Positions 1 to 64,000 of a DNA stretch of 64,000 nucleotides are shown here, piece after piece. Made by a program: the position numbers and the translations under genes. The stretch lies in the NCBI RefSeq assembly GCF_030681155.1, contig NZ_JAUXXE010000019.1, forward strand, positions 62,001 to 126,000. The letters run 5' to 3'. Below the pieces are notes generated by a model that was not told the origin of the DNA, did not search any database, and saw nothing but the letters and a program-made list of their open reading frames with translations. How positions within the stretch are numbered: position 1 is the stretch's first letter; each line of letters starts with the position of its first letter. The DNA is from Phenylobacterium sp. GTDB taxonomy: Bacteria > Pseudomonadota > Alphaproteobacteria > Caulobacterales > Caulobacteraceae.

Positions 1-57
1 AACAAAATAGAGGCTTTGCGCTCATTGTGCAACGCCGCAACGCGGTGTTTTCGGCGT

Positions 58-696
58 TCAGATGCCGCAGAGCCCGGCCTCATGCAGGATGTCGCGCGGG
101 GTTTCGAACACTGCGCTGGGCCGTTGGGCGCGCAGGATCTCGGGCGTGGCGTAGCCCCAAGTGACCGCCCCGGTGGCCAGATGCGCCTTGCGGGCGGCCT
201 CGATGTCCCGCACTTCGTCGCCGACGCAGAGCACGTCGGCTTCCTCCACGCCGGCCTTGCGGATCACCGCCCGGAACTTCGGCGCCTTGCCAAACACCGA
301 CGCGCCACAGCCATAGTACGAAATCAGCCCGGCCAGTTCAGCGCCAAGCACCGCGCGCACCGTGGCCTCCGAGTTCGAACTGACGACCGCGATCTTCACC
401 CCGCCGGACGACAAGCGGCGCAACATGACCTCGACATCCGGGAAGAGCTTCAGCTCCGGCGCGGCCTCGGCGGCCAACTGGCGGAAATGAGCGGCGATGA
501 ACGGCATCTTCCACGCGGGCACGCCCAGGCGCCGGATAATCTCGCGGTTCGGCTGACCGCGCAGCTCGGCCATCTCGGCCACATCGATCTGCCGGAAGCC
601 ATATCGCTTGGCCACGCCGTTGAGGACGCGCCCAAACCAGAGCGCGCTGTCGGCCAGCGTACCGTCGAAATCGAAGATCAGGAGGCGATAGCCCAC
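58..696 (-). CDS. HAD-superfamily hydrolase (phosphoglycolate phosphatase-like)
   Basis: ORF 212 aa; N-terminal LLIFDFDGTLADS motif and VLCVGDEVRDIEAA motif typical of HAD phosphatases. Confidence 0.85.
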   Translation of the reverse strand: MGYRLLIFDFDGTLADSALWFGRVLNGVAKRYGFRQIDVAEMAELRGQPNREIIRRLGVPAWKMPFIAAHFRQLAAEAAPELKLFPDVEVMLRRLSSGGVKIAVVSSNSEATVRAVLGAELAGLISYYGCGASVFGKAPKFRAVIRKAGVEEADVLCVGDEVRDIEAARKAHLATGAVTWGYATPEILRAQRPSAVFETPRDILHEAGLCGI

Positions 697-767
697 GGAG
701 GGAAACCTGCACCGATGATGGGGCGCGGGGGCTATACCCGCCCGGGCATGCAGTCAACGCAGCTCGC

Positions 768-1280
768 CTAATTTGACGCACCCACCGGTGTGGCGTCGCG
801 CCCGACGCTGGCGGTGGCCGCCAGCTCCTGCGCGGTGCGCCCCAGGACCGGATGGCGCCACCTAGGGGTGATCTCGGCCAAAGGCCCCATGACAAACAGC
901 CGTTCATGGGCTCGCGGATGCGGCAGGGTCAGGGCCGGGTCGTCCGACACCACGCGGCCATAGGCGATCAGGTCAAGGTCGAGCGTCCGCGATGCGTTGC
1001 GCGCGCCCCTCGCCCGCCCGAACCGCGCCTCGATCGTGAACAATGTTTGGATTAGGTCTTGCGGCGAAAGCTGAGCCTCGACAAGCACAACGCCGTTGCG
1101 ATACTCCTGAGCATTCGGGTCGGGCCAGGCGGCGGAGCGCCACCAGGACGACCTCAAAAGAATGGGCAATCCCGCCTCCGCGAGACCAGCGAGCGCCGCC
1201 TCCAGAAGGGCTTCGGACGAACCAAAGTCGCCGGCCATATTGCCGCCAAGGGCGACGATGACCGCCTCGTCCGTATTCAT
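768..1280 (-). CDS. folK: 2-amino-4-hydroxy-6-hydroxymethyldihydropteridine pyrophosphokinase
   Basis: Start chosen at internal Met (MNTDEAVIVALGGNMAGD...); TLDLDLIAYG and LPHPRAHERLFVMGPLAEI are HPPK signatures. Confidence 0.88.
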   Translation of the reverse strand: MNTDEAVIVALGGNMAGDFGSSEALLEAALAGLAEAGLPILLRSSWWRSAAWPDPNAQEYRNGVVLVEAQLSPQDLIQTLFTIEARFGRARGARNASRTLDLDLIAYGRVVSDDPALTLPHPRAHERLFVMGPLAEITPRWRHPVLGRTAQELAATASVGRDATPVGASN

Positions 1281-1313
1281 GCCCAACGCCCTATTTCCAG
1301 GATCTTCGCACCC

Positions 1314-1919
1314 ATGACCTTCTACCCCACCGACAGGCTCGCGCTCTTCATCGACGGGGCGAACCTGTATTCGGCCGCCAAGGGTCTGGGCTTCGATATA
1401 GACTATCGCAAGCTGCTGGAAGAGTTCCGCAAGCGTGGCGTGCTGGTGCGGGCCTATTACTACACCGCCCTCGTCGAGGATCAGGAATATTCGCCGATCC
1501 GTCCGCTGGTGGACTGGTTGGATTACAATGGCTTCCGGCTCGTGACCAAGCCCGCTCGCGAATACACCGACGCCCAGGGGCGCAAGCGCTGGCGCGGCGA
1601 CATGGATGTCGAGATCGCGGTCGACATGCTGGAGATGGCGGCGCACGCCGATCACCTGGTGCTGTTCTCCGGCGACGGCGACTTCCGGGTGCTGGTCGAG
1701 GCCGTGCAACGGCGCGGCGCCCGGGTGACCGTGGTCTCCACTGTCAAATCACAACCCCCGATGGCGTCGGATGATCTGCGCCGCCAAGCTGACAGCTTCG
1801 TGGACCTGGCCGACCTGGCCGACATCATTGGCCGGCCCTCGCGTCTGCCGCGCTTCATCCAGGAAAGCCGGGTCGCCCGCGACAGCGACGCCGATCACGA
1901 CGTCGACGCCGAGGCCTGA
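1314..1919 (+). CDS. NYN/LabA-like (DUF88) PIN-fold nuclease family protein
   Basis: LALFIDGANLYSAAKGLGFDIDYRKLL, DMDVEIAVDMLEMA, VLFSGDGDF motifs; start taken at ATG 1314 within the longer ORF. Confidence 0.82.
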   Translation: MTFYPTDRLALFIDGANLYSAAKGLGFDIDYRKLLEEFRKRGVLVRAYYYTALVEDQEYSPIRPLVDWLDYNGFRLVTKPAREYTDAQGRKRWRGDMDVEIAVDMLEMAAHADHLVLFSGDGDFRVLVEAVQRRGARVTVVSTVKSQPPMASDDLRRQADSFVDLADLADIIGRPSRLPRFIQESRVARDSDADHDVDAEA

Positions 1920-2566
1920 TGTCGGTCGAACTATGGGGCGCCGAACCGCCCCGCGACTGTCCTCTATGCCCCCGGCTCGTCGCCTACCGCCAGACGAACC
2001 AGGCCCAAAACGCCGACTGGTGGAACGGACCGGCGCCGTCGTTCGGGGATCCGCAGGCCCGGCTGCTGGTGGCGGGGCTGGCCCCCGGCCGCACCGGCGC
2101 CAACCGCACCGGCCGCCCGTTCACCGGCGATCACGCCGGATGGATGCTCTACGACACCCTCACCAAGACCGGCTTCGCCAACGGTAAGTTCGACGCCCGC
2201 GTCGATGACGGCCTGGAACTGATCGACTGCATGGTCACCAACGCCGTGCGCTGCGCCCCGCCCGGCAACAAGCCCGAAACCAGCGAAGAGAACACCTGCC
2301 GGCCATTCCTCACCGCGCGGCTCGAAGCCCTGCCGAGGCTCAAAGTCATCGTCACCCTGGGCGATGTCGCCCGCCGCAATCTGTTGAAGGCCATCGGCCT
2401 GAAAGCTTCCGCCGGCATTCCCGGCCACGGGACCGAGTTTCAGGCCGGCCCCTATATCGTGCTGAACAGCTACCACTGCTCCCGCCTCAACACCAACACC
2501 GGTCGGCTGACGGCGGAGATGTTCGAGGCGGTGTTCCGCCGGGCGCGTGAACTGGTGGACGGCTGA
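1919..2566 (+). CDS. Uracil-DNA glycosylase family protein (type 5 / UdgB-like)
   Basis: CPLC...RL N-terminal cysteines, LLVAGLAPGRTGANRTGRPFTGDHAG and LNSYHCSRLNTNTGRLT motifs. Confidence 0.82.
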   Translation: MSVELWGAEPPRDCPLCPRLVAYRQTNQAQNADWWNGPAPSFGDPQARLLVAGLAPGRTGANRTGRPFTGDHAGWMLYDTLTKTGFANGKFDARVDDGLELIDCMVTNAVRCAPPGNKPETSEENTCRPFLTARLEALPRLKVIVTLGDVARRNLLKAIGLKASAGIPGHGTEFQAGPYIVLNSYHCSRLNTNTGRLTAEMFEAVFRRARELVDG

Positions 2567-2596
2567 CACCCCAATCCTTGAGGGCCGCCCCCTCTG

Positions 2597-3340
2597 CTAC
2601 CTGCTCCAGTACAGATACCGCCAGGCGCGCTCGAACCCGACGCCGCGATAGAGCGACCTGGCGCCGGTGTTGCCTTCCTCGACCTGCAGGAACACCCTCT
2701 CGATCCCGCGTGCTTGAGCGGCGGCTCCAAGGCCAGCCAGGACGCGCCCGGCAAGCCCCTCCCCGCGCCTGGCCCTATCGGTACGCATGCCGTGGACGCT
2801 AGCCCAGCCATGACCGAAGGCGGCCACGCCCACCGCAATGGTCCGCTCGCCCTCGCTGATCCCGCCATAGACGGCGTCGGCCGCCCTGGTCAGGGCTGCA
2901 ACGCGATTGGCGCCGTCCGCTGGGTCAAACCCTTCACCGGTGAACACCGCCGCCCAGCCAGGACCGGGCGCGCTCGCGACCGGGGCCGGCTCGCCCCGCG
3001 CGCCGGCGATCATGGCCAGCGCCGTGCCCGACTTCACAAGGGTCGGTTGCTCTGAGCGGTAGCCGCGACGCGTAAGCTCAGTGCGGACATCTTCCAGGCC
3101 CGGCCCATCGGCGATCCGGAAGGCCGGGTTCAGGCCGCGCGCGGCATAGGCCGCTTCGATTTCATCGACGGCCGTGCGATCCAGCGACACCTCATGCCGC
3201 AGTGGAACCGCGCTGTTGGCGCGCCGGATCGTGCCGGGGTCCAGGGTGATCAGCCAGTCGCCGATTTCCAGGACTTCGCGCGGCGCGACAGCGGCGGCCG
3301 TCGCGCGCTCGATAGCCTCGACGTCGGCGGACGTGACCAC
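2597..3340 (-). CDS. GNAT family N-acetyltransferase
   Basis: ORF 247 aa; C-terminal RTDRARRGEGLAGRVLAGL...VEEGNTGARSLYRGVGFERAWRYLYW is a GNAT acetyl-CoA binding signature. Confidence 0.85.
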   Translation of the reverse strand: MVTSADVEAIERATAAAVAPREVLEIGDWLITLDPGTIRRANSAVPLRHEVSLDRTAVDEIEAAYAARGLNPAFRIADGPGLEDVRTELTRRGYRSEQPTLVKSGTALAMIAGARGEPAPVASAPGPGWAAVFTGEGFDPADGANRVAALTRAADAVYGGISEGERTIAVGVAAFGHGWASVHGMRTDRARRGEGLAGRVLAGLGAAAQARGIERVFLQVEEGNTGARSLYRGVGFERAWRYLYWSR

Positions 3341-3795
3341 TAGCCCTTGTCGCGGAGCAGACGGGCCTTGTCGCGAGCCCAGTCACGGTCGGCGGTCGCC
3401 TCGCGCTTGTCGTGCAGCTTCTTGCCCTTGGCGAGCGCGATCTCGAGCTTCGCCAGGCCCTTCTCGTTCCAATAGAGCTTGGTCGGGATGATGGTGCGGC
3501 CATCGCGCTGGACTGCGCCGATCAGCTTGTCGAGCTGCTTACGGTGCAGCAGCAGCTTCCGGTGCCGGCGCGGCTCGTGGTTGAAGCGGTTGGCCTGGGC
3601 GAAGGGCGGGATGTCGGCATTGATCAACACCACCTCGTTCCCCTCGATCGAGGCGTAGGACTCGGCAATGTTCGCGCGTCCGACCCGCAGCGACTTCACT
3701 TCGGATCCGGTCAGCATGATGCCGGCCTCGAAGGTGTCTTCGAGGAAGTAGTCGAACCGCGCACGGCGGTTTTCGGCGATCAGCTTGCCCGCCAT
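3340..3795 (-). CDS. smpB: SsrA-binding protein SmpB
   Basis: [31 protein letters not shown]...ESYASIEG...[20 protein letters not shown]-terminal [23 protein letters not shown]. Confidence 0.96.
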
Positions 3796-4688
3796 CAGAT
3801 GACGCCAGCTTCTCTCATGCCGTCCAGCACTGCGGCGCGCGACGCCTCGGAGGCCGCCACGATCGGCAGCCGCACGTCTTCCAGGCAGGCGCCGAGATGC
3901 GCCAGGGCGAACTTGGTCGGCGACGGCGAGGCGTCGCTGAACAACGACTTGTGCAGGCGGAACAGGCGATCCTGCCAATACAGCGCTGTCTTCCAGTCAT
4001 CGCTCATGATGGCGTTGTAGAAGGTGGCGCAGAGGTCCGGCGCGACGTTGGCGCTGACCGAGATGCAGCCGTGGCCGCCGTGGGCCATGTAGCCCAGGCC
4101 CGTCAGGTCGTCGCCCGACAGCATCACCCAGTCATCCCCGCACTTCAGGCGCTGGACGGTGGCGCGGGTCATGTCGCCGGTGGCGTCCTTGATCCCGACG
4201 ATGTTGGGCAGCTTGGCCAGGCGAGCCAGGGTATCGTCGGAGATGTCGACCGCCGTGCGCGAGGGCACATTGTAGACCAGCACCGGCAGCTGAACGGCCT
4301 CGTTGATCGCCGCATAGTGGGCGTAGAGGCCCTCCTGGCTGGGGCGATTGTAGTAGGGCGTCACCACCAGGGCCGCATCGGCCCCAACGGCCTTGGCGTG
4401 CTGGACCAACTCGATCGCTTCGTCCGTGGCGTTGGAGCCAGCGCCTGCGATCACGGGCACACGTCCGGCCGCGGTCTTCACCGTCAGCTCGACGACACGG
4501 CGATGCTCGTCGTGCGACAGGGTCGCGGTCTCACCGGTGGTGCCGACGGGCACGAGCCCGTGGACGCCGCCCGCGATCTGGCGCTCGACGAGGGCCACAA
4601 GGGCCTGCTCGTCCACCGCGCCGTCGCGGAAAGGAGTCACCAGCGCCGGCATGACGCCCTTGAACAAAGGTTCTGACATGGTCTGCAT
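3795..4688 (-). CDS. dapA: 4-hydroxy-tetrahydrodipicolinate synthase
   Basis: [57 protein letters not shown] motifs. Confidence 0.95.
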
Positions 4689-4805
4689 AAAGCCGTGAAA
4701 GCGAGGCCAGTTGTTGCGGCCTCAAGATTTGGGCGGACAATATGGCGGGGCGACCCTGCGCCGCAACATATCTTCCATAATCCGCGAAACCCGGAGTTCC
4801 ACACC

Positions 4806-6959
4806 TTGGCTCTCAAGGCCCATAAAGCGTTCCTGACAACGGCTTCGCTCGTTCTGCTGGCGACTGTCGCCCAGGCCCAGCAGGCGCCGAATCAGGCGTC
4901 CAGGCCTCAGGGCCACATGCCGTATGAGGCCCCCCGCCCCATCGAGCTGACCCAGACGCCTCCCTCGGCCTACCGTCAAAGCATCGGGCAAGCCGACACC
5001 GTGGCGCTGAATTCCGCCCTCGCCTCGGCGAAACGCGGCGACGTGACCGGCGCGCGAAGCGCCATCGCCATGCTCAGCGACCCTATCGCCAAGAAAATCG
5101 CCACCTGGGCGCTGGTCGATTCGGCAGGCGACTCGCTGTCGTTCTTCGAACTGGACCAGGCACGCCGCGACCTGGCGGGCTGGCCGCGCGCCGCCTGGCG
5201 TCAGCTCGCCACCGAGAAGCAACTGGAAACCTCGGGCCAGACCCCCCAGCAGATCATCGCCTGGTTCGGCGGCGCGGAGCCGCAGACCGCCGAAGGCGCG
5301 ATGGCGCTGGCCTCGGCCCTCCAGGCCACCGGAAAGTCGAAGGAGGCCGCCGACCTGATCCGCGGGTTCTGGCGCGACCGGCTGTTCGAGGTGGGGCCGC
5401 AACGCACCATGCTGGCCCGCTTCGGCGGCATGCTGACGCCGGACGATCACGCCCGCCGCGCCGACATCCTGCTCTATGGCGCGCAGGGACCAGCCGCCCG
5501 CGAAATCCTGATCCTGCTGCCGCCGGACAAGCTGCAGGCCGCCCAAACCCGGATGGCGCTGCGTTCAGGCGCTGGCAACGCCAACGAAATGGTCGCCAAT
5601 CTTCCGGCCAATCTCGCCAACGATCCGGGCATCGCCTTCGAGCGGGCCAGCTATTATCGCCAGCGCAACCTTGAGAGCCTCGCCCTCGCCCAGGTGCCGA
5701 AGTTCCCCAGCGACCTGGCGCACGGCGACATGGCCGAGCGGATCTGGGCCGAGCGCTATCGCCTGATCCTCTATGCTCTGCGCAATAGCGACTCGGCCGG
5801 CGCCTATACCGCCGCGGCCAACAGCGGTCTGACCTCGGGCGCGCCCGCCGCCGACGCGGAGTTCTATGCCGGGTGGATCGCCCTGACCCGCTTGAAGAAC
5901 CCGGCCCAGGCCGACATCCATTTCGCCAACCTAGAGCGCATCGGCCAGTCGCCGATCACCCGCGGCCGGGCGCTGTATTGGCGCGGACGCGCGGCCGAAG
6001 GTCGCGGCGATCAAGTCGCAGCCCAGGCCTTCTATGGCGCAGGCGCCAAGTACAACACGACGTTCTACGGCCAATTGGCCGGCGAGAAGGTCAATGGCGG
6101 ACGTCTGGTCCTGGGTTCTGATCCCGTCATCACCCAGGCCGACCGGGCTCGGTTCGAGGCGCGCGACACGGTGCGCGCCGCGCGCTTGCTCTACGACATC
6201 GGCAATCGCGACCTCTTCCGCGCCTTCGTGCTGGCGCTCGACGACATCCTGCCGACGGTCGAGGAACAGGCCCTGCTGGTCGACCTGGCGCGTGGCTATG
6301 GCGATCAGGACACCTCGATGAAGGTGGTACGGACCGCGGCGCAACGTGGTTTCATCCTGCCGGAACGCGGCTATCCGCTGCGCAATCCGCCGCAGGTGAT
6401 GGGCGCCCCGGAGCCGGCGCTGACTCTGGGCATCACCCGCCAGGAAAGCGGCTTTGATCCGATGGCGCGCTCAGGCGCCGATGCGCGCGGCATGATGCAA
6501 CTGTTGCCGGCCACGGCGGCCAGCGAGGCGCGTCGCCTAGGCATGGGCTACGACACCTCGATGCTGTACCAGCCGGATTACAACATGCAGCTCGGCCAGG
6601 CCTTCCTCGGCCGGCAGATCAACAACTTCTCCGGCTCCTATCCGATGGCCATCGCGGCCTATAACGCCGGACCCGGTCGCCCCCCGCAGTGGGTGACCTT
6701 CTGTGGCGATCCGCGTGGTTCGACTGATCCCATCGACTTCGTCGAGTGCATCCCGTTCTCGGAGACCCGCAACTACGTCATGCGGGTGATGGAGGGCATG
6801 CAGGTCTATCGCGCGCGGCTCAACAACGGCTCGGCGCCGATCACCCTGACCACCGACCTGAAGCGCGGCGCCTACGGAACCTATGCCGGTCCTATGAGCG
6901 GCCCTGCCCGGCCCGTTTCAGCCGGCAGCACTAGCATGGCGCCGATCCCGAACCCTTAG
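4806..6959 (+). CDS. Soluble lytic murein transglycosylase (SLT family)
   Basis: Signal peptide if TTG 4806 is used (LALKAHKAFLTTASLVLLATVAQAQQ); C-terminal ALTLGITRQESGFDPMARSGADARGMMQLLPATA and AIAAYNAGPGR catalytic motifs. Confidence 0.88.
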   Translation: MALKAHKAFLTTASLVLLATVAQAQQAPNQASRPQGHMPYEAPRPIELTQTPPSAYRQSIGQADTVALNSALASAKRGDVTGARSAIAMLSDPIAKKIATWALVDSAGDSLSFFELDQARRDLAGWPRAAWRQLATEKQLETSGQTPQQIIAWFGGAEPQTAEGAMALASALQATGKSKEAADLIRGFWRDRLFEVGPQRTMLARFGGMLTPDDHARRADILLYGAQGPAAREILILLPPDKLQAAQTRMALRSGAGNANEMVANLPANLANDPGIAFERASYYRQRNLESLALAQVPKFPSDLAHGDMAERIWAERYRLILYALRNSDSAGAYTAAANSGLTSGAPAADAEFYAGWIALTRLKNPAQADIHFANLERIGQSPITRGRALYWRGRAAEGRGDQVAAQAFYGAGAKYNTTFYGQLAGEKVNGGRLVLGSDPVITQADRARFEARDTVRAARLLYDIGNRDLFRAFVLALDDILPTVEEQALLVDLARGYGDQDTSMKVVRTAAQRGFILPERGYPLRNPPQVMGAPEPALTLGITRQESGFDPMARSGADARGMMQLLPATAASEARRLGMGYDTSMLYQPDYNMQLGQAFLGRQINNFSGSYPMAIAAYNAGPGRPPQWVTFCGDPRGSTDPIDFVECIPFSETRNYVMRVMEGMQVYRARLNNGSAPITLTTDLKRGAYGTYAGPMSGPARPVSAGSTSMAPIPNP

Positions 6960-6976
6960 GGGTTCGGGCGAGGGCC

Positions 6977-7612
6977 TCAGTCGGCGACCAGGCCGTACAT
7001 GAGGCCCTCAAGCGTCACCGACAGCAATTCGTCGGCCGGGGCCCATACGAAGTTGGGGCGGTTGATCATCAGATTGACCACGCCGTGGCAGGAGCCCCAC
7101 AGCGCCTGGGCCGCTGAATCGGCCGTGCCGGCGCGCAGGCGTCCCTCGGCCGCGATCTCGCGGACGACGCCTGAGAATATCTCGTAGCACTCTGCGCCCA
7201 GGTCGGCCGTCGCCCCCTCGTCGGCCATCACCGCGGTGACGTGGCGGGCCGACGAAAACACCAGCTCGTAGGCGTTCGGGTGATCGAGCCCCCAGCGCAT
7301 GTAGGTTTCGAGCATGAGCTTGACACGATTGGCCGCATCCATCGGCTTGGCGGCGATCTCTGCGTTGCGTTCCAGAAGGTGGCGGATCGTGCCTTCGCAG
7401 ATCTCCAGCAAAATGCAGCTCTTGTCGGGGAAGTGCATGTAGAGCGCGGTGGAGGAGACCCCCACCTCATCGGCGATCTTCCGGATCGTCGCGCCGTCAT
7501 AGCCTTCGGCGACAAAGATGCGCTCGGCGGCCGCCAGGATCTCAGCCCGACGCAGGTGCCCGTCGCCCTTGGGTTTCCGGGCCGATCGCCTCGTGGTCAC
7601 TGAAGTGGTCAC
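6977..7612 (-). CDS. TetR/AcrR family transcriptional regulator
   Basis: N-terminal HTH: ILAAAERIFVAEGYDGATIRKIADEVGVSSTALYMHFPDKSCIL. Confidence 0.93.
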   Translation of the reverse strand: MTTSVTTRRSARKPKGDGHLRRAEILAAAERIFVAEGYDGATIRKIADEVGVSSTALYMHFPDKSCILLEICEGTIRHLLERNAEIAAKPMDAANRVKLMLETYMRWGLDHPNAYELVFSSARHVTAVMADEGATADLGAECYEIFSGVVREIAAEGRLRAGTADSAAQALWGSCHGVVNLMINRPNFVWAPADELLSVTLEGLMYGLVAD

Positions 7613-7804
7613 GGGTTTCCTTCCGAGTCCGAATTATTGCTGAGCGGAAACCAAAACCACGGCTGTGGCAAGTCCGCCCGTAAGAAAGCGAGGCAATTCC
7701 ATGACTAAGGCCATGCCCTTTGGTCAAGACAGCGTTTTCTTGACGTAGGCGCCAGCTTGAGCGCCAAACTAGCGCTGTCGGGGGACAAGTTGAACGGAGC
7801 GACC

Positions 7805-8026
7805 ATGAGATTGCCCGACGACCAACTGCAACGCCTGGCGCTGCACAGCGCTTTCGGATTTCACCTGATCGCCAAATGGATGGCCGGCAGGTCTGACGTC
7901 GATCCCGAGATCCGCGACCGACTCAGCGTCCACATCGCGGCGCTGGACGGGGTCTTGTCCGCCAATGGCCACGACTGGATCCGCGACGAAATCGAGGGCA
8001 CCGAGGCGGCCCTTCACGGCCGCTGA
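7805..8026 (+). CDS. Conserved hypothetical small protein
   Basis: MRLPDDQLQRLALHSAFGFHLIAKWMAGRSDVD...; plausible RBS (gaacggagcgacc) before ATG 7805; no recognised domain. Confidence 0.5.
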   Translation: MRLPDDQLQRLALHSAFGFHLIAKWMAGRSDVDPEIRDRLSVHIAALDGVLSANGHDWIRDEIEGTEAALHGR

Positions 8027-8069
8027 CATCCTCGGGGGCTGGACCTCGGCGCGCCGAACCGGCTAGTCG

Positions 8070-8978
8070 GTGGCCATGAGCAAGCCTGCCCCCGTTGTCG
8101 CGGATCTTCCCGGCGCCATGCGCACCACCGGCTGGGCCGATTACGCCCTGCTGGACTCCGGCGGCGGCCGTAAGCTGGAACGCTATGGCCCCTATACTGT
8201 CGTGCGCCCCGAACCGCAGGCGATGTGGACCCCGCGCTTGCCAGGCAGCGCCTGGGAAAAGGCCGACGCGGTCTTCAATCCCAGCGACGAGGAAGACGCC
8301 GGCAACTGGCGCTTCAAGGGCAAGCCGCAGGAAAGCTGGCCGATGGCCTGGGGCGATGCGAAATTCCATGCCCGCTTCACCGCCTTCCGCCACCTGGCCT
8401 TCTTCCCCGAACAAGCCGCCAACTGGGGCTGGTTGGACGAGCGCCTGCGCGCCGCGCCCAGCCAGCCGAAGGTGCTGAACCTGTTCGGCTACACCGGCGT
8501 CGCCAGTCTGGTCTGCGCCGCCGCCGGCGCCCACGTCACCCATGTCGACGCCTCGAAGAAGGCCATCGGCTGGGCGCGTGAGAACGCCGCGCTGTCGGGC
8601 CTGGAGGACAGGCCGATCCGCTGGATCTGCGAGGACGCCCGCCGCTACGTGCAGCGTGAGGTCCGCCGAGGCTCGCGCTACGACGGCATCATCCTCGACC
8701 CGCCGAAATATGGTCGGGGGCCCGACGGCGAAGTCTGGCGTCTGTTCGAAAACCTGCCTGAGCTTGCAGCGCTATGCACTGAACTTCTTTCGGAAAACGC
8801 GTCCTTCCTGCTGCTCAACGCCTATGCCGAGCGGATATCCGGCGCGGCGCTCTCCTCGCTTCTGGCCTCGAACCTCCAAGATCGCGGCGGCAGCATCGAT
8901 TGGGGTGAACTCACCCTGGTCGAGGACAAGCAGGACCGGCAGATCGGCATGTCCTTCTATGGCCGGTGGGCGTCATGA
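8070..8978 (+). CDS. Class I SAM-dependent rRNA/tRNA methyltransferase (RlmI-like)
   Basis: VLNLFGYTGVASLVCAAAGAHVTHVDASKKAIGWARENAALSG and GIILDPPKYGRG motifs. Confidence 0.85.
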   Translation: MAMSKPAPVVADLPGAMRTTGWADYALLDSGGGRKLERYGPYTVVRPEPQAMWTPRLPGSAWEKADAVFNPSDEEDAGNWRFKGKPQESWPMAWGDAKFHARFTAFRHLAFFPEQAANWGWLDERLRAAPSQPKVLNLFGYTGVASLVCAAAGAHVTHVDASKKAIGWARENAALSGLEDRPIRWICEDARRYVQREVRRGSRYDGIILDPPKYGRGPDGEVWRLFENLPELAALCTELLSENASFLLLNAYAERISGAALSSLLASNLQDRGGSIDWGELTLVEDKQDRQIGMSFYGRWAS

Positions 8979-9760
8979 ACCGCGCCGTCACCTCGCTGAC
9001 CAATCCCACCGTCAAGGCGGTCCGCGCCCTGCACCTACGCAAGGAGCGCGAGGAAACCGGGCTGTTCGTGGCCGAAGGGCTCAAGATCGTCACCGACGCG
9101 GTCGAACTTGGCCATGCGCCGCGCATCCTGATGTACGGGCAGGACGCCCACAGCCACCCCCTGCTCCGCAGCGCCATCGAGGCGACCCGGGCCGCGCGCG
9201 GCGAGGTGATCGAGGTCACCCACGACATCCTGGCCAAGGTGTCCCGCCGCGATAACCCTCAAGCCGTGGTCGGGGTGTTCGCCCAGGTCTTCACACCGCT
9301 GGCCGAGCTGAATCCCGACGCAGCCCCCTGCTTCGTCGCCCTGCACAGGGTGCGCGATCCAGGCAATCTGGGCACCATCGTGCGCACCGCTGACGCCGCC
9401 GGCTGCGGCGCGGTGATCCTGGTCGGCGAATGCTGCGACCCGTTTTCGGTCGAGGCCGTGCGCGCCACCATGGGCTCGATCTTCGCGGTTCCGATCGTGC
9501 GCGCCACCGAAGCTGAGTTCGCCGCATGGCGCTCTTCGTGGCCCGGCTCGGTCGTCGGCACCTTGCTGACCGCCGACGTCGACCACCGCCAGGCGACCTA
9601 CGCTAAGCCCGCCCTGGTGCTGATGGGCAACGAGCAGCAGGGCCTCACGCCGGACATGGCCGCGCTCTGTGACGTCAACGTCAAGATCCCCATGCGCGGC
9701 CGCGCCGACAGCCTGAACCTGTCGGTCGCCACCGGGATCATGATCTACGCCGCGACTTAA
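8966..9760 (+). CDS. TrmH/SpoU family RNA methyltransferase
   Basis: LHRVRDPGNLGTIVRTADAAGCGAVIL, VRATMGSIFAVPI, VLMGNEQQGL, IPMRGRADSLNLSVATGIMIY; overlaps the upstream methyltransferase by 13 nt. Confidence 0.92.
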   Translation: MGVMNRAVTSLTNPTVKAVRALHLRKEREETGLFVAEGLKIVTDAVELGHAPRILMYGQDAHSHPLLRSAIEATRAARGEVIEVTHDILAKVSRRDNPQAVVGVFAQVFTPLAELNPDAAPCFVALHRVRDPGNLGTIVRTADAAGCGAVILVGECCDPFSVEAVRATMGSIFAVPIVRATEAEFAAWRSSWPGSVVGTLLTADVDHRQATYAKPALVLMGNEQQGLTPDMAALCDVNVKIPMRGRADSLNLSVATGIMIYAAT

Positions 9761-9791
9761 CTCCTCGCCCTCTCCCTCGGGGACAGGAACC

Positions 9792-12227
9792 TCAAGTTCC
9801 GCGCGGCTTGGCGCGGGCGGTGGGCGCGGTGTTGGCGGGGTCCTCGGGCCAGACGTGCTTGGGATAGCGCCCGCGCATGTCGGAGCGCACATCCTTCCAT
9901 GATCCGCCCCAGAAGCCCGGCAGGTCCTTCGTGGTCTGGATCGGGCGATGACCAGGCGACAGCAGCGACAGGGTGAGCGGCACGCCGGCGACCCGGGGAT
10001 GCTCGGTCAGGCCGAACACCTCCTGGACGCGCACATCCACGCGCGGTCCGCCCTCGGCGGCGTAGTCGATGGCGAAGCTGTTGCCGGTCGGCGCGGTCCA
10101 GCGGGCCGGCGCGGTCGATTCCAGCCGTCGCTGCTGCTCCCACGGGACCAGCGCCCGCACCGCGCCGTCCAGCACGTCAGGCTTGAGGGCCGTGAGCGAC
10201 CTTACGCCGGTCAGCAGCGGAGTCAGCCAATCATCCACCGCCTCGATCAAGGCGGCGTCGGACAGGTCGGGCCAGTCCGCGCCTTGCGCCCGCAGGAAGG
10301 CGCCCCGCTCCCGAAACGACCGGGCCGCTTCACCCCAAGGCAGCTTGGCCAGCCCTTCGTTCCGCACGCGCGCCGCCAGCGCCGAGGCGATCATCGCCGG
10401 GTCGGGTTTTTCGTCGATCTCCTCGCGCACCGTCAGCCGACCCAGCCGGGTCAGCCGCTTGCCGCGCAGGCGTCCACCGCCGCTCTCCTCGAGCCGATCC
10501 TCCGTCTCCAGTTGCTGGGAAAAGGCCGAGATCAGCTCAGCCTCATCCAGCGGCGCAGCCAGCAGGATGCGATCGCGGCGATCACCGCCGCCAAGCTCGG
10601 CGATGGCCAGCCATTTTTCCCGAGCCAGGGCGTCGGTGGGCTCGACGAAGGCGCCGCGTCCCGTCACGAGCTGGAACTCGCCCGACCCGCCGCGCGCCTT
10701 GGCGATGCGCTCCGGATAGGCGAAGGCGAGCAGCATTCCGTCATCCAGCGCCTCGCCTCGGCCGGGCTTTCCAGCCAAGCCGGCCCAGCGCTCGGCGAGC
10801 GTGCGTGCGTCGCGGGCGCGCGTGGATCGATCGCGCTTGAAGCCTTCGAGGCGGTGGCGGAGGTCGGCGTCGCGGCCGCCAAGGTTTCGCTCCGTCACCA
10901 AGGCGGCGATCTGCGCCGCACGCGGCGCCTGGCCGGTGGCGGCGGCCTTCAGCACCATGTGGGCCAGGCGCGGCGCCAGGGGGAACTCGCTCAGCGCCTC
11001 CCCGTGCCCGGTCAGCACGCCGTCCTCGGTCAAGGCCTCCAAGCGCAGCAGCAGGCTTCGCGCCTCGTTGAACGCCGCGCTCGGCGGCGGGTCGAGGAAG
11101 GCCAGGTCGCTCGCATCCTTCGCGCCCCAGCGCGCCAGATCGAGCGCCAGGCCCGATAGATCGGCGTCGAGAATTTCCGGATCGGCGAAGGCCGGCAGCG
11201 CCCTGGTCTCGGCCTCGTCCCACAGGCGGTAGGCGACGCCAGGCTCGGTCCGCCCGGCCCGGCCGCGTCGCTGATCGGCCGCCGCCCGGCTAACCCTGAC
11301 GGTGGCGAGCCGGGTCAGACCGCTGGCGGGATCAAACCGGGGCACGCGCGCCACGCCGGAATCGATGACCACGCGCACGCCTTCGATGGTCAGGCTGGTC
11401 TCGGCGATCGATGTGGCGAGCACCACCTTGCGGATCCCAGCCGGCGGCGGCGAGATCGCCTGATCCTGTTCGGCGGGGTCCAGCGCGCCATAGAGCGGCG
11501 CGATCCGCACATCGGGTCGGCGCACCCGCTCGGCCAGCATCTCGGCGGTGCGGCGGATCTCTCCCTGCCCCGGCAAGAAGACCAGGACGCTGCCGGTTTC
11601 CTCGGCCAGGGCGCGCTCGACCGCGCGAACAGTGCGATCTTCCAGCCGCAGCCGGTCGTCGCGCCCAAGGTATCGGGTCTCGACGGGGAAGGCCCGGCCC
11701 TGGCTCTCGATCACCGGCGCGTCGCCGAGCAATCGGGCGACCGCGGCGCCGTCCAGGGTGGCCGACATGACCAGGATACGCAGATCATCGCGCAGCACCC
11801 CCTGGGCGTCGCGCGCCAGCGCCAGCCCAAGGTCGGCGTCCAGACTACGTTCGTGGAACTCGTCGAAGATCACCGCCCCGACGCCTTCCAGGCTGGGGTC
11901 GCCCAGGATCATCCGATTGAAGACGCCCTCGGTGACCACCTCGATTCGGGTCCGAGCCGAGACTTTCGACTGCATGCGGACCCGGTAGCCGACGGTTTCG
12001 CCGACTTTCTCGCCCAGGGTCTTGGCCATGCGGTCGGCGGCGGCGCGGGCGGCCAGGCGGCGCGGCTCGAGCATGACGATCTTACGGCCCGCGAGCCAGG
12101 ACGCGTCCAGCAGTCGAAGCGGTACGAGCGTGGTCTTCCCTGCCCCCGGCGGGGCGACGAGAACCGCCTCGGTGCGGGCGGTCAGCGCCGCCTGCAGCGC
12201 AGGCAAAATATCCTCAACGGGAAGCAT
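9792..12227 (-). CDS. hrpB: ATP-dependent helicase HrpB
   Basis: APPGAGKTTLVPLRLL (Walker A), IFDEFHERSLDADL (DEFH box), QRRGRAGRTEPGVAYRLW; HrpB C-terminal region WGGSWKDVRSDMRGRYPKHVWPEDP. Confidence 0.94.
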   Translation of the reverse strand: MLPVEDILPALQAALTARTEAVLVAPPGAGKTTLVPLRLLDASWLAGRKIVMLEPRRLAARAAADRMAKTLGEKVGETVGYRVRMQSKVSARTRIEVVTEGVFNRMILGDPSLEGVGAVIFDEFHERSLDADLGLALARDAQGVLRDDLRILVMSATLDGAAVARLLGDAPVIESQGRAFPVETRYLGRDDRLRLEDRTVRAVERALAEETGSVLVFLPGQGEIRRTAEMLAERVRRPDVRIAPLYGALDPAEQDQAISPPPAGIRKVVLATSIAETSLTIEGVRVVIDSGVARVPRFDPASGLTRLATVRVSRAAADQRRGRAGRTEPGVAYRLWDEAETRALPAFADPEILDADLSGLALDLARWGAKDASDLAFLDPPPSAAFNEARSLLLRLEALTEDGVLTGHGEALSEFPLAPRLAHMVLKAAATGQAPRAAQIAALVTERNLGGRDADLRHRLEGFKRDRSTRARDARTLAERWAGLAGKPGRGEALDDGMLLAFAYPERIAKARGGSGEFQLVTGRGAFVEPTDALAREKWLAIAELGGGDRRDRILLAAPLDEAELISAFSQQLETEDRLEESGGGRLRGKRLTRLGRLTVREEIDEKPDPAMIASALAARVRNEGLAKLPWGEAARSFRERGAFLRAQGADWPDLSDAALIEAVDDWLTPLLTGVRSLTALKPDVLDGAVRALVPWEQQRRLESTAPARWTAPTGNSFAIDYAAEGGPRVDVRVQEVFGLTEHPRVAGVPLTLSLLSPGHRPIQTTKDLPGFWGGSWKDVRSDMRGRYPKHVWPEDPANTAPTARAKPRGT

Positions 12228-12402
12228 GCCGTGATCTAGCCGCGCCTGCATGCTGCGCCAAGCGGTACGCTCGTCCCGCAGGCGCCGTGTTTCATGCAAA
12301 CCAGCGTCGTTGCTTGGCGCTTGACCGCACGGTTCCTAAGAGGCCACGTAGCGTCAAAGCATGACCGAGCGGCGGGGGCCGCCGGATTCTCCTGGAGGAA
12401 AT

Positions 12403-13950
12403 ATGTGGCGAGTTAAATCGCTCGACGCGATTCTGGCGACCGCAGAAAAGAAGTCGCTGCAACGCTCGCTGGGCCCGTTCCAGCTTACGATGCTCGGCAT
12501 CGGCGCCATCATCGGTACTGGTATCTTCGTACTCACCGCCGAGGCCGCCCAAAAGGCCGGGCCCGGCATGATCGCGGCGTTCATTATCGCCGGCTTCGTC
12601 TGCGCGGTCGCCGCGCTCTGCTACGCTGAAATGTCTTCCATGGTCCCGGTTTCCGGGTCCGCCTACACCTACAGCTATGCGGTCATGGGCGAGATGCTGG
12701 CCTGGATGGTCGGCTGGGCGCTGATCCTCGAATACGCGGTGGCGGCCGGCGCCGTCTCTGTCGGCTGGTCCGGCTATGTGGTCGGCTTGATCGAGAACGC
12801 CTTCCATATCGACATCCCCAACGCCCTGGTGCTCGGCCCCATGGACGGCGGCATCGTCAACCTGCCAGCGGCCATGATCGCCCTGGTGGTCACCGCCCTG
12901 CTGGTGGTCGGCACCAAGGAATCAGCGACCGTCAACGCCTTCCTGGTGGCGATCAAGGTCTCGGCCCTGTCGCTCTTCTGCATCCTGGCGCTGCCGGTGA
13001 TGAAGATGGAGAACTTCGAACCGTTCGCCCCGCTCGGCATGGCCGGGATCTCCGCGGCGGCGGCCTCGATCTTCTTCGCCTATGTCGGGTTCGACGCGGT
13101 CTCGACCGCGGCCGAAGAGACCAAGAACCCTCAACGCAACATGCCTATCGGCCTGATCGGCTCGCTCGGCATCTGCACCATCTTCTACATCCTGGTCGCC
13201 ATGGGCGTCATCGGGACGGTCGGCGCTCAGCCGGTGATGGACGCCGCGGGCGCGGGCCTCCGCCCCGGCAGCGCCGAACTCACGGCAGCCTGCAAGCTCG
13301 TCGGCGACACCCACGTGGTTTGTTCCAAGGAAGCCTTGGCCTGGACCCTGCGTGAAATCGGCTGGCCGCAAATCGGCAACCTGCTCGGCCTGGCCGCCGG
13401 TCTCGCCCTGCCTTCGGTCATCCTGATGATGATGTTCGGCCAGACCCGCATCTTCTTCGTCATGAGCCGTGACGGCCTGTTGCCGGCTGTCTTCTCCAAG
13501 GTCCACCCGACCTTCCACACCCCCTATGTGATCACCATCATCACCGGCGTCTTCGTGTCGCTGTTCGCGGCGTTCTTCCCGGTCGGCGTGCTTGCCGACA
13601 TCTCGAACTCCGGGACGCTGTTCGCGTTCGCCATGGTGGCCATCGCCGTGTTGGTGCTGCGTCGCACCGATCCGCACCGCAAACGCCCCTTCCGCACGCC
13701 GGCGATCATCGTCGTCGCGCCCTTGGCGGCGATCGGCTGCGTCTACCTGTTCTTCAGCCTCTCGATGGAAACCAAGCTGCTGTTCGTGGCCTGGGCCGCG
13801 ATCGGGCTGGTCGTCTACTTCCTTTACGGCTACCGCCGCAGCCACGTTGGCCTTGGCGTCACCGAGGTGCCGGAACTCGACCCCGATGCGCCTCCCGGGC
13901 CCGTCGCGCCGATGCCCGGAGCGCCCGCTCCCGGCGATCGCCAGCACTAA
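12403..13950 (+). CDS. APC family amino acid permease
   Basis: GGAGG RBS at 12394-12398 followed by ATG 12403; [28 protein letters not shown]...[29 protein letters not shown]-type motifs; multi-TM. Confidence 0.92.
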   Translation: [515 protein letters not shown]

Positions 13951-13955
13951 AATGG

Positions 13956-13984
13956 AAAGGCCCGGGTTCGCCCGGGCCTTTTCT
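13956..13984 (+). terminator. Rho-independent terminator
   Basis: aaaggcccggg-ttcg-cccgggccttttctt hairpin just after the permease stop codon. Confidence 0.85.
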
Positions 13985-14013
13985 TATGGCGCGTCAGGGC
14001 CGATGTTGGGGGC

Positions 14014-14682
14014 ATGCAAGCCGAGCCTCCCATCCGCGCCCTGATCGCCCCGGTCACCCCGCTTCAGCAGAACTGCACCATCGTCTGGTGCGCCAAGACC
14101 CTGAAGGCGGCCATCATTGATCCCGGCGGCGAGGTCCCGCGTCTGATCGAGGCGCTGAAGTCCCAGAACCTGACGCTTGAAAAGATCTGGATCACTCACG
14201 GGCACCTGGACCACGCCGGCGGGACGGCCGCGTTGAAAGCCGCCTTCAACGTTCCAATCGAGGGGCCCCACCCCGACGACGCCTTCTGGATCGACGAAAT
14301 GGAAGCCTCGGGCGCCAAGTGGGGCATGCCGGAAGCGCGCACCTTCACGCCGGACCGCTGGCTGCAGGACGGCGACAAAGTGACGCTCGGCGAGACCGAG
14401 TTCGAGGTCTATCACTGCCCCGGTCACACGCCGGGTCACGTCATCTTCTTCCATCGCCAGGCGCAGTTCGCACAAGTCGGCGACGTGCTGTTCCAGGGCT
14501 CCATCGGCCGCACCGACTTCCCGCGCGGCAACCATCAGCAGCTGATCGACTCGATCACCGGCAAGCTCTGGCCGCTGGGCGACAATGTGCGGTTCGTGCC
14601 AGGTCACGGCCCGATGTCGAGCTTCGGCCAGGAGCGCCGAACCAATCCCTATGTCGCCGATCAGGTCCTGGCCGGCGCCTGA
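14014..14682 (+). CDS. MBL-fold metallohydrolase (GloB/hydroxyacylglutathione hydrolase-like)
   Basis: IWITHGHLDHAGGTAAL, HCPGHTPGHVIFF, VLFQGSIGRTDFPRG, FVPGHGP motifs. Confidence 0.9.
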   Translation: MQAEPPIRALIAPVTPLQQNCTIVWCAKTLKAAIIDPGGEVPRLIEALKSQNLTLEKIWITHGHLDHAGGTAALKAAFNVPIEGPHPDDAFWIDEMEASGAKWGMPEARTFTPDRWLQDGDKVTLGETEFEVYHCPGHTPGHVIFFHRQAQFAQVGDVLFQGSIGRTDFPRGNHQQLIDSITGKLWPLGDNVRFVPGHGPMSSFGQERRTNPYVADQVLAGA

Positions 14683-14725
14683 TGCTTTCAATCGTGAAAT
14701 CTGAGCGTTACGCGAGCGCGTAAAG

Positions 14726-15487
14726 ATGCCCCGGATGGAAACGCGCATCGAACAGTCCGCCGCCTCTGCGCAGAGCGCACCGGCCGGCGCCCGCATCCTG
14801 ATGGTCGATGACGACCCCGGGATCCGTGACGTTGTCTCCGACTTCCTGGGAAAGCACGGCTACACCGTCGAAACCGCCGGCGACGCCCGCGAGATGGAAC
14901 AGGTGCTGGAGCGCGGCTCGGTCGATCTGATCGTGCTGGACGTCATGCTTCCGGGCGAGGATGGCCTGGCGATCTGCCGCCGCCTCGCCGTCGGCGAAGG
15001 CCCGCCGGTGATCATGCTGTCGGCCATGGGCGAGGACACCGACCGTATCGTCGGCCTCGAGCTCGGCGCCGACGACTATCTCTCCAAGCCCTGCAATCCG
15101 CGTGAGCTTCTGGCGCGCGTGCGCGCCGTGCTGCGCCGGGCCGAGCATCGCGGGCAAAACGCCGGGGTCGGCGCTGGCTGCGAGTTCGCCGGATGGCGGC
15201 TCGACCTCGTGCGCCGCGAGCTGCGTTCGCCTGAGGGCGTGGTGGTGAACCTGTCATCGGGCGAGTTCTCGCTGCTGCGCGCCTTCGTGGAGCGCCCGCA
15301 GCGCGTGCTTACCCGCGACCAGTTGCTGGAGTTCGCGCGGGGTCCGGATTCGGAGGCGTTCGATCGCGCGATCGACGTCCAGATCAGCCGCCTGCGCCGC
15401 AAGCTGGACGATGGCGGCGGCCAGGACCTGATCCGCACCATTCGCAATGAAGGCTATATGTTCACCGCCAAGGTGAAGCGTACATGA
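14726..15487 (+). CDS. OmpR/PhoB-family response regulator
   Basis: ILMVDDDPGIRDVVSDFL, VLDVMLPGEDGLAICRRL, winged-helix C-terminus AIDVQISRLRRKLDD...IRTIRNEGYMF. Confidence 0.94.
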   Translation: MPRMETRIEQSAASAQSAPAGARILMVDDDPGIRDVVSDFLGKHGYTVETAGDAREMEQVLERGSVDLIVLDVMLPGEDGLAICRRLAVGEGPPVIMLSAMGEDTDRIVGLELGADDYLSKPCNPRELLARVRAVLRRAEHRGQNAGVGAGCEFAGWRLDLVRRELRSPEGVVVNLSSGEFSLLRAFVERPQRVLTRDQLLEFARGPDSEAFDRAIDVQISRLRRKLDDGGGQDLIRTIRNEGYMFTAKVKRT

Positions 15488-16833
15488 CGCCGCCTTGGTC
15501 GGGGCGGCCGACGGCATCGCTGTTCGGCCAGCTCCTGGCCCTGATCGGCATCAGCTTGGCGGCGGCGCAGGTCATCAGCCTGATCCTGCTGTTCAACCTG
15601 CCTCCGCCTGCGCCCGATTTCTATCGCATCAGCGAGATCGTCCAGGCGTTCAACGGAACACCGCCGGCCTTCACCGAGCGTCGACCTTTGGTGATCAAGA
15701 CGGTCGATAACGCCCCGGCGATGGTGATCGACAGCCGGATGACGCCAAAGATCCGCAGTCAGCTGGCTGAGGCGCTGCACGTCCCCATCGAGCGAGTGGT
15801 GATTTCGTCCGCCTCGCGCTTTCCGGTATCGGACCGCCGCGTATTCCGGGTGATCCGCGACCGCATGGCCCGGGACGGCGGCGAGCAGGAAGAGCACTTC
15901 CTGATCGCGCCGTTCGATGTCGCGGTCCAACAGGCCGACGGCCGCTGGCAGATCGTCCGCCCCGAACGCGGCATCGGACTGGATCCTTGGCAGCAACGGA
16001 TCGTGCTGCTGTTCTTCCTGTCGGCCCTGGTGATGGCGCCCGTCGCCTTTGTCTTCGCCCGCCGGCTATCCGCCCCCATCCGGTTGTTCACCGACGCCGC
16101 CGAGCGGCTGGGCCGCGACCCTCGCGCTCCGCCGCTGTCGCTAAAGGGGTCGGCGGAGATCAACGTCGCGGTGAAGGCGTTCAACGACATGCAGGAACGC
16201 CTGCGCCGCTACGTCGAGGATCGCACCGCCATGGTGGGAGCCATCGCCCACGACCTGCGCACGCCACTGACCCGCTTGCGGTTTCGGATCGAGAACGTCC
16301 CGGAGGACGTGCGGGTCAAGATGGCGGCCGACATCGACCAGATGGAGGAGATGATCTCCGCGGCCCTCGCCTTCGTCCGCGACACCACCCGCGACGGCGA
16401 GCGCACGCCGCTGGAACTGTCCTCGCTGCTCGAAAGCCTGTGCGACGAGATGGCCGAGACCGGCGCCGACACCCAGGTCGAACTTGGGGAAAAGGTGGTT
16501 CTGCATGGCGATCCGCTCGCCCTGCGGCGCCTGTTCACGAACCTGCTGGAGAACGCCGTGAAGTTCGGCGGGCGCGCCAGGGCCCGGATCTATAGCGACG
16601 CGACCAGCGCGATCGTGGAAATCGAGGACGACGGCCCGGGAATTCCGACCGAAGAGGTCGAGCGGGTGTTCGAGCCGTTCTACCGTCGCGAGCCCTCCCG
16701 CAGCCGCCAGACCGGCGGCATTGGCCTTGGCCTAGCCGTTGTCCGCTCCATCGCCCGCGGTCACGGCGGCGACGTGACCTTCGTCAACAGGCCCGGCGGC
16801 GGCCTGACCGCCAAGGTTCAACTGCCGATTTGA
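15484..16833 (+). CDS. Sensor histidine kinase (HAMP-HisKA-HATPase)
   Basis: HAMP region FARRLSAPIRLFTDAAERLGRD, GAIAHDLRTPLTRLRFRIE, EIEDDGPGIPTEEVERVFEPFYR; overlaps the response regulator by 4 nt. Confidence 0.94.
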   Translation: MTPPWSGRPTASLFGQLLALIGISLAAAQVISLILLFNLPPPAPDFYRISEIVQAFNGTPPAFTERRPLVIKTVDNAPAMVIDSRMTPKIRSQLAEALHVPIERVVISSASRFPVSDRRVFRVIRDRMARDGGEQEEHFLIAPFDVAVQQADGRWQIVRPERGIGLDPWQQRIVLLFFLSALVMAPVAFVFARRLSAPIRLFTDAAERLGRDPRAPPLSLKGSAEINVAVKAFNDMQERLRRYVEDRTAMVGAIAHDLRTPLTRLRFRIENVPEDVRVKMAADIDQMEEMISAALAFVRDTTRDGERTPLELSSLLESLCDEMAETGADTQVELGEKVVLHGDPLALRRLFTNLLENAVKFGGRARARIYSDATSAIVEIEDDGPGIPTEEVERVFEPFYRREPSRSRQTGGIGLGLAVVRSIARGHGGDVTFVNRPGGGLTAKVQLPI

Positions 16834-17097
16834 TTTTCGCCCGTCGAAAGCCGGACGACTGCCAAGGCGGCGGTTACGCCGTCGCGGTTTCCCTAGCGTT
16901 TTCGGGGCCTGGCGAGATGATTCTCACCCCAGGCCTCATTTGCCCCTCGGCTCAAGCCGGCTGCGTTGGGCTAATAGCCGCAGGCTCAATCTCATTTTCC
17001 GCGCAACCACCGCTACGTTTGGCGAGTTTGCTTGACCGTAACGGAAGCAGCGGCGTCACCGCCCTCCCCCGACGGTTGACGCAAAGAGGAGCCGCCC

Positions 17098-17316
17098 ATG
17101 GATCTTGATGCCAACGCCAAGCCGAAGTCGCGTCGCGGTTTCGCCGCCATGAACCCGGAACGTCGCCGTGAGATCGCCCGCAAGGGCGGCGCCAGCGTGC
17201 CCGGCGAGAAACGCAGTTTCGCCAAGGACCGCGACCTCGCCGCCTCAGCCGGGCGTAAGGGTGGAGAGTCTTCGCGGGGCGGCGGCCGCACCCGCGGCGA
17301 GCGTCTGGAGAGCTAG
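17098..17316 (+). CDS. KGG-motif small stress protein (YciG-like)
   Basis: 72 aa with repeated glycine/lysine motifs: MNPERRREIARKGGASV...AASAGRKGGESSRGGG; RBS aagagga upstream. Confidence 0.85.
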   Translation: MDLDANAKPKSRRGFAAMNPERRREIARKGGASVPGEKRSFAKDRDLAASAGRKGGESSRGGGRTRGERLES

Positions 17317-19544
17317 GCTCTCAGAAGCACCATTGCGAAGCTTGGAGCGGGGCTTTCCCAGCAGCGTTCCAGCTTCCAACCCGCCTGACCGGCGAGTTTC
17401 TCGAAACCTGCCACGGTGAACTTGTAGGAGTTCTCCGTATGGATGGTTTCGCCCGCGGTGAACGCGAAGCTGTGGCCCGCCACACCCACGATCTGGTCCT
17501 TGCAGCTGACCAGATGCATCTCGACGCGGCTCTCGACCGCGTTCCAGATCGCGCGATGCTCGAACGCAGCCAGATCGAAGTCTCCATCCAGTTCGCGATT
17601 GATCCTGCTCAGCAGGTTCAAATTGAACGCCGCGGTGACGCCCTGGGCGTCGTCATAGGCCGCGACCAAGGTCGCCTCGTCCTTCGCCAGATCCAGCCCA
17701 ACAAGGAAGCCGGCCCCCGGGCCTAGCAGGCGCTTGGCGCCAGCCAGGAAGGCCACCACTTCGTCTGGCTTGAAATTGCCGATGGTGGAGCCAGGGAAGA
17801 AGCCGACGCGCGGCAGCCCCTCCGTCTCGCTGGGCAAGGCCAGCGCCGTCGTGAAATCATCGACCAGCGGCGCCACACGCAAGCTCGGATAGTCGCGCGC
17901 GATGGATGCGGCCGCGGCGTCCAGAGCTGACTGACTGATGTCGATGGGCACGTAGACGCCAAGCTGCGGCGCGGCGTCGAGCAACAGCCGCGTCTTCGTG
18001 CTGGCGCCGCTGCCGAACTCGACCAAGGCGGCGTCCGTCGGGATCGCGGCCGCCATCTCCGGCGCCTGGTCCTTCAGGAGCGCAAGCTCAGTGCGGGTTG
18101 GATAGTACTCCGGCAGCTCGGTGATCTCTTCGAACAGCCGTGATCCCTCGGCGTCGTAGAAGTACTTCGCCGAAAGCTCCTTCTGAGGCCGCGAGAGGCC
18201 CGCCAGGACATCGTCCCTGAAGCTGTCGTTGGCCGGCGACGCCGACGCGCGTTCAGGCCCCGCGTCCCACGCCAATCGGAGCCCGGAGAACATCCAGCGC
18301 TGATGGGGGTAGAAAAAGTTGCGATAGCTCGCCCGCACGTGTCCATCCGGGGTCACACAGCAACCGCCGCGCAGCACCATCTGGCCGATCATGAACTTGC
18401 CGTTGTACTCACCCACCGCCCCGGCCGCCGGGTGGAAACCCGGATAGGGCGCGTAGGCGCTGCGGGTCCATTCCCAGACGTCGCCGAACATCTGGCGCAG
18501 GCCAGGACCAGGTGCTGCGGCGGCGGGCCCTAACTGGCCTTCGTCCAGAAGGTTGCCGGTCGTCGGCAGACCCACCGCGGCGTGTTCCCACTCGGCCTCG
18601 GTCGGCAGGCGCGCGCCCGCCCAGGTCGCATAGGCGTCCGCCTCATAGAAGCTGATGTGCGTCACCGGCGCATGCGGCGCGACCGCGCGGCGGCCCTGCA
18701 ACGTCATGGCCAGCCAGCCGCCAGGACCCTCTTCCCAGTAAAGCGGCGCGGTCCAACCTTCGGCCTGCACCCTAGCCCAACCTTCGGCGAGCCAAAGCTC
18801 GGGTCGGCTGTAGCCGCCGTCAGCCATGAACGAGAGCCATTCGCCGTTCGTCACCAGGCGATCGGCCAGGCGATAGGGCTCCAGGAACGTCTTGTGGCGC
18901 GGGCTCTCGTTGTCAAATGCGAAGCCGTCGCCGTTGTGTCCGATCTCGACCAACCCGCCATCGAATGCGACCTGAACGACCTTGCCGGGATCGCGCCCGA
19001 CGGGCAGCGCCGGGGCCGGCGCATAGGCGGGCTTCAGAGGCGATTGGGCGAAGAGGTGGAGGATATCCATCAGGATCAGTTCCTGATGCTGCTCCTCATG
19101 CGCCAGGCCAAGATCCAGCAACTCGGCGAAGCCTTCGCAGCCTCCGTCGAGCAGCACCGCCATCGCATCATCGACGTGGGCGCGATAGGCCAGCACCCGA
19201 TCCAGCGACGGCCGGGTCAGCAAGCCGCGCTCCGGTCGTGGCTGACGCGGTCCCAGCGCCTCGTAGTAGGAATTGAACAGATACGCGAAGGCCGGATCAA
19301 ACGGCGCGTAGCTGGATAGTCGTGGTCCGAGCAGGAAAGTCTCGAAGAACCAGGTCGTATGGGCCAGATGCCATTTCGCCGGACTCGCGTCAGGCATCGA
19401 TTGAGCCAGTTGGTCCTCGGCGGACAGATGGCGCGTTAACGCCAAGGTGCCCTGACGCACCCTGCGATAGCGGGTCACAGCCTCGCGCGCGCGGGCCGCT
19501 CTAAATGGGGCCGGGGCCAAGCCCTGCTCGTCATGTGACGCCAT
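17313..19544 (-). CDS. egtBD: EgtB-EgtD fusion: ergothioneine biosynthesis sulfoxide synthase plus L-histidine N-alpha-methyltransferase
   Basis: N-terminal DinB/FGE-type EgtB (AKWHLAHTTWFFETFLLGP, GLAHEEQHQELILMDILH iron-binding HxxxHxE, FGDVWEWTRSAYAPYPGF, RGGCCVTP) continuous with C-terminal EgtD (LSRPQKELSAKYFYDAEGSRLFEEITELPEYYPTRTELALL, VEFGSGASTKTRLLLDA, FFPGSTIGNF). Confidence 0.93.
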   Translation of the reverse strand: MASHDEQGLAPAPFRAARAREAVTRYRRVRQGTLALTRHLSAEDQLAQSMPDASPAKWHLAHTTWFFETFLLGPRLSSYAPFDPAFAYLFNSYYEALGPRQPRPERGLLTRPSLDRVLAYRAHVDDAMAVLLDGGCEGFAELLDLGLAHEEQHQELILMDILHLFAQSPLKPAYAPAPALPVGRDPGKVVQVAFDGGLVEIGHNGDGFAFDNESPRHKTFLEPYRLADRLVTNGEWLSFMADGGYSRPELWLAEGWARVQAEGWTAPLYWEEGPGGWLAMTLQGRRAVAPHAPVTHISFYEADAYATWAGARLPTEAEWEHAAVGLPTTGNLLDEGQLGPAAAAPGPGLRQMFGDVWEWTRSAYAPYPGFHPAAGAVGEYNGKFMIGQMVLRGGCCVTPDGHVRASYRNFFYPHQRWMFSGLRLAWDAGPERASASPANDSFRDDVLAGLSRPQKELSAKYFYDAEGSRLFEEITELPEYYPTRTELALLKDQAPEMAAAIPTDAALVEFGSGASTKTRLLLDAAPQLGVYVPIDISQSALDAAAASIARDYPSLRVAPLVDDFTTALALPSETEGLPRVGFFPGSTIGNFKPDEVVAFLAGAKRLLGPGAGFLVGLDLAKDEATLVAAYDDAQGVTAAFNLNLLSRINRELDGDFDLAAFEHRAIWNAVESRVEMHLVSCKDQIVGVAGHSFAFTAGETIHTENSYKFTVAGFEKLAGQAGWKLERCWESPAPSFAMVLLRA

Positions 19545-19615
19545 TCGCCGTTCCATTCGTTCATGAGATCGTGAGTGTCGTCGTCCGTGCCGCTGCCGCC
19601 GCCGGTCCCCCGCCA

Positions 19616-19640
19616 AACGCCGCAACCAAAACGCAGTTCC
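19616..19640 (-). promoter_or_regulatory. EcfG/SigT-type promoter (GGAAC-N16-CGTT) reading toward egtBD
   Basis: Plus strand aacg(19616-19619)-N16-gttcc(19636-19640); reverse complement GGAAC TGCGTTTTGGTTGCGG CGTT; 72 nt from the -10 to the proposed egtBD ATG at 19544. Confidence 0.7.
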
Positions 19641-19674
19641 GGAAATCTGGGGTGTCCGCGGCCGATCGCAAGCC

Positions 19675-19699
19675 GGAACGGTTGGATCAAGGACGCGTT
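19675..19699 (+). promoter_or_regulatory. EcfG/SigT-type promoter (GGAAC-N16-CGTT) upstream of the sigma factor gene
   Basis: GGAAC (19675-19679) GGTTGGATCAAGGACG CGTT (19696-19699); proposed ATG at 19757. Confidence 0.75.
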
Positions 19700-19756
19700 G
19701 AGAAACTACCGAAACGCGAAATTCCCCTCCGAGGCGAGGCGCGGACCGAGGCCAGC

Positions 19757-20293
19757 ATGAGCGAAGACAGCGATTGGCGCAGCGAGGTCGTGGCGATGAT
19801 CCCGGCCCTGCGGGCTTTCGCCTGGTCCTTGTGCCACAACGGATCGGACGCCGATGACTTGGTGCAGGACACTCTCATCAAGGCCTGGACCAACCGCGAC
19901 AAGTTTGAAGTCGGTACCAATCTTCGAGCTTGGCTGTTCACCATTCTGCGCAACACCTACTACACCCAGGTGATCCGCCGCAGACGTGAAGTTCGCGACG
20001 AGACCGGCGAGTACGCCAACAATCTGAGTTCGCCGCCCACCCAGGACTGGAGCGTCGCCATGCGCGCGCTGCAAGCCGGCTTGGCCCGACTGCCCGACGA
20101 ACATCGCGAGGCCCTGATTTTGGTCGGCGCCGCGGGTCTTTCCTATGAGGAAGCGGCCGAGATCTGCGGCTGCGCGCTGGGCACCATCAAGAGCCGGGTG
20201 AACCGGGCGCGAGCCCGGCTGCTCAAGATCATGGACGCCGACGAAGCCTCCGACGTAATGGCCCTCGATCTTCCAGAGGCCAGCCGGGCCTAG
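19757..20293 (+). CDS. ECF RNA polymerase sigma factor, EcfG/SigT-like (general stress response)
   Basis: AFAWSLCHNGSDADDLVQDTLIKAW...NLRAWLFTILRNTYYTQ (region 2) and LPDEHREALILVGAAGLSYEEAAEICGCALGTIKSRVNRARARLL (region 4); close resemblance to EcfG-type factors as I recall them. Confidence 0.88.
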   Translation: MSEDSDWRSEVVAMIPALRAFAWSLCHNGSDADDLVQDTLIKAWTNRDKFEVGTNLRAWLFTILRNTYYTQVIRRRREVRDETGEYANNLSSPPTQDWSVAMRALQAGLARLPDEHREALILVGAAGLSYEEAAEICGCALGTIKSRVNRARARLLKIMDADEASDVMALDLPEASRA

Positions 20294-20364
20294 GCCGGAA
20301 GCGCTCTAGCCGCCCCCTCCTCCACCGCTACTATGCGGCGACTCAATTTCCGACCGGATAGTCC

Positions 20365-21636
20365 ATGCCCCGCACCCTTCCCGCCGTCGTCGCCCTTGGC
20401 GCGCTCCTCGCTTCGCCGGCCCTGGCTGCGCCAACCCATGACGTCGGCAAGATCGTCGCCAGCCCGGCCTTCAAGACCGCGGTGGCGACCCTGGATCGGG
20501 AGCATGACCGCACGGTCGCCGACATCATCACCCTGACGGAAATCCCCGCCCCGCCGTTCAAGGAAGAAGCGCGCGGCAAGGCCTATAGGGCGATGCTTGA
20601 AGCGCACGGCCTGACCAATATCGAGATCGACTCCGAGGGCAATGTCATGGCCCTGCGCAAGGGATCAAAGCCTGGTCCCGTGGTGGTGGTCTCGGCTCAC
20701 CTGGACACGGTGTTCCCTGAAGGAACGGACGTGAAGGTGCGCCGCGAGGGAACGAAGCTCTACGCGCCGGGCATCGCCGACGACAGCCGGGCCCTGGCCG
20801 TCCTGCTGGCCTGGGCTCGCGCGCTGGACGCGGCCAAGATCCGCACCGAGAGCGACATCCTGTTCGTGGGCACGGTCGGCGAGGAAGGAGCCGGCGACCT
20901 GCGCGGCGTCCGGCACTTCTTCAACGAGGGCAAATACAAGGACCGCACCAAGGCGTTCTTCTCAGTAGACGGCATCGATCCCAGCCAGATCACCCACATC
21001 GGCGTCGGGTCCAAGCGCTACCGCGCCACCTTCAAGGGGCCCGGCGGCCACAGCTATGGCGCGTTCGGCATCGTCAACCCGATGGCGGCCATGGGCAAGG
21101 CCGTCGCCGACCTCTACACCATCGAGGCGCCGACCAACCCCAAGGTCACCTATTCGGCCTCGATCACCGGCGGCGGGACCTCGGTGAACGCCATCCCCGA
21201 CAAGGTGTTCACCGACTTCGACATGCGCTCAGCCGACGCCGGCGAACTGGCCAAGCTGGAGACCCGCTTCAAGGCGATCATGGACGAAGCGGTGGTTCAT
21301 GAGAACAAGGCCCGCTCGACGCGCTTTGGCGCTGTCAGCGTCCAACTGACCTCCATCGGCGACCGCCCGGCCGGCCAGACGCCGGCGACGGCGCCGCTGG
21401 TCGCCAACACCGCCGCGGCGGTCACGGCCCTCGGCTTCACGCCCAGCTTCAACGCCTCGTCCACCGACGCCAATGCGCCGATGTCCAAAGGCATTCCGGC
21501 CATCACTATCGGTTCAGGCGGAACCGGCGGGCGGGCGCACTCGCTCGAGGAGTGGATCGACGTCGAGAAAGGCGCGAGCGTGCGCGGGATGAGCGTCGGG
21601 CTAGCCGCAGTCCTCTCGGCGGCCGGCGTCGACTAG
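20365..21636 (+). CDS. M20/M28-family metallopeptidase, secreted
   Basis: Signal peptide TLPAVVALGALLASPALA; VVVVSAHLDTVFPEGTDV, GIADDSRALAVLL, VGTVGEEGAGDLRGVRHFF, GPGGHSYGAFG. Confidence 0.9.
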   Translation: MPRTLPAVVALGALLASPALAAPTHDVGKIVASPAFKTAVATLDREHDRTVADIITLTEIPAPPFKEEARGKAYRAMLEAHGLTNIEIDSEGNVMALRKGSKPGPVVVVSAHLDTVFPEGTDVKVRREGTKLYAPGIADDSRALAVLLAWARALDAAKIRTESDILFVGTVGEEGAGDLRGVRHFFNEGKYKDRTKAFFSVDGIDPSQITHIGVGSKRYRATFKGPGGHSYGAFGIVNPMAAMGKAVADLYTIEAPTNPKVTYSASITGGGTSVNAIPDKVFTDFDMRSADAGELAKLETRFKAIMDEAVVHENKARSTRFGAVSVQLTSIGDRPAGQTPATAPLVANTAAAVTALGFTPSFNASSTDANAPMSKGIPAITIGSGGTGGRAHSLEEWIDVEKGASVRGMSVGLAAVLSAAGVD

Positions 21637-22256
21637 CGCCCAAGCATCGCCAGCACGCCCTTGAACCAGGTCGTGATGCTCTCCCAAAGCCCCGCCAGCC
21701 AGGACTTGGGCGTCGGGGGCGGTTCGGGAACGAACCAACTCGGGGCGGCCGGCGGCGAGCAGTTCATGCGCATGCCGACCCCTTTGAGATAGCCGCGCCG
21801 GACGGAGCCCGCCTTCACCGCCGCCTCGACCTGCTTGCGATGGTGGTCGGCGCCGGTGAGCTTGCGCACCCAGCCGCGAAACGGCAGCACGTCCTGGCTT
21901 TCGCCGCGCACTCCGGCGACCGCCGCGGCCTTCGCCTGGGCGGCGACCTTCTGGGTGCGCGTGCGGTTGTCCGGCGGCGGCGCCTCGTCCAGGTCGGGGC
22001 CGAGAGCCGCGTCGAGTTTCCCGATCTCGGCGGCTATGGCCTCGCACCGCGGCAGATCCTTCACGTCATAGGGATCGGCGACCGCCCTCAACAACACGTC
22101 CGGAATATCGGCCTGCTTGATGTTCAGGTCTTCGAGCGGCGCCGTCACCGCCCCGCGAAACCCTTCGTCACGCTGGGTCGTGCCGCGATCGGCGGCGCTC
22201 GCCGAACCGGCGAGCAGGAGGAACAGCGGCGGGAGAAGAAACTGGATCTGACGCAT
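21633..22256 (-). CDS. Hypothetical exported protein
   Basis: Start at Met MRQIQFLLPPLFLLLAGSASAADR (signal peptide); no recognised domain in the remainder. Confidence 0.6.
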   Translation of the reverse strand: MRQIQFLLPPLFLLLAGSASAADRGTTQRDEGFRGAVTAPLEDLNIKQADIPDVLLRAVADPYDVKDLPRCEAIAAEIGKLDAALGPDLDEAPPPDNRTRTQKVAAQAKAAAVAGVRGESQDVLPFRGWVRKLTGADHHRKQVEAAVKAGSVRRGYLKGVGMRMNCSPPAAPSWFVPEPPPTPKSWLAGLWESITTWFKGVLAMLGR

Positions 22257-22320
22257 CGGCGGCAATCTACCCTCGGCGGCGCGGCTTGGCCTGCGGCTTA
22301 TTGCTCTGAGAAGGCGCAGC

Positions 22321-22345
22321 GGAACGGCCGCCCGGCCGCTTCGTT
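22321..22345 (+). promoter_or_regulatory. EcfG/SigT-type promoter (GGAAC-N16-CGTT)
   Basis: GGAAC (22321-22325) GGCCGCCCGGCCGCTT CGTT (22342-22345), 28 nt upstream of ATG 22374. Confidence 0.75.
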
Positions 22346-22373
22346 TCCCAAGGGAGCGAATGGAGATCACGCC

Positions 22374-23129
22374 ATGGCCAACCGCGACCATCACCCAGCA
22401 GATCCGCGCAGCGAAAGTCGCTGGCGCGAAGCCGAACGCCGCGAGGAGCGGCGCGCCGATGATCGGCGCAGCTTCGGCGAGGAAGGTCGCTTTTCATCCG
22501 ATCAGGCCCGCTACTACGGCGCCGAGCCGCGATCCTACGGCCCCTACGCCACCCACCACGTGCACGCCGAGCGTCCGCCCTGGCGACGCGCCCGGTTCGA
22601 TCCGGCTGGTCCGGAGCCCGGCCCCAACCTGCCGCCGGACTACGAAGACGCCCTCACGCGGGGCTATTACAGCCTTGAGGGACCGCATGGCGGGCAGGAA
22701 TACGGCATTGAGGCGCATGGCTACCGCGAATCCCTGCCGCGCCAGCACAAGCATCGACCGCGCCACCAGCGCGCCCCGTCCGGTTACGAGGACGCCCCCT
22801 ATGGCGATCAGCCGTTGGATCGGCGGGACCTCGGGGTCCGTGAATTCGGACCGCCGGCCGACTATGCATACCATCCCCACGCCGACGCCGAATTCGATCC
22901 CGACTATCTAGCCTGGCGCGACGAGCAACTGCGCAGCCATGACCAGGACTACGCCGCCTGGCGGGCCGAGCAGCACCGGAAATATGACGCGGAGTATCGC
23001 GTCTTCCGCGGCGCGCGACAGGACGAGTTCGGACGGAGCTTCACTGATTGGCGGATCCAGCGCGACGCTCAGGACCCGTTGAGCGCGCCGGCAAGCGAAG
23101 GCGAGCCGCCGCCCGAAGACAAGGTCTAG
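22374..23129 (+). CDS. Hydrophilic Y/R/D-rich protein with C-terminal DY-x-x-WR-x-EQ repeats (stress hydrophilin-like, function unknown)
   Basis: ATG 22374 in frame within ORF 21552..23129; C-terminus FDPDYLAWRDEQLRSHDQDYAAWRAEQHRKYDAEYRVFR...SFTDWR; perfect EcfG-type promoter upstream. Confidence 0.75.
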   Translation: MANRDHHPADPRSESRWREAERREERRADDRRSFGEEGRFSSDQARYYGAEPRSYGPYATHHVHAERPPWRRARFDPAGPEPGPNLPPDYEDALTRGYYSLEGPHGGQEYGIEAHGYRESLPRQHKHRPRHQRAPSGYEDAPYGDQPLDRRDLGVREFGPPADYAYHPHADAEFDPDYLAWRDEQLRSHDQDYAAWRAEQHRKYDAEYRVFRGARQDEFGRSFTDWRIQRDAQDPLSAPASEGEPPPEDKV

Positions 23130-23989
23130 GCGGCCACCCTCTTCAACCAGGCCAGCAGGTCGGCGACGACTTCGGCTCGATTGGTCTCGTTGAGCATCTC
23201 GTGACGGCCGCCCGGATAGATCTTGACCTCAAGGTCCTCGATACCCGCCGCGACGTAGCGATCGACCAGTGGCTTGAGCAGCGTCAGGTCCTGGTTGATC
23301 GGATCCTTGTCGCCAACGAACACGTAGATCGGCAGGGCCTTCGGTATTTTCGCGATCTCGGCGCCGTCCTTCAGCCGCGCCGCTACCCGCGCGAAGCTCG
23401 CGGCGTTGTCAGTATGGCGGGAGAAGCCGCAGAGCGGGTCGGCGATGTAGGCGTCCACCTCCGCCTCGTCCCGAGACAGCCAGTCATAGGGGGTGCGCGG
23501 CTTGGCCTCGCCTACGCCGATTTCGTCCAATCGTTTAGCCGGGCCGCTTCTGTCTCCGAACGCAGCCGTGCCCGACAGGACCAGGCCATCGATCTCGTCG
23601 CCATGATCGAACACGTAGGCCTGGGCGAAAAAGGATCCGAGGCTATGCCCGAGCAAGACGAGAGGGAGGCCCGGCTGCTCCGCACGGGCGATCGCATTAA
23701 GCTGAGCGATATCCTCGACCACCCGCTCGGCGCCGGTCTCACCGAAGTCGCCCAGCGACTCCTTGCTGGCTGCGGTGTAGCCATGTCCGCGGTGATCTTC
23801 GGCGTACAGGATGAAGCCGTCGGCCATGATCGGGGCCAGCGCAGCCGGGTATCGCCCCGCATGCTCGCCCATCCCGTGGGCTATCTGCAGAATAGCCTTG
23901 GGCTCCACGCCGGTCGCCGCCCAGCGATAGGCCGCGATGGACGCCCCGTCCGCCGCCTCGAAGCGGAACTTCCGCTCGTCGATGTCCAT
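23126..23989 (-). CDS. Alpha/beta hydrolase (monoacylglycerol lipase-like)
   Basis: ILQIAHGMGEHAGRYP, VLLGHSLGSFFAQ nucleophile elbow, YPGGRHEMLNE; start at Met 23989 (MDIDERKFRFEAADG). Confidence 0.9.
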   Translation of the reverse strand: MDIDERKFRFEAADGASIAAYRWAATGVEPKAILQIAHGMGEHAGRYPAALAPIMADGFILYAEDHRGHGYTAASKESLGDFGETGAERVVEDIAQLNAIARAEQPGLPLVLLGHSLGSFFAQAYVFDHGDEIDGLVLSGTAAFGDRSGPAKRLDEIGVGEAKPRTPYDWLSRDEAEVDAYIADPLCGFSRHTDNAASFARVAARLKDGAEIAKIPKALPIYVFVGDKDPINQDLTLLKPLVDRYVAAGIEDLEVKIYPGGRHEMLNETNRAEVVADLLAWLKRVAA

Positions 23990-24093
23990 GATGCCTCCCA
24001 TGCTTTGCATCGCATGATCCCGACATTGCCGGACCAAGTCGACAAGCATCCGCGATCCCCGGCCCGGAGAAGGTTGCTCAGAAAGGGAGAAAT

Positions 24094-24183
24094 TGGCGGT
24101 GACGCAGGGATTCGAACCCTGGATACGCTTTCACGTATGACGATTTAGCAAACCGTTGCCTTCAGCCACTCGGCCACGTCACC
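24094..24183 (-). tRNA. tRNA-Ser (GCU anticodon), CCA encoded
   Basis: Reverse complement GGTGACGTGGCCGAGTGGCTGAAGGCAACGGTTTGCTAAATCGTCATACGTGAAAGCGTATCCAGGGTTCGAATCCCTGCGTCACCGCCA; long variable arm, TTTGCTAAA anticodon loop. Confidence 0.97.
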
Positions 24184-24334
24184 AGTGTTTTTACGGGTTG
24201 TCTCCCGTCCGGTAAGGCCCTCCGCAGTCTTTCGACAGCGAGCGGTCCAAATCGGGTCGCACCTCATAGCCGAAACTATATGCCCGGAGCAACGGGGCGA
24301 GAGCGATTAACCCACAGAACCTGTGGCCAGGCAC

Positions 24335-24370
24335 AAAAACGCCGCCCGTCTTGCGAAGGGCGGCGCGTTC
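24335..24370 (-). terminator. Rho-independent terminator of the PEP-CTERM gene
   Basis: Minus strand cgccgccc-ttcgcaaga-cgggcggcg followed by tttttg. Confidence 0.75.
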
Positions 24371-24388
24371 GTTTTCACCTTTTGGGTC

Positions 24389-25042
24389 TTAGGCGACCGC
24401 GAGCGCTTGCTTGCGGCGCGCGCTGCGAACCATCGAGCCCGCGCTGCCGAAGCCGATGATCATCATCGCCCATGTCGCCGGTTCCGGAACCGCCGAGATG
24501 GTGATGTTGTCGACGTAGCCGCCGAGCGAATCATTCGTCCCGACCGCCGAGAAGCTCAGGATGTCGCCGGAGTTCACCGAGAAATTGGCGCCGTAGGTCT
24601 GCCATTGCGTCTGCTGCAACGGGCCGCCAGTCACGGTGAGCGGCGGGTTCAACAGTTGGCCGTTCAGCAGGATGGAGATGCCGTTGCTATCAGCCGACAC
24701 GTTGGGGCGCGGCGAGTACAGGAAGCTAAGGTCTACGCGGCCGGTGTAGCTGAACGTGTAGTACATCGAGCTGTTGGCGGTGCTGTCGAGCTCGACGAAC
24801 TTCAGCCCACCGTTCGCGGCCGGAGCGCCGGCGACATTGTTCTGAACTTCGATCCCGGCCACGCCTGAACCGTAACCGTCACCCTTGGTCCAGCCATCCG
24901 CCGTATTGACGATCACATAGCTGTTGGAGCCGACGGCGATGTCTTCGAAGGTCGACTCGAGCAGGACAGTGGCGGCCGAGGCGGTACCGGCCGTCAGCAG
25001 CAGAGCCGCCGCAGCAGCGCCCGCCAAAACTAGATTACGCAT
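24389..25042 (-). CDS. PEP-CTERM (PEPA-type) sorting domain exported protein
   Basis: Signal peptide MRNLVLAGAAAAALLLTAGTASA; C-terminus SAVPEPATWAMMIIGFGSAGSMVRSARRKQALAVA. Confidence 0.93.
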   Translation of the reverse strand: MRNLVLAGAAAAALLLTAGTASAATVLLESTFEDIAVGSNSYVIVNTADGWTKGDGYGSGVAGIEVQNNVAGAPAANGGLKFVELDSTANSSMYYTFSYTGRVDLSFLYSPRPNVSADSNGISILLNGQLLNPPLTVTGGPLQQTQWQTYGANFSVNSGDILSFSAVGTNDSLGGYVDNITISAVPEPATWAMMIIGFGSAGSMVRSARRKQALAVA

Positions 25043-25408
25043 GAAAACCCCACGATGATGGAAGATCGGCGCTATTCCAACGCCGTTACGCCAACTGCGC
25101 TGCTAGTTAACACCCCGTCAACCATGCAACCGCGTCTCGCCAAGCTTTTCAGATACGAATTGCAACGCAGGCCGCTTTTTTCGCGCGCAGGGGGAATTGC
25201 TGAGATTTCGCCCCGGATTCGTGGGTCCCGCACGCAGCTATCTAACCGCAAGTCGAAGATCGACGCTGGGCACAAGTCTTGCTGGTCAGATCATTGCGAG
25301 ACACTCGCGCACCAAAACGAGCCCATCGTCTCGTGCGCGCAGCCGGCCCAACAGGCGCCGGCGAAAAGCGAGGGGGCGCTCAGCGGGCGCTCCCTCGCTG
25401 ACTCTCAT

Positions 25409-25729
25409 CTAGGTTTGCGGTTTGTTATAGCGTCGGTTCGCGCGCACCGCGTCCAGGCTCTCCGCATAGGCGTCGAGGATCCATTTGCGGGTCGCCATCT
25501 TTTCCTTGCCGGACTTCGAGAGGGATATGCCTTCCACGTCCGCGATGCACTCCATGAGCCGGTAAGCGACGTGTTCCGGCGAATTTTCGCCGGCCTGTAA
25601 AACAGAACGATCGACCACTGCACCCTCGACTTGCTGAATACCAAACCGCGGACCGCTACATTCGCCCGCTCGTTGAGGCTGAACCCCAAAAGGCGCCACA
25701 TTGAGGCGAGTATAGTTGCCCGACTTCAT
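25409..25729 (-). CDS. Hypothetical protein
   Basis: C-terminal NSPEHVAYRLMECIADVEGISLSKSGKEKMATRKWILDAYAESLDAVR looks protein-like; start uncertain. Confidence 0.5.
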   Translation of the reverse strand: MKSGNYTRLNVAPFGVQPQRAGECSGPRFGIQQVEGAVVDRSVLQAGENSPEHVAYRLMECIADVEGISLSKSGKEKMATRKWILDAYAESLDAVRANRRYNKPQT

Positions 25730-26774
25730 GCATCTGCATAGAGATGCCTCCACCCACCCGGGGCTCAAATTGACGTTAAACAGGCCTCTGACTTTCGTCA
25801 TCGCGCTCAGCCTGGCACTGCTGGACAGCGGCGCCTTAGCGAGGACGCAGCCCAAGGCCAGCGAGGCCTCCGCCCAACCGGGCCAACTCGCACGCCTGCC
25901 CGATGGGCGAGCGCTGAACTTCCGCTGTTCAGGAAAGGGCTCTCCGACCGTCATCCTGGAAGGCGGCTATGCTGCGACCTCGCTCGCCTGGACACGTGTT
26001 CGAGCTCAGGTCGAGCGCACCAACCGCGTCTGCACCTATGATCGCGCCGGCTACGGCTTCAGCGATCCTGGCCCCCTGCCCCGTGACGGCGCAGCCATAG
26101 CTCGCGACCTCGATCGGGGACTTCGCGCGGCGCGCATCAGCGGCCCGTTCGTCCTGGTCGGGCATTCGGCAGGCGCGCTTTACGTGCGGCTGCTGTCCAA
26201 TCGTCGGCCGCTGGAAGTTGTCGGCATGGTCCTGGTCGATCCCTCCGTCGAACATCAGGACACGCGCTTCGCCGAGGTGTTCGGGCCGGGGGCTGGCGGC
26301 GTCGCGCCCATCAGACGCAAGGCGGCCGCCTGTCTCGAGGCTGCGGAACTCAAGCAGCTCCCCTCGACCGTGGCCGGTCTCCAAAACTGCGTCGCCAAGC
26401 CTCGGCCTGACCAGCCGGCCAAGGTGACCGCCGCGCGCCTGGCCGAAAGCTTGCGCGCCTCGACGTGGCGCACGCAGGTCTCGGAGCTCGACAGCCTCTG
26501 GCCAGCGACTTCGGACCAGATCGCCGCGGGCCGCCAAACCTATGGCGACATGCCGCTCATCGTCCTTACCGCCGATGGAACCTACGCCAACGCGGCGCCG
26601 GCCCAAGCGCTCTGGCAGAACCTGCATGAAGAGCTGGCGGCGCGGTCCTCGGCTGGCGTCAACCGGGTCGTCGCAAACAGCTCACACATGCTCATGAACG
26701 AGCATCCACAAGTCGTGGCCGCCGCGATCGCTGAAGTGTCCGCAACCGGCCGACAAAGCTCGCCGTCGCGATGA
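25716..26774 (+). CDS. Alpha/beta hydrolase, exported
   Basis: VILEGGYAATSLAWTRV, VCTYDRAGYGFSDPGP, VLVGHSAGALYVRLL; signal-like PLTFVIALSLALLDSGALA; start codon uncertain. Confidence 0.87.
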   Translation: MPDFMHLHRDASTHPGLKLTLNRPLTFVIALSLALLDSGALARTQPKASEASAQPGQLARLPDGRALNFRCSGKGSPTVILEGGYAATSLAWTRVRAQVERTNRVCTYDRAGYGFSDPGPLPRDGAAIARDLDRGLRAARISGPFVLVGHSAGALYVRLLSNRRPLEVVGMVLVDPSVEHQDTRFAEVFGPGAGGVAPIRRKAAACLEAAELKQLPSTVAGLQNCVAKPRPDQPAKVTAARLAESLRASTWRTQVSELDSLWPATSDQIAAGRQTYGDMPLIVLTADGTYANAAPAQALWQNLHEELAARSSAGVNRVVANSSHMLMNEHPQVVAAAIAEVSATGRQSSPSR

Positions 26775-26991
26775 AAAGACCGACCGGAGCGGTAAACATC
26801 CTCGTCGCGCCGATTGTTGTTTGCTTACAATCGGATCACATGAACGGCTTAACCGCCCCTCTTCGAGGGCTCAGCCAGCCGAGTTCGCAGGAGTTGTGCG
26901 AAACCTGTAAGCCCATCTTCGTCCGTGTTAACTGCTCGCATAGAGCCTGCGTGACAATGTCGCGGAGCATAGTCGCATCTGCCGGTCCCAA

Positions 26992-28515
26992 ATGTCCTCT
27001 CTCGCCGACCTGAAGCCGAACGCTCCGCCCGAACGCCGCGCCCGGCGTCAGGGCGATGCGACGGCTGGCGCGTGGGTGGAGCCGGGACGCGATCGGCGCG
27101 GCCCGCTGCGCCCCTCCCGCCTGACGCCCACCCGGCTACGCCTGTCCGGCCGAGTGCTGACGAGGTTCTTCCAGGGCGGCGACGCACTGGCCCTGGCTGG
27201 CGGCGGCTTCCTGGCCGCCTCCCTCACCCACGGCGCCAACGTCTTTCTGATCTATGGCAGCGCCGCGGTGGTGACGTTCGCCAGCCTGCGGCTGTTTGAC
27301 TGCTACAAATTCGGCCGACGTGAAGACCTGCCCACCCACCTCATGCGGGTGACGGTCTGCTTCGCGGTCGCGGTCGCCATGTGCTTTGCGCTGCTGACTC
27401 ACTTCGTCGGCGTCCTGATGCTCGCGGCCGCGCTCGGCGTGTGGACGCCCATGGCCTTCCTGACCGTAGCGGCCGCGCATGGCGTTTGGTGGCTGAACGT
27501 CAAGCGATGGCGCGCGAACGGCCGTCTGACCCCCAATCTCGTCATCGTGGGCGCGACCGGCGCGGCGGAGCGTCTGATCTCGGCCATTCTCGAAACCCGG
27601 GAAGCCAACGTCCTGGGCGTTTTCGATGATCGTATCGCCGAGGCTCCGCCCGAACTGCACGGCGTGCCTCTGCTCGGCGGCACAGACGAACTGCTTGCGC
27701 ACCGGATCATGCCGTTTGTCGACAGGATCGTGCTGACCGTTCCCACGGGCGCGCGCGAGCGGATTCACAATCTGCTGGAACGGCTGGCGGTCCTGCCAAA
27801 TGAAATCACCCTGCTGCTCGATCAGGACGGCGAGCACGACGAAGCCCAGGCCATCGACCGGATCGCCAACATTCCTCTGACCCGGATCTCCGGGGACCAG
27901 ATCAATCACGGCAAGGCGATAACCAAGCGCCTACAGGACATAGTTGTCGGCTCGATCGCTCTGTTCGTGGCCGCGCCCATCATGCTGCTGGTTGCGATCG
28001 CGGTGAAGCTGGATAGCCCTGGCCCGATCTTCTTCCGCCAGCGACGCCATGGCTTCAACAATGAAGAGATCGTCGTCTGGAAGTTCCGCTCGATGCGGTT
28101 CGAGGCCTCCGACGCCAAGGCCGCGCGCCAGATCAGCACCGACGACGACCGCGTGACCAAGGTCGGCCGCTTCATCCGCAAGACCAGCCTGGATGAACTG
28201 CCGCAGCTTCTGAACGTGTTGAACGGCGAGATGTCTCTCGTCGGCCCCCGCCCCCACGCCATCGGCATGAAGACCGGCGATGTGGAAAGCTCGCGCCTGG
28301 TCAGCGAGTACGCCCACCGCCACCGCATGAAGCCCGGCATGACCGGCTGGGCGGCGATCAACGGCTCGCGCGGCGCGGTGGATACTCCAGAACTGGTTCG
28401 CAACCGGGTCGCCCTCGATGTCGAGTACATCGAGCGCCAGTCCTTCTGGCTCGACCTCTACATCATGTTCATGACCGTGCCCTGCCTGCTCGGCGACTCC
28501 GACACGGTGCGCTAG
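26992..28515 (+). CDS. Polyprenyl glycosylphosphotransferase (undecaprenyl-phosphate sugar-1-phosphate transferase; HfsE/PssY/WcaJ-like)
   Basis: LDSPGPIFFRQRRHGFNNEEIVVWKFRSMR, VGRFIRKTSLDELPQLLNVLNGEMSLVGPRPHAIG, YAHRHRMKPGMTGWAAING. Confidence 0.92.
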   Translation: MSSLADLKPNAPPERRARRQGDATAGAWVEPGRDRRGPLRPSRLTPTRLRLSGRVLTRFFQGGDALALAGGGFLAASLTHGANVFLIYGSAAVVTFASLRLFDCYKFGRREDLPTHLMRVTVCFAVAVAMCFALLTHFVGVLMLAAALGVWTPMAFLTVAAAHGVWWLNVKRWRANGRLTPNLVIVGATGAAERLISAILETREANVLGVFDDRIAEAPPELHGVPLLGGTDELLAHRIMPFVDRIVLTVPTGARERIHNLLERLAVLPNEITLLLDQDGEHDEAQAIDRIANIPLTRISGDQINHGKAITKRLQDIVVGSIALFVAAPIMLLVAIAVKLDSPGPIFFRQRRHGFNNEEIVVWKFRSMRFEASDAKAARQISTDDDRVTKVGRFIRKTSLDELPQLLNVLNGEMSLVGPRPHAIGMKTGDVESSRLVSEYAHRHRMKPGMTGWAAINGSRGAVDTPELVRNRVALDVEYIERQSFWLDLYIMFMTVPCLLGDSDTVR

Positions 28516-28518
28516 GCG

Positions 28519-29244
28519 CTAGGGCCGCGCCGGGCTCAGAAACCCTGGCGGCTCGACGACGCCGCGATTGAAGAACAAACCCGCCACATTGCCGCCCGCG
28601 GCCATCACCGCATCGCGCATGCGCGCCGGCGCCCCGACATCCGGCTGGTCGGCGGCGACCACCAGCACAGTTTGATCCATGAACGGCGAAACGGTCAGCC
28701 CCGCGCGCGAGCGTTCCGGCGAGGGGCCGTCGACGATGACCAGATCGACGACGCGTCGCAGGCTGTCCCAATAGTGGCCGGCAGCCAGCACATGGACGCC
28801 CTGGCCTGCAGCCAGGCACTCGCGCTGAAACCTCGTAACCCACCATCGCGCCGCTCCGACGCGGTGGGCGGCCAGGTACTGGGCGTCTGGCCGAACCTCA
28901 CCAGCCGCGGTCTGAGCCTGCGGCTGGATCGTAAAGAACATCGAGCCATCCGGGCTGGCCTGGGCCGGCTCCGAGAGCGCGCCATAGCGCGCAGCCCCAT
29001 CGACAATGGCTGCATGTTGGGGCGCGGCGATCAGATCCAGGTCCACCAGCCACACCGATCGGCCTGCGCGGCGGGCGGCGAACAGCGCCAACTCCCGCGC
29101 CACGGTGGAGACGCCCTCACCCCGGCGCGCGGCGGTGATCTGGACAACCCGCCCACGGCCGGAGACAGACGCCCCAAGGGACGCCCACAGCTCTGCCATC
29201 TCGGAGCTCAGATCGACCATGTCCCCGAATCGTCGTGCGTCCAC
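28519..29244 (-). CDS. CpsD/HfsB-like cytoplasmic P-loop partner of a polysaccharide co-polymerase, degenerate Walker A
   Basis: VVQITAARRGEGVSTVARELALFAARRAGRSVWLVDLDLIAAPQHA; VDLVIVDGPSPERS (Walker B-like); adjacent to a Wzc-like gene. Confidence 0.72.
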   Translation of the reverse strand: MDARRFGDMVDLSSEMAELWASLGASVSGRGRVVQITAARRGEGVSTVARELALFAARRAGRSVWLVDLDLIAAPQHAAIVDGAARYGALSEPAQASPDGSMFFTIQPQAQTAAGEVRPDAQYLAAHRVGAARWWVTRFQRECLAAGQGVHVLAAGHYWDSLRRVVDLVIVDGPSPERSRAGLTVSPFMDQTVLVVAADQPDVGAPARMRDAVMAAGGNVAGLFFNRGVVEPPGFLSPARP

Positions 29245-29274
29245 CCTCGCGAAGTTATCGCAAAGCAGGGCCCT

Positions 29275-30639
29275 CTAGCGCGGCTTCATCGAAGCGGCGC
29301 CGAGGATCGGCAGGTCCAGCGTGCGGGACGCCACCTGCGCGGTGGGCAGACCGGGCCGCATCAGCATTCGAACCAGTCCCGCGCTGAGACCCGCCAGGCT
29401 AGCCAAGAGCAGGGTGAGCCCGATCACGGGCCAGCGGAGGCTTGCACCACGTGTCGCCGGTGCGGCGCGCTGGACGATCCGGATACTGTCATTGGCCAGC
29501 AAGGCGACCTCCTGGGCCGCCCTGCCCTGCTCTTCGCGGACAGTCAGGTCGCGAACGCTGGCTTGGAGAACATCGCGCCCCAGCGACAACTCGCGGAAGC
29601 GCGGCTCAAGACCGGCGAGACGCAGCCGCCGCTCCGTCAGTTGGCTGACTTGTTCGGCCAGCGTGGCCTGAGCTCGCTTCAGGGCCGCGACATCGGCGGC
29701 CAGCTGGATCTTCTCGGTCTGCAGCGCCTGGTAGACGGGATTGACGCCAGTTCGTGTGCGCGTCGCCTCCCGAGGGCCGCTGGTGACGTCGCGATGCAGG
29801 CGAACCTCGCGTGCGACACCTCCCAATTGGGCGTCGAGCGCCGCCAACCTGCCGGCCCGATCCTGTAGCTGGACGTCGGTTTCGTACCTCTGCTGTTCGA
29901 TCTGGGCCTGGAGCGCCGACAAGGCGGTCTTTTCGGCGACAAAATCGCCGATCTTGTTGCTGACCAGGAAGTCCTGATAGGCGCTGTCCGCCTGCGCCAG
30001 ACGCGCCTGAAACAGGCGGCGCTGCTGGTCGAGAGCTTCGGAGTTAGGGGCCAGCAGAACCGAACGACGGTAGATCAGGTACTCTTCCAGCAGGGTGTTG
30101 AGGATCAAGGCTCCTGCCTTAGGATCCTCATGACTGAAGCCAAGGCGCACGACCGGGCTTCCTGGCGTGCTCTCGATCCTGAGGCTCTTCTCGATCAAGG
30201 CGGCGGCTTGCGCGACGAACCGGCGCCGATCAGCTGGCGCGGCCTTGGCGGCCTTCGCCGCGAGCTCAGGATAGGTTCGCGATAGTCCCAGCCGCTCCAC
30301 GACCCGCAGAGGCAACTGCCCTGCCCCGAGGATCTCAAGCTCCGATTGCAGCAGTTGATCGGAGTCGGGTGCGAGCCGGGAGGTTTCTCCCGTCCTGGGC
30401 CCGGAGCCATACCCAGGCTCAAGCCGCACGAGCAGACTGGAATGGGTCTGATAGCTGGTCTTCATGGCGAATGCGGCGGCCAGCCCAAGCGCGAGCACCG
30501 CCAGAAAGACGGCCAGGATCAGGCCGCGTTCACGCCAAAGAAGGATGGGAAGATCGGACAGGGCGAAACGCCTGCGGACCGCCCGCTTCGGGGGCGGCCT
30601 GGTATCTTGCGTGTCTGCCCAAGCGCCCTGCGCGGCCAT
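29275..30639 (-). CDS. Wzz/Wzc-type polysaccharide co-polymerase (HfsA-like chain-length determinant)
   Basis: N-terminal TM LILAVFLAVLALGLAAAFAMKTSYQTHSSLLVRLEPGYG, long coiled coil, C-terminal VQRAAPATRGASLRWPVIGLTLLLASLAGLSAGL. Confidence 0.83.
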   Translation of the reverse strand: MAAQGAWADTQDTRPPPKRAVRRRFALSDLPILLWRERGLILAVFLAVLALGLAAAFAMKTSYQTHSSLLVRLEPGYGSGPRTGETSRLAPDSDQLLQSELEILGAGQLPLRVVERLGLSRTYPELAAKAAKAAPADRRRFVAQAAALIEKSLRIESTPGSPVVRLGFSHEDPKAGALILNTLLEEYLIYRRSVLLAPNSEALDQQRRLFQARLAQADSAYQDFLVSNKIGDFVAEKTALSALQAQIEQQRYETDVQLQDRAGRLAALDAQLGGVAREVRLHRDVTSGPREATRTRTGVNPVYQALQTEKIQLAADVAALKRAQATLAEQVSQLTERRLRLAGLEPRFRELSLGRDVLQASVRDLTVREEQGRAAQEVALLANDSIRIVQRAAPATRGASLRWPVIGLTLLLASLAGLSAGLVRMLMRPGLPTAQVASRTLDLPILGAASMKPR

Positions 30640-30725
30640 CGAATCCCAATCAGGACCGGCCCTGGTCCTGACCCTGCGAGTAACATCCCATTACCCGTTC
30701 CGCCGAGCGCTTTTCGCAACGGCGA

Positions 30726-31001
30726 TCAGCCGGTGGCGAGCCACTCGCGGGCTTGGCGCTGGGCCTCGGCGACGTCTTCGGACGCCATCTCCTGGCTCAG
30801 TTCCTTGCGATAGATCTTGGCTTCCAGCGACCCGCGCATGGCGGCCAGATTGAACAGCATATGAGCCGATACATAGTCGAGCGGCGCGCCGCCCTGCCCG
30901 GTCGAATAGAGCAGGCCCATCTTGAAAAGGTCGTCCCCCGAAGCGTCCGGGGTCGGCAGCGGCAGCCCTTCCGCGCCTGCAATCTCCACGCTCGTAAGCA
31001 T
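30726..31001 (-). CDS. Small Sel1-repeat-like protein
   Basis: DDLFKMGLLYSTGQGGAPLDYVSAHMLFNLAAMRGSLEAKIYRKELSQEMASEDVAEAQRQAREWLA matches Sel1-like repeat spacing. Confidence 0.8.
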   Translation of the reverse strand: MLTSVEIAGAEGLPLPTPDASGDDLFKMGLLYSTGQGGAPLDYVSAHMLFNLAAMRGSLEAKIYRKELSQEMASEDVAEAQRQAREWLATG

Positions 31002-31297
31002 GATCTCGTTTCCCTAGCCCCGCCAGCTCGTCCCCGTTCTGGGTTCCGATCCCGGCGTTCTGTGATCCTAGAGAAGTCTACCGCCACTAAAGATAGGGTT
31101 AACCGCCAGAACCGAGTTACGAGAACGGGATTTTTTTCACTATTCGCTTCGTTTACTGAGCGGAAACTTCATCGACTGGGCGGCGCCGGCATCCACGCAC
31201 AAGTCGGCAAACTGACAGTTCCGTTCAGGTCGAGTTCAGGCGGCCGCCGGCAGTGTTTGTGTCAACGCCACAGACCGCTGAACTCGGAGCCAAGTCC

Positions 31298-31837
31298 ATG
31301 AAACGCCTGATCCTGAGCATCGCCGCGGTCGCCGCCGTCGCCGCCCCGATGGCGTTCACCGCGACCTCCGCCGCCGCTGACGATGACCGCGGCCGCGGCC
31401 GCGGCAATCACGAACAACGCTGGGACCGGAACGACCATCGCGGCGACCGTGATCGCGGCGACCGCCGGGACTACCGCGGTGATCGTGATCGCTATGATCG
31501 CCGGGACGACAATCGCGGCCGCTATGATCGACGCGACCATCGCCCCGCCTACAGCAACTGGGATCGCGGCCGCCACAACGGCTACTACTACAACAATCGC
31601 TGGTTCTACGGGCCGCCGCCTCAAGCCTACTACGGCAACCCCTACTATCGCCCCGGCTACGCCTCGTGGCGTCGTGGCTCGTCGCTGCCGCCCTATTATC
31701 GCGGCTACGTGGTGAACGATTACCACCGCTACCACCTGCGCCAGCCGCCGCGCGGCTACGCCTGGTACCGGGTCGGCAATGACTATCTGCTGGCCGCCAT
31801 AGCCAGCGGCATCATCTTCGACATCATCGCCAACTGA
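31298..31837 (+). CDS. RcnB family protein, periplasmic, low-complexity D/R/Y-rich
   Basis: Signal peptide, DRGDRRDYRGDRDRYDRRDD repeats, C-terminal LPPYYRGYVVNDYHRYHLRQPPRGYAWYRVGNDYLLAAIASGIIFDII. Confidence 0.88.
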   Translation: MKRLILSIAAVAAVAAPMAFTATSAAADDDRGRGRGNHEQRWDRNDHRGDRDRGDRRDYRGDRDRYDRRDDNRGRYDRRDHRPAYSNWDRGRHNGYYYNNRWFYGPPPQAYYGNPYYRPGYASWRRGSSLPPYYRGYVVNDYHRYHLRQPPRGYAWYRVGNDYLLAAIASGIIFDIIAN

Positions 31838-31860
31838 CGACGCAACACAGCCAAAACGAA

Positions 31861-31892
31861 AAACGCCCCGGAGGTCTCCTCCGGGGCGTTTG
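31861..31892. terminator. Bidirectional rho-independent terminator between rcnB-like and gatB
   Basis: aaacgccccggagg-tctcctccggggcgttt symmetric hairpin between convergent genes. Confidence 0.85.
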
Positions 31893-31896
31893 ACTA

Positions 31897-33390
31897 TCAG
31901 ATGCCCAGCTTGGACTTCAGTAGCTGGTTGACCGTCCCGGGATTGGCCTTGCCCCCGGTGGCCTTCATCACCTGGCCGACGAACCAGCCAATGGCCTGAG
32001 GCTTTTCCTTGACCGAGTCCGCCTGACCAGGATTAGCGGCGATCAGATCCTCGATGATCTTCTCCAGCGCCCCAGTGTCGGAGACTTGTTGCAGGCCCTG
32101 CTTCTCGACGATCTCCCGCGGACGGCCCTCGCCGGCCGACATGCGCTCGAAGACGTCCTTGGCGATCTTGGAAGAGATGACGTCTTCCTCGATCAGCGCG
32201 ACCAGTTCGGCGATCACGTCAGGCTTCAGCGGGCTGTCGGTGATGTCCAGGCCGCCAGCCGTCAGCTTGGCGGCCAGTTCGTTGGTCACCCAGTTCGAGA
32301 CCAGCTTGGCGTCCCGGCCCTTGGCGGCTTCCTCGAAGAAGTCGGCACGGGCCTGCTCGATGATCAGCACGCCGGCGTCGTAGGCGGTCAGGCCATACTG
32401 CGATTGCAGGCGAGCCTTCTTGGCGTCCGGCAGTTCCGGCAGCGCGTCCTGAATCGCCTTCACCCACGCCGGATCGAGTTCCAGCGGCAGCAGGTCCGGA
32501 TCGGGGAAGTAGCGATAGTCGTGCGCCTCTTCCTTCGAACGCATCGACCGGGTCTCCAGCTTGTTCGGATCGAACAGCCGTGTTTCCTGATCGATCTTGC
32601 CGCCGTCCTCAATGATCTCGATCTGCCGGCGTGCCTCGTACTCGATCGCCTGCTGGATGTAGCGGTAGGAGTTGACGTTCTTGATCTCGCAGCGCGTGCC
32701 CAGATGGCTGAAGTCGCCGGTCTCGCGGAACTTCTCATACGAGCCAACGCGGCAGACCGACACGTTCACGTCGGCGCGAAGATTGCCCTTCTCCATGTCG
32801 CCATCGCAGGTGCCGAGATAGACGAGGATGGTGCGGAGCTTCTTCACATAGGCCGCAGCCTCGGCCGATGAGCGCATGTCGGGCATCGACACGATCTCCA
32901 TCAGCGCCGTGCCGGCCCGGTTCAGGTCGACATAGGTCGAGTTCGGGTCCTGGTCGTGCAGCGATTTGCCGGCGTCCTGTTCAAGGTGGAGACGCTCGAT
33001 CCGGACATTGAAGGTAGAGCCGTCGTCGTGTTCGACGATGACCACGCCCTCGCCCACGATCGGGTCCTTGAACTGACTGATCTGGTAGCCTTGCGGCAGG
33101 TCCGGATAGAAGTAGTTCTTCCGGTCGAAGTGGCTCCTAAGATTGATCTTAGCCTCCAGGCCAAGACCGGTCTTCACCGCCTGCTCGACGCAGTGGCGAT
33201 TGATGACGGGCAACATGCCGGGCATGGCCGCATCAACCAGCGAAACCTGCTGGTTGGGACCCGCGCCGAATCCGACGGCGGCGCCCGAGAACAGCTTGGC
33301 GTTCGAGGCGACCTGGGCGTGAACCTCCAGGCCCAGAACCACTTCCCATTGGCCGGTGCGGCCGGTGATCAATTTCGACGTATCGGTCAT
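31897..33390 (-). CDS. gatB: Asp-tRNA(Asn)/Glu-tRNA(Gln) amidotransferase subunit B
   Basis: [80 protein letters not shown]. Confidence 0.97.
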
Positions 33391-33508
33391 GTGGCGTTCC
33401 TAGCGCCCCTCGCGCCGAAGCGGAAGCCGGCGGGTCGAAATCCCTTGCGCGATCTGCGGAACAGAGTCTGAAATCCGCACCTCAAAAAGGGGATTTGGAA
33501 ACACTCAG

Positions 33509-33823
33509 ATGAAAAAGCTGATCACCGCCGGGATCGTCGGCCTGTCGCTCGCCGCTGGCGCGCTCGCCGCAGCGCCCGCCTTCGCCCAAGCTGCAGCCGC
33601 TACGGCTGCGCCTTCCGCCGGCGACACGCCGATCGCCGACATCGCCGCTACGCCGGAAGGCAAGGCCGCGCTGGACAAGAACCTGCCCGGCCTGACCACC
33701 CATGAAGCCTATGAGCAGTTCAAGGGCATGACCCTGAAGCAAGTGCAGCCGATGAGCCAAGGTGCGATCACCGACGACCAGATCAAGACCCTGCAGGCTG
33801 ATCTGGACAAGGCCAAGAAGTAG
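33509..33823 (+). CDS. Hypothetical small exported protein
   Basis: MKKLITAGIVGLSLAAGALAAAPAFAQ signal peptide; terminator follows. Confidence 0.72.
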   Translation: MKKLITAGIVGLSLAAGALAAAPAFAQAAAATAAPSAGDTPIADIAATPEGKAALDKNLPGLTTHEAYEQFKGMTLKQVQPMSQGAITDDQIKTLQADLDKAKK

Positions 33824-33845
33824 GCTTCGACCACGTTCGGATTGG

Positions 33846-33877
33846 AAAAGCCCCGCCCTCTGGACGGGGTTTTTTTC
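33846..33877 (+). terminator. Rho-independent terminator
   Basis: aaaagccccgccctctggacggggttttttt. Confidence 0.85.
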
Positions 33878-33889
33878 TGGCTGGCGCTG

Positions 33890-34591
33890 CTACGCGCCGG
33901 GCAGCCCGGCCCCGATCGACGTGAATCCGTGCGCCTCGGCCAGGGTGGCCTTGCCCGCCGCGATCCGCGCAGAGGGATTGGGCCGTGGCTCGGCGACCTT
34001 GGCCAAAGTGTTGCGGTCGATGTGGCTGAACGGTTCGCTGCGGCCGCGAACCTGGAGCACGGTCGTTGAGACATACGACCAGCCGCCATCGGCGTTGAAG
34101 CTCACCCCGAGCTCATAGGAATCGGTCCGGAACGCCCACTCCAGGAAATCGGTCGAGCAGATCCCATATCCCGGTCCTCCCCGGTCGGCCCGGACCAACA
34201 GGCCAGAGCCGTCCGGCGCAGCGTGGCCGCTGGCCAGCGCCACCTGCCCTCGTGGGATCGCCAGGGTCTGCATGATCAGCCCGGTGTCCGGCTCCCAGAG
34301 CCAGTAGCCGACTTGGTCGTGAAAGGTGGTGTCCTCGTCCGAGGCGACGATATGGACATGGTAGCGCAGCCCGTAGAACAGCTGCGGCCCGTTGGCCTGG
34401 GGATCGATAGGCTGCATCTCGATGCGCTCGAGATAGTCGCGCCGTTCGGGCCCATCGGCCTTCGGGTTCACATCGACGCCCTTGCGCCCTTCCCACACGC
34501 CAGCTAGCCGGGCCAGCGGCCCCAAATTGGCCAGGGTGTCCGGGTCCACATTCTCCGGCTCGGTGAAGATATCGTCGGGGAAGTTGATCAT
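33890..34591 (-). CDS. Heme-binding beta-barrel / FABP-like (nitrobindin-like) family protein
   Basis: LGPLARLAGVWEGRKGVDVNPKADGPERRDYLERIEMQPIDPQANGPQLFYGLRYHVHIV...FHDQVGYWLWEPDTGLIMQTLAIPRG. Confidence 0.75.
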   Translation of the reverse strand: MINFPDDIFTEPENVDPDTLANLGPLARLAGVWEGRKGVDVNPKADGPERRDYLERIEMQPIDPQANGPQLFYGLRYHVHIVASDEDTTFHDQVGYWLWEPDTGLIMQTLAIPRGQVALASGHAAPDGSGLLVRADRGGPGYGICSTDFLEWAFRTDSYELGVSFNADGGWSYVSTTVLQVRGRSEPFSHIDRNTLAKVAEPRPNPSARIAAGKATLAEAHGFTSIGAGLPGA

Positions 34592-34665
34592 CGCATCCCT
34601 GCTCGCGCCAATCTTGGTGGTGGCTCTATCGGGAACCTCCCAAGCGTCAAGTCCACCGGCGCCCC

Positions 34666-35367
34666 TTAGCCCGTCAGCCACCGAAAGGCCCTGGCGACAA
34701 AGGCCTGGCCGTCCTGTCCGACCGGTGGGCCATGAGCCATGACGACCCGGACAGCGGGCCATTCGAGGATCCGCCGCACCGCGATACGGGCGGCGGCGCG
34801 GTCGACGAAGGCGGCGCGAAACTTCCTGGGCACTGAGGGTTGCGGCGCCGTCATCAAGTCCAGCCGCGCGACCAGCGCCCGCCAGCCCCGGAACCAGCCC
34901 GGCGGGAAGTGTTGGATCAGGTCAGTGAACAGGATCGTGGCGCTTGGTTGATGGAAAAACACGACCTCGGTGGTGATCCTGTTGCCCCGCACCAAGACCT
35001 GATCGAGCGCCGGGGCCCAGGCGGGCGATGGCGTGTCGCCGAGCTCGGCGTCGAACTGAAGGTCCGCACGTCTAAGCTTCAGGCCCGGAGCGGCGTAGAG
35101 GCTGGCCTTGGGATAGGCTTCCCGCCACTCGCCGAGAAAGAGGTGATGCAGCGAATTTGGCGCGATGAGGTGGACGACCTCGCCAAGCTCCGCCAATTCC
35201 GCTCGGAGTTCAGGGGAAAGCGCGATCGGCGACCAGATCACGAGATCGCCGCTAGCCAGACGGATCACGGCCATCCGCGTCGGGTAGCGAAACCCGATCA
35301 CCTCGGTTTCTTGCCCGTCGGCCAGCCAGATCTCCGGCCCGAACGGCTGCAGCAAAGAAACGCTCAT
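34666..35367 (-). CDS. DUF4336 (MBL-like) family protein
   Basis: VIWSPIALSPELRAELAELGEVVHLIAPNSLHHLFLGEWREAYPKASLYAAPGL. Confidence 0.75.
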   Translation of the reverse strand: MSVSLLQPFGPEIWLADGQETEVIGFRYPTRMAVIRLASGDLVIWSPIALSPELRAELAELGEVVHLIAPNSLHHLFLGEWREAYPKASLYAAPGLKLRRADLQFDAELGDTPSPAWAPALDQVLVRGNRITTEVVFFHQPSATILFTDLIQHFPPGWFRGWRALVARLDLMTAPQPSVPRKFRAAFVDRAAARIAVRRILEWPAVRVVMAHGPPVGQDGQAFVARAFRWLTG

Positions 35368-35508
35368 CTCGGCGACGTCCCCTGGGGCGCTTCAAGCGAG
35401 CGCCAGCCAAGTTGGCGCGGAACGCCGTCTCATGGCAACCGGCGTCCCGCCGCCTAGAGAACCCGAGCGATGCTCCCTGCCCTTTCAGGCAGGGAGAAGC
35501 TCAGAGGC

Positions 35509-36981
35509 CTACCACCACTTGGCGGGCTTGGCCTTGAAGTCGGCGGCCTTCTCGATGGCGCCGCCTAGCGAGAACAGCGTCCCCTCGTCCAGCGCTTTGC
35601 CGATCAGCTGCAGGCCAAGCGGCAGGCCGTTCACATCGACCCCGGCCGGAATGCTCATGCCGGGCAGGCCCGCCAGGTTCACCGTCACCGTGAAGATGTC
35701 GTTCAGGTACATCGCCACCGGATCGTCGGCATTTTCGCCCAGGCCGAACGCCGCGGACGGCGCAGTGGGGGTGAGCAGCGCGTCAACCTTCTCGAAGGCC
35801 TGGTCGAAGTCATCGGCGATGCGGCGGCGGACCTTCAGCGCCTTTAGATAGTAGGCGTCGTAATAGCCCGCCGACAGCACGTAGGTGCCGATCAGGATGC
35901 GGCGCTTCACCTCGGGGCCGAAACCGGCCGCCCGGGTGTTCTCGTAGGTCTCGGTGAGGTTCGCGCCTTCTTCGCGCAGACCAAACCGCATGCCGTCATA
36001 GCGGGCGAGGTTCGAGGACGCTTCGGCCGGGGCCACGATGTAGTAGGCCGGCAGGGCGTATTTGGTATGCGGCAGGGAGACCTCGACGATCTCGCAGCCG
36101 GCCTCCTTCAGCCAGGCGATGCCCTGCTCCCAGAGCTTCTCGATCTCGGCCGGCATGCCGTCGACCCGGTATTCCTTCGGAATGCCGACCCGCAGGCCCT
36201 TGACCGATTTGCCCACGAAGCTCGGGAAGTCCGGCACGTCGATGTCCAGGCTGGTCGAGTCCTTGGCGTCGTGGCCGGACATGGACTTCAGCAGGATGGC
36301 GGCGTCCTCGACGGTCTTGGCGATCGGGCCCGCCTGGTCGAGCGACGAGGCGAAGGCGACGACGCCCCAGCGCGAGCAACGGCCGTAGGTTGGCTTGATC
36401 CCGACCGTGCCGGTGAAGGCGGCGGGCTGGCGGATCGAGCCGCCGGTGTCGGTCGCCGTGGCTCCGAGGCACAGGTCAGCGGCCACCGAGGCCGCCGAAC
36501 CACCGGACGAACCGCCCGGGGTCAGCTTGGCGTTGGAGCCTTCCGAGCGCCAAGGGTTGATCACCGGACCGAAGGCCGAGGTCTCGTTCGACGAGCCCAT
36601 GGCGAATTCGTCGAGATTCAGCTTGCCCAGCATGACCGCACCGTCGCGCCACAGATTGGCGGTGACGGTCGATTCATAGGTCGGAATGAAGTTGCCGAGG
36701 ATGTTCGAGCAGGCCGTGGAGCGGACGCCCTCGGTGCAGAACAGGTCCTTGATGCCCAGCGGCGCGCCGTCCAGCACGCCGGCCTCGCCCTTGGCGCGGC
36801 GGGCGTCGGAGGCCTTGGCCATCTCGATGGCCTTTTCCGGGGTCTCCAGCACGAAGGCGTTCAGCGGCTTGGCGGCCGCGACCGCCTCCACGTGAGCCTC
36901 GGTCAGTTCCTGCGAGGAGAACGACTTGTCGGCTAGGCCGTCGAGGGCGGCCTTGAGGGTCAGCTTGGTGAGCGAGGTCAT
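35509..36981 (-). CDS. gatA: Asp-tRNA(Asn)/Glu-tRNA(Gln) amidotransferase subunit A
   Basis: [60 protein letters not shown] amidase signature. Confidence 0.97.
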
Positions 36982-36982
36982 T

Positions 36983-37270
36983 CTATTCCACCACCTTGGG
37001 AACGACGAAGAAGCCGTCCACGGTCTTGGGCGCGTTCGAGAGCACCTTGGAGGCGTCGCCGCCCTCGGTGACCACGTCCTCGCGCATCGGCGCAGGCATG
37101 TGCACCGCCGAGGTCATCGGCTCGACACCGTCGGTGTCGACTTCGCTCAGTTGTTCGATCCAGGTCATGATGCCGTTCAGCTCGCTCGCGAGCTGTTCCA
37201 GCTTCTCCTCGGGCTCGGCGATCCGCGCGAGCCTCGCGACCTTACGGACGGTCGCGGCGTCGATGGCCAT
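36983..37270 (-). CDS. gatC: Asp-tRNA(Asn)/Glu-tRNA(Gln) amidotransferase subunit C
   Basis: 95 aa; [45 protein letters not shown]...FFVVPKVVE. Confidence 0.95.
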
Positions 37271-37340
37271 GGGGCCCTCCTAATGGTTCGAGGGAGGGGT
37301 TAGCCGTGTGGGCCTCCCTTTGACAAGCGATTGGTGCCCA

Positions 37341-37460
37341 GATCCTCCCCCGCCGGGGGAGGTGGATCGCCGAAGGCGAGACGGAGGGGGTCAGCGGCGA
37401 GAGTTAAAGTCCCCCTCAGTCAGCCATCCGGCTGACAGCTCCCCCAGTGGGGGAGCATCT
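37341..37460. repeat. Intergenic palindromic repeat element, resembling Caulobacter-type intergenic repeats
   Basis: Three nested palindromes: cctccccCGCCggggagg; gtcagccATCCggctgac; ctcccccAGTgggggag between gatC and ruvX. Confidence 0.6.
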
Positions 37461-37494
37461 TCTTGTTTCGAGACGATCCATCTACAGAGACGCC

Positions 37495-37968
37495 ATGGCC
37501 GTTGTCGAACTGACTGAAATTCCCGCCCTGATTCCCCGCTATTCTGCCCTGATCGGCCTCGATCTGGGCGAGAAAACCATCGGCGTGGCGGTGTCCGACA
37601 CCACCCGCATGGTGGCCAGCCCGCTGGAGCTGATCCGCAAGACCAAGTTCACCCAAGAGGCCAACCGGCTGTTCTCGCTGATCGACGGGCGCGAGGTAGG
37701 CGCCATCGTCATCGGCCTGCCGATCAATATGGACGGCACCGAGGGCGTCCGCTGCCAGTCCAACCGCGCCTTCGCCCGCAACCTGCTGCGGCTGCGTGAG
37801 ATCCCGATCGCCTTCTGGGATGAACGGATGTCGACCATGGCCGTGAACCGGTTCCTGATCGATCAGTTGGACGCCAGCCGCGCCAAACGCGCCGGTTTGG
37901 TGGACCAGATGGCCGCCGCCTGGATCCTGCAGGGCGCGTTGGAACGCCTGCGATCTGTGGGTGAATGA
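37495..37968 (+). CDS. ruvX: Holliday junction resolvase RuvX / YqgF
   Basis: IGLDLGEKTIGVAVSDTTRMVASPLELI, IVIGLPINMDGTEG, FWDERMSTMAVNRFL, VDQMAAAWILQGAL. Confidence 0.93.
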   Translation: MAVVELTEIPALIPRYSALIGLDLGEKTIGVAVSDTTRMVASPLELIRKTKFTQEANRLFSLIDGREVGAIVIGLPINMDGTEGVRCQSNRAFARNLLRLREIPIAFWDERMSTMAVNRFLIDQLDASRAKRAGLVDQMAAAWILQGALERLRSVGE

Positions 37969-38016
37969 GCAGCAACGCTTGGCGCCTCCCGCCAGGAGGC
38001 CTAAGACGCCGCTTTA

Positions 38017-38994
38017 ATGAGCGCAGCACCCACCGGTCTGAACGAGGTCCTTTCGCGGACCTTCCCCTTCCCGAAGCGTCACTTCCTGTCCGTTGTCGAT
38101 CTCAACCCTGTTGAGGTCACCGCACTGCTGGATCTGGCCGACAGCTTCGTCGCCCTCAACAGACAGCATTCAAAGAAGCTCGACCTGCTCAAGGGTCGAA
38201 CCCTGATGAACCTGTTCTTCGAGAACTCGACGCGAACCCAAAGCTCTTTCGAGCTGGCTGGCAAGCGGCTGGGCGCCGACGTGGTCAATATGAGCCCGCG
38301 CTCGTCGTCGATCTCGAAGGGCGAGACCCTGATCGACACCGCGGTCACCCTGAACGCCATGCAGCCCGACCTGCTGGTCGTGCGGCATTCGTCCTCCGGC
38401 GCGGCCTCACTGCTCTCACAAAAGGTGAGCTGCTCGGTGATCAACGCGGGCGATGGCCAGCACGAGCATCCGACCCAGGCGCTGCTGGACATGCTGTCCA
38501 TGCGTCGCGCCTTTGGCCGGATCGCCGGTCTGAAGATCGCGATCTGCGGCGACGTGTTGCACAGCCGCGTGGCGCGCTCGAACGTCGGGCTGTTGCAGAT
38601 GATGGGCGCGGACGTGCGCCTGGTCGGCCCACCGACCCTGATGCCCACCGACGCCGACCGCTGGGGCGTCGATGTCTATCACGACATGCGCAAGGGCATC
38701 GCCGGCTGCGACGTGGTGATGATGCTGCGCCTGCAGCTTGAGCGCATGGACGGGGTCATGGCCCCCTCGCAGCGCGAGTATTTCCGCTTCTACGGCCTGG
38801 ACCGCGAAAAGCTGGCCTTCGCCTCCGACAATGTCCGGGTCATGCACCCTGGCCCGATGAACCGTGGGGTCGAGATCGACTCCGACGTCGCCGACGACCT
38901 CGCCGTCTCGCTGATCCAGGATCAGGTGGAGATGGGCGTGGCCGCGCGCATGGCGGTGCTGGCCTCGCTCGCGGCGCGCCTGGACAACGACTGA
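38017..38994 (+). CDS. pyrB: Aspartate carbamoyltransferase catalytic subunit
   Basis: [75 protein letters not shown]. Confidence 0.97.
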
Positions 38995-39584
38995 TGAGCG
39001 CCATCGCCTCCGTCTGCGTGTTCTGCGGGGCGAGCCCTGGCGGCGACCCTATCTATCGCGCCGCCGCCGAAGCCATGGGGCGCCAGATCGCCGGACGCGG
39101 CCTGCGGCTGGTCTATGGCGGGGCCAAGGTCGGTCTGATGGGCGCTGTGGCTGACGCCGCGCTGGGCGCCGGGGCCGAGGTCATCGGGGTCCTGCCCCAC
39201 GCCTTGAGCGACAAGGAAATCGCCCATACCGGCCTCACCAGCCTGGAGATCGTCGGTTCGATGCACGAGCGCAAGGCGCGGATGGCCGAGCTGTCGGACG
39301 CCTTCGTCGCCCTGCCCGGCGGCGCCGGCACCCTGGAAGAAATCTTCGAGATCTGGACCTGGGGCCAACTTGGCTTTCACGCCAAGCCGGCCGGGTTCCT
39401 GAACGTGCGCGGCTATTACGACAGCCTGCGCGGCTTTGTGGACCATGCGGTCGGCGAGGCGTTCCTGAAGGCCCCGCACCGCGACATGCTGATTTTCCGC
39501 GAGGACTGCGTGGAGATGCTGGACGCGCTGGGCGCCTACGTCCCGCCCGTCGTCGAAAAATGGATCGGACGCCCCGAACTATGA
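38994..39584 (+). CDS. LOG family protein (TIGR00730-type nucleotide phosphoribohydrolase)
   Basis: [78 protein letters not shown]; start overlaps pyrB stop (TGATG). Confidence 0.93.
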
Positions 39585-40873
39585 CCCAACGCCCGACCGC
39601 ATTTGTGAACGCCCGCCTCGTCGATCCCGCCAGCGGCTGGGACGGCCCCGGCGCGCTGCTGATCCGTGACGGCAAGATCGCCGACGTCGCCCAGGGCGGC
39701 GATCTCGGCACGCTCTCGGCCGACTTCGACGTGATCGACGCGCGCGGCGCGATGCTGGCCCCCGGCCTGGTCGACATCCGCGTGAAGACCGGCGAGCCCG
39801 GCGCCGAGACCAAGGAAACCCTGAAGTCGGCGGCCCTGGCCGCCGCGGCCGGCGGCGTCACCTCCATCGTCCTGCAGCCCGACACCGATCCGGTGATCGA
39901 CGAGGCCTCGGTCGTGGACTTCATTCTGCGCCGGACGCGCGACATCGAACTGGTCCACGTCTATCCGGCCGGCGCCGCCACCAAGGGCGCCAAGGGCGAA
40001 CGCATGGCCGAGATCGGCCTGATGCGCGAGGCCGGTTGCCTCTATGTAACCGACGCCGACCGGCCGATCGTCAATTCCAAGGTGATGCAGCGGGTCCTGG
40101 CCTACGCGAAGGCCTTCGACACCCTGGTCGCCCACCGCCCCGCTGATCCGTGGCTGTCGGCGGGCGCCGTCGCGACCGCCAGCGAGTTCGCCGGCCGCAT
40201 GGGCCTGTCCAGCGTGCCGCCGATCGCTGAGAAGATCATGCTGGACCGGGACCTTGCCCTGGTCGAACTGACCGGCGCACGGTTCCTGGTGGACCAGATC
40301 ACCACCGCCTGCGCGCTGGAAAGCCTGGCGCGCGGCAAGGCCAAGGGTTTGCCGGTCACCGCCACCACCTCGATCAACCACCTGTCGTTCAACGAGATCG
40401 ACATCGGCGACTATCGAACCTTCCTGAAGTTCGACCCGCCGGTGCGCGGCGAGGACGACCGCCAGGCGACCATCGAGGCCCTGGCCTCGGGCCTGATCGA
40501 CATCGTGGTCTCGGCCCACGCCCCGGCGCCGGCCGAGGACAAGCGCCTGCCCTATGACGAGGCCGCGCCCGGCGCCGTGGGCCTGCAAACCCTGCTGCCC
40601 GCCCTGCTCGCCTTCCACCACGACGGCCGCATCCCGCTGGTCGATCTGATGCGCACGGTCACCAGCCGCCCGGCCGAACTGCTGGGCCTGGCGGCCGGAC
40701 GCCTCGCCAAGGGCGCGCCCGCCGACCTGGTGCTCTGCGACCTCAACGCCCCCATAGTGGTCGATCTGGACAAGCTGAAGTCCAAGTCCCGCAACTCGCC
40801 CTTCGACGGCCGCCGGCTGTTCGGCGAAGTGCAGATGACGATTGTGGATGGGCGAGTGGTCTACCGGGTCTAA
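39581..40873 (+). CDS. Dihydroorotase-like protein, probably non-catalytic (PyrC'/PyrX type)
   Basis: Overall DHOase family sequence ([25 protein letters not shown]..., [54 protein letters not shown]) but HxH replaced by RxK; ATGA overlap with the LOG gene. Confidence 0.88.
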
Positions 40874-40995
40874 CCGTCGGCAACGCGAAGAACAATTGAC
40901 GAACACGCTCCTTCGCTAGAAGCTTCACCTTGAACGCTGGGCGGTGACGGCGCGTGCGAGCGCGGCTACCACTGCGCCAACGAGAGGGAACGCCG

Positions 40996-41643
40996 ATGTT
41001 TGATTCACTCAGCCCCATGCTGATCGCCGCCGCCGTCGTGGGCGGCTATCTGCTGGGCTCGATCCCCTTTGGTCTGATCGCCGCTAAGCTCGGCGGTCAG
41101 GGCGACATCCGCTCCATCGGCTCGGGCAATATCGGCGCGACCAATGTGCTGCGGACCGGCCGCAAGGACCTGGCCCTGATCACCCTGCTGGGCGACGGCG
41201 GCAAGGGTGCGGTGGCGGTGTTCATCGCCTGGCTGCTGACCCGTAACGCCGGCACGCAGGCGCAGGCGCAGCTGACGGCCCTGGCCGGCGGCTCGGCTTT
41301 CTTCGGTCACCTGTTCCCGGTCTGGCTGGGCTTCAAGGGCGGCAAGGGCGTGGCGACTTTCTTCGGCACCCTGCTGGCCGCCGCGTGGCCCGTGGGCATG
41401 GCCGCCGGGGCGATTTGGCTGGCCATGTTCTTCATCTTCCGGCTGTCGTCGCTTGCGGGTCTGACCGCCGCGGCCCTGGCGCCGATCCTGGCGCTGTTCG
41501 TGTTCGACCGCCCCTACCCGATCGCGGTGATGGCGCTGGTCATGGCGGTGCTGATCTTCATCCGTCACAAGGACAATATCGGCCGGTTGCTGAGGGGTGA
41601 GGAACCCCGGAGCGGCGTGGGTAAGAAAAAAGACGCTGCGTGA
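40996..41643 (+). CDS. plsY: Glycerol-3-phosphate acyltransferase PlsY
   Basis: GGYLLGSIPFGLIAAKLGGQGDIRSIGSGNIGATNVLRTGRK, FKGGKGVATFFG. Confidence 0.95.
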   Translation: MFDSLSPMLIAAAVVGGYLLGSIPFGLIAAKLGGQGDIRSIGSGNIGATNVLRTGRKDLALITLLGDGGKGAVAVFIAWLLTRNAGTQAQAQLTALAGGSAFFGHLFPVWLGFKGGKGVATFFGTLLAAAWPVGMAAGAIWLAMFFIFRLSSLAGLTAAALAPILALFVFDRPYPIAVMALVMAVLIFIRHKDNIGRLLRGEEPRSGVGKKKDAA

Positions 41644-42734
41644 TCCGCGAAATCACCGAGGCCGGACGCCGCGACTGGCTGCGGCTGGCGCGGACCGAGA
41701 ACGTTGGGCCGGTCACCTTCGCCCAATTGATCGAGCGCTACGGCGAAGCGTCCATTGCGCTCGCCGCCCTGCCTGACTTGGCGCGACGTGGCGGCCGGGT
41801 GTCGCCGCTGGGCGTGCCGCCGCTGGACCAGATCACCCGTGAACTTGAGGCCGGGGCGGCGCTGGGCGCGCGGCTGATCGCGTCGTGCGAGGCCCACTTT
41901 CCGGGGCCGCTGGCGACGCTCGATCCGCCGCCGCCGGTGATCTGGGCGCTCGGCGAACCCTCGCTGCTGAGCCGCCCCAGCGTCGCCGTCGTCGGCGCGC
42001 GGGTCGCCTCGGCTGGAGGGCAGCGGTTCGCACGCGGCCTGGCGGTCGATCTTGGCGCGGCCGGATATGTTGTCGTCTCAGGCTTGGCGCGCGGCGTCGA
42101 CGGAGCCGCGCATGAAGGCGCGCTGGCCACCGGAACGATCGCCGTGCTGGGCGGGGGCATCGACGACATCTATCCCCGTGAACATCGCGACCTTTATGAG
42201 CGCATCGCCGCGAGCGGTTGTATTGTTTCGGAAAATTCTCCGGGACGCACGGCGACGGCCAAGGATTTCCCCCGTCGCAACCGCATCATCTCGGGCCTGT
42301 CACGGGCTGTGGTGGTGGTCGAGGCGGAGTTGCGCTCCGGCTCGCTGATCACCGCGCGCCTCGCCGCCGAACAGGGCCGTGAGGTTCTGGCCGTCCCTGG
42401 CTCGCCACTCGATCCGCGCGCCCGAGGAACCAATGACCTGATCCGGCAGGGCGCGGCGCTGTGCGAGGGCGTGGACGACGTGCTGCGCGCGCTGGAGGGT
42501 TTCGGTGGGTTCCGCGAGCCGGAACGGCCCTTCGCCCCGCCGCCAATCCCTGACGCCGAAATAGACACCGTGCGCGAACGCGTCGCGGCGCTGCTATCGC
42601 CGACGCCGGTCTCTCGCGATGAATTGGTGAGGGCGGCTGGAGCTCCTGCCCCAGTGGTTTTCGCCGCCCTGGTCGAGTTGACGCTGGCGGGCCGCGCAGA
42701 ATTGCTGCCGGGCGGTTTAGTCGCGGGGCTCTAA
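41640..42734 (+). CDS. dprA: DNA-processing protein DprA
   Basis: GTG start; VAVVGARVASAGGQRFARGLAVDLGAAGYVVVSGLARGVDGAAHEGAL, AVLGGGIDDIYPREHRDLYERI, EGREVLAVPGSPLDPRARGTNDLIRQGA. Confidence 0.95.
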   Translation: MIREITEAGRRDWLRLARTENVGPVTFAQLIERYGEASIALAALPDLARRGGRVSPLGVPPLDQITRELEAGAALGARLIASCEAHFPGPLATLDPPPPVIWALGEPSLLSRPSVAVVGARVASAGGQRFARGLAVDLGAAGYVVVSGLARGVDGAAHEGALATGTIAVLGGGIDDIYPREHRDLYERIAASGCIVSENSPGRTATAKDFPRRNRIISGLSRAVVVVEAELRSGSLITARLAAEQGREVLAVPGSPLDPRARGTNDLIRQGAALCEGVDDVLRALEGFGGFREPERPFAPPPIPDAEIDTVRERVAALLSPTPVSRDELVRAAGAPAPVVFAALVELTLAGRAELLPGGLVAGL

Positions 42735-42883
42735 AGAGCCCCGTTGGTCGAGACCAGAGGTCTATTAAAACGAGCGTCTTGCCTAAATCCTCCGGCTGGT
42801 TGACACAGCCTAGGCGCCTCCCTCACTTTTCGCGCCCTTGAATTTCGGGCCTCCTGCCCGGGACGCCCCTATATAGAGCGCCC

Positions 42884-45565
<2,682 letters not shown>

Positions 45566-45627
45566 GCTGTTGAGGCGGGGAGCCAAATCCCCGCCACTTC
45601 CGCGTGATTCCTGCGTTACAAGGCGAC

Positions 45628-47937
45628 ATGGCCAAGACACGTACGCCGAAATCCGCGCGGTTTGCTTCCAAGACCGAGAGGCCGCCCCAAGGGCTGCCTG
45701 ATCGCGAGACCTTGCTGAAGTTCATTCGCGAGGCGGGCGAGAGCGACAAGGCGGACATGGCCCGCGCCTTCGGGCTGAAGGGCAATGATCGCCGCGCGCT
45801 GCGAGACATGCTGAAGGAACTCGAGACATCCGGAGCGCTCGGCAAGCGCGGCCGCAGGGGCTTCTCCGAAGCCGGCGCGGTTCCGCCGGTCGGCGTTGTC
45901 GACGTGGTCGAACGCGACACGGACGGCGACCTGCTGGTGAAGCTGGTCAAGGGCGATGACGCGCCCCTCGTTCATCTGGCTCCCGACCGCAGCGGGGCGG
46001 TGGGCAGCGCGCCCGGCCTTGGCGACCGGCTGCTGGTTCGGTTTGAGAAACTGGAAAGCGGCGAACTCGAAGCCCGTGTCATCAAGCGCCTGGGGCAAAG
46101 CGCCCACCGCATCCTCGGCGTCGTGCGCAAAGAGAACAAGCAGGTCCGGGTCGAGCCCGTTGATCGCCGCTCCAAGGACAGCCTGGTCCTGGTTCCGGCC
46201 GAGGCCGAGAACCTCAGCGACGGGGATCTGGTCCTGGCCCAGGTCACCGCCGAGGTCCGTTACGGCCCTAAGCGCGGCAAGGTGCTGGAGGTCGTCGGCC
46301 GCGTGGACCAACCCCGCGCCGCCTCGCTGATCGCCATCCATTCACACGGCATTCCGACCGGCTTCAGCCAGGACGCTGAAGCCGAGGCCGAGGCCGCCCA
46401 GCCTCCGACCCTGAAGGGCCGCGAAGACCTGCGCGCCGTCCCGCTGGTCACCATCGATCCGCCGGACGCCCGCGACCATGACGATGCGGTCTATGCCGAG
46501 CCTGACACCGATCCGTCCAATGAGGGCGGCTGGATCGTCTGGGTCGCCATCGCCGATGTCGCGGCCTATGTGCGCTCGGACTCCGCCCTGGATCGTGAAG
46601 CCCGCGACAAGGGCAACTCGACCTACTTCCCCGACCGCGTCGAACCGATGCTGCCCGAGCGGCTGTCGGCCGGCCTCTGCTCTCTGCGGCAGGGCGAGAA
46701 CCGCGCCTGCCTGGCCGTGCGGATGGTGTTCGGCAAAGATGGCCGTAAGCGCTCGCACAAGTTCATCCGCGGCCTGATGCGCTCGGCGGCAAAGCTCTCC
46801 TACGAGCAGGCGCAGCGCGCGGTCGACGGCTTCCCGGACGATCAGACCAACCCGCTGCTGGAGCCGATCCTGAAGCCGCTGTGGGCGGCCTATGAGACGA
46901 TGATGAAGGGCCGCCGCGCCCGCTCGCCCCTGGCTATCGAGAGCCAGGAGCGAAAGATCGTCATCAACGCGGAGGGCGAAGTCACCTCGATCACGCCGCG
47001 CGCCTCGCTGGAGGCCCACAAGCTGATCGAGGAGATGATGGTCCAGGCCAATGTCTGCGCCGCCGAGACCTTGGAGCAGAAGAAGTCGCCGCTGATCTAC
47101 CGGATCCACGACACCCCCAGCCAGGAGAAGGTCCAGTCGTTGGCCGAGTTCCTGCAGACCCTGGGGATCGCCTGGAACAAGGGCGAGGCGCCGCGCACCG
47201 ACCGGTTCAACAAGCTGCTGGACGAAACTCGCGAAGGCCCCAGCGCCCAGATCATCAACGAGGTCGTGCTGCGCACCCAGATGCAGGCGATCTATTCGAC
47301 CGAGAACATCGGCCACTTCGGGCTGAACCTGGACCGCTACGCCCACTTCACCTCGCCGATCCGCCGCTATGCCGACCTGATCGTGCACCGCGCCCTGATC
47401 CGCGCCCTGGGGCTGGGCGATGACGGCATCACCGACCGCGACATCTCGCAGATGAAGGACACCGCCGAGCGGATCACCTTCGCCGAGCGGCGCTCGATGG
47501 CGGCCGAACGCGACGCCACCGATCGCTATGTCGCCTCATTCCTCTCCGACCGGGTCGGCGCCGAGTTCGCCGGGCGGATCACCGGCGTCACCCGGTTTGG
47601 CCTGTTCGTTCGGCTGGACGAAACGGGCGCCGACGGCCTTGTGCCTGTCTCGACCCTGGGCGACGAGTACTTCGTGCATGACGACAAGGCCCACGCCCTG
47701 GTCGGCGAGCGCACCGGCCGGCGCTGGCCGCTAGGAACCTCGGTTCAGGTGAAGCTGAAGGAGGCCACGCCCATCACCGGCGGCCTGCTCTTCGAAATGC
47801 TGAGCGATCCCCTGCCCGTCGATCCAAACGCGCCCCGGCCTAGGCTTGGCGTCCGGGCGCGGACGTTCACCGGTCCCAAGCGCGGCGGCGGAGCCGGCAA
47901 GGTCAAGGCGAAGAGTAAGGGCGGCAAGCGCCGCTAG
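45628..47937 (+). CDS. rnr: Ribonuclease R
   Basis: TIDPPDARDHDDAVYAE, RRYADLIVHRALI, C-terminal S1 domain FAGRITGVTRFGLFVRLDETGADGLVPVSTL and basic tail. Confidence 0.95.
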   Translation: MAKTRTPKSARFASKTERPPQGLPDRETLLKFIREAGESDKADMARAFGLKGNDRRALRDMLKELETSGALGKRGRRGFSEAGAVPPVGVVDVVERDTDGDLLVKLVKGDDAPLVHLAPDRSGAVGSAPGLGDRLLVRFEKLESGELEARVIKRLGQSAHRILGVVRKENKQVRVEPVDRRSKDSLVLVPAEAENLSDGDLVLAQVTAEVRYGPKRGKVLEVVGRVDQPRAASLIAIHSHGIPTGFSQDAEAEAEAAQPPTLKGREDLRAVPLVTIDPPDARDHDDAVYAEPDTDPSNEGGWIVWVAIADVAAYVRSDSALDREARDKGNSTYFPDRVEPMLPERLSAGLCSLRQGENRACLAVRMVFGKDGRKRSHKFIRGLMRSAAKLSYEQAQRAVDGFPDDQTNPLLEPILKPLWAAYETMMKGRRARSPLAIESQERKIVINAEGEVTSITPRASLEAHKLIEEMMVQANVCAAETLEQKKSPLIYRIHDTPSQEKVQSLAEFLQTLGIAWNKGEAPRTDRFNKLLDETREGPSAQIINEVVLRTQMQAIYSTENIGHFGLNLDRYAHFTSPIRRYADLIVHRALIRALGLGDDGITDRDISQMKDTAERITFAERRSMAAERDATDRYVASFLSDRVGAEFAGRITGVTRFGLFVRLDETGADGLVPVSTLGDEYFVHDDKAHALVGERTGRRWPLGTSVQVKLKEATPITGGLLFEMLSDPLPVDPNAPRPRLGVRARTFTGPKRGGGAGKVKAKSKGGKRR

Positions 47938-49883
47938 GCGGGCTGCAGCCCCGCCAGGAAACCCTGCTTGGTGATGGTGATCCGCTCGTCGCCGAGATCA
48001 CGCAGGCAATCCTTGTCCCGCAGGGACGTGAAAGCGGTGTCGATGCGCGCGGCCTCAAAGCCGCGTGTGATCGCGGCGTCGCGGACCGGCGCGCTCGACA
48101 TCGCCTCGCCCGGCCAGATGTCCATGGTGCGCAGGGCGGCCAGCACCGCGCGCTCGGCGTCGTCGAGGATCAGCAACCTAGGGCCAGTGGGAGCAAGCTC
48201 GCTGGGGACGTCTTCCGCAGCGGTCTCGATCAGCCCCTCGGGCTCCAGCATCCCGCGGGCGATTTGCTCCTCCCCCATGACCACCCGGTTCGCGCCGTGG
48301 GCGATCAGGTGTGCAGCCTCAGTGTCGGAGTGCGCGCGCGCCACGATCTCCAACCCAGGATTGGCCTTGCGCGCCTTGTCCACCACGCCGCCGCCCTCGA
48401 AGCCGTCGGCGACGGCGACAAACATTCGCACGGCGCGTTCAATGCCGGCCGCTTCAAGGACCCGAGGGTCGGTGGCGGTCCCGACAATGGTCTCATAGCC
48501 ATGGGTCTTCGCCTTGAGCCCGGTCTCCGCCTCTGACTCGACCAGGACGAAGGGATAGGCCTCGGCGCGCAGCCCCGTGGCGACCACCTCGCCCACCCGG
48601 CCGTATCCGACCAGGATCGTGTGCCCGCCTAGCTGCGTGGGCGACAGATCGTTGGCCGGCTCCGGATCGGGCGTCGGGATCGCGGGCGAGGGTTGGGCGC
48701 GCGGCGTGCGCGTGGCCAGACCGAAGATGAACGGGTTCAGCATGATCGAGATGATCGCCCCGGCGAGGATCAGATCGCGCCCGTCCTTCGGCAGGATTTC
48801 GAGGTCGACGCCCATGGTGGCGAGAATGAAGGAGAATTCGCCGATCTGGGCCAGGCTGGCGGCCACGGTGACGGCCGTGGTGTTCGAGCGCCCGAAGGCC
48901 TTAATGATCGCCAGCGCCGCCAACGACTTGCCGACGATGATGATGCCCAGGACCGCCAGCACCGTCCACGGATGGGCCAGGACCACGAACGGGTTGAACA
49001 ACATCCCCACCGAGACGAAGAACAAGACCGCAAAAGCGTCTCGCAAAGGCAGCGTCTCTTCCGCCGCCCGCTGGCTGAGTTCGGATTCGGCCAGGATCAT
49101 GCCGGCGAAGAAGGCGCCTAGCGCGAAGGAGACGCCGAACAGCATCGCCGCGCCGAACGCCACGCCGAGAGCGACGGCCAGCACCGCCAAGCGAAACAGC
49201 TCCCTCGATCCGGTGTGGGCCACATAGTGCAGCAGCCAGGGGACCAGCCGGCGGCCGACGATCAGCATGAAGGCGACGAAGCCGCCGACCTTGAGCAGAG
49301 TGACGCCCAGCGGCATGACCCAAGCGGTCATCGGATCGCCTGCGCCCTCTCCGGCCTTCATGGCTCCGGCTAGGGCGGGCAACAGCACCAGCGCCAGGAC
49401 CATGGCCAAGTCTTCGACAATCAGCCAGCCGACCGCGATCTTGCCCCGGTCGGTCTGGATCAACCGCCGTTCCTGCAAGGCGCGCAGCAGCACCACCGTC
49501 GAGGCGACCGAGAGCGCCAGGCCGAACACCAACCCTGAAATCAGCGGCCAGCCGAGCAAGGTGGCCAAGCCGATCCCGAGCAGGGTGGCGACCGCCATCT
49601 GTCCCAAAGCGCCTGGGACAGCGATCCGCCGGACCGCCAACAGGTCCTTCAGCGAGAAGTGAAGCCCCACCCCGAACATCAGCAGGATCACGCCGATCTC
49701 GGCCAGCTCATTGGCGATTTTCTGGTCGGCGACGTAGCCCGGCGTAAACGGCCCGACGAGAACCCCAGCCAACAGATAGCCCACCAAGGGCGACAGTCGC
49801 AGGCGCTGGGCGATGGCGCCCAGCGCGAACGCGGCCACGAGGCCCGCGACAATGGTGGCGATCAGCGGCGTGTGGTGGGGCAT
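47934..49883 (-). CDS. Kef/YbaL-type monovalent cation:proton antiporter with TrkA-N domain
   Basis: LRLSPLVGYLLAGVLVGPFTPGYVADQKIANELAEIGVILLMFGVGLHFSLKDL; GHTILVGYGRVGEVVATGLRAEAYPFVLVE RCK domain. Confidence 0.92.
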   Translation of the reverse strand: MPHHTPLIATIVAGLVAAFALGAIAQRLRLSPLVGYLLAGVLVGPFTPGYVADQKIANELAEIGVILLMFGVGLHFSLKDLLAVRRIAVPGALGQMAVATLLGIGLATLLGWPLISGLVFGLALSVASTVVLLRALQERRLIQTDRGKIAVGWLIVEDLAMVLALVLLPALAGAMKAGEGAGDPMTAWVMPLGVTLLKVGGFVAFMLIVGRRLVPWLLHYVAHTGSRELFRLAVLAVALGVAFGAAMLFGVSFALGAFFAGMILAESELSQRAAEETLPLRDAFAVLFFVSVGMLFNPFVVLAHPWTVLAVLGIIIVGKSLAALAIIKAFGRSNTTAVTVAASLAQIGEFSFILATMGVDLEILPKDGRDLILAGAIISIMLNPFIFGLATRTPRAQPSPAIPTPDPEPANDLSPTQLGGHTILVGYGRVGEVVATGLRAEAYPFVLVESEAETGLKAKTHGYETIVGTATDPRVLEAAGIERAVRMFVAVADGFEGGGVVDKARKANPGLEIVARAHSDTEAAHLIAHGANRVVMGEEQIARGMLEPEGLIETAAEDVPSELAPTGPRLLILDDAERAVLAALRTMDIWPGEAMSSAPVRDAAITRGFEAARIDTAFTSLRDKDCLRDLGDERITITKQGFLAGLQPA

Positions 49884-49950
49884 GAGCCTCCGGAAAACTT
49901 GAGATTTGAACGTCTTGTATTTGAAGTGATTTGGGCGCAGATCAACCAAA

Positions 49951-50211
49951 ATGGCTGATATCGCCGGACACTTCGACGTCATCCACCCATGCCAGTGCCG
50001 CGCCGCGCGCGGGCTGCTGGACTGGACGCAGGACCACTTGGCGCGGACCGCCGGCGTGTCGCGCAGCACGATCCGTGATTTCGAGAACGGCCGGCACGCC
50101 CTGCACCGCTCCACCGCCGCATTGATCGCGGCCGCCCTAGGTCAGGCCGGTGTCGTCTTGCTGTGCGCTGGCGACGGCGGTTTCGGCGTCAGGCTCGCTT
50201 CGGCTGGCTGA
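49951..50211 (+). CDS. XRE-family HTH transcriptional regulator
   Basis: CQCRAARGLLDWTQDHLARTAGVSRSTIRDFENGRHALHRSTAALIAAALGQAGVVLL; divergent from the antiporter gene. Confidence 0.82.
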   Translation: MADIAGHFDVIHPCQCRAARGLLDWTQDHLARTAGVSRSTIRDFENGRHALHRSTAALIAAALGQAGVVLLCAGDGGFGVRLASAG

Positions 50212-50878
50212 TCACCAGGACGATCCACGCCGCCAGCGCCCAAGTCGCGCCTAGGGCCCAGCCGGCCAGGACGTCGGTCGGCCAATGCACTCCAAGATAG
50301 ACCCGGCTGACGCCCACAGCGACCATCGCGGTGATGGCCAACGCATAGATCAGGGCTTTGGTCCGGCGAGTGCTCTCGACGCTCGCCAGGACCGTCGCCA
50401 AGGTCAGAAAGGTGGCGGCCGCCGCGGTGGAATGGCCGCTGGGGAAACTCTGCGAATAGACGATGCTGCCGTGGGCGACGATCATCGGCCGGTCACGGTC
50501 GTAGAACGCCTTAAGGACCTCACTCGACGCATAGGCCAGGATCACCGTGCCTACGAAGATCAGCGCCTCTCGCCGCCGCTGGTGGAAAACAAGCAGCAGG
50601 GTCGCCACGATCGTCAGCAGGGTGACGACGGTGAAGCCGCCAAGCGCGGTGATGTCGCGCATGGATTCCTCGAACCACCGCGGCCCAAGCGGATCAGATG
50701 GGTCGCCTGGCGACCGCAGGGCGAGCAGCAATCGCCGGTCGAGCGCAGCCGTCTCGCCTTCGGCCACCTCGTCGGCGATGGAAAGGAATAGCGACGGGGC
50801 GCCGATCAGCGCGACCAGCAGCACCAGGGTTCGCGTCTCAAGCTTGCCGCGCAGGGACTTCAGGCGTTCGATGATCAT
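50189..50878 (-). CDS. PAP2 superfamily phosphatase
   Basis: KAFYDRDRP, QSFPSGHSTAAAATFLTLA, SRVYLGVHWPTDVLAGW. Confidence 0.93.
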   Translation of the reverse strand: MIIERLKSLRGKLETRTLVLLVALIGAPSLFLSIADEVAEGETAALDRRLLLALRSPGDPSDPLGPRWFEESMRDITALGGFTVVTLLTIVATLLLVFHQRRREALIFVGTVILAYASSEVLKAFYDRDRPMIVAHGSIVYSQSFPSGHSTAAAATFLTLATVLASVESTRRTKALIYALAITAMVAVGVSRVYLGVHWPTDVLAGWALGATWALAAWIVLVISQPKRA

Positions 50879-50929
50879 GACGCCGGCAACTCACGAGGAG
50901 GAGCCTGGCGGGGGATGGGGACAGACCAA

Positions 50930-51367
50930 ATGAGAACCATGCTCTCTTCCTGGCAGATGTGGGCGCTGTTGTCGGCAGGCTTTGCGGCCCTGACCGCCGT
51001 CTTCGCCAAGGTCGGCGTGGACAATATCAACTCCGACTACGCCACCCTGATCCGCACCATCGTGATTCTCGGCGTCGCCGCCCTGATCGTCACCGCCACC
51101 GGGCAGTGGCAGGCCCCCGGCGCGGTCAGTTCGAGAACCTATCTGTTTCTCGTGCTGTCAGGCCTGGCCACCGGCGCGTCCTGGCTCTGCTACTTCCGCG
51201 CCCTGAAGTTGGGCGATGCGGCGCGCGTCGCTCCCTTGGACAAGCTGAGCGTGGTCCTTGTCGCGGTGATCAGCGTCGTGTTCCTCGGTGAGCGCCTGTC
51301 AGGGGCCAATTGGGCCGGAGTCGGGCTTATCGCGGCGGGCGCGGTTCTCGTCGCGTGGCGCGGTTGA
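50930..51367 (+). CDS. Single EamA-domain membrane transporter
   Basis: WALLSAGFAALTAVFAKVGVDNINSDYATLIRT, SWLCYFRALKLGDAARVAPLDKLSVVLVAVISVVFLGERLSGANWAGVGLIAAGAVLVA. Confidence 0.88.
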   Translation: MRTMLSSWQMWALLSAGFAALTAVFAKVGVDNINSDYATLIRTIVILGVAALIVTATGQWQAPGAVSSRTYLFLVLSGLATGASWLCYFRALKLGDAARVAPLDKLSVVLVAVISVVFLGERLSGANWAGVGLIAAGAVLVAWRG

Positions 51368-51415
51368 CCTAAGGTCGGTATTCCCAGCGCGTGAGTCGGC
51401 TCATACAGTTGTTTC

Positions 51416-52126
51416 ATGAGCAATGTTGAACCAGCCCGGCGACCGGAGGGCGGCCGCCTTCGCGCTGAAGGAGCCCGCGCGGTGCGTCCCCGCAACGCCG
51501 CCACCCTGATCATCGTCCGCCGCGACCGCAGCAAGCCCCAGGTGCTGATGGGCAAGCGCAACAGCGGCCATGATTTCATGCCGAACCTCTGGGTGTTCCC
51601 GGGCGGACGCATCGACCGCAGCGACTTCCGCGCGCCTTTCGCGACGGACCTGAAGCCGGACGTGGCCGCCAAGTTCGAGGCCCATATCCCGATGACCCGG
51701 GGCCGCGCCCTGGCTCTGGCTGCGATCCGTGAAACCTACGAGGAAGCAGGCCTGCTGCTCGCCAAACCGGTTCCGCCACGTCCGGTGGCCGGCCCATGGC
51801 GCGAATTCCTCGGCCATGGCGCGGCGCCGGACCTGGAAGCCCTGCAGATCGTCGCCCGCGCCGTGACGCCGGCGATGCTGGCCAAGCGGTTCGACACCTG
51901 GTTCCTGATGGCCGAGGCCGAACATCTGATCAGCCTCGATCGCCAGCCGGATTGCGGCGAATTGGAAGAGATCGCTTGGGTCGATTTCGACGAGGCCATC
52001 GCCCTGCCCTTGCCCTCGGTGACCCGCACGGTGATCGGCGAAGCGATCCAGCGCCTGGAAGATCCAAGCCGGCCCCAGCCGTTCATGCGTTTTGGCGCCA
52101 CCAAGACGAAGCTGAGCCATCTCTAG
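51416..52126 (+). CDS. NUDIX hydrolase family protein
   Basis: VLMGKRNSGHDFMPNLWVFPGGRIDRSD, ALALAAIRETYEEAGLLLA. Confidence 0.88.
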   Translation: MSNVEPARRPEGGRLRAEGARAVRPRNAATLIIVRRDRSKPQVLMGKRNSGHDFMPNLWVFPGGRIDRSDFRAPFATDLKPDVAAKFEAHIPMTRGRALALAAIRETYEEAGLLLAKPVPPRPVAGPWREFLGHGAAPDLEALQIVARAVTPAMLAKRFDTWFLMAEAEHLISLDRQPDCGELEEIAWVDFDEAIALPLPSVTRTVIGEAIQRLEDPSRPQPFMRFGATKTKLSHL

Positions 52127-52142
52127 CGGCTCTTCCACTCTC

Positions 52143-52280
52143 TCGTCGTCCTAGGCCTTGCGCCTAGGATCCCTCTCTCGGCGGCGACGACTAGAGGGAA
52201 GGAACTGTGTGGCTGAACTCAACCCCTGCAAGTCGATGAAGCGGGACGAGGGGTCCTAGGCACAAGGCCCAGGGTGACGA
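52143..52280. repeat. Intergenic imperfect inverted repeat
   Basis: Left arm tcgtcgtcctaggccttgcgcctaggatccct; right arm ggggtcctaggcacaaggcccagggtgacga; reverse complement of the right arm closely matches the left. Confidence 0.6.
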
Positions 52281-52308
52281 ATGCAGGTGGCCCTGCTCAC
52301 GTTTCAGC

Positions 52309-52323
52309 TGCGAATTATTCGCA
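52309..52323. promoter_or_regulatory. Perfect 7-1-7 palindrome, candidate Fur-type operator
   Basis: TGCGAAT-T-ATTCGCA; same 7-1-7 geometry and AAT-n-ATT core as the classical Fur box TGATAAT-n-ATTATCA. Confidence 0.6.
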
Positions 52324-52355
52324 ACAACCTTGCGCTAGCCGCCCCCCGTTGTTAG

Positions 52356-52370
52356 TGCGAACTATTCTTA
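52356..52370. promoter_or_regulatory. Degenerate second copy of the candidate Fur-type operator
   Basis: TGCGAAC-T-ATTCTTA, 32 bp after the first copy. Confidence 0.4.
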
Positions 52371-52393
52371 AGCACCTGCGGGGGATTTGGATC

Positions 52394-53071
52394 TTGTCGG
52401 CTTCTGAGCTCGTTGGCGCCAAACCGGCCATCGATGAGGCTAAGGCCCGCGCCAAGCGCGCGGCCCAGCGTCGCGCCGCGCTCATGCGCCAGATGGTCCA
52501 GTGGCACTGGATCAGCGCTGCGATATGCCTGATCGGCATGCTGCTGTTCGCCGTCACCGGCATCACCTTGAACCACGCCGGCGCGATCGAGGCCAAGCCC
52601 AAGACTGTCGAGATCGAGGGCCAGCTTCCCCCTGAACTGATCGCTGTCGCCAAGACCGCTCAAACCTCGAAGAGCGCCCTGCCCGAGGAAATCCGCGTCT
52701 GGCTGGGCAAGGATCTGGACGTGAAGGCGCCGAAGGGCGCGCCGATCGAATGGACCGACGACGAAGCCTATGTCTCGCTTCCACGCCCCGGCGGCGACGG
52801 CTGGGTGACCTTCGACGCGGCGTCCGGAGAGGTGCTGCACGAGCGCACCGATCGCGGCCCGATCGCCTATCTCAACGACCTGCATAAGGGCCGCAACTCC
52901 GGCGCAGTCTGGAGCCTGTTCCTCGATGTCTTCGCCATCGGCTGCATCGTGTTCTGCGCAACAGGCCTGGTGCTGCTGCAACTGCATTCCCGAGCACGCA
53001 AGATCACCTGGCCATTGGTCGGCCTTGGTCTCGCCGTGCCGCTGATCCTCGTCCTCCTCTTTATCCACTGA
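52394..53071 (+). CDS. PepSY-associated TM-helix protein
   Basis: MRQMVQWHWISAAICLIGMLLFAVTGITLNHAGAIEA, WVTFDAASGEVLHERTDRGPIAYLNDLHKGRNSG, C-terminal two TM helices; TTG 52394 chosen for start (gggggat upstream). Confidence 0.85.
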   Translation: MSASELVGAKPAIDEAKARAKRAAQRRAALMRQMVQWHWISAAICLIGMLLFAVTGITLNHAGAIEAKPKTVEIEGQLPPELIAVAKTAQTSKSALPEEIRVWLGKDLDVKAPKGAPIEWTDDEAYVSLPRPGGDGWVTFDAASGEVLHERTDRGPIAYLNDLHKGRNSGAVWSLFLDVFAIGCIVFCATGLVLLQLHSRARKITWPLVGLGLAVPLILVLLFIH

Positions 53072-53082
53072 CCGGAGCCCCC

Positions 53083-53598
53083 ATGCGCCTGCCCGTCTAC
53101 ACCGCCGCCCTGACCGGCTTGATGGCGACGCCCGCCCTGGCGGCCGACCTGGAACTGAGCCTAGAGATCCCGCGGCTGACGGTGGCCGAGTATCACCGTC
53201 CCTACGTCGCGGTCTGGATCGAGAACCCTGACAAGACCGCCGTGAAGACGCTGGCCGTCTGGTACGACGTCAAGCTGAAGAACAACGAAGGCCAGAAATG
53301 GCTGAAGGACATGCGCCAGTGGTGGCGTCGCGCCGGCCGCGACATGAGCCTGCCCGCCGACGGCGTCAGCGCCGCGACCCGCGCGCCGGGCAAGCACCAG
53401 GTGGTGTTCAAGGGCGACGCTGCGCCGCTGGGGAAACTCCCGGCTGGCCAATACAATCTCGTCGTCGAGGCCGCCCGCGAGGTTGGCGGCGTCGAAGTGT
53501 TGCGCGCTCCGTTCCAATGGCCGCCGAAAGCCCGCGCCACATCCTCGGCGCAGGGCTCAAGCGAGCTCGGCGCCATGAGCGTCACCGTTAAGCCGTGA
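53083..53598 (+). CDS. DUF2271 exported protein
   Basis: Signal peptide; RPYVAVWIENPDKTAVKTLAVWYDVKLKNNEGQKWLKDMRQWWRRAG...PGKHQVVFKGDAAPLGKLPAGQYNLVVEAAREVGG. Confidence 0.88.
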   Translation: MRLPVYTAALTGLMATPALAADLELSLEIPRLTVAEYHRPYVAVWIENPDKTAVKTLAVWYDVKLKNNEGQKWLKDMRQWWRRAGRDMSLPADGVSAATRAPGKHQVVFKGDAAPLGKLPAGQYNLVVEAAREVGGVEVLRAPFQWPPKARATSSAQGSSELGAMSVTVKP

Positions 53599-54437
53599 AC
53601 CCCAGAAGGATCCACCAGATGATCTCGCTTCGTCGCGGCGCGCTCGCCGCCGCCTCTCTCGTCGCCCTGCTGGCTGCTCCGGTCGCCGCCAACGCTCACC
53701 GTCAATGGATGCTGCCTTCGGCCACGGTGCTGTCGGGTAACGATCCCTGGATCACGGTCGACGCCGCTGTCTCCAACGACCTCTTCTATTTCGATCACAA
53801 CCCGATGCGCCTGGAGGGGATCGCCGTCATCGCGCCTGACGGTTCGAAGGGCGAGATCAAGAACGGTGCGACGGGCAAATACCGCAGCACCTTCGACGTC
53901 CAGCTCGACAAGCCCGGCACCTACAAGATCACCAATGTCGGCGACGGCCTGATGGCCTCGTACAAGCAGAACGGCGAGACCAAGCGCTGGCGCGGGACCG
54001 AGGCCGAATTGGCGACCGCGATCCCGAAGGACGCCACCGAGGTGAAGCTCACCCAGTCGCAACGCCGGCTCGAAATCTTCGCCACCCGCGGCAGCCCGAC
54101 CAAAGAATCGTTGAAGATCACCGGCAAGGGCCTGGAGCTTGAGCCCGTCACTCACCCGAACGATCTGGTCGCGGGCGAACCGGCGACCTTCAAGCTGATG
54201 CTGGACGGCAAGCCGGCCGCTGGCGTCGAGGTGGAGGTCGTTCCGGGCGGCAACCGCTACCGCAGCGGCACGGGCGAGATGAAGCTGACCACGGACGCTC
54301 AAGGCGCCTTCACGGTGAAGTGGCCCGGCGCCGGCATGTACTGGTTGGAAGCCGGCGTACGCGGCGGCAAGGCCAGCATCCCGAACGCCGAACGCAACGC
54401 GTCCTATGTGACGACGCTGGAAGTTCTTCCGGACTAG
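53595..54437 (+). CDS. DUF4198 exported protein
   Basis: Signal peptide then HRQWMLPSATVLSGNDPWITVDAAVSNDLFYFDHNPMRL...TFDVQLDKPGTYKI; overlaps DUF2271 gene by 4 nt. Confidence 0.88.
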   Translation: MNPRRIHQMISLRRGALAAASLVALLAAPVAANAHRQWMLPSATVLSGNDPWITVDAAVSNDLFYFDHNPMRLEGIAVIAPDGSKGEIKNGATGKYRSTFDVQLDKPGTYKITNVGDGLMASYKQNGETKRWRGTEAELATAIPKDATEVKLTQSQRRLEIFATRGSPTKESLKITGKGLELEPVTHPNDLVAGEPATFKLMLDGKPAAGVEVEVVPGGNRYRSGTGEMKLTTDAQGAFTVKWPGAGMYWLEAGVRGGKASIPNAERNASYVTTLEVLPD

Positions 54438-54447
54438 GCCCTCTTCG

Positions 54448-55443
54448 ATGAACCGCGTCGCGGTTCCACTTGAGCTGTCGCCGCCGGCCGAAAGGCCGCG
54501 CGGCGGAGCCGTGATCGAGCTCGGCGGCCCCACCATGGGGGTCGCCTGGAGCGTGAAGGCGCTTGCGCCGCCGGATCTTGATCTGGCGGGCGTCCAGGAC
54601 GGCCTCCAGGCCCAGCTCAACCGGGTGGTCGCCCAGATGAGCCCCTGGGAGCCACAATCCGACATCAGCCGCTTCAACGGCTCGTCAGCCGGCGCGTGGC
54701 TGGACATGGCTCCGGCGTTCAATCACGTGCTGTCGGGCGCGCTGCGCTGGGCGCGGGCTAGTGACGGCGCCTTCGATCCCACCGCGGGTCGTTTGGTCGA
54801 CCTGTGGGGCTTTGGCCCTGCGGGGCCCGTGACCGCCCCGCCAGACGAAGCGGCGGTCAGGGCCGCCCTGGACGCCAGCGGTTGGGACAGACTGGCTGTA
54901 GAGGGCTCCAGGGCCTTTCAGCCCGGTGGGCTGGAGCTCGACTTTTCAGGCATCGCCAAAGGCTTCGGCGTCGACGAGGTCTCGCGCGCCCTCAACCTCA
55001 TGGGCCTGCCGGACCACCTTGTGGAGATCGGCGGTGAATTGCGCGGCCACGGTATCAAGCCGGACGGCGAACCTTGGTGGGTGGAGATCGCCGCCCCACC
55101 CGGCGTAACGCTTCCGGGCGGGCCGATACTCCTGGCCCTCCACGGCCTCGCCGTCGCCACCTCGGGCGACTATCACCGCTTCCTGGACCATGGGGGCCGT
55201 CGATACGCCCACACGTTGGATCCGCGACTCGGTCGGCCGATCGACAACGCCATCCGCTCCGTCAGCGTGATTCACCAGACCTGCATGGACGCCGACGCGC
55301 TCAGCACCGCCCTGGGCGTGCTCGGACCGCTCGCGGGGGCGGAATTCGCCTTAAAACATGACCTTGCCGCCTATTTCCTGGTGGACGACGGGGCCGGTTT
55401 GCGCGAAATCCTCTCCCCGAAGTTCGAGGCCATGCTCGGCTGA
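54448..55443 (+). CDS. apbE: FAD:protein FMN transferase (ApbE family)
   Basis: [86 protein letters not shown]. Confidence 0.94.
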
Positions 55444-55556
55444 GGCTTCACCCGTGCGGCAATTTCCCAGCCTGGATTGACTTTAGGTTCGGGATTCGTA
55501 TTGTCCGCCGCTCTTTCGAACACCTGCCGGTCAAGCCGGCCCCGCGAGGACCGACC

Positions 55557-55724
55557 ATGGCGAAGCCCGCCTCCATCAAGATCCGCCTGAACTCGTCTGC
55601 GGACACTGGCTACTTCTACGTGACCAAGAAGAACGCCCGCACCAAGACCGAGAAACTGGTCATGATGAAGTACGACCCGGTGGTTCGGAAGCACGTCGAA
55701 TTCAAAGAAGGCAAGATTAAGTAG
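55557..55724 (+). CDS. rpmG: 50S ribosomal protein L33
   Basis: [55 protein letters not shown] (55 aa, below the cutoff of the supplied ORF track). Confidence 0.97.
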
Positions 55725-55749
55725 CCTTCGCAGACCTCCAGTCTGTGGA

Positions 55750-55778
55750 AACGCCCGGCTGCATGGCCGGGCGTTTTT
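55750..55778 (+). terminator. Rho-independent terminator after rpmG
   Basis: acgcccggc-tgcat-ggccgggcgttttt. Confidence 0.88.
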
Positions 55779-55783
55779 CGTTG

Positions 55784-56152
55784 TCAGGACCGTCGCGACC
55801 TTCCCAGCAGGGATAGCGCCAAGCCCACCAGGGCGACCGCGAACATCAGCCCGATGACCAGGGTCAGGGTCTTTTCGCGAGCGCCGACCTGCGCTCCGGC
55901 TTCCATCAGGTCGCGGTAGTTACCGAAGAACGACATCCAGAACATGGCGCAGGCAAAGCCCCAACCGGCGCTTAGCCAGCGCTCGGCGAAGCCGCGCAGC
56001 GCCAGCAGGCCGCCCACGACCAGCATGATGGCGGCCAGGTAGTCCACCACCCAGAACGGCCACCATTGCCAGTCGCCCCAGTTGCGCACGGCCTCGAGTA
56101 CGCCCAGCAGCAGCCCGAACCCGATGGCGAGCCAAGCCGATATCCTGATCAT
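55784..56152 (-). CDS. Hypothetical membrane protein
   Basis: 122 aa with about 4 predicted hydrophobic helices. Confidence 0.7.
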   Translation of the reverse strand: MIRISAWLAIGFGLLLGVLEAVRNWGDWQWWPFWVVDYLAAIMLVVGGLLALRGFAERWLSAGWGFACAMFWMSFFGNYRDLMEAGAQVGAREKTLTLVIGLMFAVALVGLALSLLGRSRRS

Positions 56153-56218
56153 TCGATCCTCCCCTGGTTGTTGGAGAGGAGCTTGACCTCGATAGGGGTG
56201 TTTTGGAAGAGCGGCCCT

Positions 56219-56250
56219 CAGGCCGTCAGGCTGTCAGGCCGTCAGGCCGC
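56219..56250. repeat. Four tandem 8-bp units at the 3' end of pleD
   Basis: caggccgt caggctgt caggccgt caggccgc. Confidence 0.8.
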
Positions 56251-57606
56251 GCGCGCGACGACCTTGTTTCGCCCTGAAGCCTTGGCCTCATAGACGGCCT
56301 CGTCGGCGCGCTTGAGCAGCACTTCGGGCCGGTCGGTCTCGCCTAGGGTCGCAGCGACCCCGATCGAGATCGTGACTGTCAACAGCTCGGAGCCGCCCAT
56401 CACGCGGAAAGGCGAGCCGGCGACGTGCAGGCGGATACGCTCGGCGATACGCTCGGCGTCCTCGATGGTGGTGTCGGGCATCACGACCACGAACTCCTCG
56501 CCGCCATAGCGGCACGGCAGATCGATGGCGCGGACATTGGAAGCCAGGCGCACAGCAAACTCTCGCAGCACCTCGTCGCCGACGTCGTGGCCGTAGCCGT
56601 CGTTGATCTTCTTGAAGTGGTCGATGTCGATCAGCAGGCAAGCGACCGCGTCGCCGCCGTGGGCCGCCCGCTTCACCAAGGCCTCAAGCTGCCCGTTCAT
56701 GTAGCGGCGATTGTGCAGGCCGGTCAGCTGGTCGGTGACCGCCAACTCCAGCGAGTGGTCGAGATTGTCGCGCAGATAGTCGGTGTAGCGCTTGCGGCGG
56801 ATCTGGGTGCGGGCACGGGCCGCCAGCTCCTGAGGGTCGATCGGCTTGGCCAGGATGTCGTTGACCCCGATCTCCAGGGCCTTCACCAGGCGCGGCCGCT
56901 CGTCGAAATCGACAATGGCCAAGATCGGCAGGTGCCGTGTCGCCTCGTCCGACCGGAGCTGGGCGGCGAAACGCAGGCCGTCGAACGAGCGGGCCGTGGC
57001 GTTGACGATGATCAGGTCCACCAAGCCCTTGGCGGTCATCAAGGCGACTTCCGGATCGCCCTCGATCACCGGCCGATGCTCGATGGCCAGCTCCGAGGCG
57101 ACGCGCTGGGCCTGGCGCTCATGATCATCGACGATCAGCACCCTGCCCCCCGTGCCGCCCAAACGCGAAGACGCCCCGGCGATCACGCCCATGCGGCGGC
57201 CGGAGGCCTCGCGGTCGCGAAGTTCGTCGATCACCATCTTCAGGCGGGTCAGGCTGCGCACTCGCGCGAACAGCATCACGTCGTCGATGGGCTTAGTGAG
57301 GAATTCGTCGGCGCCGGCCTCAAGGCCCGCGATACGGTCGCCGCGGCCGTCCAGGGCGGTGACCAGCACCACCGGCACGTGCCGGGTCTCAGGATCGTCC
57401 TTCAGCCGGCGGCAGACTTGAAAGCCGTCCATGCCGGGCATCATCACGTCCAACAGGACGATGTCGGGCTTTTCGCTGGCGGCGATGGCCAGCGCCGTCG
57501 GTCCGTCGTGCGCCGTCAGGACGTCGTAATATTCGGCGGTCAGCTTGGCTTCGAGCAAGCGGACATTGGCCTCGATATCATCGACGACGAGAATGCGCGC
57601 GGACAT
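56242..57606 (-). CDS. pleD: Response regulator diguanylate cyclase PleD (REC-REC-GGDEF)
   Basis: ILVVDDIEANVRLLEAKLTAEYYDVLTAHDG, second REC-like domain, GGEEF active site and RAID (RxxD) I-site; downstream of divK. Confidence 0.95.
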   Translation of the reverse strand: MSARILVVDDIEANVRLLEAKLTAEYYDVLTAHDGPTALAIAASEKPDIVLLDVMMPGMDGFQVCRRLKDDPETRHVPVVLVTALDGRGDRIAGLEAGADEFLTKPIDDVMLFARVRSLTRLKMVIDELRDREASGRRMGVIAGASSRLGGTGGRVLIVDDHERQAQRVASELAIEHRPVIEGDPEVALMTAKGLVDLIIVNATARSFDGLRFAAQLRSDEATRHLPILAIVDFDERPRLVKALEIGVNDILAKPIDPQELAARARTQIRRKRYTDYLRDNLDHSLELAVTDQLTGLHNRRYMNGQLEALVKRAAHGGDAVACLLIDIDHFKKINDGYGHDVGDEVLREFAVRLASNVRAIDLPCRYGGEEFVVVMPDTTIEDAERIAERIRLHVAGSPFRVMGGSELLTVTISIGVAATLGETDRPEVLLKRADEAVYEAKASGRNKVVARAA

Positions 57607-57611
57607 GACGG

Positions 57612-57977
57612 CTAACTCAGCAAGCGGCGAATGGTATCGAGGAAGTGCGATACCGAGATCGGCTTGGAGATATACGCCTCACAGCCGCCCTCACGGATAC
57701 GCTCCTCATCGCCTTTCATGGCGAAGGCGGTGACGGCGACGACCGGAATACCGGCCAGTTCGTCGTCTTCCTTTAGCCATTTCGTGACCTCCAGCCCCGA
57801 GATCTCGGGAAGCTGGATATCCATTAGAATCAAGTCAGGACGATGCTCCCGAGCCAACGCAAGCGCCTGCAATCCCTCGCGGGTCTGCAAAGTTTCGTAG
57901 CCTTGGGCATCGAGCAGATCATGAAAGAGTTTCATGTTCAGCTCGTTGTCCTCGACGATGAGGACCTTCTTGGCCAT
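57612..57977 (-). CDS. divK: Single-domain response regulator DivK
   Basis: [35 protein letters not shown]...[68 protein letters not shown]. Confidence 0.97.
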
Positions 57978-58053
57978 TTTCATCTCGCCGATGCTTCGAA
58001 GCCCGCGAATCGACGCTGACCCCACCTTTGGATCGTTGATCTCACGGATATCC

Positions 58054-58068
58054 TTAAACTCGCGTTAG
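58054..58068 (-). promoter_or_regulatory. Candidate near-consensus CtrA box upstream of divK
   Basis: Plus strand TTAA-ACTCGCG-TTAG (minus CTAA-N7-TTAA), one mismatch from TTAA-N7-TTAA, 77 nt from the divK start. Confidence 0.45.
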
Positions 58069-58097
58069 TCGCGCTCAGGAGTCCCAAACTGACCCAC

Positions 58098-58754
58098 ATG
58101 CCCCAGACCGCCGCCCTCAGGGCTCCAAACCTCGCCGATATGGGGCTGGATACCCGCCGGCCCCTGCTGCTCGTGGATGTGGACGAGGTATTGGGCCTGT
58201 TCATGCAAGGGTTCGGAAAGTTTCTCGAAGGTCGCGGCCTGGAATTTCGCGTCGATCGTTTCGCGCTATTTCAGAATATCTACCGTCCGGGCGAGACCGA
58301 GCACCTGCCGGTCGCCGACGGAAAAGTTCATTTCGACGACTTCTTCCGCTTCGGCTGCGGCGACATGGAACCGGCGCCCGGTGGCGCGGACGCCCTGCAC
58401 GCCCTGTCGGAGCATGCCAACATCGTGATCCTGACCAACGCGCCCGGCCCAGCCCGGCTGGCGCGGGCGCGGTGGCTGGGCCGCCACAGGATGGACTACC
58501 CGCTGGTCCTGAACACCGGCCCAAAGGGACCGCTGGCCGCCAGCATGGTTCGGCAGGTTCAGGGGCCAGCGGCGTTCATCGACGACCTGATGTCCAATCT
58601 GGACTCGGTAGCCGAAAACGCGCCGCAGGTGCGCCGCTTCCAGATGGTCGCCGACCCGAGGCTCCAGCCCCTCGCCCCGACCGCGCCTGATCGCCACCGG
58701 CGCATCGACGATTGGGCCGAGCTGAGAGCGGCGATCGAGGCGACGATCCTCTAG
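58098..58754 (+). CDS. HAD-like hypothetical protein
   Basis: PLLLVDVDEVLGLFMQGFGKFLEGRG..., NIVILTNAPGPARLARARWL, AAFIDDLMSNLDSVAENAP. Confidence 0.78.
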   Translation: MPQTAALRAPNLADMGLDTRRPLLLVDVDEVLGLFMQGFGKFLEGRGLEFRVDRFALFQNIYRPGETEHLPVADGKVHFDDFFRFGCGDMEPAPGGADALHALSEHANIVILTNAPGPARLARARWLGRHRMDYPLVLNTGPKGPLAASMVRQVQGPAAFIDDLMSNLDSVAENAPQVRRFQMVADPRLQPLAPTAPDRHRRIDDWAELRAAIEATIL

Positions 58755-58762
58755 GTGTCAGG

Positions 58763-59485
58763 CTACTGCGCTGGCGCCGCCGCCGCCGCCGTCCCGGCCG
58801 CGACGGGCTGGGTGAATTCGGCCTCGATGAAGAACTCAACCTCGTCGCCGACCCCGAAGTTCGATCCGGCCGGCGGAATGCCGTAGCTGACCCCGAACTC
58901 CGAGCGCTTCAACGAGCCATGCGCCGAGAACCCAATCCGCGAACCCGGATCCATGCCGCTGGGCTTAGAGCCGCCGTTGAAGGTCGTCTCCAGCGTCACC
59001 GGCCGCGTCACGCCATGCAGCGTCAGGTCGCCCGTCACATTGGCGGTGGCCGGCCCAGTTACGTCGACCTTGGTCGATTTGAAGGTGATCTTCGGGAATT
59101 TCGCTGCGTCCAGCCATGACGGCCCAGCCAATTCGGCGTCGAAATCGGGCTTGTCGCCATGAAAGTCGGTCTCGATCGAGCGCGGGTCGATGGTCGCGCT
59201 GACGCTCATCGCCGCCGGGTTGGCCGGATCGAACTGGAGATCGGCCGCGATGTCAGTGAAGCGCGCCGTGTAGCGGGACATGCCAAGGTGGTTCACTCGG
59301 AACGTCACGCTAGCGTGGTTCTCATCAAGCTTGTAGGCGCCCGGCAGAGCCTCGTTCGCCGGGGCGGGCTTGGCGGGCGTCGCGACGGCGGCGGGCTGGG
59401 CTTTCTCCGCTTTCTCCGCCGCTGGCGGAGAACAGGCGGCTAGGCTGACCGTGGTGAGAGCCGTGATCCAAAGAGCGTGCTTCAT
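58763..59485 (-). CDS. YceI family lipoprotein
   Basis: Lipobox SLAACSPP; YKLDENHASVTFRVNHLGMSRYTARFTDIAADLQFDP...FPKITFKSTKVDVTG...GDLTLHGVTRPVTLETTFNG. Confidence 0.92.
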   Translation of the reverse strand: MKHALWITALTTVSLAACSPPAAEKAEKAQPAAVATPAKPAPANEALPGAYKLDENHASVTFRVNHLGMSRYTARFTDIAADLQFDPANPAAMSVSATIDPRSIETDFHGDKPDFDAELAGPSWLDAAKFPKITFKSTKVDVTGPATANVTGDLTLHGVTRPVTLETTFNGGSKPSGMDPGSRIGFSAHGSLKRSEFGVSYGIPPAGSNFGVGDEVEFFIEAEFTQPVAAGTAAAAAPAQ

Positions 59486-59649
59486 GCTGAGGTTTCCCGT
59501 TGAGGTTCGCGATGCTCGCGCCAGATAAAATCCAGATCCGCCTCTCAGAGTTGCACGAAGCTCTACCCCGTCGCCACGCGAAACCGAACTCGCACCCAAC
59601 GTCTGAGCGACCATTGAACTGAGCGCCGAAACGGAACAAACCATGATCC

Positions 59650-60543
59650 ATGGTTAGGATCGGGGTGGATTTCGGCGGGACCAAGATTGAGGCGGCGGCG
59701 CTGGACGCCGAGGGCCGCTTTCTGTCGCGCGTGCGTGGGACTTCGCCCCGAAACTATGAGGCCGGCCTCATCGCCGTCCGCGATCTCGTCGCCGAAGCCG
59801 AACGTCAGGCCGGCGTACATGGCGCAAGCGTCGGGATCGGCGGCCCCGGCTCGCCATCGCCGGTGACCGGGCTGATGCGCAACGCCAATTCCACTGAACT
59901 CAATGGCCGTCCCTTTGCCGATGACCTAGCGCGAGTGCTGGAGCGACCGGTCCGCTATGCCAACGACGCCAACTGCCTGGCGCTCTCCGAGGCAACCGAC
60001 GGCGCGGGCGCGGGCCATGCGGTCGTGTTTGCGGTGATCCTGGGCACCGGCTGCGGCGCGGGCGTCACGGTTGGCGGGGAGATCATCGAGGGCCGCAACG
60101 CCATCGCGGGTGAATGGGGCCACATGCCCCTGCCCTGGCCGACGGCGCAGGAACATCCCGGCCCAGAGTGCTGGTGCGGTCGTCGCAACTGTCTGGAGCT
60201 ATGGGTCTCCGGCACGGGCTTCACCCGCGACCATGGCGGCGCAAGGACCGGCGAGGAGATCGTCGCCTTGTCTCGCACTGGGGACACCGGCGCGAGGGCC
60301 TCCCTCGACCGCTACATCGATCGGCTGGCCCGCGGCCTTGCCGTGGTCTGCGATATCCTCGATCCCGACGCCATCGTACTGGGCGGCGGCATGTCCAATG
60401 TCGACGAGCTTTATGAACGCCTGCCCGGCGCCATAGCCCCGCTGGCGTTCTCCGACGTCTTCACCACTCCCGTGCTCCGCGCCGTCCACGGCGACTCGTC
60501 GGGCGTCAGGGGCGCCGCCCGGCTATGGCCGCTATCGCCATGA
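59650..60543 (+). CDS. ROK family sugar kinase (fructokinase-like)
   Basis: RIGVDFGGTKIEAAALD, GIGGPGSPSPVTG, NDANCLALSEATDGAGAGHAVVFAVILGTGCGAG, GEWGHMPLPWP, CWCGRRNCLELWVSG. Confidence 0.94.
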   Translation: MVRIGVDFGGTKIEAAALDAEGRFLSRVRGTSPRNYEAGLIAVRDLVAEAERQAGVHGASVGIGGPGSPSPVTGLMRNANSTELNGRPFADDLARVLERPVRYANDANCLALSEATDGAGAGHAVVFAVILGTGCGAGVTVGGEIIEGRNAIAGEWGHMPLPWPTAQEHPGPECWCGRRNCLELWVSGTGFTRDHGGARTGEEIVALSRTGDTGARASLDRYIDRLARGLAVVCDILDPDAIVLGGGMSNVDELYERLPGAIAPLAFSDVFTTPVLRAVHGDSSGVRGAARLWPLSP

Positions 60544-61808
60544 GCGCACTTTGCCGCGACTGCTTCCGGCGCGGGGATCTTGGCCGTCGCTGCCCGCGAT
60601 GCGGATCGCCCCGGGTCGTCGCGCATGATGAACTGGAGCAGCTCTCGATCGCCCACATGGATTGCGACGCCTTCTACGCCTCGGTGGAAAAGCGCGACGA
60701 TCCCAGCCTGCGCGATCAGGCGGTCATCGTTGGCGGCGGCAAACGCGGGGTGGTGACGACATGTTGCTACATCGCCCGCATTTCAGGCGTTCGCTCGGCC
60801 ATGCCGATGTTCAAGGCGCGTCAGCTCTGCCCCGAGGCGGTGATCGTCAAACCAGACTTCACCAAGTACCGAACCGAAAGCCGACGGATCATGGCCATGA
60901 TCCGTGACCTGACGCCTCTGGTTCAGCCGCTCTCGCTGGACGAGGCATGGATGGACCTCTCAGGCACGGAGCGCCTGCACGGCGCGCCGCCGGCCGAAAT
61001 CCTGTCGCGGCTGCAGGCGCAGATCGAGGCCGAGATCGGGATCACCGTCTCCATCGGCCTGGCCCCCAACAAATTCCTGGCGAAAATCGCCTCGGATCTC
61101 GACAAGCCTCGCGGCTTCTCGGTGATCGGCGCGGCGGAGGCCCAAGGCTTCCTGGCCACCAAGCCGGTCGGCATCATCCCCGGCGTCGGCCCAGCGATGA
61201 TCAAATCCCTGGAAGGCGCGGGCTATCGCACCGTCGGCGACCTAGCGCGCGCCGAGCCCAAGGCGCTGGCCAAATGGTTCGGGGCCAACGGCCTGCGGCT
61301 CTTCGATCTGGCCCACGGACGCGACAATCGCCCAGTCAATCCGAACGAGGAGCGCAAGGGGATCAGCGCCGAGACGACCTTCAATGAGGATCTCAACACC
61401 TTCGAGGACTTGGAAGACAGGCTCGCGCCCCTATGTGAGCGTGTCGCTCGTCAGGCCCGCGCCGGCGGCGTCGCCGGCCGCGTGGTCACACTCAAGTTGC
61501 GCGGGACCGATTTCAAGATCATCACACGGCGCCGGGCTCTTCCGGTCCCGACGCAAACGGCCAAGACACTGTTCGAGGTGGGCCGGGAACTATTAACCAA
61601 GGAGGCGAATGGAAAACGTTGGCGGCTAATCGGGATCGGCATCGCCGAACTGATTGAAGCCGACGCCGTGGAGCATGACTTCTTCGCTGGAGCAGAACGT
61701 CGCGCATTGATCGAAGAGACGGCCGTCGACCGCCTAAGGGCGCGATTCGGACCCGGGGCGGTGATCAGTGGACGGGCGCTTGGCGCGAAACGCTCCTCCG
61801 AGGATTGA
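60540..61808 (+). CDS. dinB: DNA polymerase IV with N-terminal four-cysteine zinc-ribbon-like extension
   Basis: CRDCFRRGDLGRRCPRCGSPR extension, then IAHMDCDAFYASVEKRDDPSLRDQAVIVGGG, SLDEAWMDLSGTERL; ATGA overlap with the ROK kinase gene. Confidence 0.95.
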   Translation: MSALCRDCFRRGDLGRRCPRCGSPRVVAHDELEQLSIAHMDCDAFYASVEKRDDPSLRDQAVIVGGGKRGVVTTCCYIARISGVRSAMPMFKARQLCPEAVIVKPDFTKYRTESRRIMAMIRDLTPLVQPLSLDEAWMDLSGTERLHGAPPAEILSRLQAQIEAEIGITVSIGLAPNKFLAKIASDLDKPRGFSVIGAAEAQGFLATKPVGIIPGVGPAMIKSLEGAGYRTVGDLARAEPKALAKWFGANGLRLFDLAHGRDNRPVNPNEERKGISAETTFNEDLNTFEDLEDRLAPLCERVARQARAGGVAGRVVTLKLRGTDFKIITRRRALPVPTQTAKTLFEVGRELLTKEANGKRWRLIGIGIAELIEADAVEHDFFAGAERRALIEETAVDRLRARFGPGAVISGRALGAKRSSED

Positions 61809-61960
61809 AACCTGCACGAAACCCAAGCCCAGGACGTGACAAAAACACGCGGATCGCGGTGTTGGGATCGTCTGCGGTGATTTCAACCCTTCCATACGGC
61901 GTCCTTTTCCATATCTAATCCTTAGATAGCGAGGGTGAGCGCCCTCAGGAGACCTGTTAG

Positions 61961-62290
61961 ATGGCCGAGCGCAAGCAAGGTGATCAAGATACGGGCGTCC
62001 GGTCGACGGTCATCACTCAGACCAAGCCGAAGACGCAGAAACCGTCGATGTATCGCGTGCTCATCCTAAACGATGACTACACGCCGATGGAATTCGTCGT
62101 TTACGTGCTTGAGCAGTACTTCAACAAGTCGCGCGAAGACGCGACCAGGATCATGCTTCACGTCCACCAACATGGGGTGGGAGTGTGCGGCGTGTTTACC
62201 TACGAAGTGGCGGAAACAAAGGTGGCCCAGGTCGTTGATACCGCAAGACGGCATCAGCACCCGCTGCAATGCACCATGGAAAAGGATTGA
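61961..62290 (+). CDS. clpS: ATP-dependent Clp protease adaptor ClpS
   Basis: [63 protein letters not shown]. Confidence 0.97.
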
Positions 62291-62298
62291 GGCCCAGA

Positions 62299-64000
62299 GT
62301 GCCGTCATTCTCGCGCCATCTAGAAGAATCTCTCCACCGCGCGGTGGCCTTCGCAAATCAGCGAAAGCACGAGTACGCGACGCTTGAGCATCTGCTGCTC
62401 TCCCTCATCGACGATGAGGACTCAGCGGGCGTGATGCGTGCGTGCGACGTGGACCTTGCCGCCCTGCGCACAACACTCACCAATTACGTCGACAACGAGT
62501 TGCGCTCGCTGATCGTCGATGACGGCGAGGACGCCAAGCCGACCTCCTCGTTCCAGCGCGTGATCCAGCGCGCGGTGATCCACGTCCAATCCTCGGGCCG
62601 TGAGGAAGTGACCGGAGCCAATGTGCTCGTGGCCATCTTCTCCGAGCGTGAGAGCCATGCCGCCTACTTCCTGCAAGAGCAGGACATGACGCGGTACGAC
62701 GCGGTGAACTACATCGCCCACGGCATCGCCAAGAAGGCCGGGGCCGACCAGCCCAAGACCGTCAAGGGCGCCGAGGACGAGGACAAGCCCGCGGTCAAGA
62801 CCGGCGGCGAGGCGCTCGAAGCCTACTGCGTGAACCTCAACGAGAAGGCCAAGCAGGGTAAGGTCGATCCGCTGATCGGACGTTCGGCCGAGGTCGAGCG
62901 CTGTATCCAGATCCTGTGCCGCCGGACCAAGAACAACCCGCTCCTGGTCGGCGACCCCGGCGTCGGCAAGACCGCCATAGCCGAGGGCCTGGCGCGCAAG
63001 ATCGTCAACGGCCAGGTGCCGGAGGTCCTCTCCGGCTCGACCATCTTCTCGCTCGACATGGGTTCGCTGCTGGCGGGCACCCGCTATCGCGGGGACTTCG
63101 AAGAGCGCGTGAAGCAGGTGGTCAAGGAACTCGAGAACCACGCCGACGCGATCCTGTTCATCGACGAGATCCACACGGTCATCGGCGCCGGCGCGACCAG
63201 CGGCGGAGCCATGGACGCCTCGAACCTGCTGAAGCCGGCCCTGGCGTCGGGCACCCTGCGCTGCATGGGCTCGACCACCTACAAGGAGTTCCGTCAGCAC
63301 TTCGAGAAGGATCGCGCTCTGGTTCGCCGATTCCAGAAGATCGACGTCAACGAGCCGACCATCGAAGACACGATCAAGATCCTGAAGGGCCTGAAGACCT
63401 ACTACGAGGACTTCCACAAGCTCCGCTACACCAACGACGCCATCAAGGCGGCCGTGGAGCTGTCGGCCAAGTACATCACCGACCGCAAGCTGCCGGACAA
63501 GGCCATCGACATCATCGATGAAGCCGGCGCCGGGCAGATGCTGCTGACCGAGGCCAAGCGCAAGAAGGTCATCGGCGTGAAGGAGGTCGAGGCTGTCGTG
63601 GCCAAGATCGCCCGCATCCCGCCGAAGTCCGTCTCCAAGACCGACACCGAAGCTCTGAAGGAGCTGCAGGTCGATTTGAAGCGCGCCGTCTACGGCCAGG
63701 ACGAGGCGATCGAACAACTGTCCTCGGCCATGAAGATGGCTCGGGCCGGTCTGCGCGACGCCAACAAGCCGATCGGCTGCTACCTCTTCTCGGGCCCCAC
63801 CGGCACCGGCAAGACCGAGACCGCTCGCCAACTGGCCTCAACCATGGGCATCGAACTCCTGCGCTTCGACATGTCGGAGTACATGGAGCGCCACACGGTC
63901 AGCCGCCTGATCGGCGCGCCTCCCGGCTATGTCGGGTTCGACCAGGGCGGCCTGCTGACCGACGCCGTCGATCAGCATCCGCACTCGGTCGTACTGCTGG
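62299..64000 (+). CDS. clpA: ATP-dependent Clp protease ATP-binding subunit ClpA (truncated by the window edge)
   Basis: GTG start; [39 protein letters not shown]; Walker A GDPGVGKT and GPTGTGKTE; absent from the ORF track because it runs off the window. Confidence 0.96.

Follow-up and report, generated by a model that had tools for sequence, protein, structure and literature searches.

The closest described system is that of Sphingopyxis granuli TFA, in which egtB and egtD were placed in a general stress regulon in 2020, 'for the first time' according to the accessible text of that report (PMC7083833), so that this membership is, as far as that text goes, already known. Specifically, both genes belong there to the EcfG regulon, with promoters of the GGAAC-N16-CGTT class, in an organism showing a hierarchy of two EcfG paralogues in which EcfG1 depends mainly on the primary EcfG. 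They differ from the locus described below in being separate genes, among 79 transcription units, and the available portion of the report describes no neighbouring EcfG paralogue. In Caulobacter crescentus, the primary NepR-controlled EcfG (SigT) is likewise accompanied by an EcfG-like paralogue, SigU, which carries the SigT motif in its promoter and depends mainly on SigT. The EcfG1/EcfG2 system of Rhizobium etli likewise includes a non-canonical EcfG that lacks a neighbouring nepR or phyR and is linked to oxidative stress resistance, EcfG2 being autoregulated and partly independent of the primary factor; this is however another lineage, and the oxidative-stress target reported in the accessible part of that work is katG, with no ergothioneine link. 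Finally, Methylobacterium possesses an alphaproteobacterial EgtB and EgtD pathway (PMC4621440), but at the locus tested the two proteins are encoded by separate ORFs, and no exact EcfG-type site was found upstream of the egt genes in three Methylobacterium loci. In the open-access literature searched, with few subscription journals covered, membership of egtB and egtD in an EcfG regulon came up once; for Caulobacteraceae, Phenylobacterium included, neither stress regulation of egtBD nor its divergent pairing with a sigma gene was found to be reported.

The window analysed here is a stretch of 64,000 nucleotides, positions 62001-126000 of contig C20 in a Phenylobacterium genome of the family Caulobacteraceae, the nearest named relative of the locus being Phenylobacterium sp. 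Root1290. On its minus strand, a stop-free frame at 17313-19544 encodes EgtB (sulfoxide synthase) and EgtD (histidine methyltransferase) in a single ORF, egtBD, whose start lies at 19544 or 19556 (747 aa, or 743 aa from 19544). The EgtB part passes the TIGR03440 model with 577 bits against a cut-off of 360, and the EgtD part passes TIGR03438 with 404.5 bits against 290.9. The same fusion was found in the Caulobacteraceae, Pseudomonas, Luteibacter and Rhodospirillales loci tested, while EgtB and EgtD are separate in those of Bradyrhizobium, Methylobacterium, Sphingomonas, Variovorax, Aquiflexum and others. The domain order of the fused ORF is B-D, the reverse of that of fungal Egt1. Divergently from egtBD, a gene at 19757-20293 on the plus strand encodes an ECF sigma factor of 178 aa, with sigma-70 regions 2 and 4 and no adjacent nepR.

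The original prediction placed GGAAC-N16-CGTT elements on both strands of the intervening DNA, and both proved exact at the coordinates given. On the minus strand, the egtBD promoter (19640-19616, GGAACTGCGTTTTGGTTGCGGCGTT) has its -35 GGAAC at 19640-19636 and its -10 CGTT at 19619-19616; on the plus strand, the sigma-gene promoter (19675-19699, GGAACGGTTGGATCAAGGACGCGTT) has its -35 GGAAC at 19675-19679 and its -10 CGTT at 19696-19699, both with a 16-bp spacer. The 34 bp announced between the two -35 elements correspond to 19641-19674. Both sites show the features that define EcfG-type promoters, namely GGAAC, a spacer of 16-17 bp, CGTT and a promoter-like distance from the gene. Judged by sequence, two promoters of the EcfG type, the class serving the general stress response, stand back to back at 19616-19699, and we infer that they are active. 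In relatives, the gap separating the -35 elements measures about 32-36 bp in most loci and 20-23 bp in others, ranging overall from 3 to 42 bp; since this spacing varies, a rigid composite promoter is ruled out. The sigma promoter of one Phenylobacterium genome is near-symmetric, the EcfG pattern being readable on both strands over one stretch, some 228 nt ahead of residue 27 of egtBD; a truly bidirectional EcfG promoter is possible there, judging from this symmetry.

The neighbouring sigma factor had been proposed to be EcfG-like, and it does group with EcfG proteins both in a maximum-likelihood tree and by its best PDB match, 5uxx_A (E 6.7e-50, the next match being at 1.6e-22), which is deposited as an RNA polymerase sigma factor and which we take to be the Bartonella RpoE-NepR complex. 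It falls below the NCBIfam sigma subfamily cut-offs (e.g. 228 versus 270 bits). In the tree, its clade (23 rows, support 98/85) is sister to the clade holding canonical EcfG, with a joint support of 98/97; in this sister clade are found the canonical Caulobacteraceae EcfG, secondary paralogues from Caulobacter and from contigs C5 and C30 of the present genome, and rhizobial EcfG including Bartonella RpoE. The -35-reading helix of region 4 is nearly identical to that of EcfG (GTIKSRVNRAR versus GTVKSRVSRAR), so that the window sigma is predicted to recognise GGAAC-N16/17-CGTT.

In agreement with the absence of phyR and nepR from the window noted in the original prediction, the only NepR of the genome is encoded on contig C4, beside another EcfG and PhyR. 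This canonical EcfG, which is 48% identical to the window sigma, comes after NepR and faces PhyR, with a HisKA_2 kinase behind it; the surrounding 10 kb (G000:C4:145000-155000), a stress-gene island, contain nine exact EcfG-type sites. Some of these form divergent pairs, phyR/nepR among them, in which 4 bp and 39 bp separate the -35 elements. The genome contains five EcfG-like sigma genes altogether. With nepR and phyR located beside another EcfG, the window sigma is not the primary EcfG. By this tree it is not an orthologue of C. crescentus SigU either, as the Caulobacter secondary paralogues group with the C5 and C30 copies; SigU was not in the tree set by name and its clade is assigned as probable. 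Unlike SigT and SigU, then, the window sigma lies outside the SigT clade and the probable SigU clade, and it adjoins egtBD. By its position in the tree, it belongs to a separate clade of EcfG-like paralogues, at most secondary and non-canonical. No conserved anti-sigma gene was found among its neighbouring genes, and the search for a conserved downstream partner among the window neighbours returned an M20 peptidase kept only in close relatives.

The divergent egtBD/sigma arrangement, sought in related genomes, was present at 77 of 84 distinct sigma loci, spread over 12 genera as labelled in the genome search. All the genomes compared are assemblies, in many cases metagenome bins, and the loci counted here and below are phylogenetically non-independent. 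The sigma gene is divergent and close in 28 of 29 other Phenylobacterium loci bearing egtBD that were taken from whole genomes, and egtBD is also present in 85 of the 87 sigma-bearing genomes of the family; in some genomes, at least four, the sigma orthologue stands apart from egtBD. In one Phenylobacterium genome without an intact sigma gene, part of a sigma gene survives next to egtBD (50% identity over 68 aa), and the EcfG motif on the egtBD side is still there. The window region 14014-16833 (plus strand), convergent to egtBD, holds genes for a metallo-beta-lactamase-fold protein, a HAMP histidine kinase and a response regulator. The last two recur near egtBD in Caulobacter loci without an adjacent sigma gene, which supports a shared ancestral locus from which the sigma gene was lost or to which it was gained.

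As for the promoters themselves, the exact motif precedes the sigma gene at 80 of 84 distinct sigma loci. Phenylobacterium sp. Root1290 carries it on both the sigma and the egtBD side. Before egtBD it occurs in 52/76 sigma-adjacent loci (0.2 expected by shuffling), in 23/48 Caulobacteraceae loci without an adjacent sigma (0.1 expected) and in 7/26 loci of other Alphaproteobacteria, namely Bradyrhizobium, a Xanthobacteraceae and an Acetobacteraceae (0.1 expected). Outside Alphaproteobacteria, where to our knowledge EcfG does not exist, it was found at none of 41 loci, and a reversed control pattern gave 0 in all four groups. Compared with the 41 outside loci, the three alphaproteobacterial groups yield Fisher p values of 7.6e-15, 3.7e-8 and 7.6e-4, which are descriptive, as the loci share ancestry and p is uncorrected for kinship. 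When up to one mismatch is allowed, the counts rise to 68/76, somewhat inflated because sigma promoters of the GGAACGG form score on the opposite strand as sites with one mismatch, and to 28/48, 18/26 (about 0.9 expected) and 1/41. Of the 76 sigma-adjacent loci, 24 have no exact site on the egtBD side; many of these show a version with one mismatch, which in some cases is only the mirror image of the sigma promoter. When the interval is aligned, GGAAC and CGTT are retained as columns while the spacer and untranslated regions drift; in a column-averaged version, shifts in the alignment blur the egtBD side. The conserved position, spacing and core bases, and the restriction to Alphaproteobacteria, thus bear out the claim that these are EcfG-type promoters.

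The sigma-gene promoter bears an additional feature. In many loci its -35 is extended to GGAAC[GA]G[AT]TG (GGAACRGWTG; GGAACGGTTG in the window), and the sixth position is a purine in 80/80 exact sites. The egtBD promoters show no preference for this extension, and in the family's nepR-ecfG promoters the sequence is GGAACC. A search for GGAACRGWTG-N10-12-CGTT in 90 Phenylobacterium genomes returned mostly the sigma gene's own promoter, with matches otherwise at about background, and no wider sigma regulon was found by this pattern in those genomes. The extension is compatible with autoregulation by a sigma factor of slightly different -35 preference, although it could also derive from shared ancestry.

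Downstream of the sigma gene, a third GGAAC-N16-CGTT match (22321-22345, plus strand) precedes a 251-aa ORF (22374-23129, plus strand) with no Pfam or NCBIfam match, 28 nt separating the end of the site from the ATG. Of 60 Phenylobacterium genomes, 12, the present one included, have an orthologue of this ORF in the vicinity of the sigma gene; the site keeps its position in the five other genomes closest to this one, and most of the more distant genomes bearing the orthologue gave no match. By eye, the C-terminus of the protein shows repeated DYxAWRxEQ / DEFGRSFTDWR segments, resembling SWFGD-type proteins. This ORF is probably a third stress-response gene of the cluster, which would then probably comprise three stress-type transcription units in a Phenylobacterium subgroup.

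How much a match to the motif means must be judged against its background. In the 64-kb window, exact GGAAC-N16/17-CGTT occurs three times against 0.77 expected, and at least three matches appeared in 7 of 100 shuffles. Over the 4.19-Mb draft assembly there is no enrichment, with 64 matches compared to 82 for the reversed control pattern, and a lone match therefore carries little weight. On this count alone the two sites might be accidents of a GC-rich genome, but their positions are fixed across diverged loci, the reversed pattern gives 0 before egtBD, and the motif is missing before egtBD outside Alphaproteobacteria. Conservation thus refutes a chance origin, which we consider extremely improbable; as it appears from these comparisons, the weight of both sites rests on their placement and conservation and not on the match itself.

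It follows to consider which sigma factor would read the two promoters. Compared with the adjacent paralogue, the primary EcfG is at least as good a candidate, because the canonical locus is present in the genome, egtBD keeps its promoter in loci without the sigma gene, and the secondary paralogues of Caulobacter and Sphingopyxis are switched on by the primary EcfG, although R. etli provides an autoregulating counter-example. In the family, the steps by which stress triggers the PhyR-NepR partner switch and the primary EcfG is released are established; here, the switch encoded on contig C4 would free the primary EcfG, which would transcribe both egtBD and the paralogue gene. The paralogue would then reinforce one or both promoters in a feed-forward and probably autoregulatory loop, and ergothioneine would accumulate as part of the general stress response. 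We regard this reading as quite probable, even though the C. crescentus sigT carbon-starvation regulon speaks against it, its 27 genes including none annotated as egtB or egtD, in a strain that may itself lack egtBD; the 24 sigma-adjacent loci without an exact egtBD-side site also count against it. That ergothioneine is an output of the general stress response, as first proposed for this locus, is in our view strongly indicated, with an experimental report in S. granuli, as far as its accessible text goes (PMC7083833).

The adjacent sigma could instead autoregulate and mainly drive egtBD, forming with it a largely self-contained module. The tight linkage retained in 12 genera and the occurrence of egtBD in 85 of 87 sigma-bearing genomes of the family fit such an arrangement, as do the almost unique GGAACRGWTG that marks the sigma promoter off from the GGAACC of nepR-ecfG, the single difference (N versus S) between its sigma4 helix and that of EcfG, and the preference of R. 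etli EcfG2 for its own promoter in the available part of that study. We nevertheless find it rather unlikely, since the extended -35 is not shared by the egtBD promoters, the EcfG-type promoter of egtBD persists where the sigma is not adjacent, and the secondary paralogues of C. crescentus and, in the accessible text, of S. granuli depend on the primary EcfG. A stricter version, in which a family-wide dedicated ergothioneine sigma would escape NepR, prefer GGAACRGWTG, autoregulate and respond to a signal separate from PhyR-NepR, appears to us distinctly improbable. Conversely, the sigma gene may be a hitch-hiking neighbour, with the primary EcfG alone reading both promoters and the paralogue acting elsewhere. 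C. crescentus SigU, which under starvation has almost no targets of its own (one gene), points in this direction, together with the survival of egtBD promoters without an adjacent sigma and the genomes in which the sigma orthologue lies away from egtBD; the linkage has however been held over 12 genera while the genes downstream of sigma change, and we give this possibility about the same low credence as the self-contained module. We retain as the preferred explanation that the primary EcfG drives both genes with reinforcement by the paralogue.

In conclusion, what appears from these comparisons to be new is the conserved divergent paralogue, the GGAACRGWTG -35 found almost only at the sigma promoter, and the third conserved site at 22321. 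The data turn a regulon report from a single species into a prediction, namely that ergothioneine would be a core output of the general stress response in much of Alphaproteobacteria, including Caulobacteraceae, Bradyrhizobium and others. In addition, the reason for extra EcfG paralogues was 'not satisfactorily explained' as of 2013, in the accessible part of that source, and the egtBD/sigma pair offers a natural two-gene system in which to address why alphaproteobacteria retain them.
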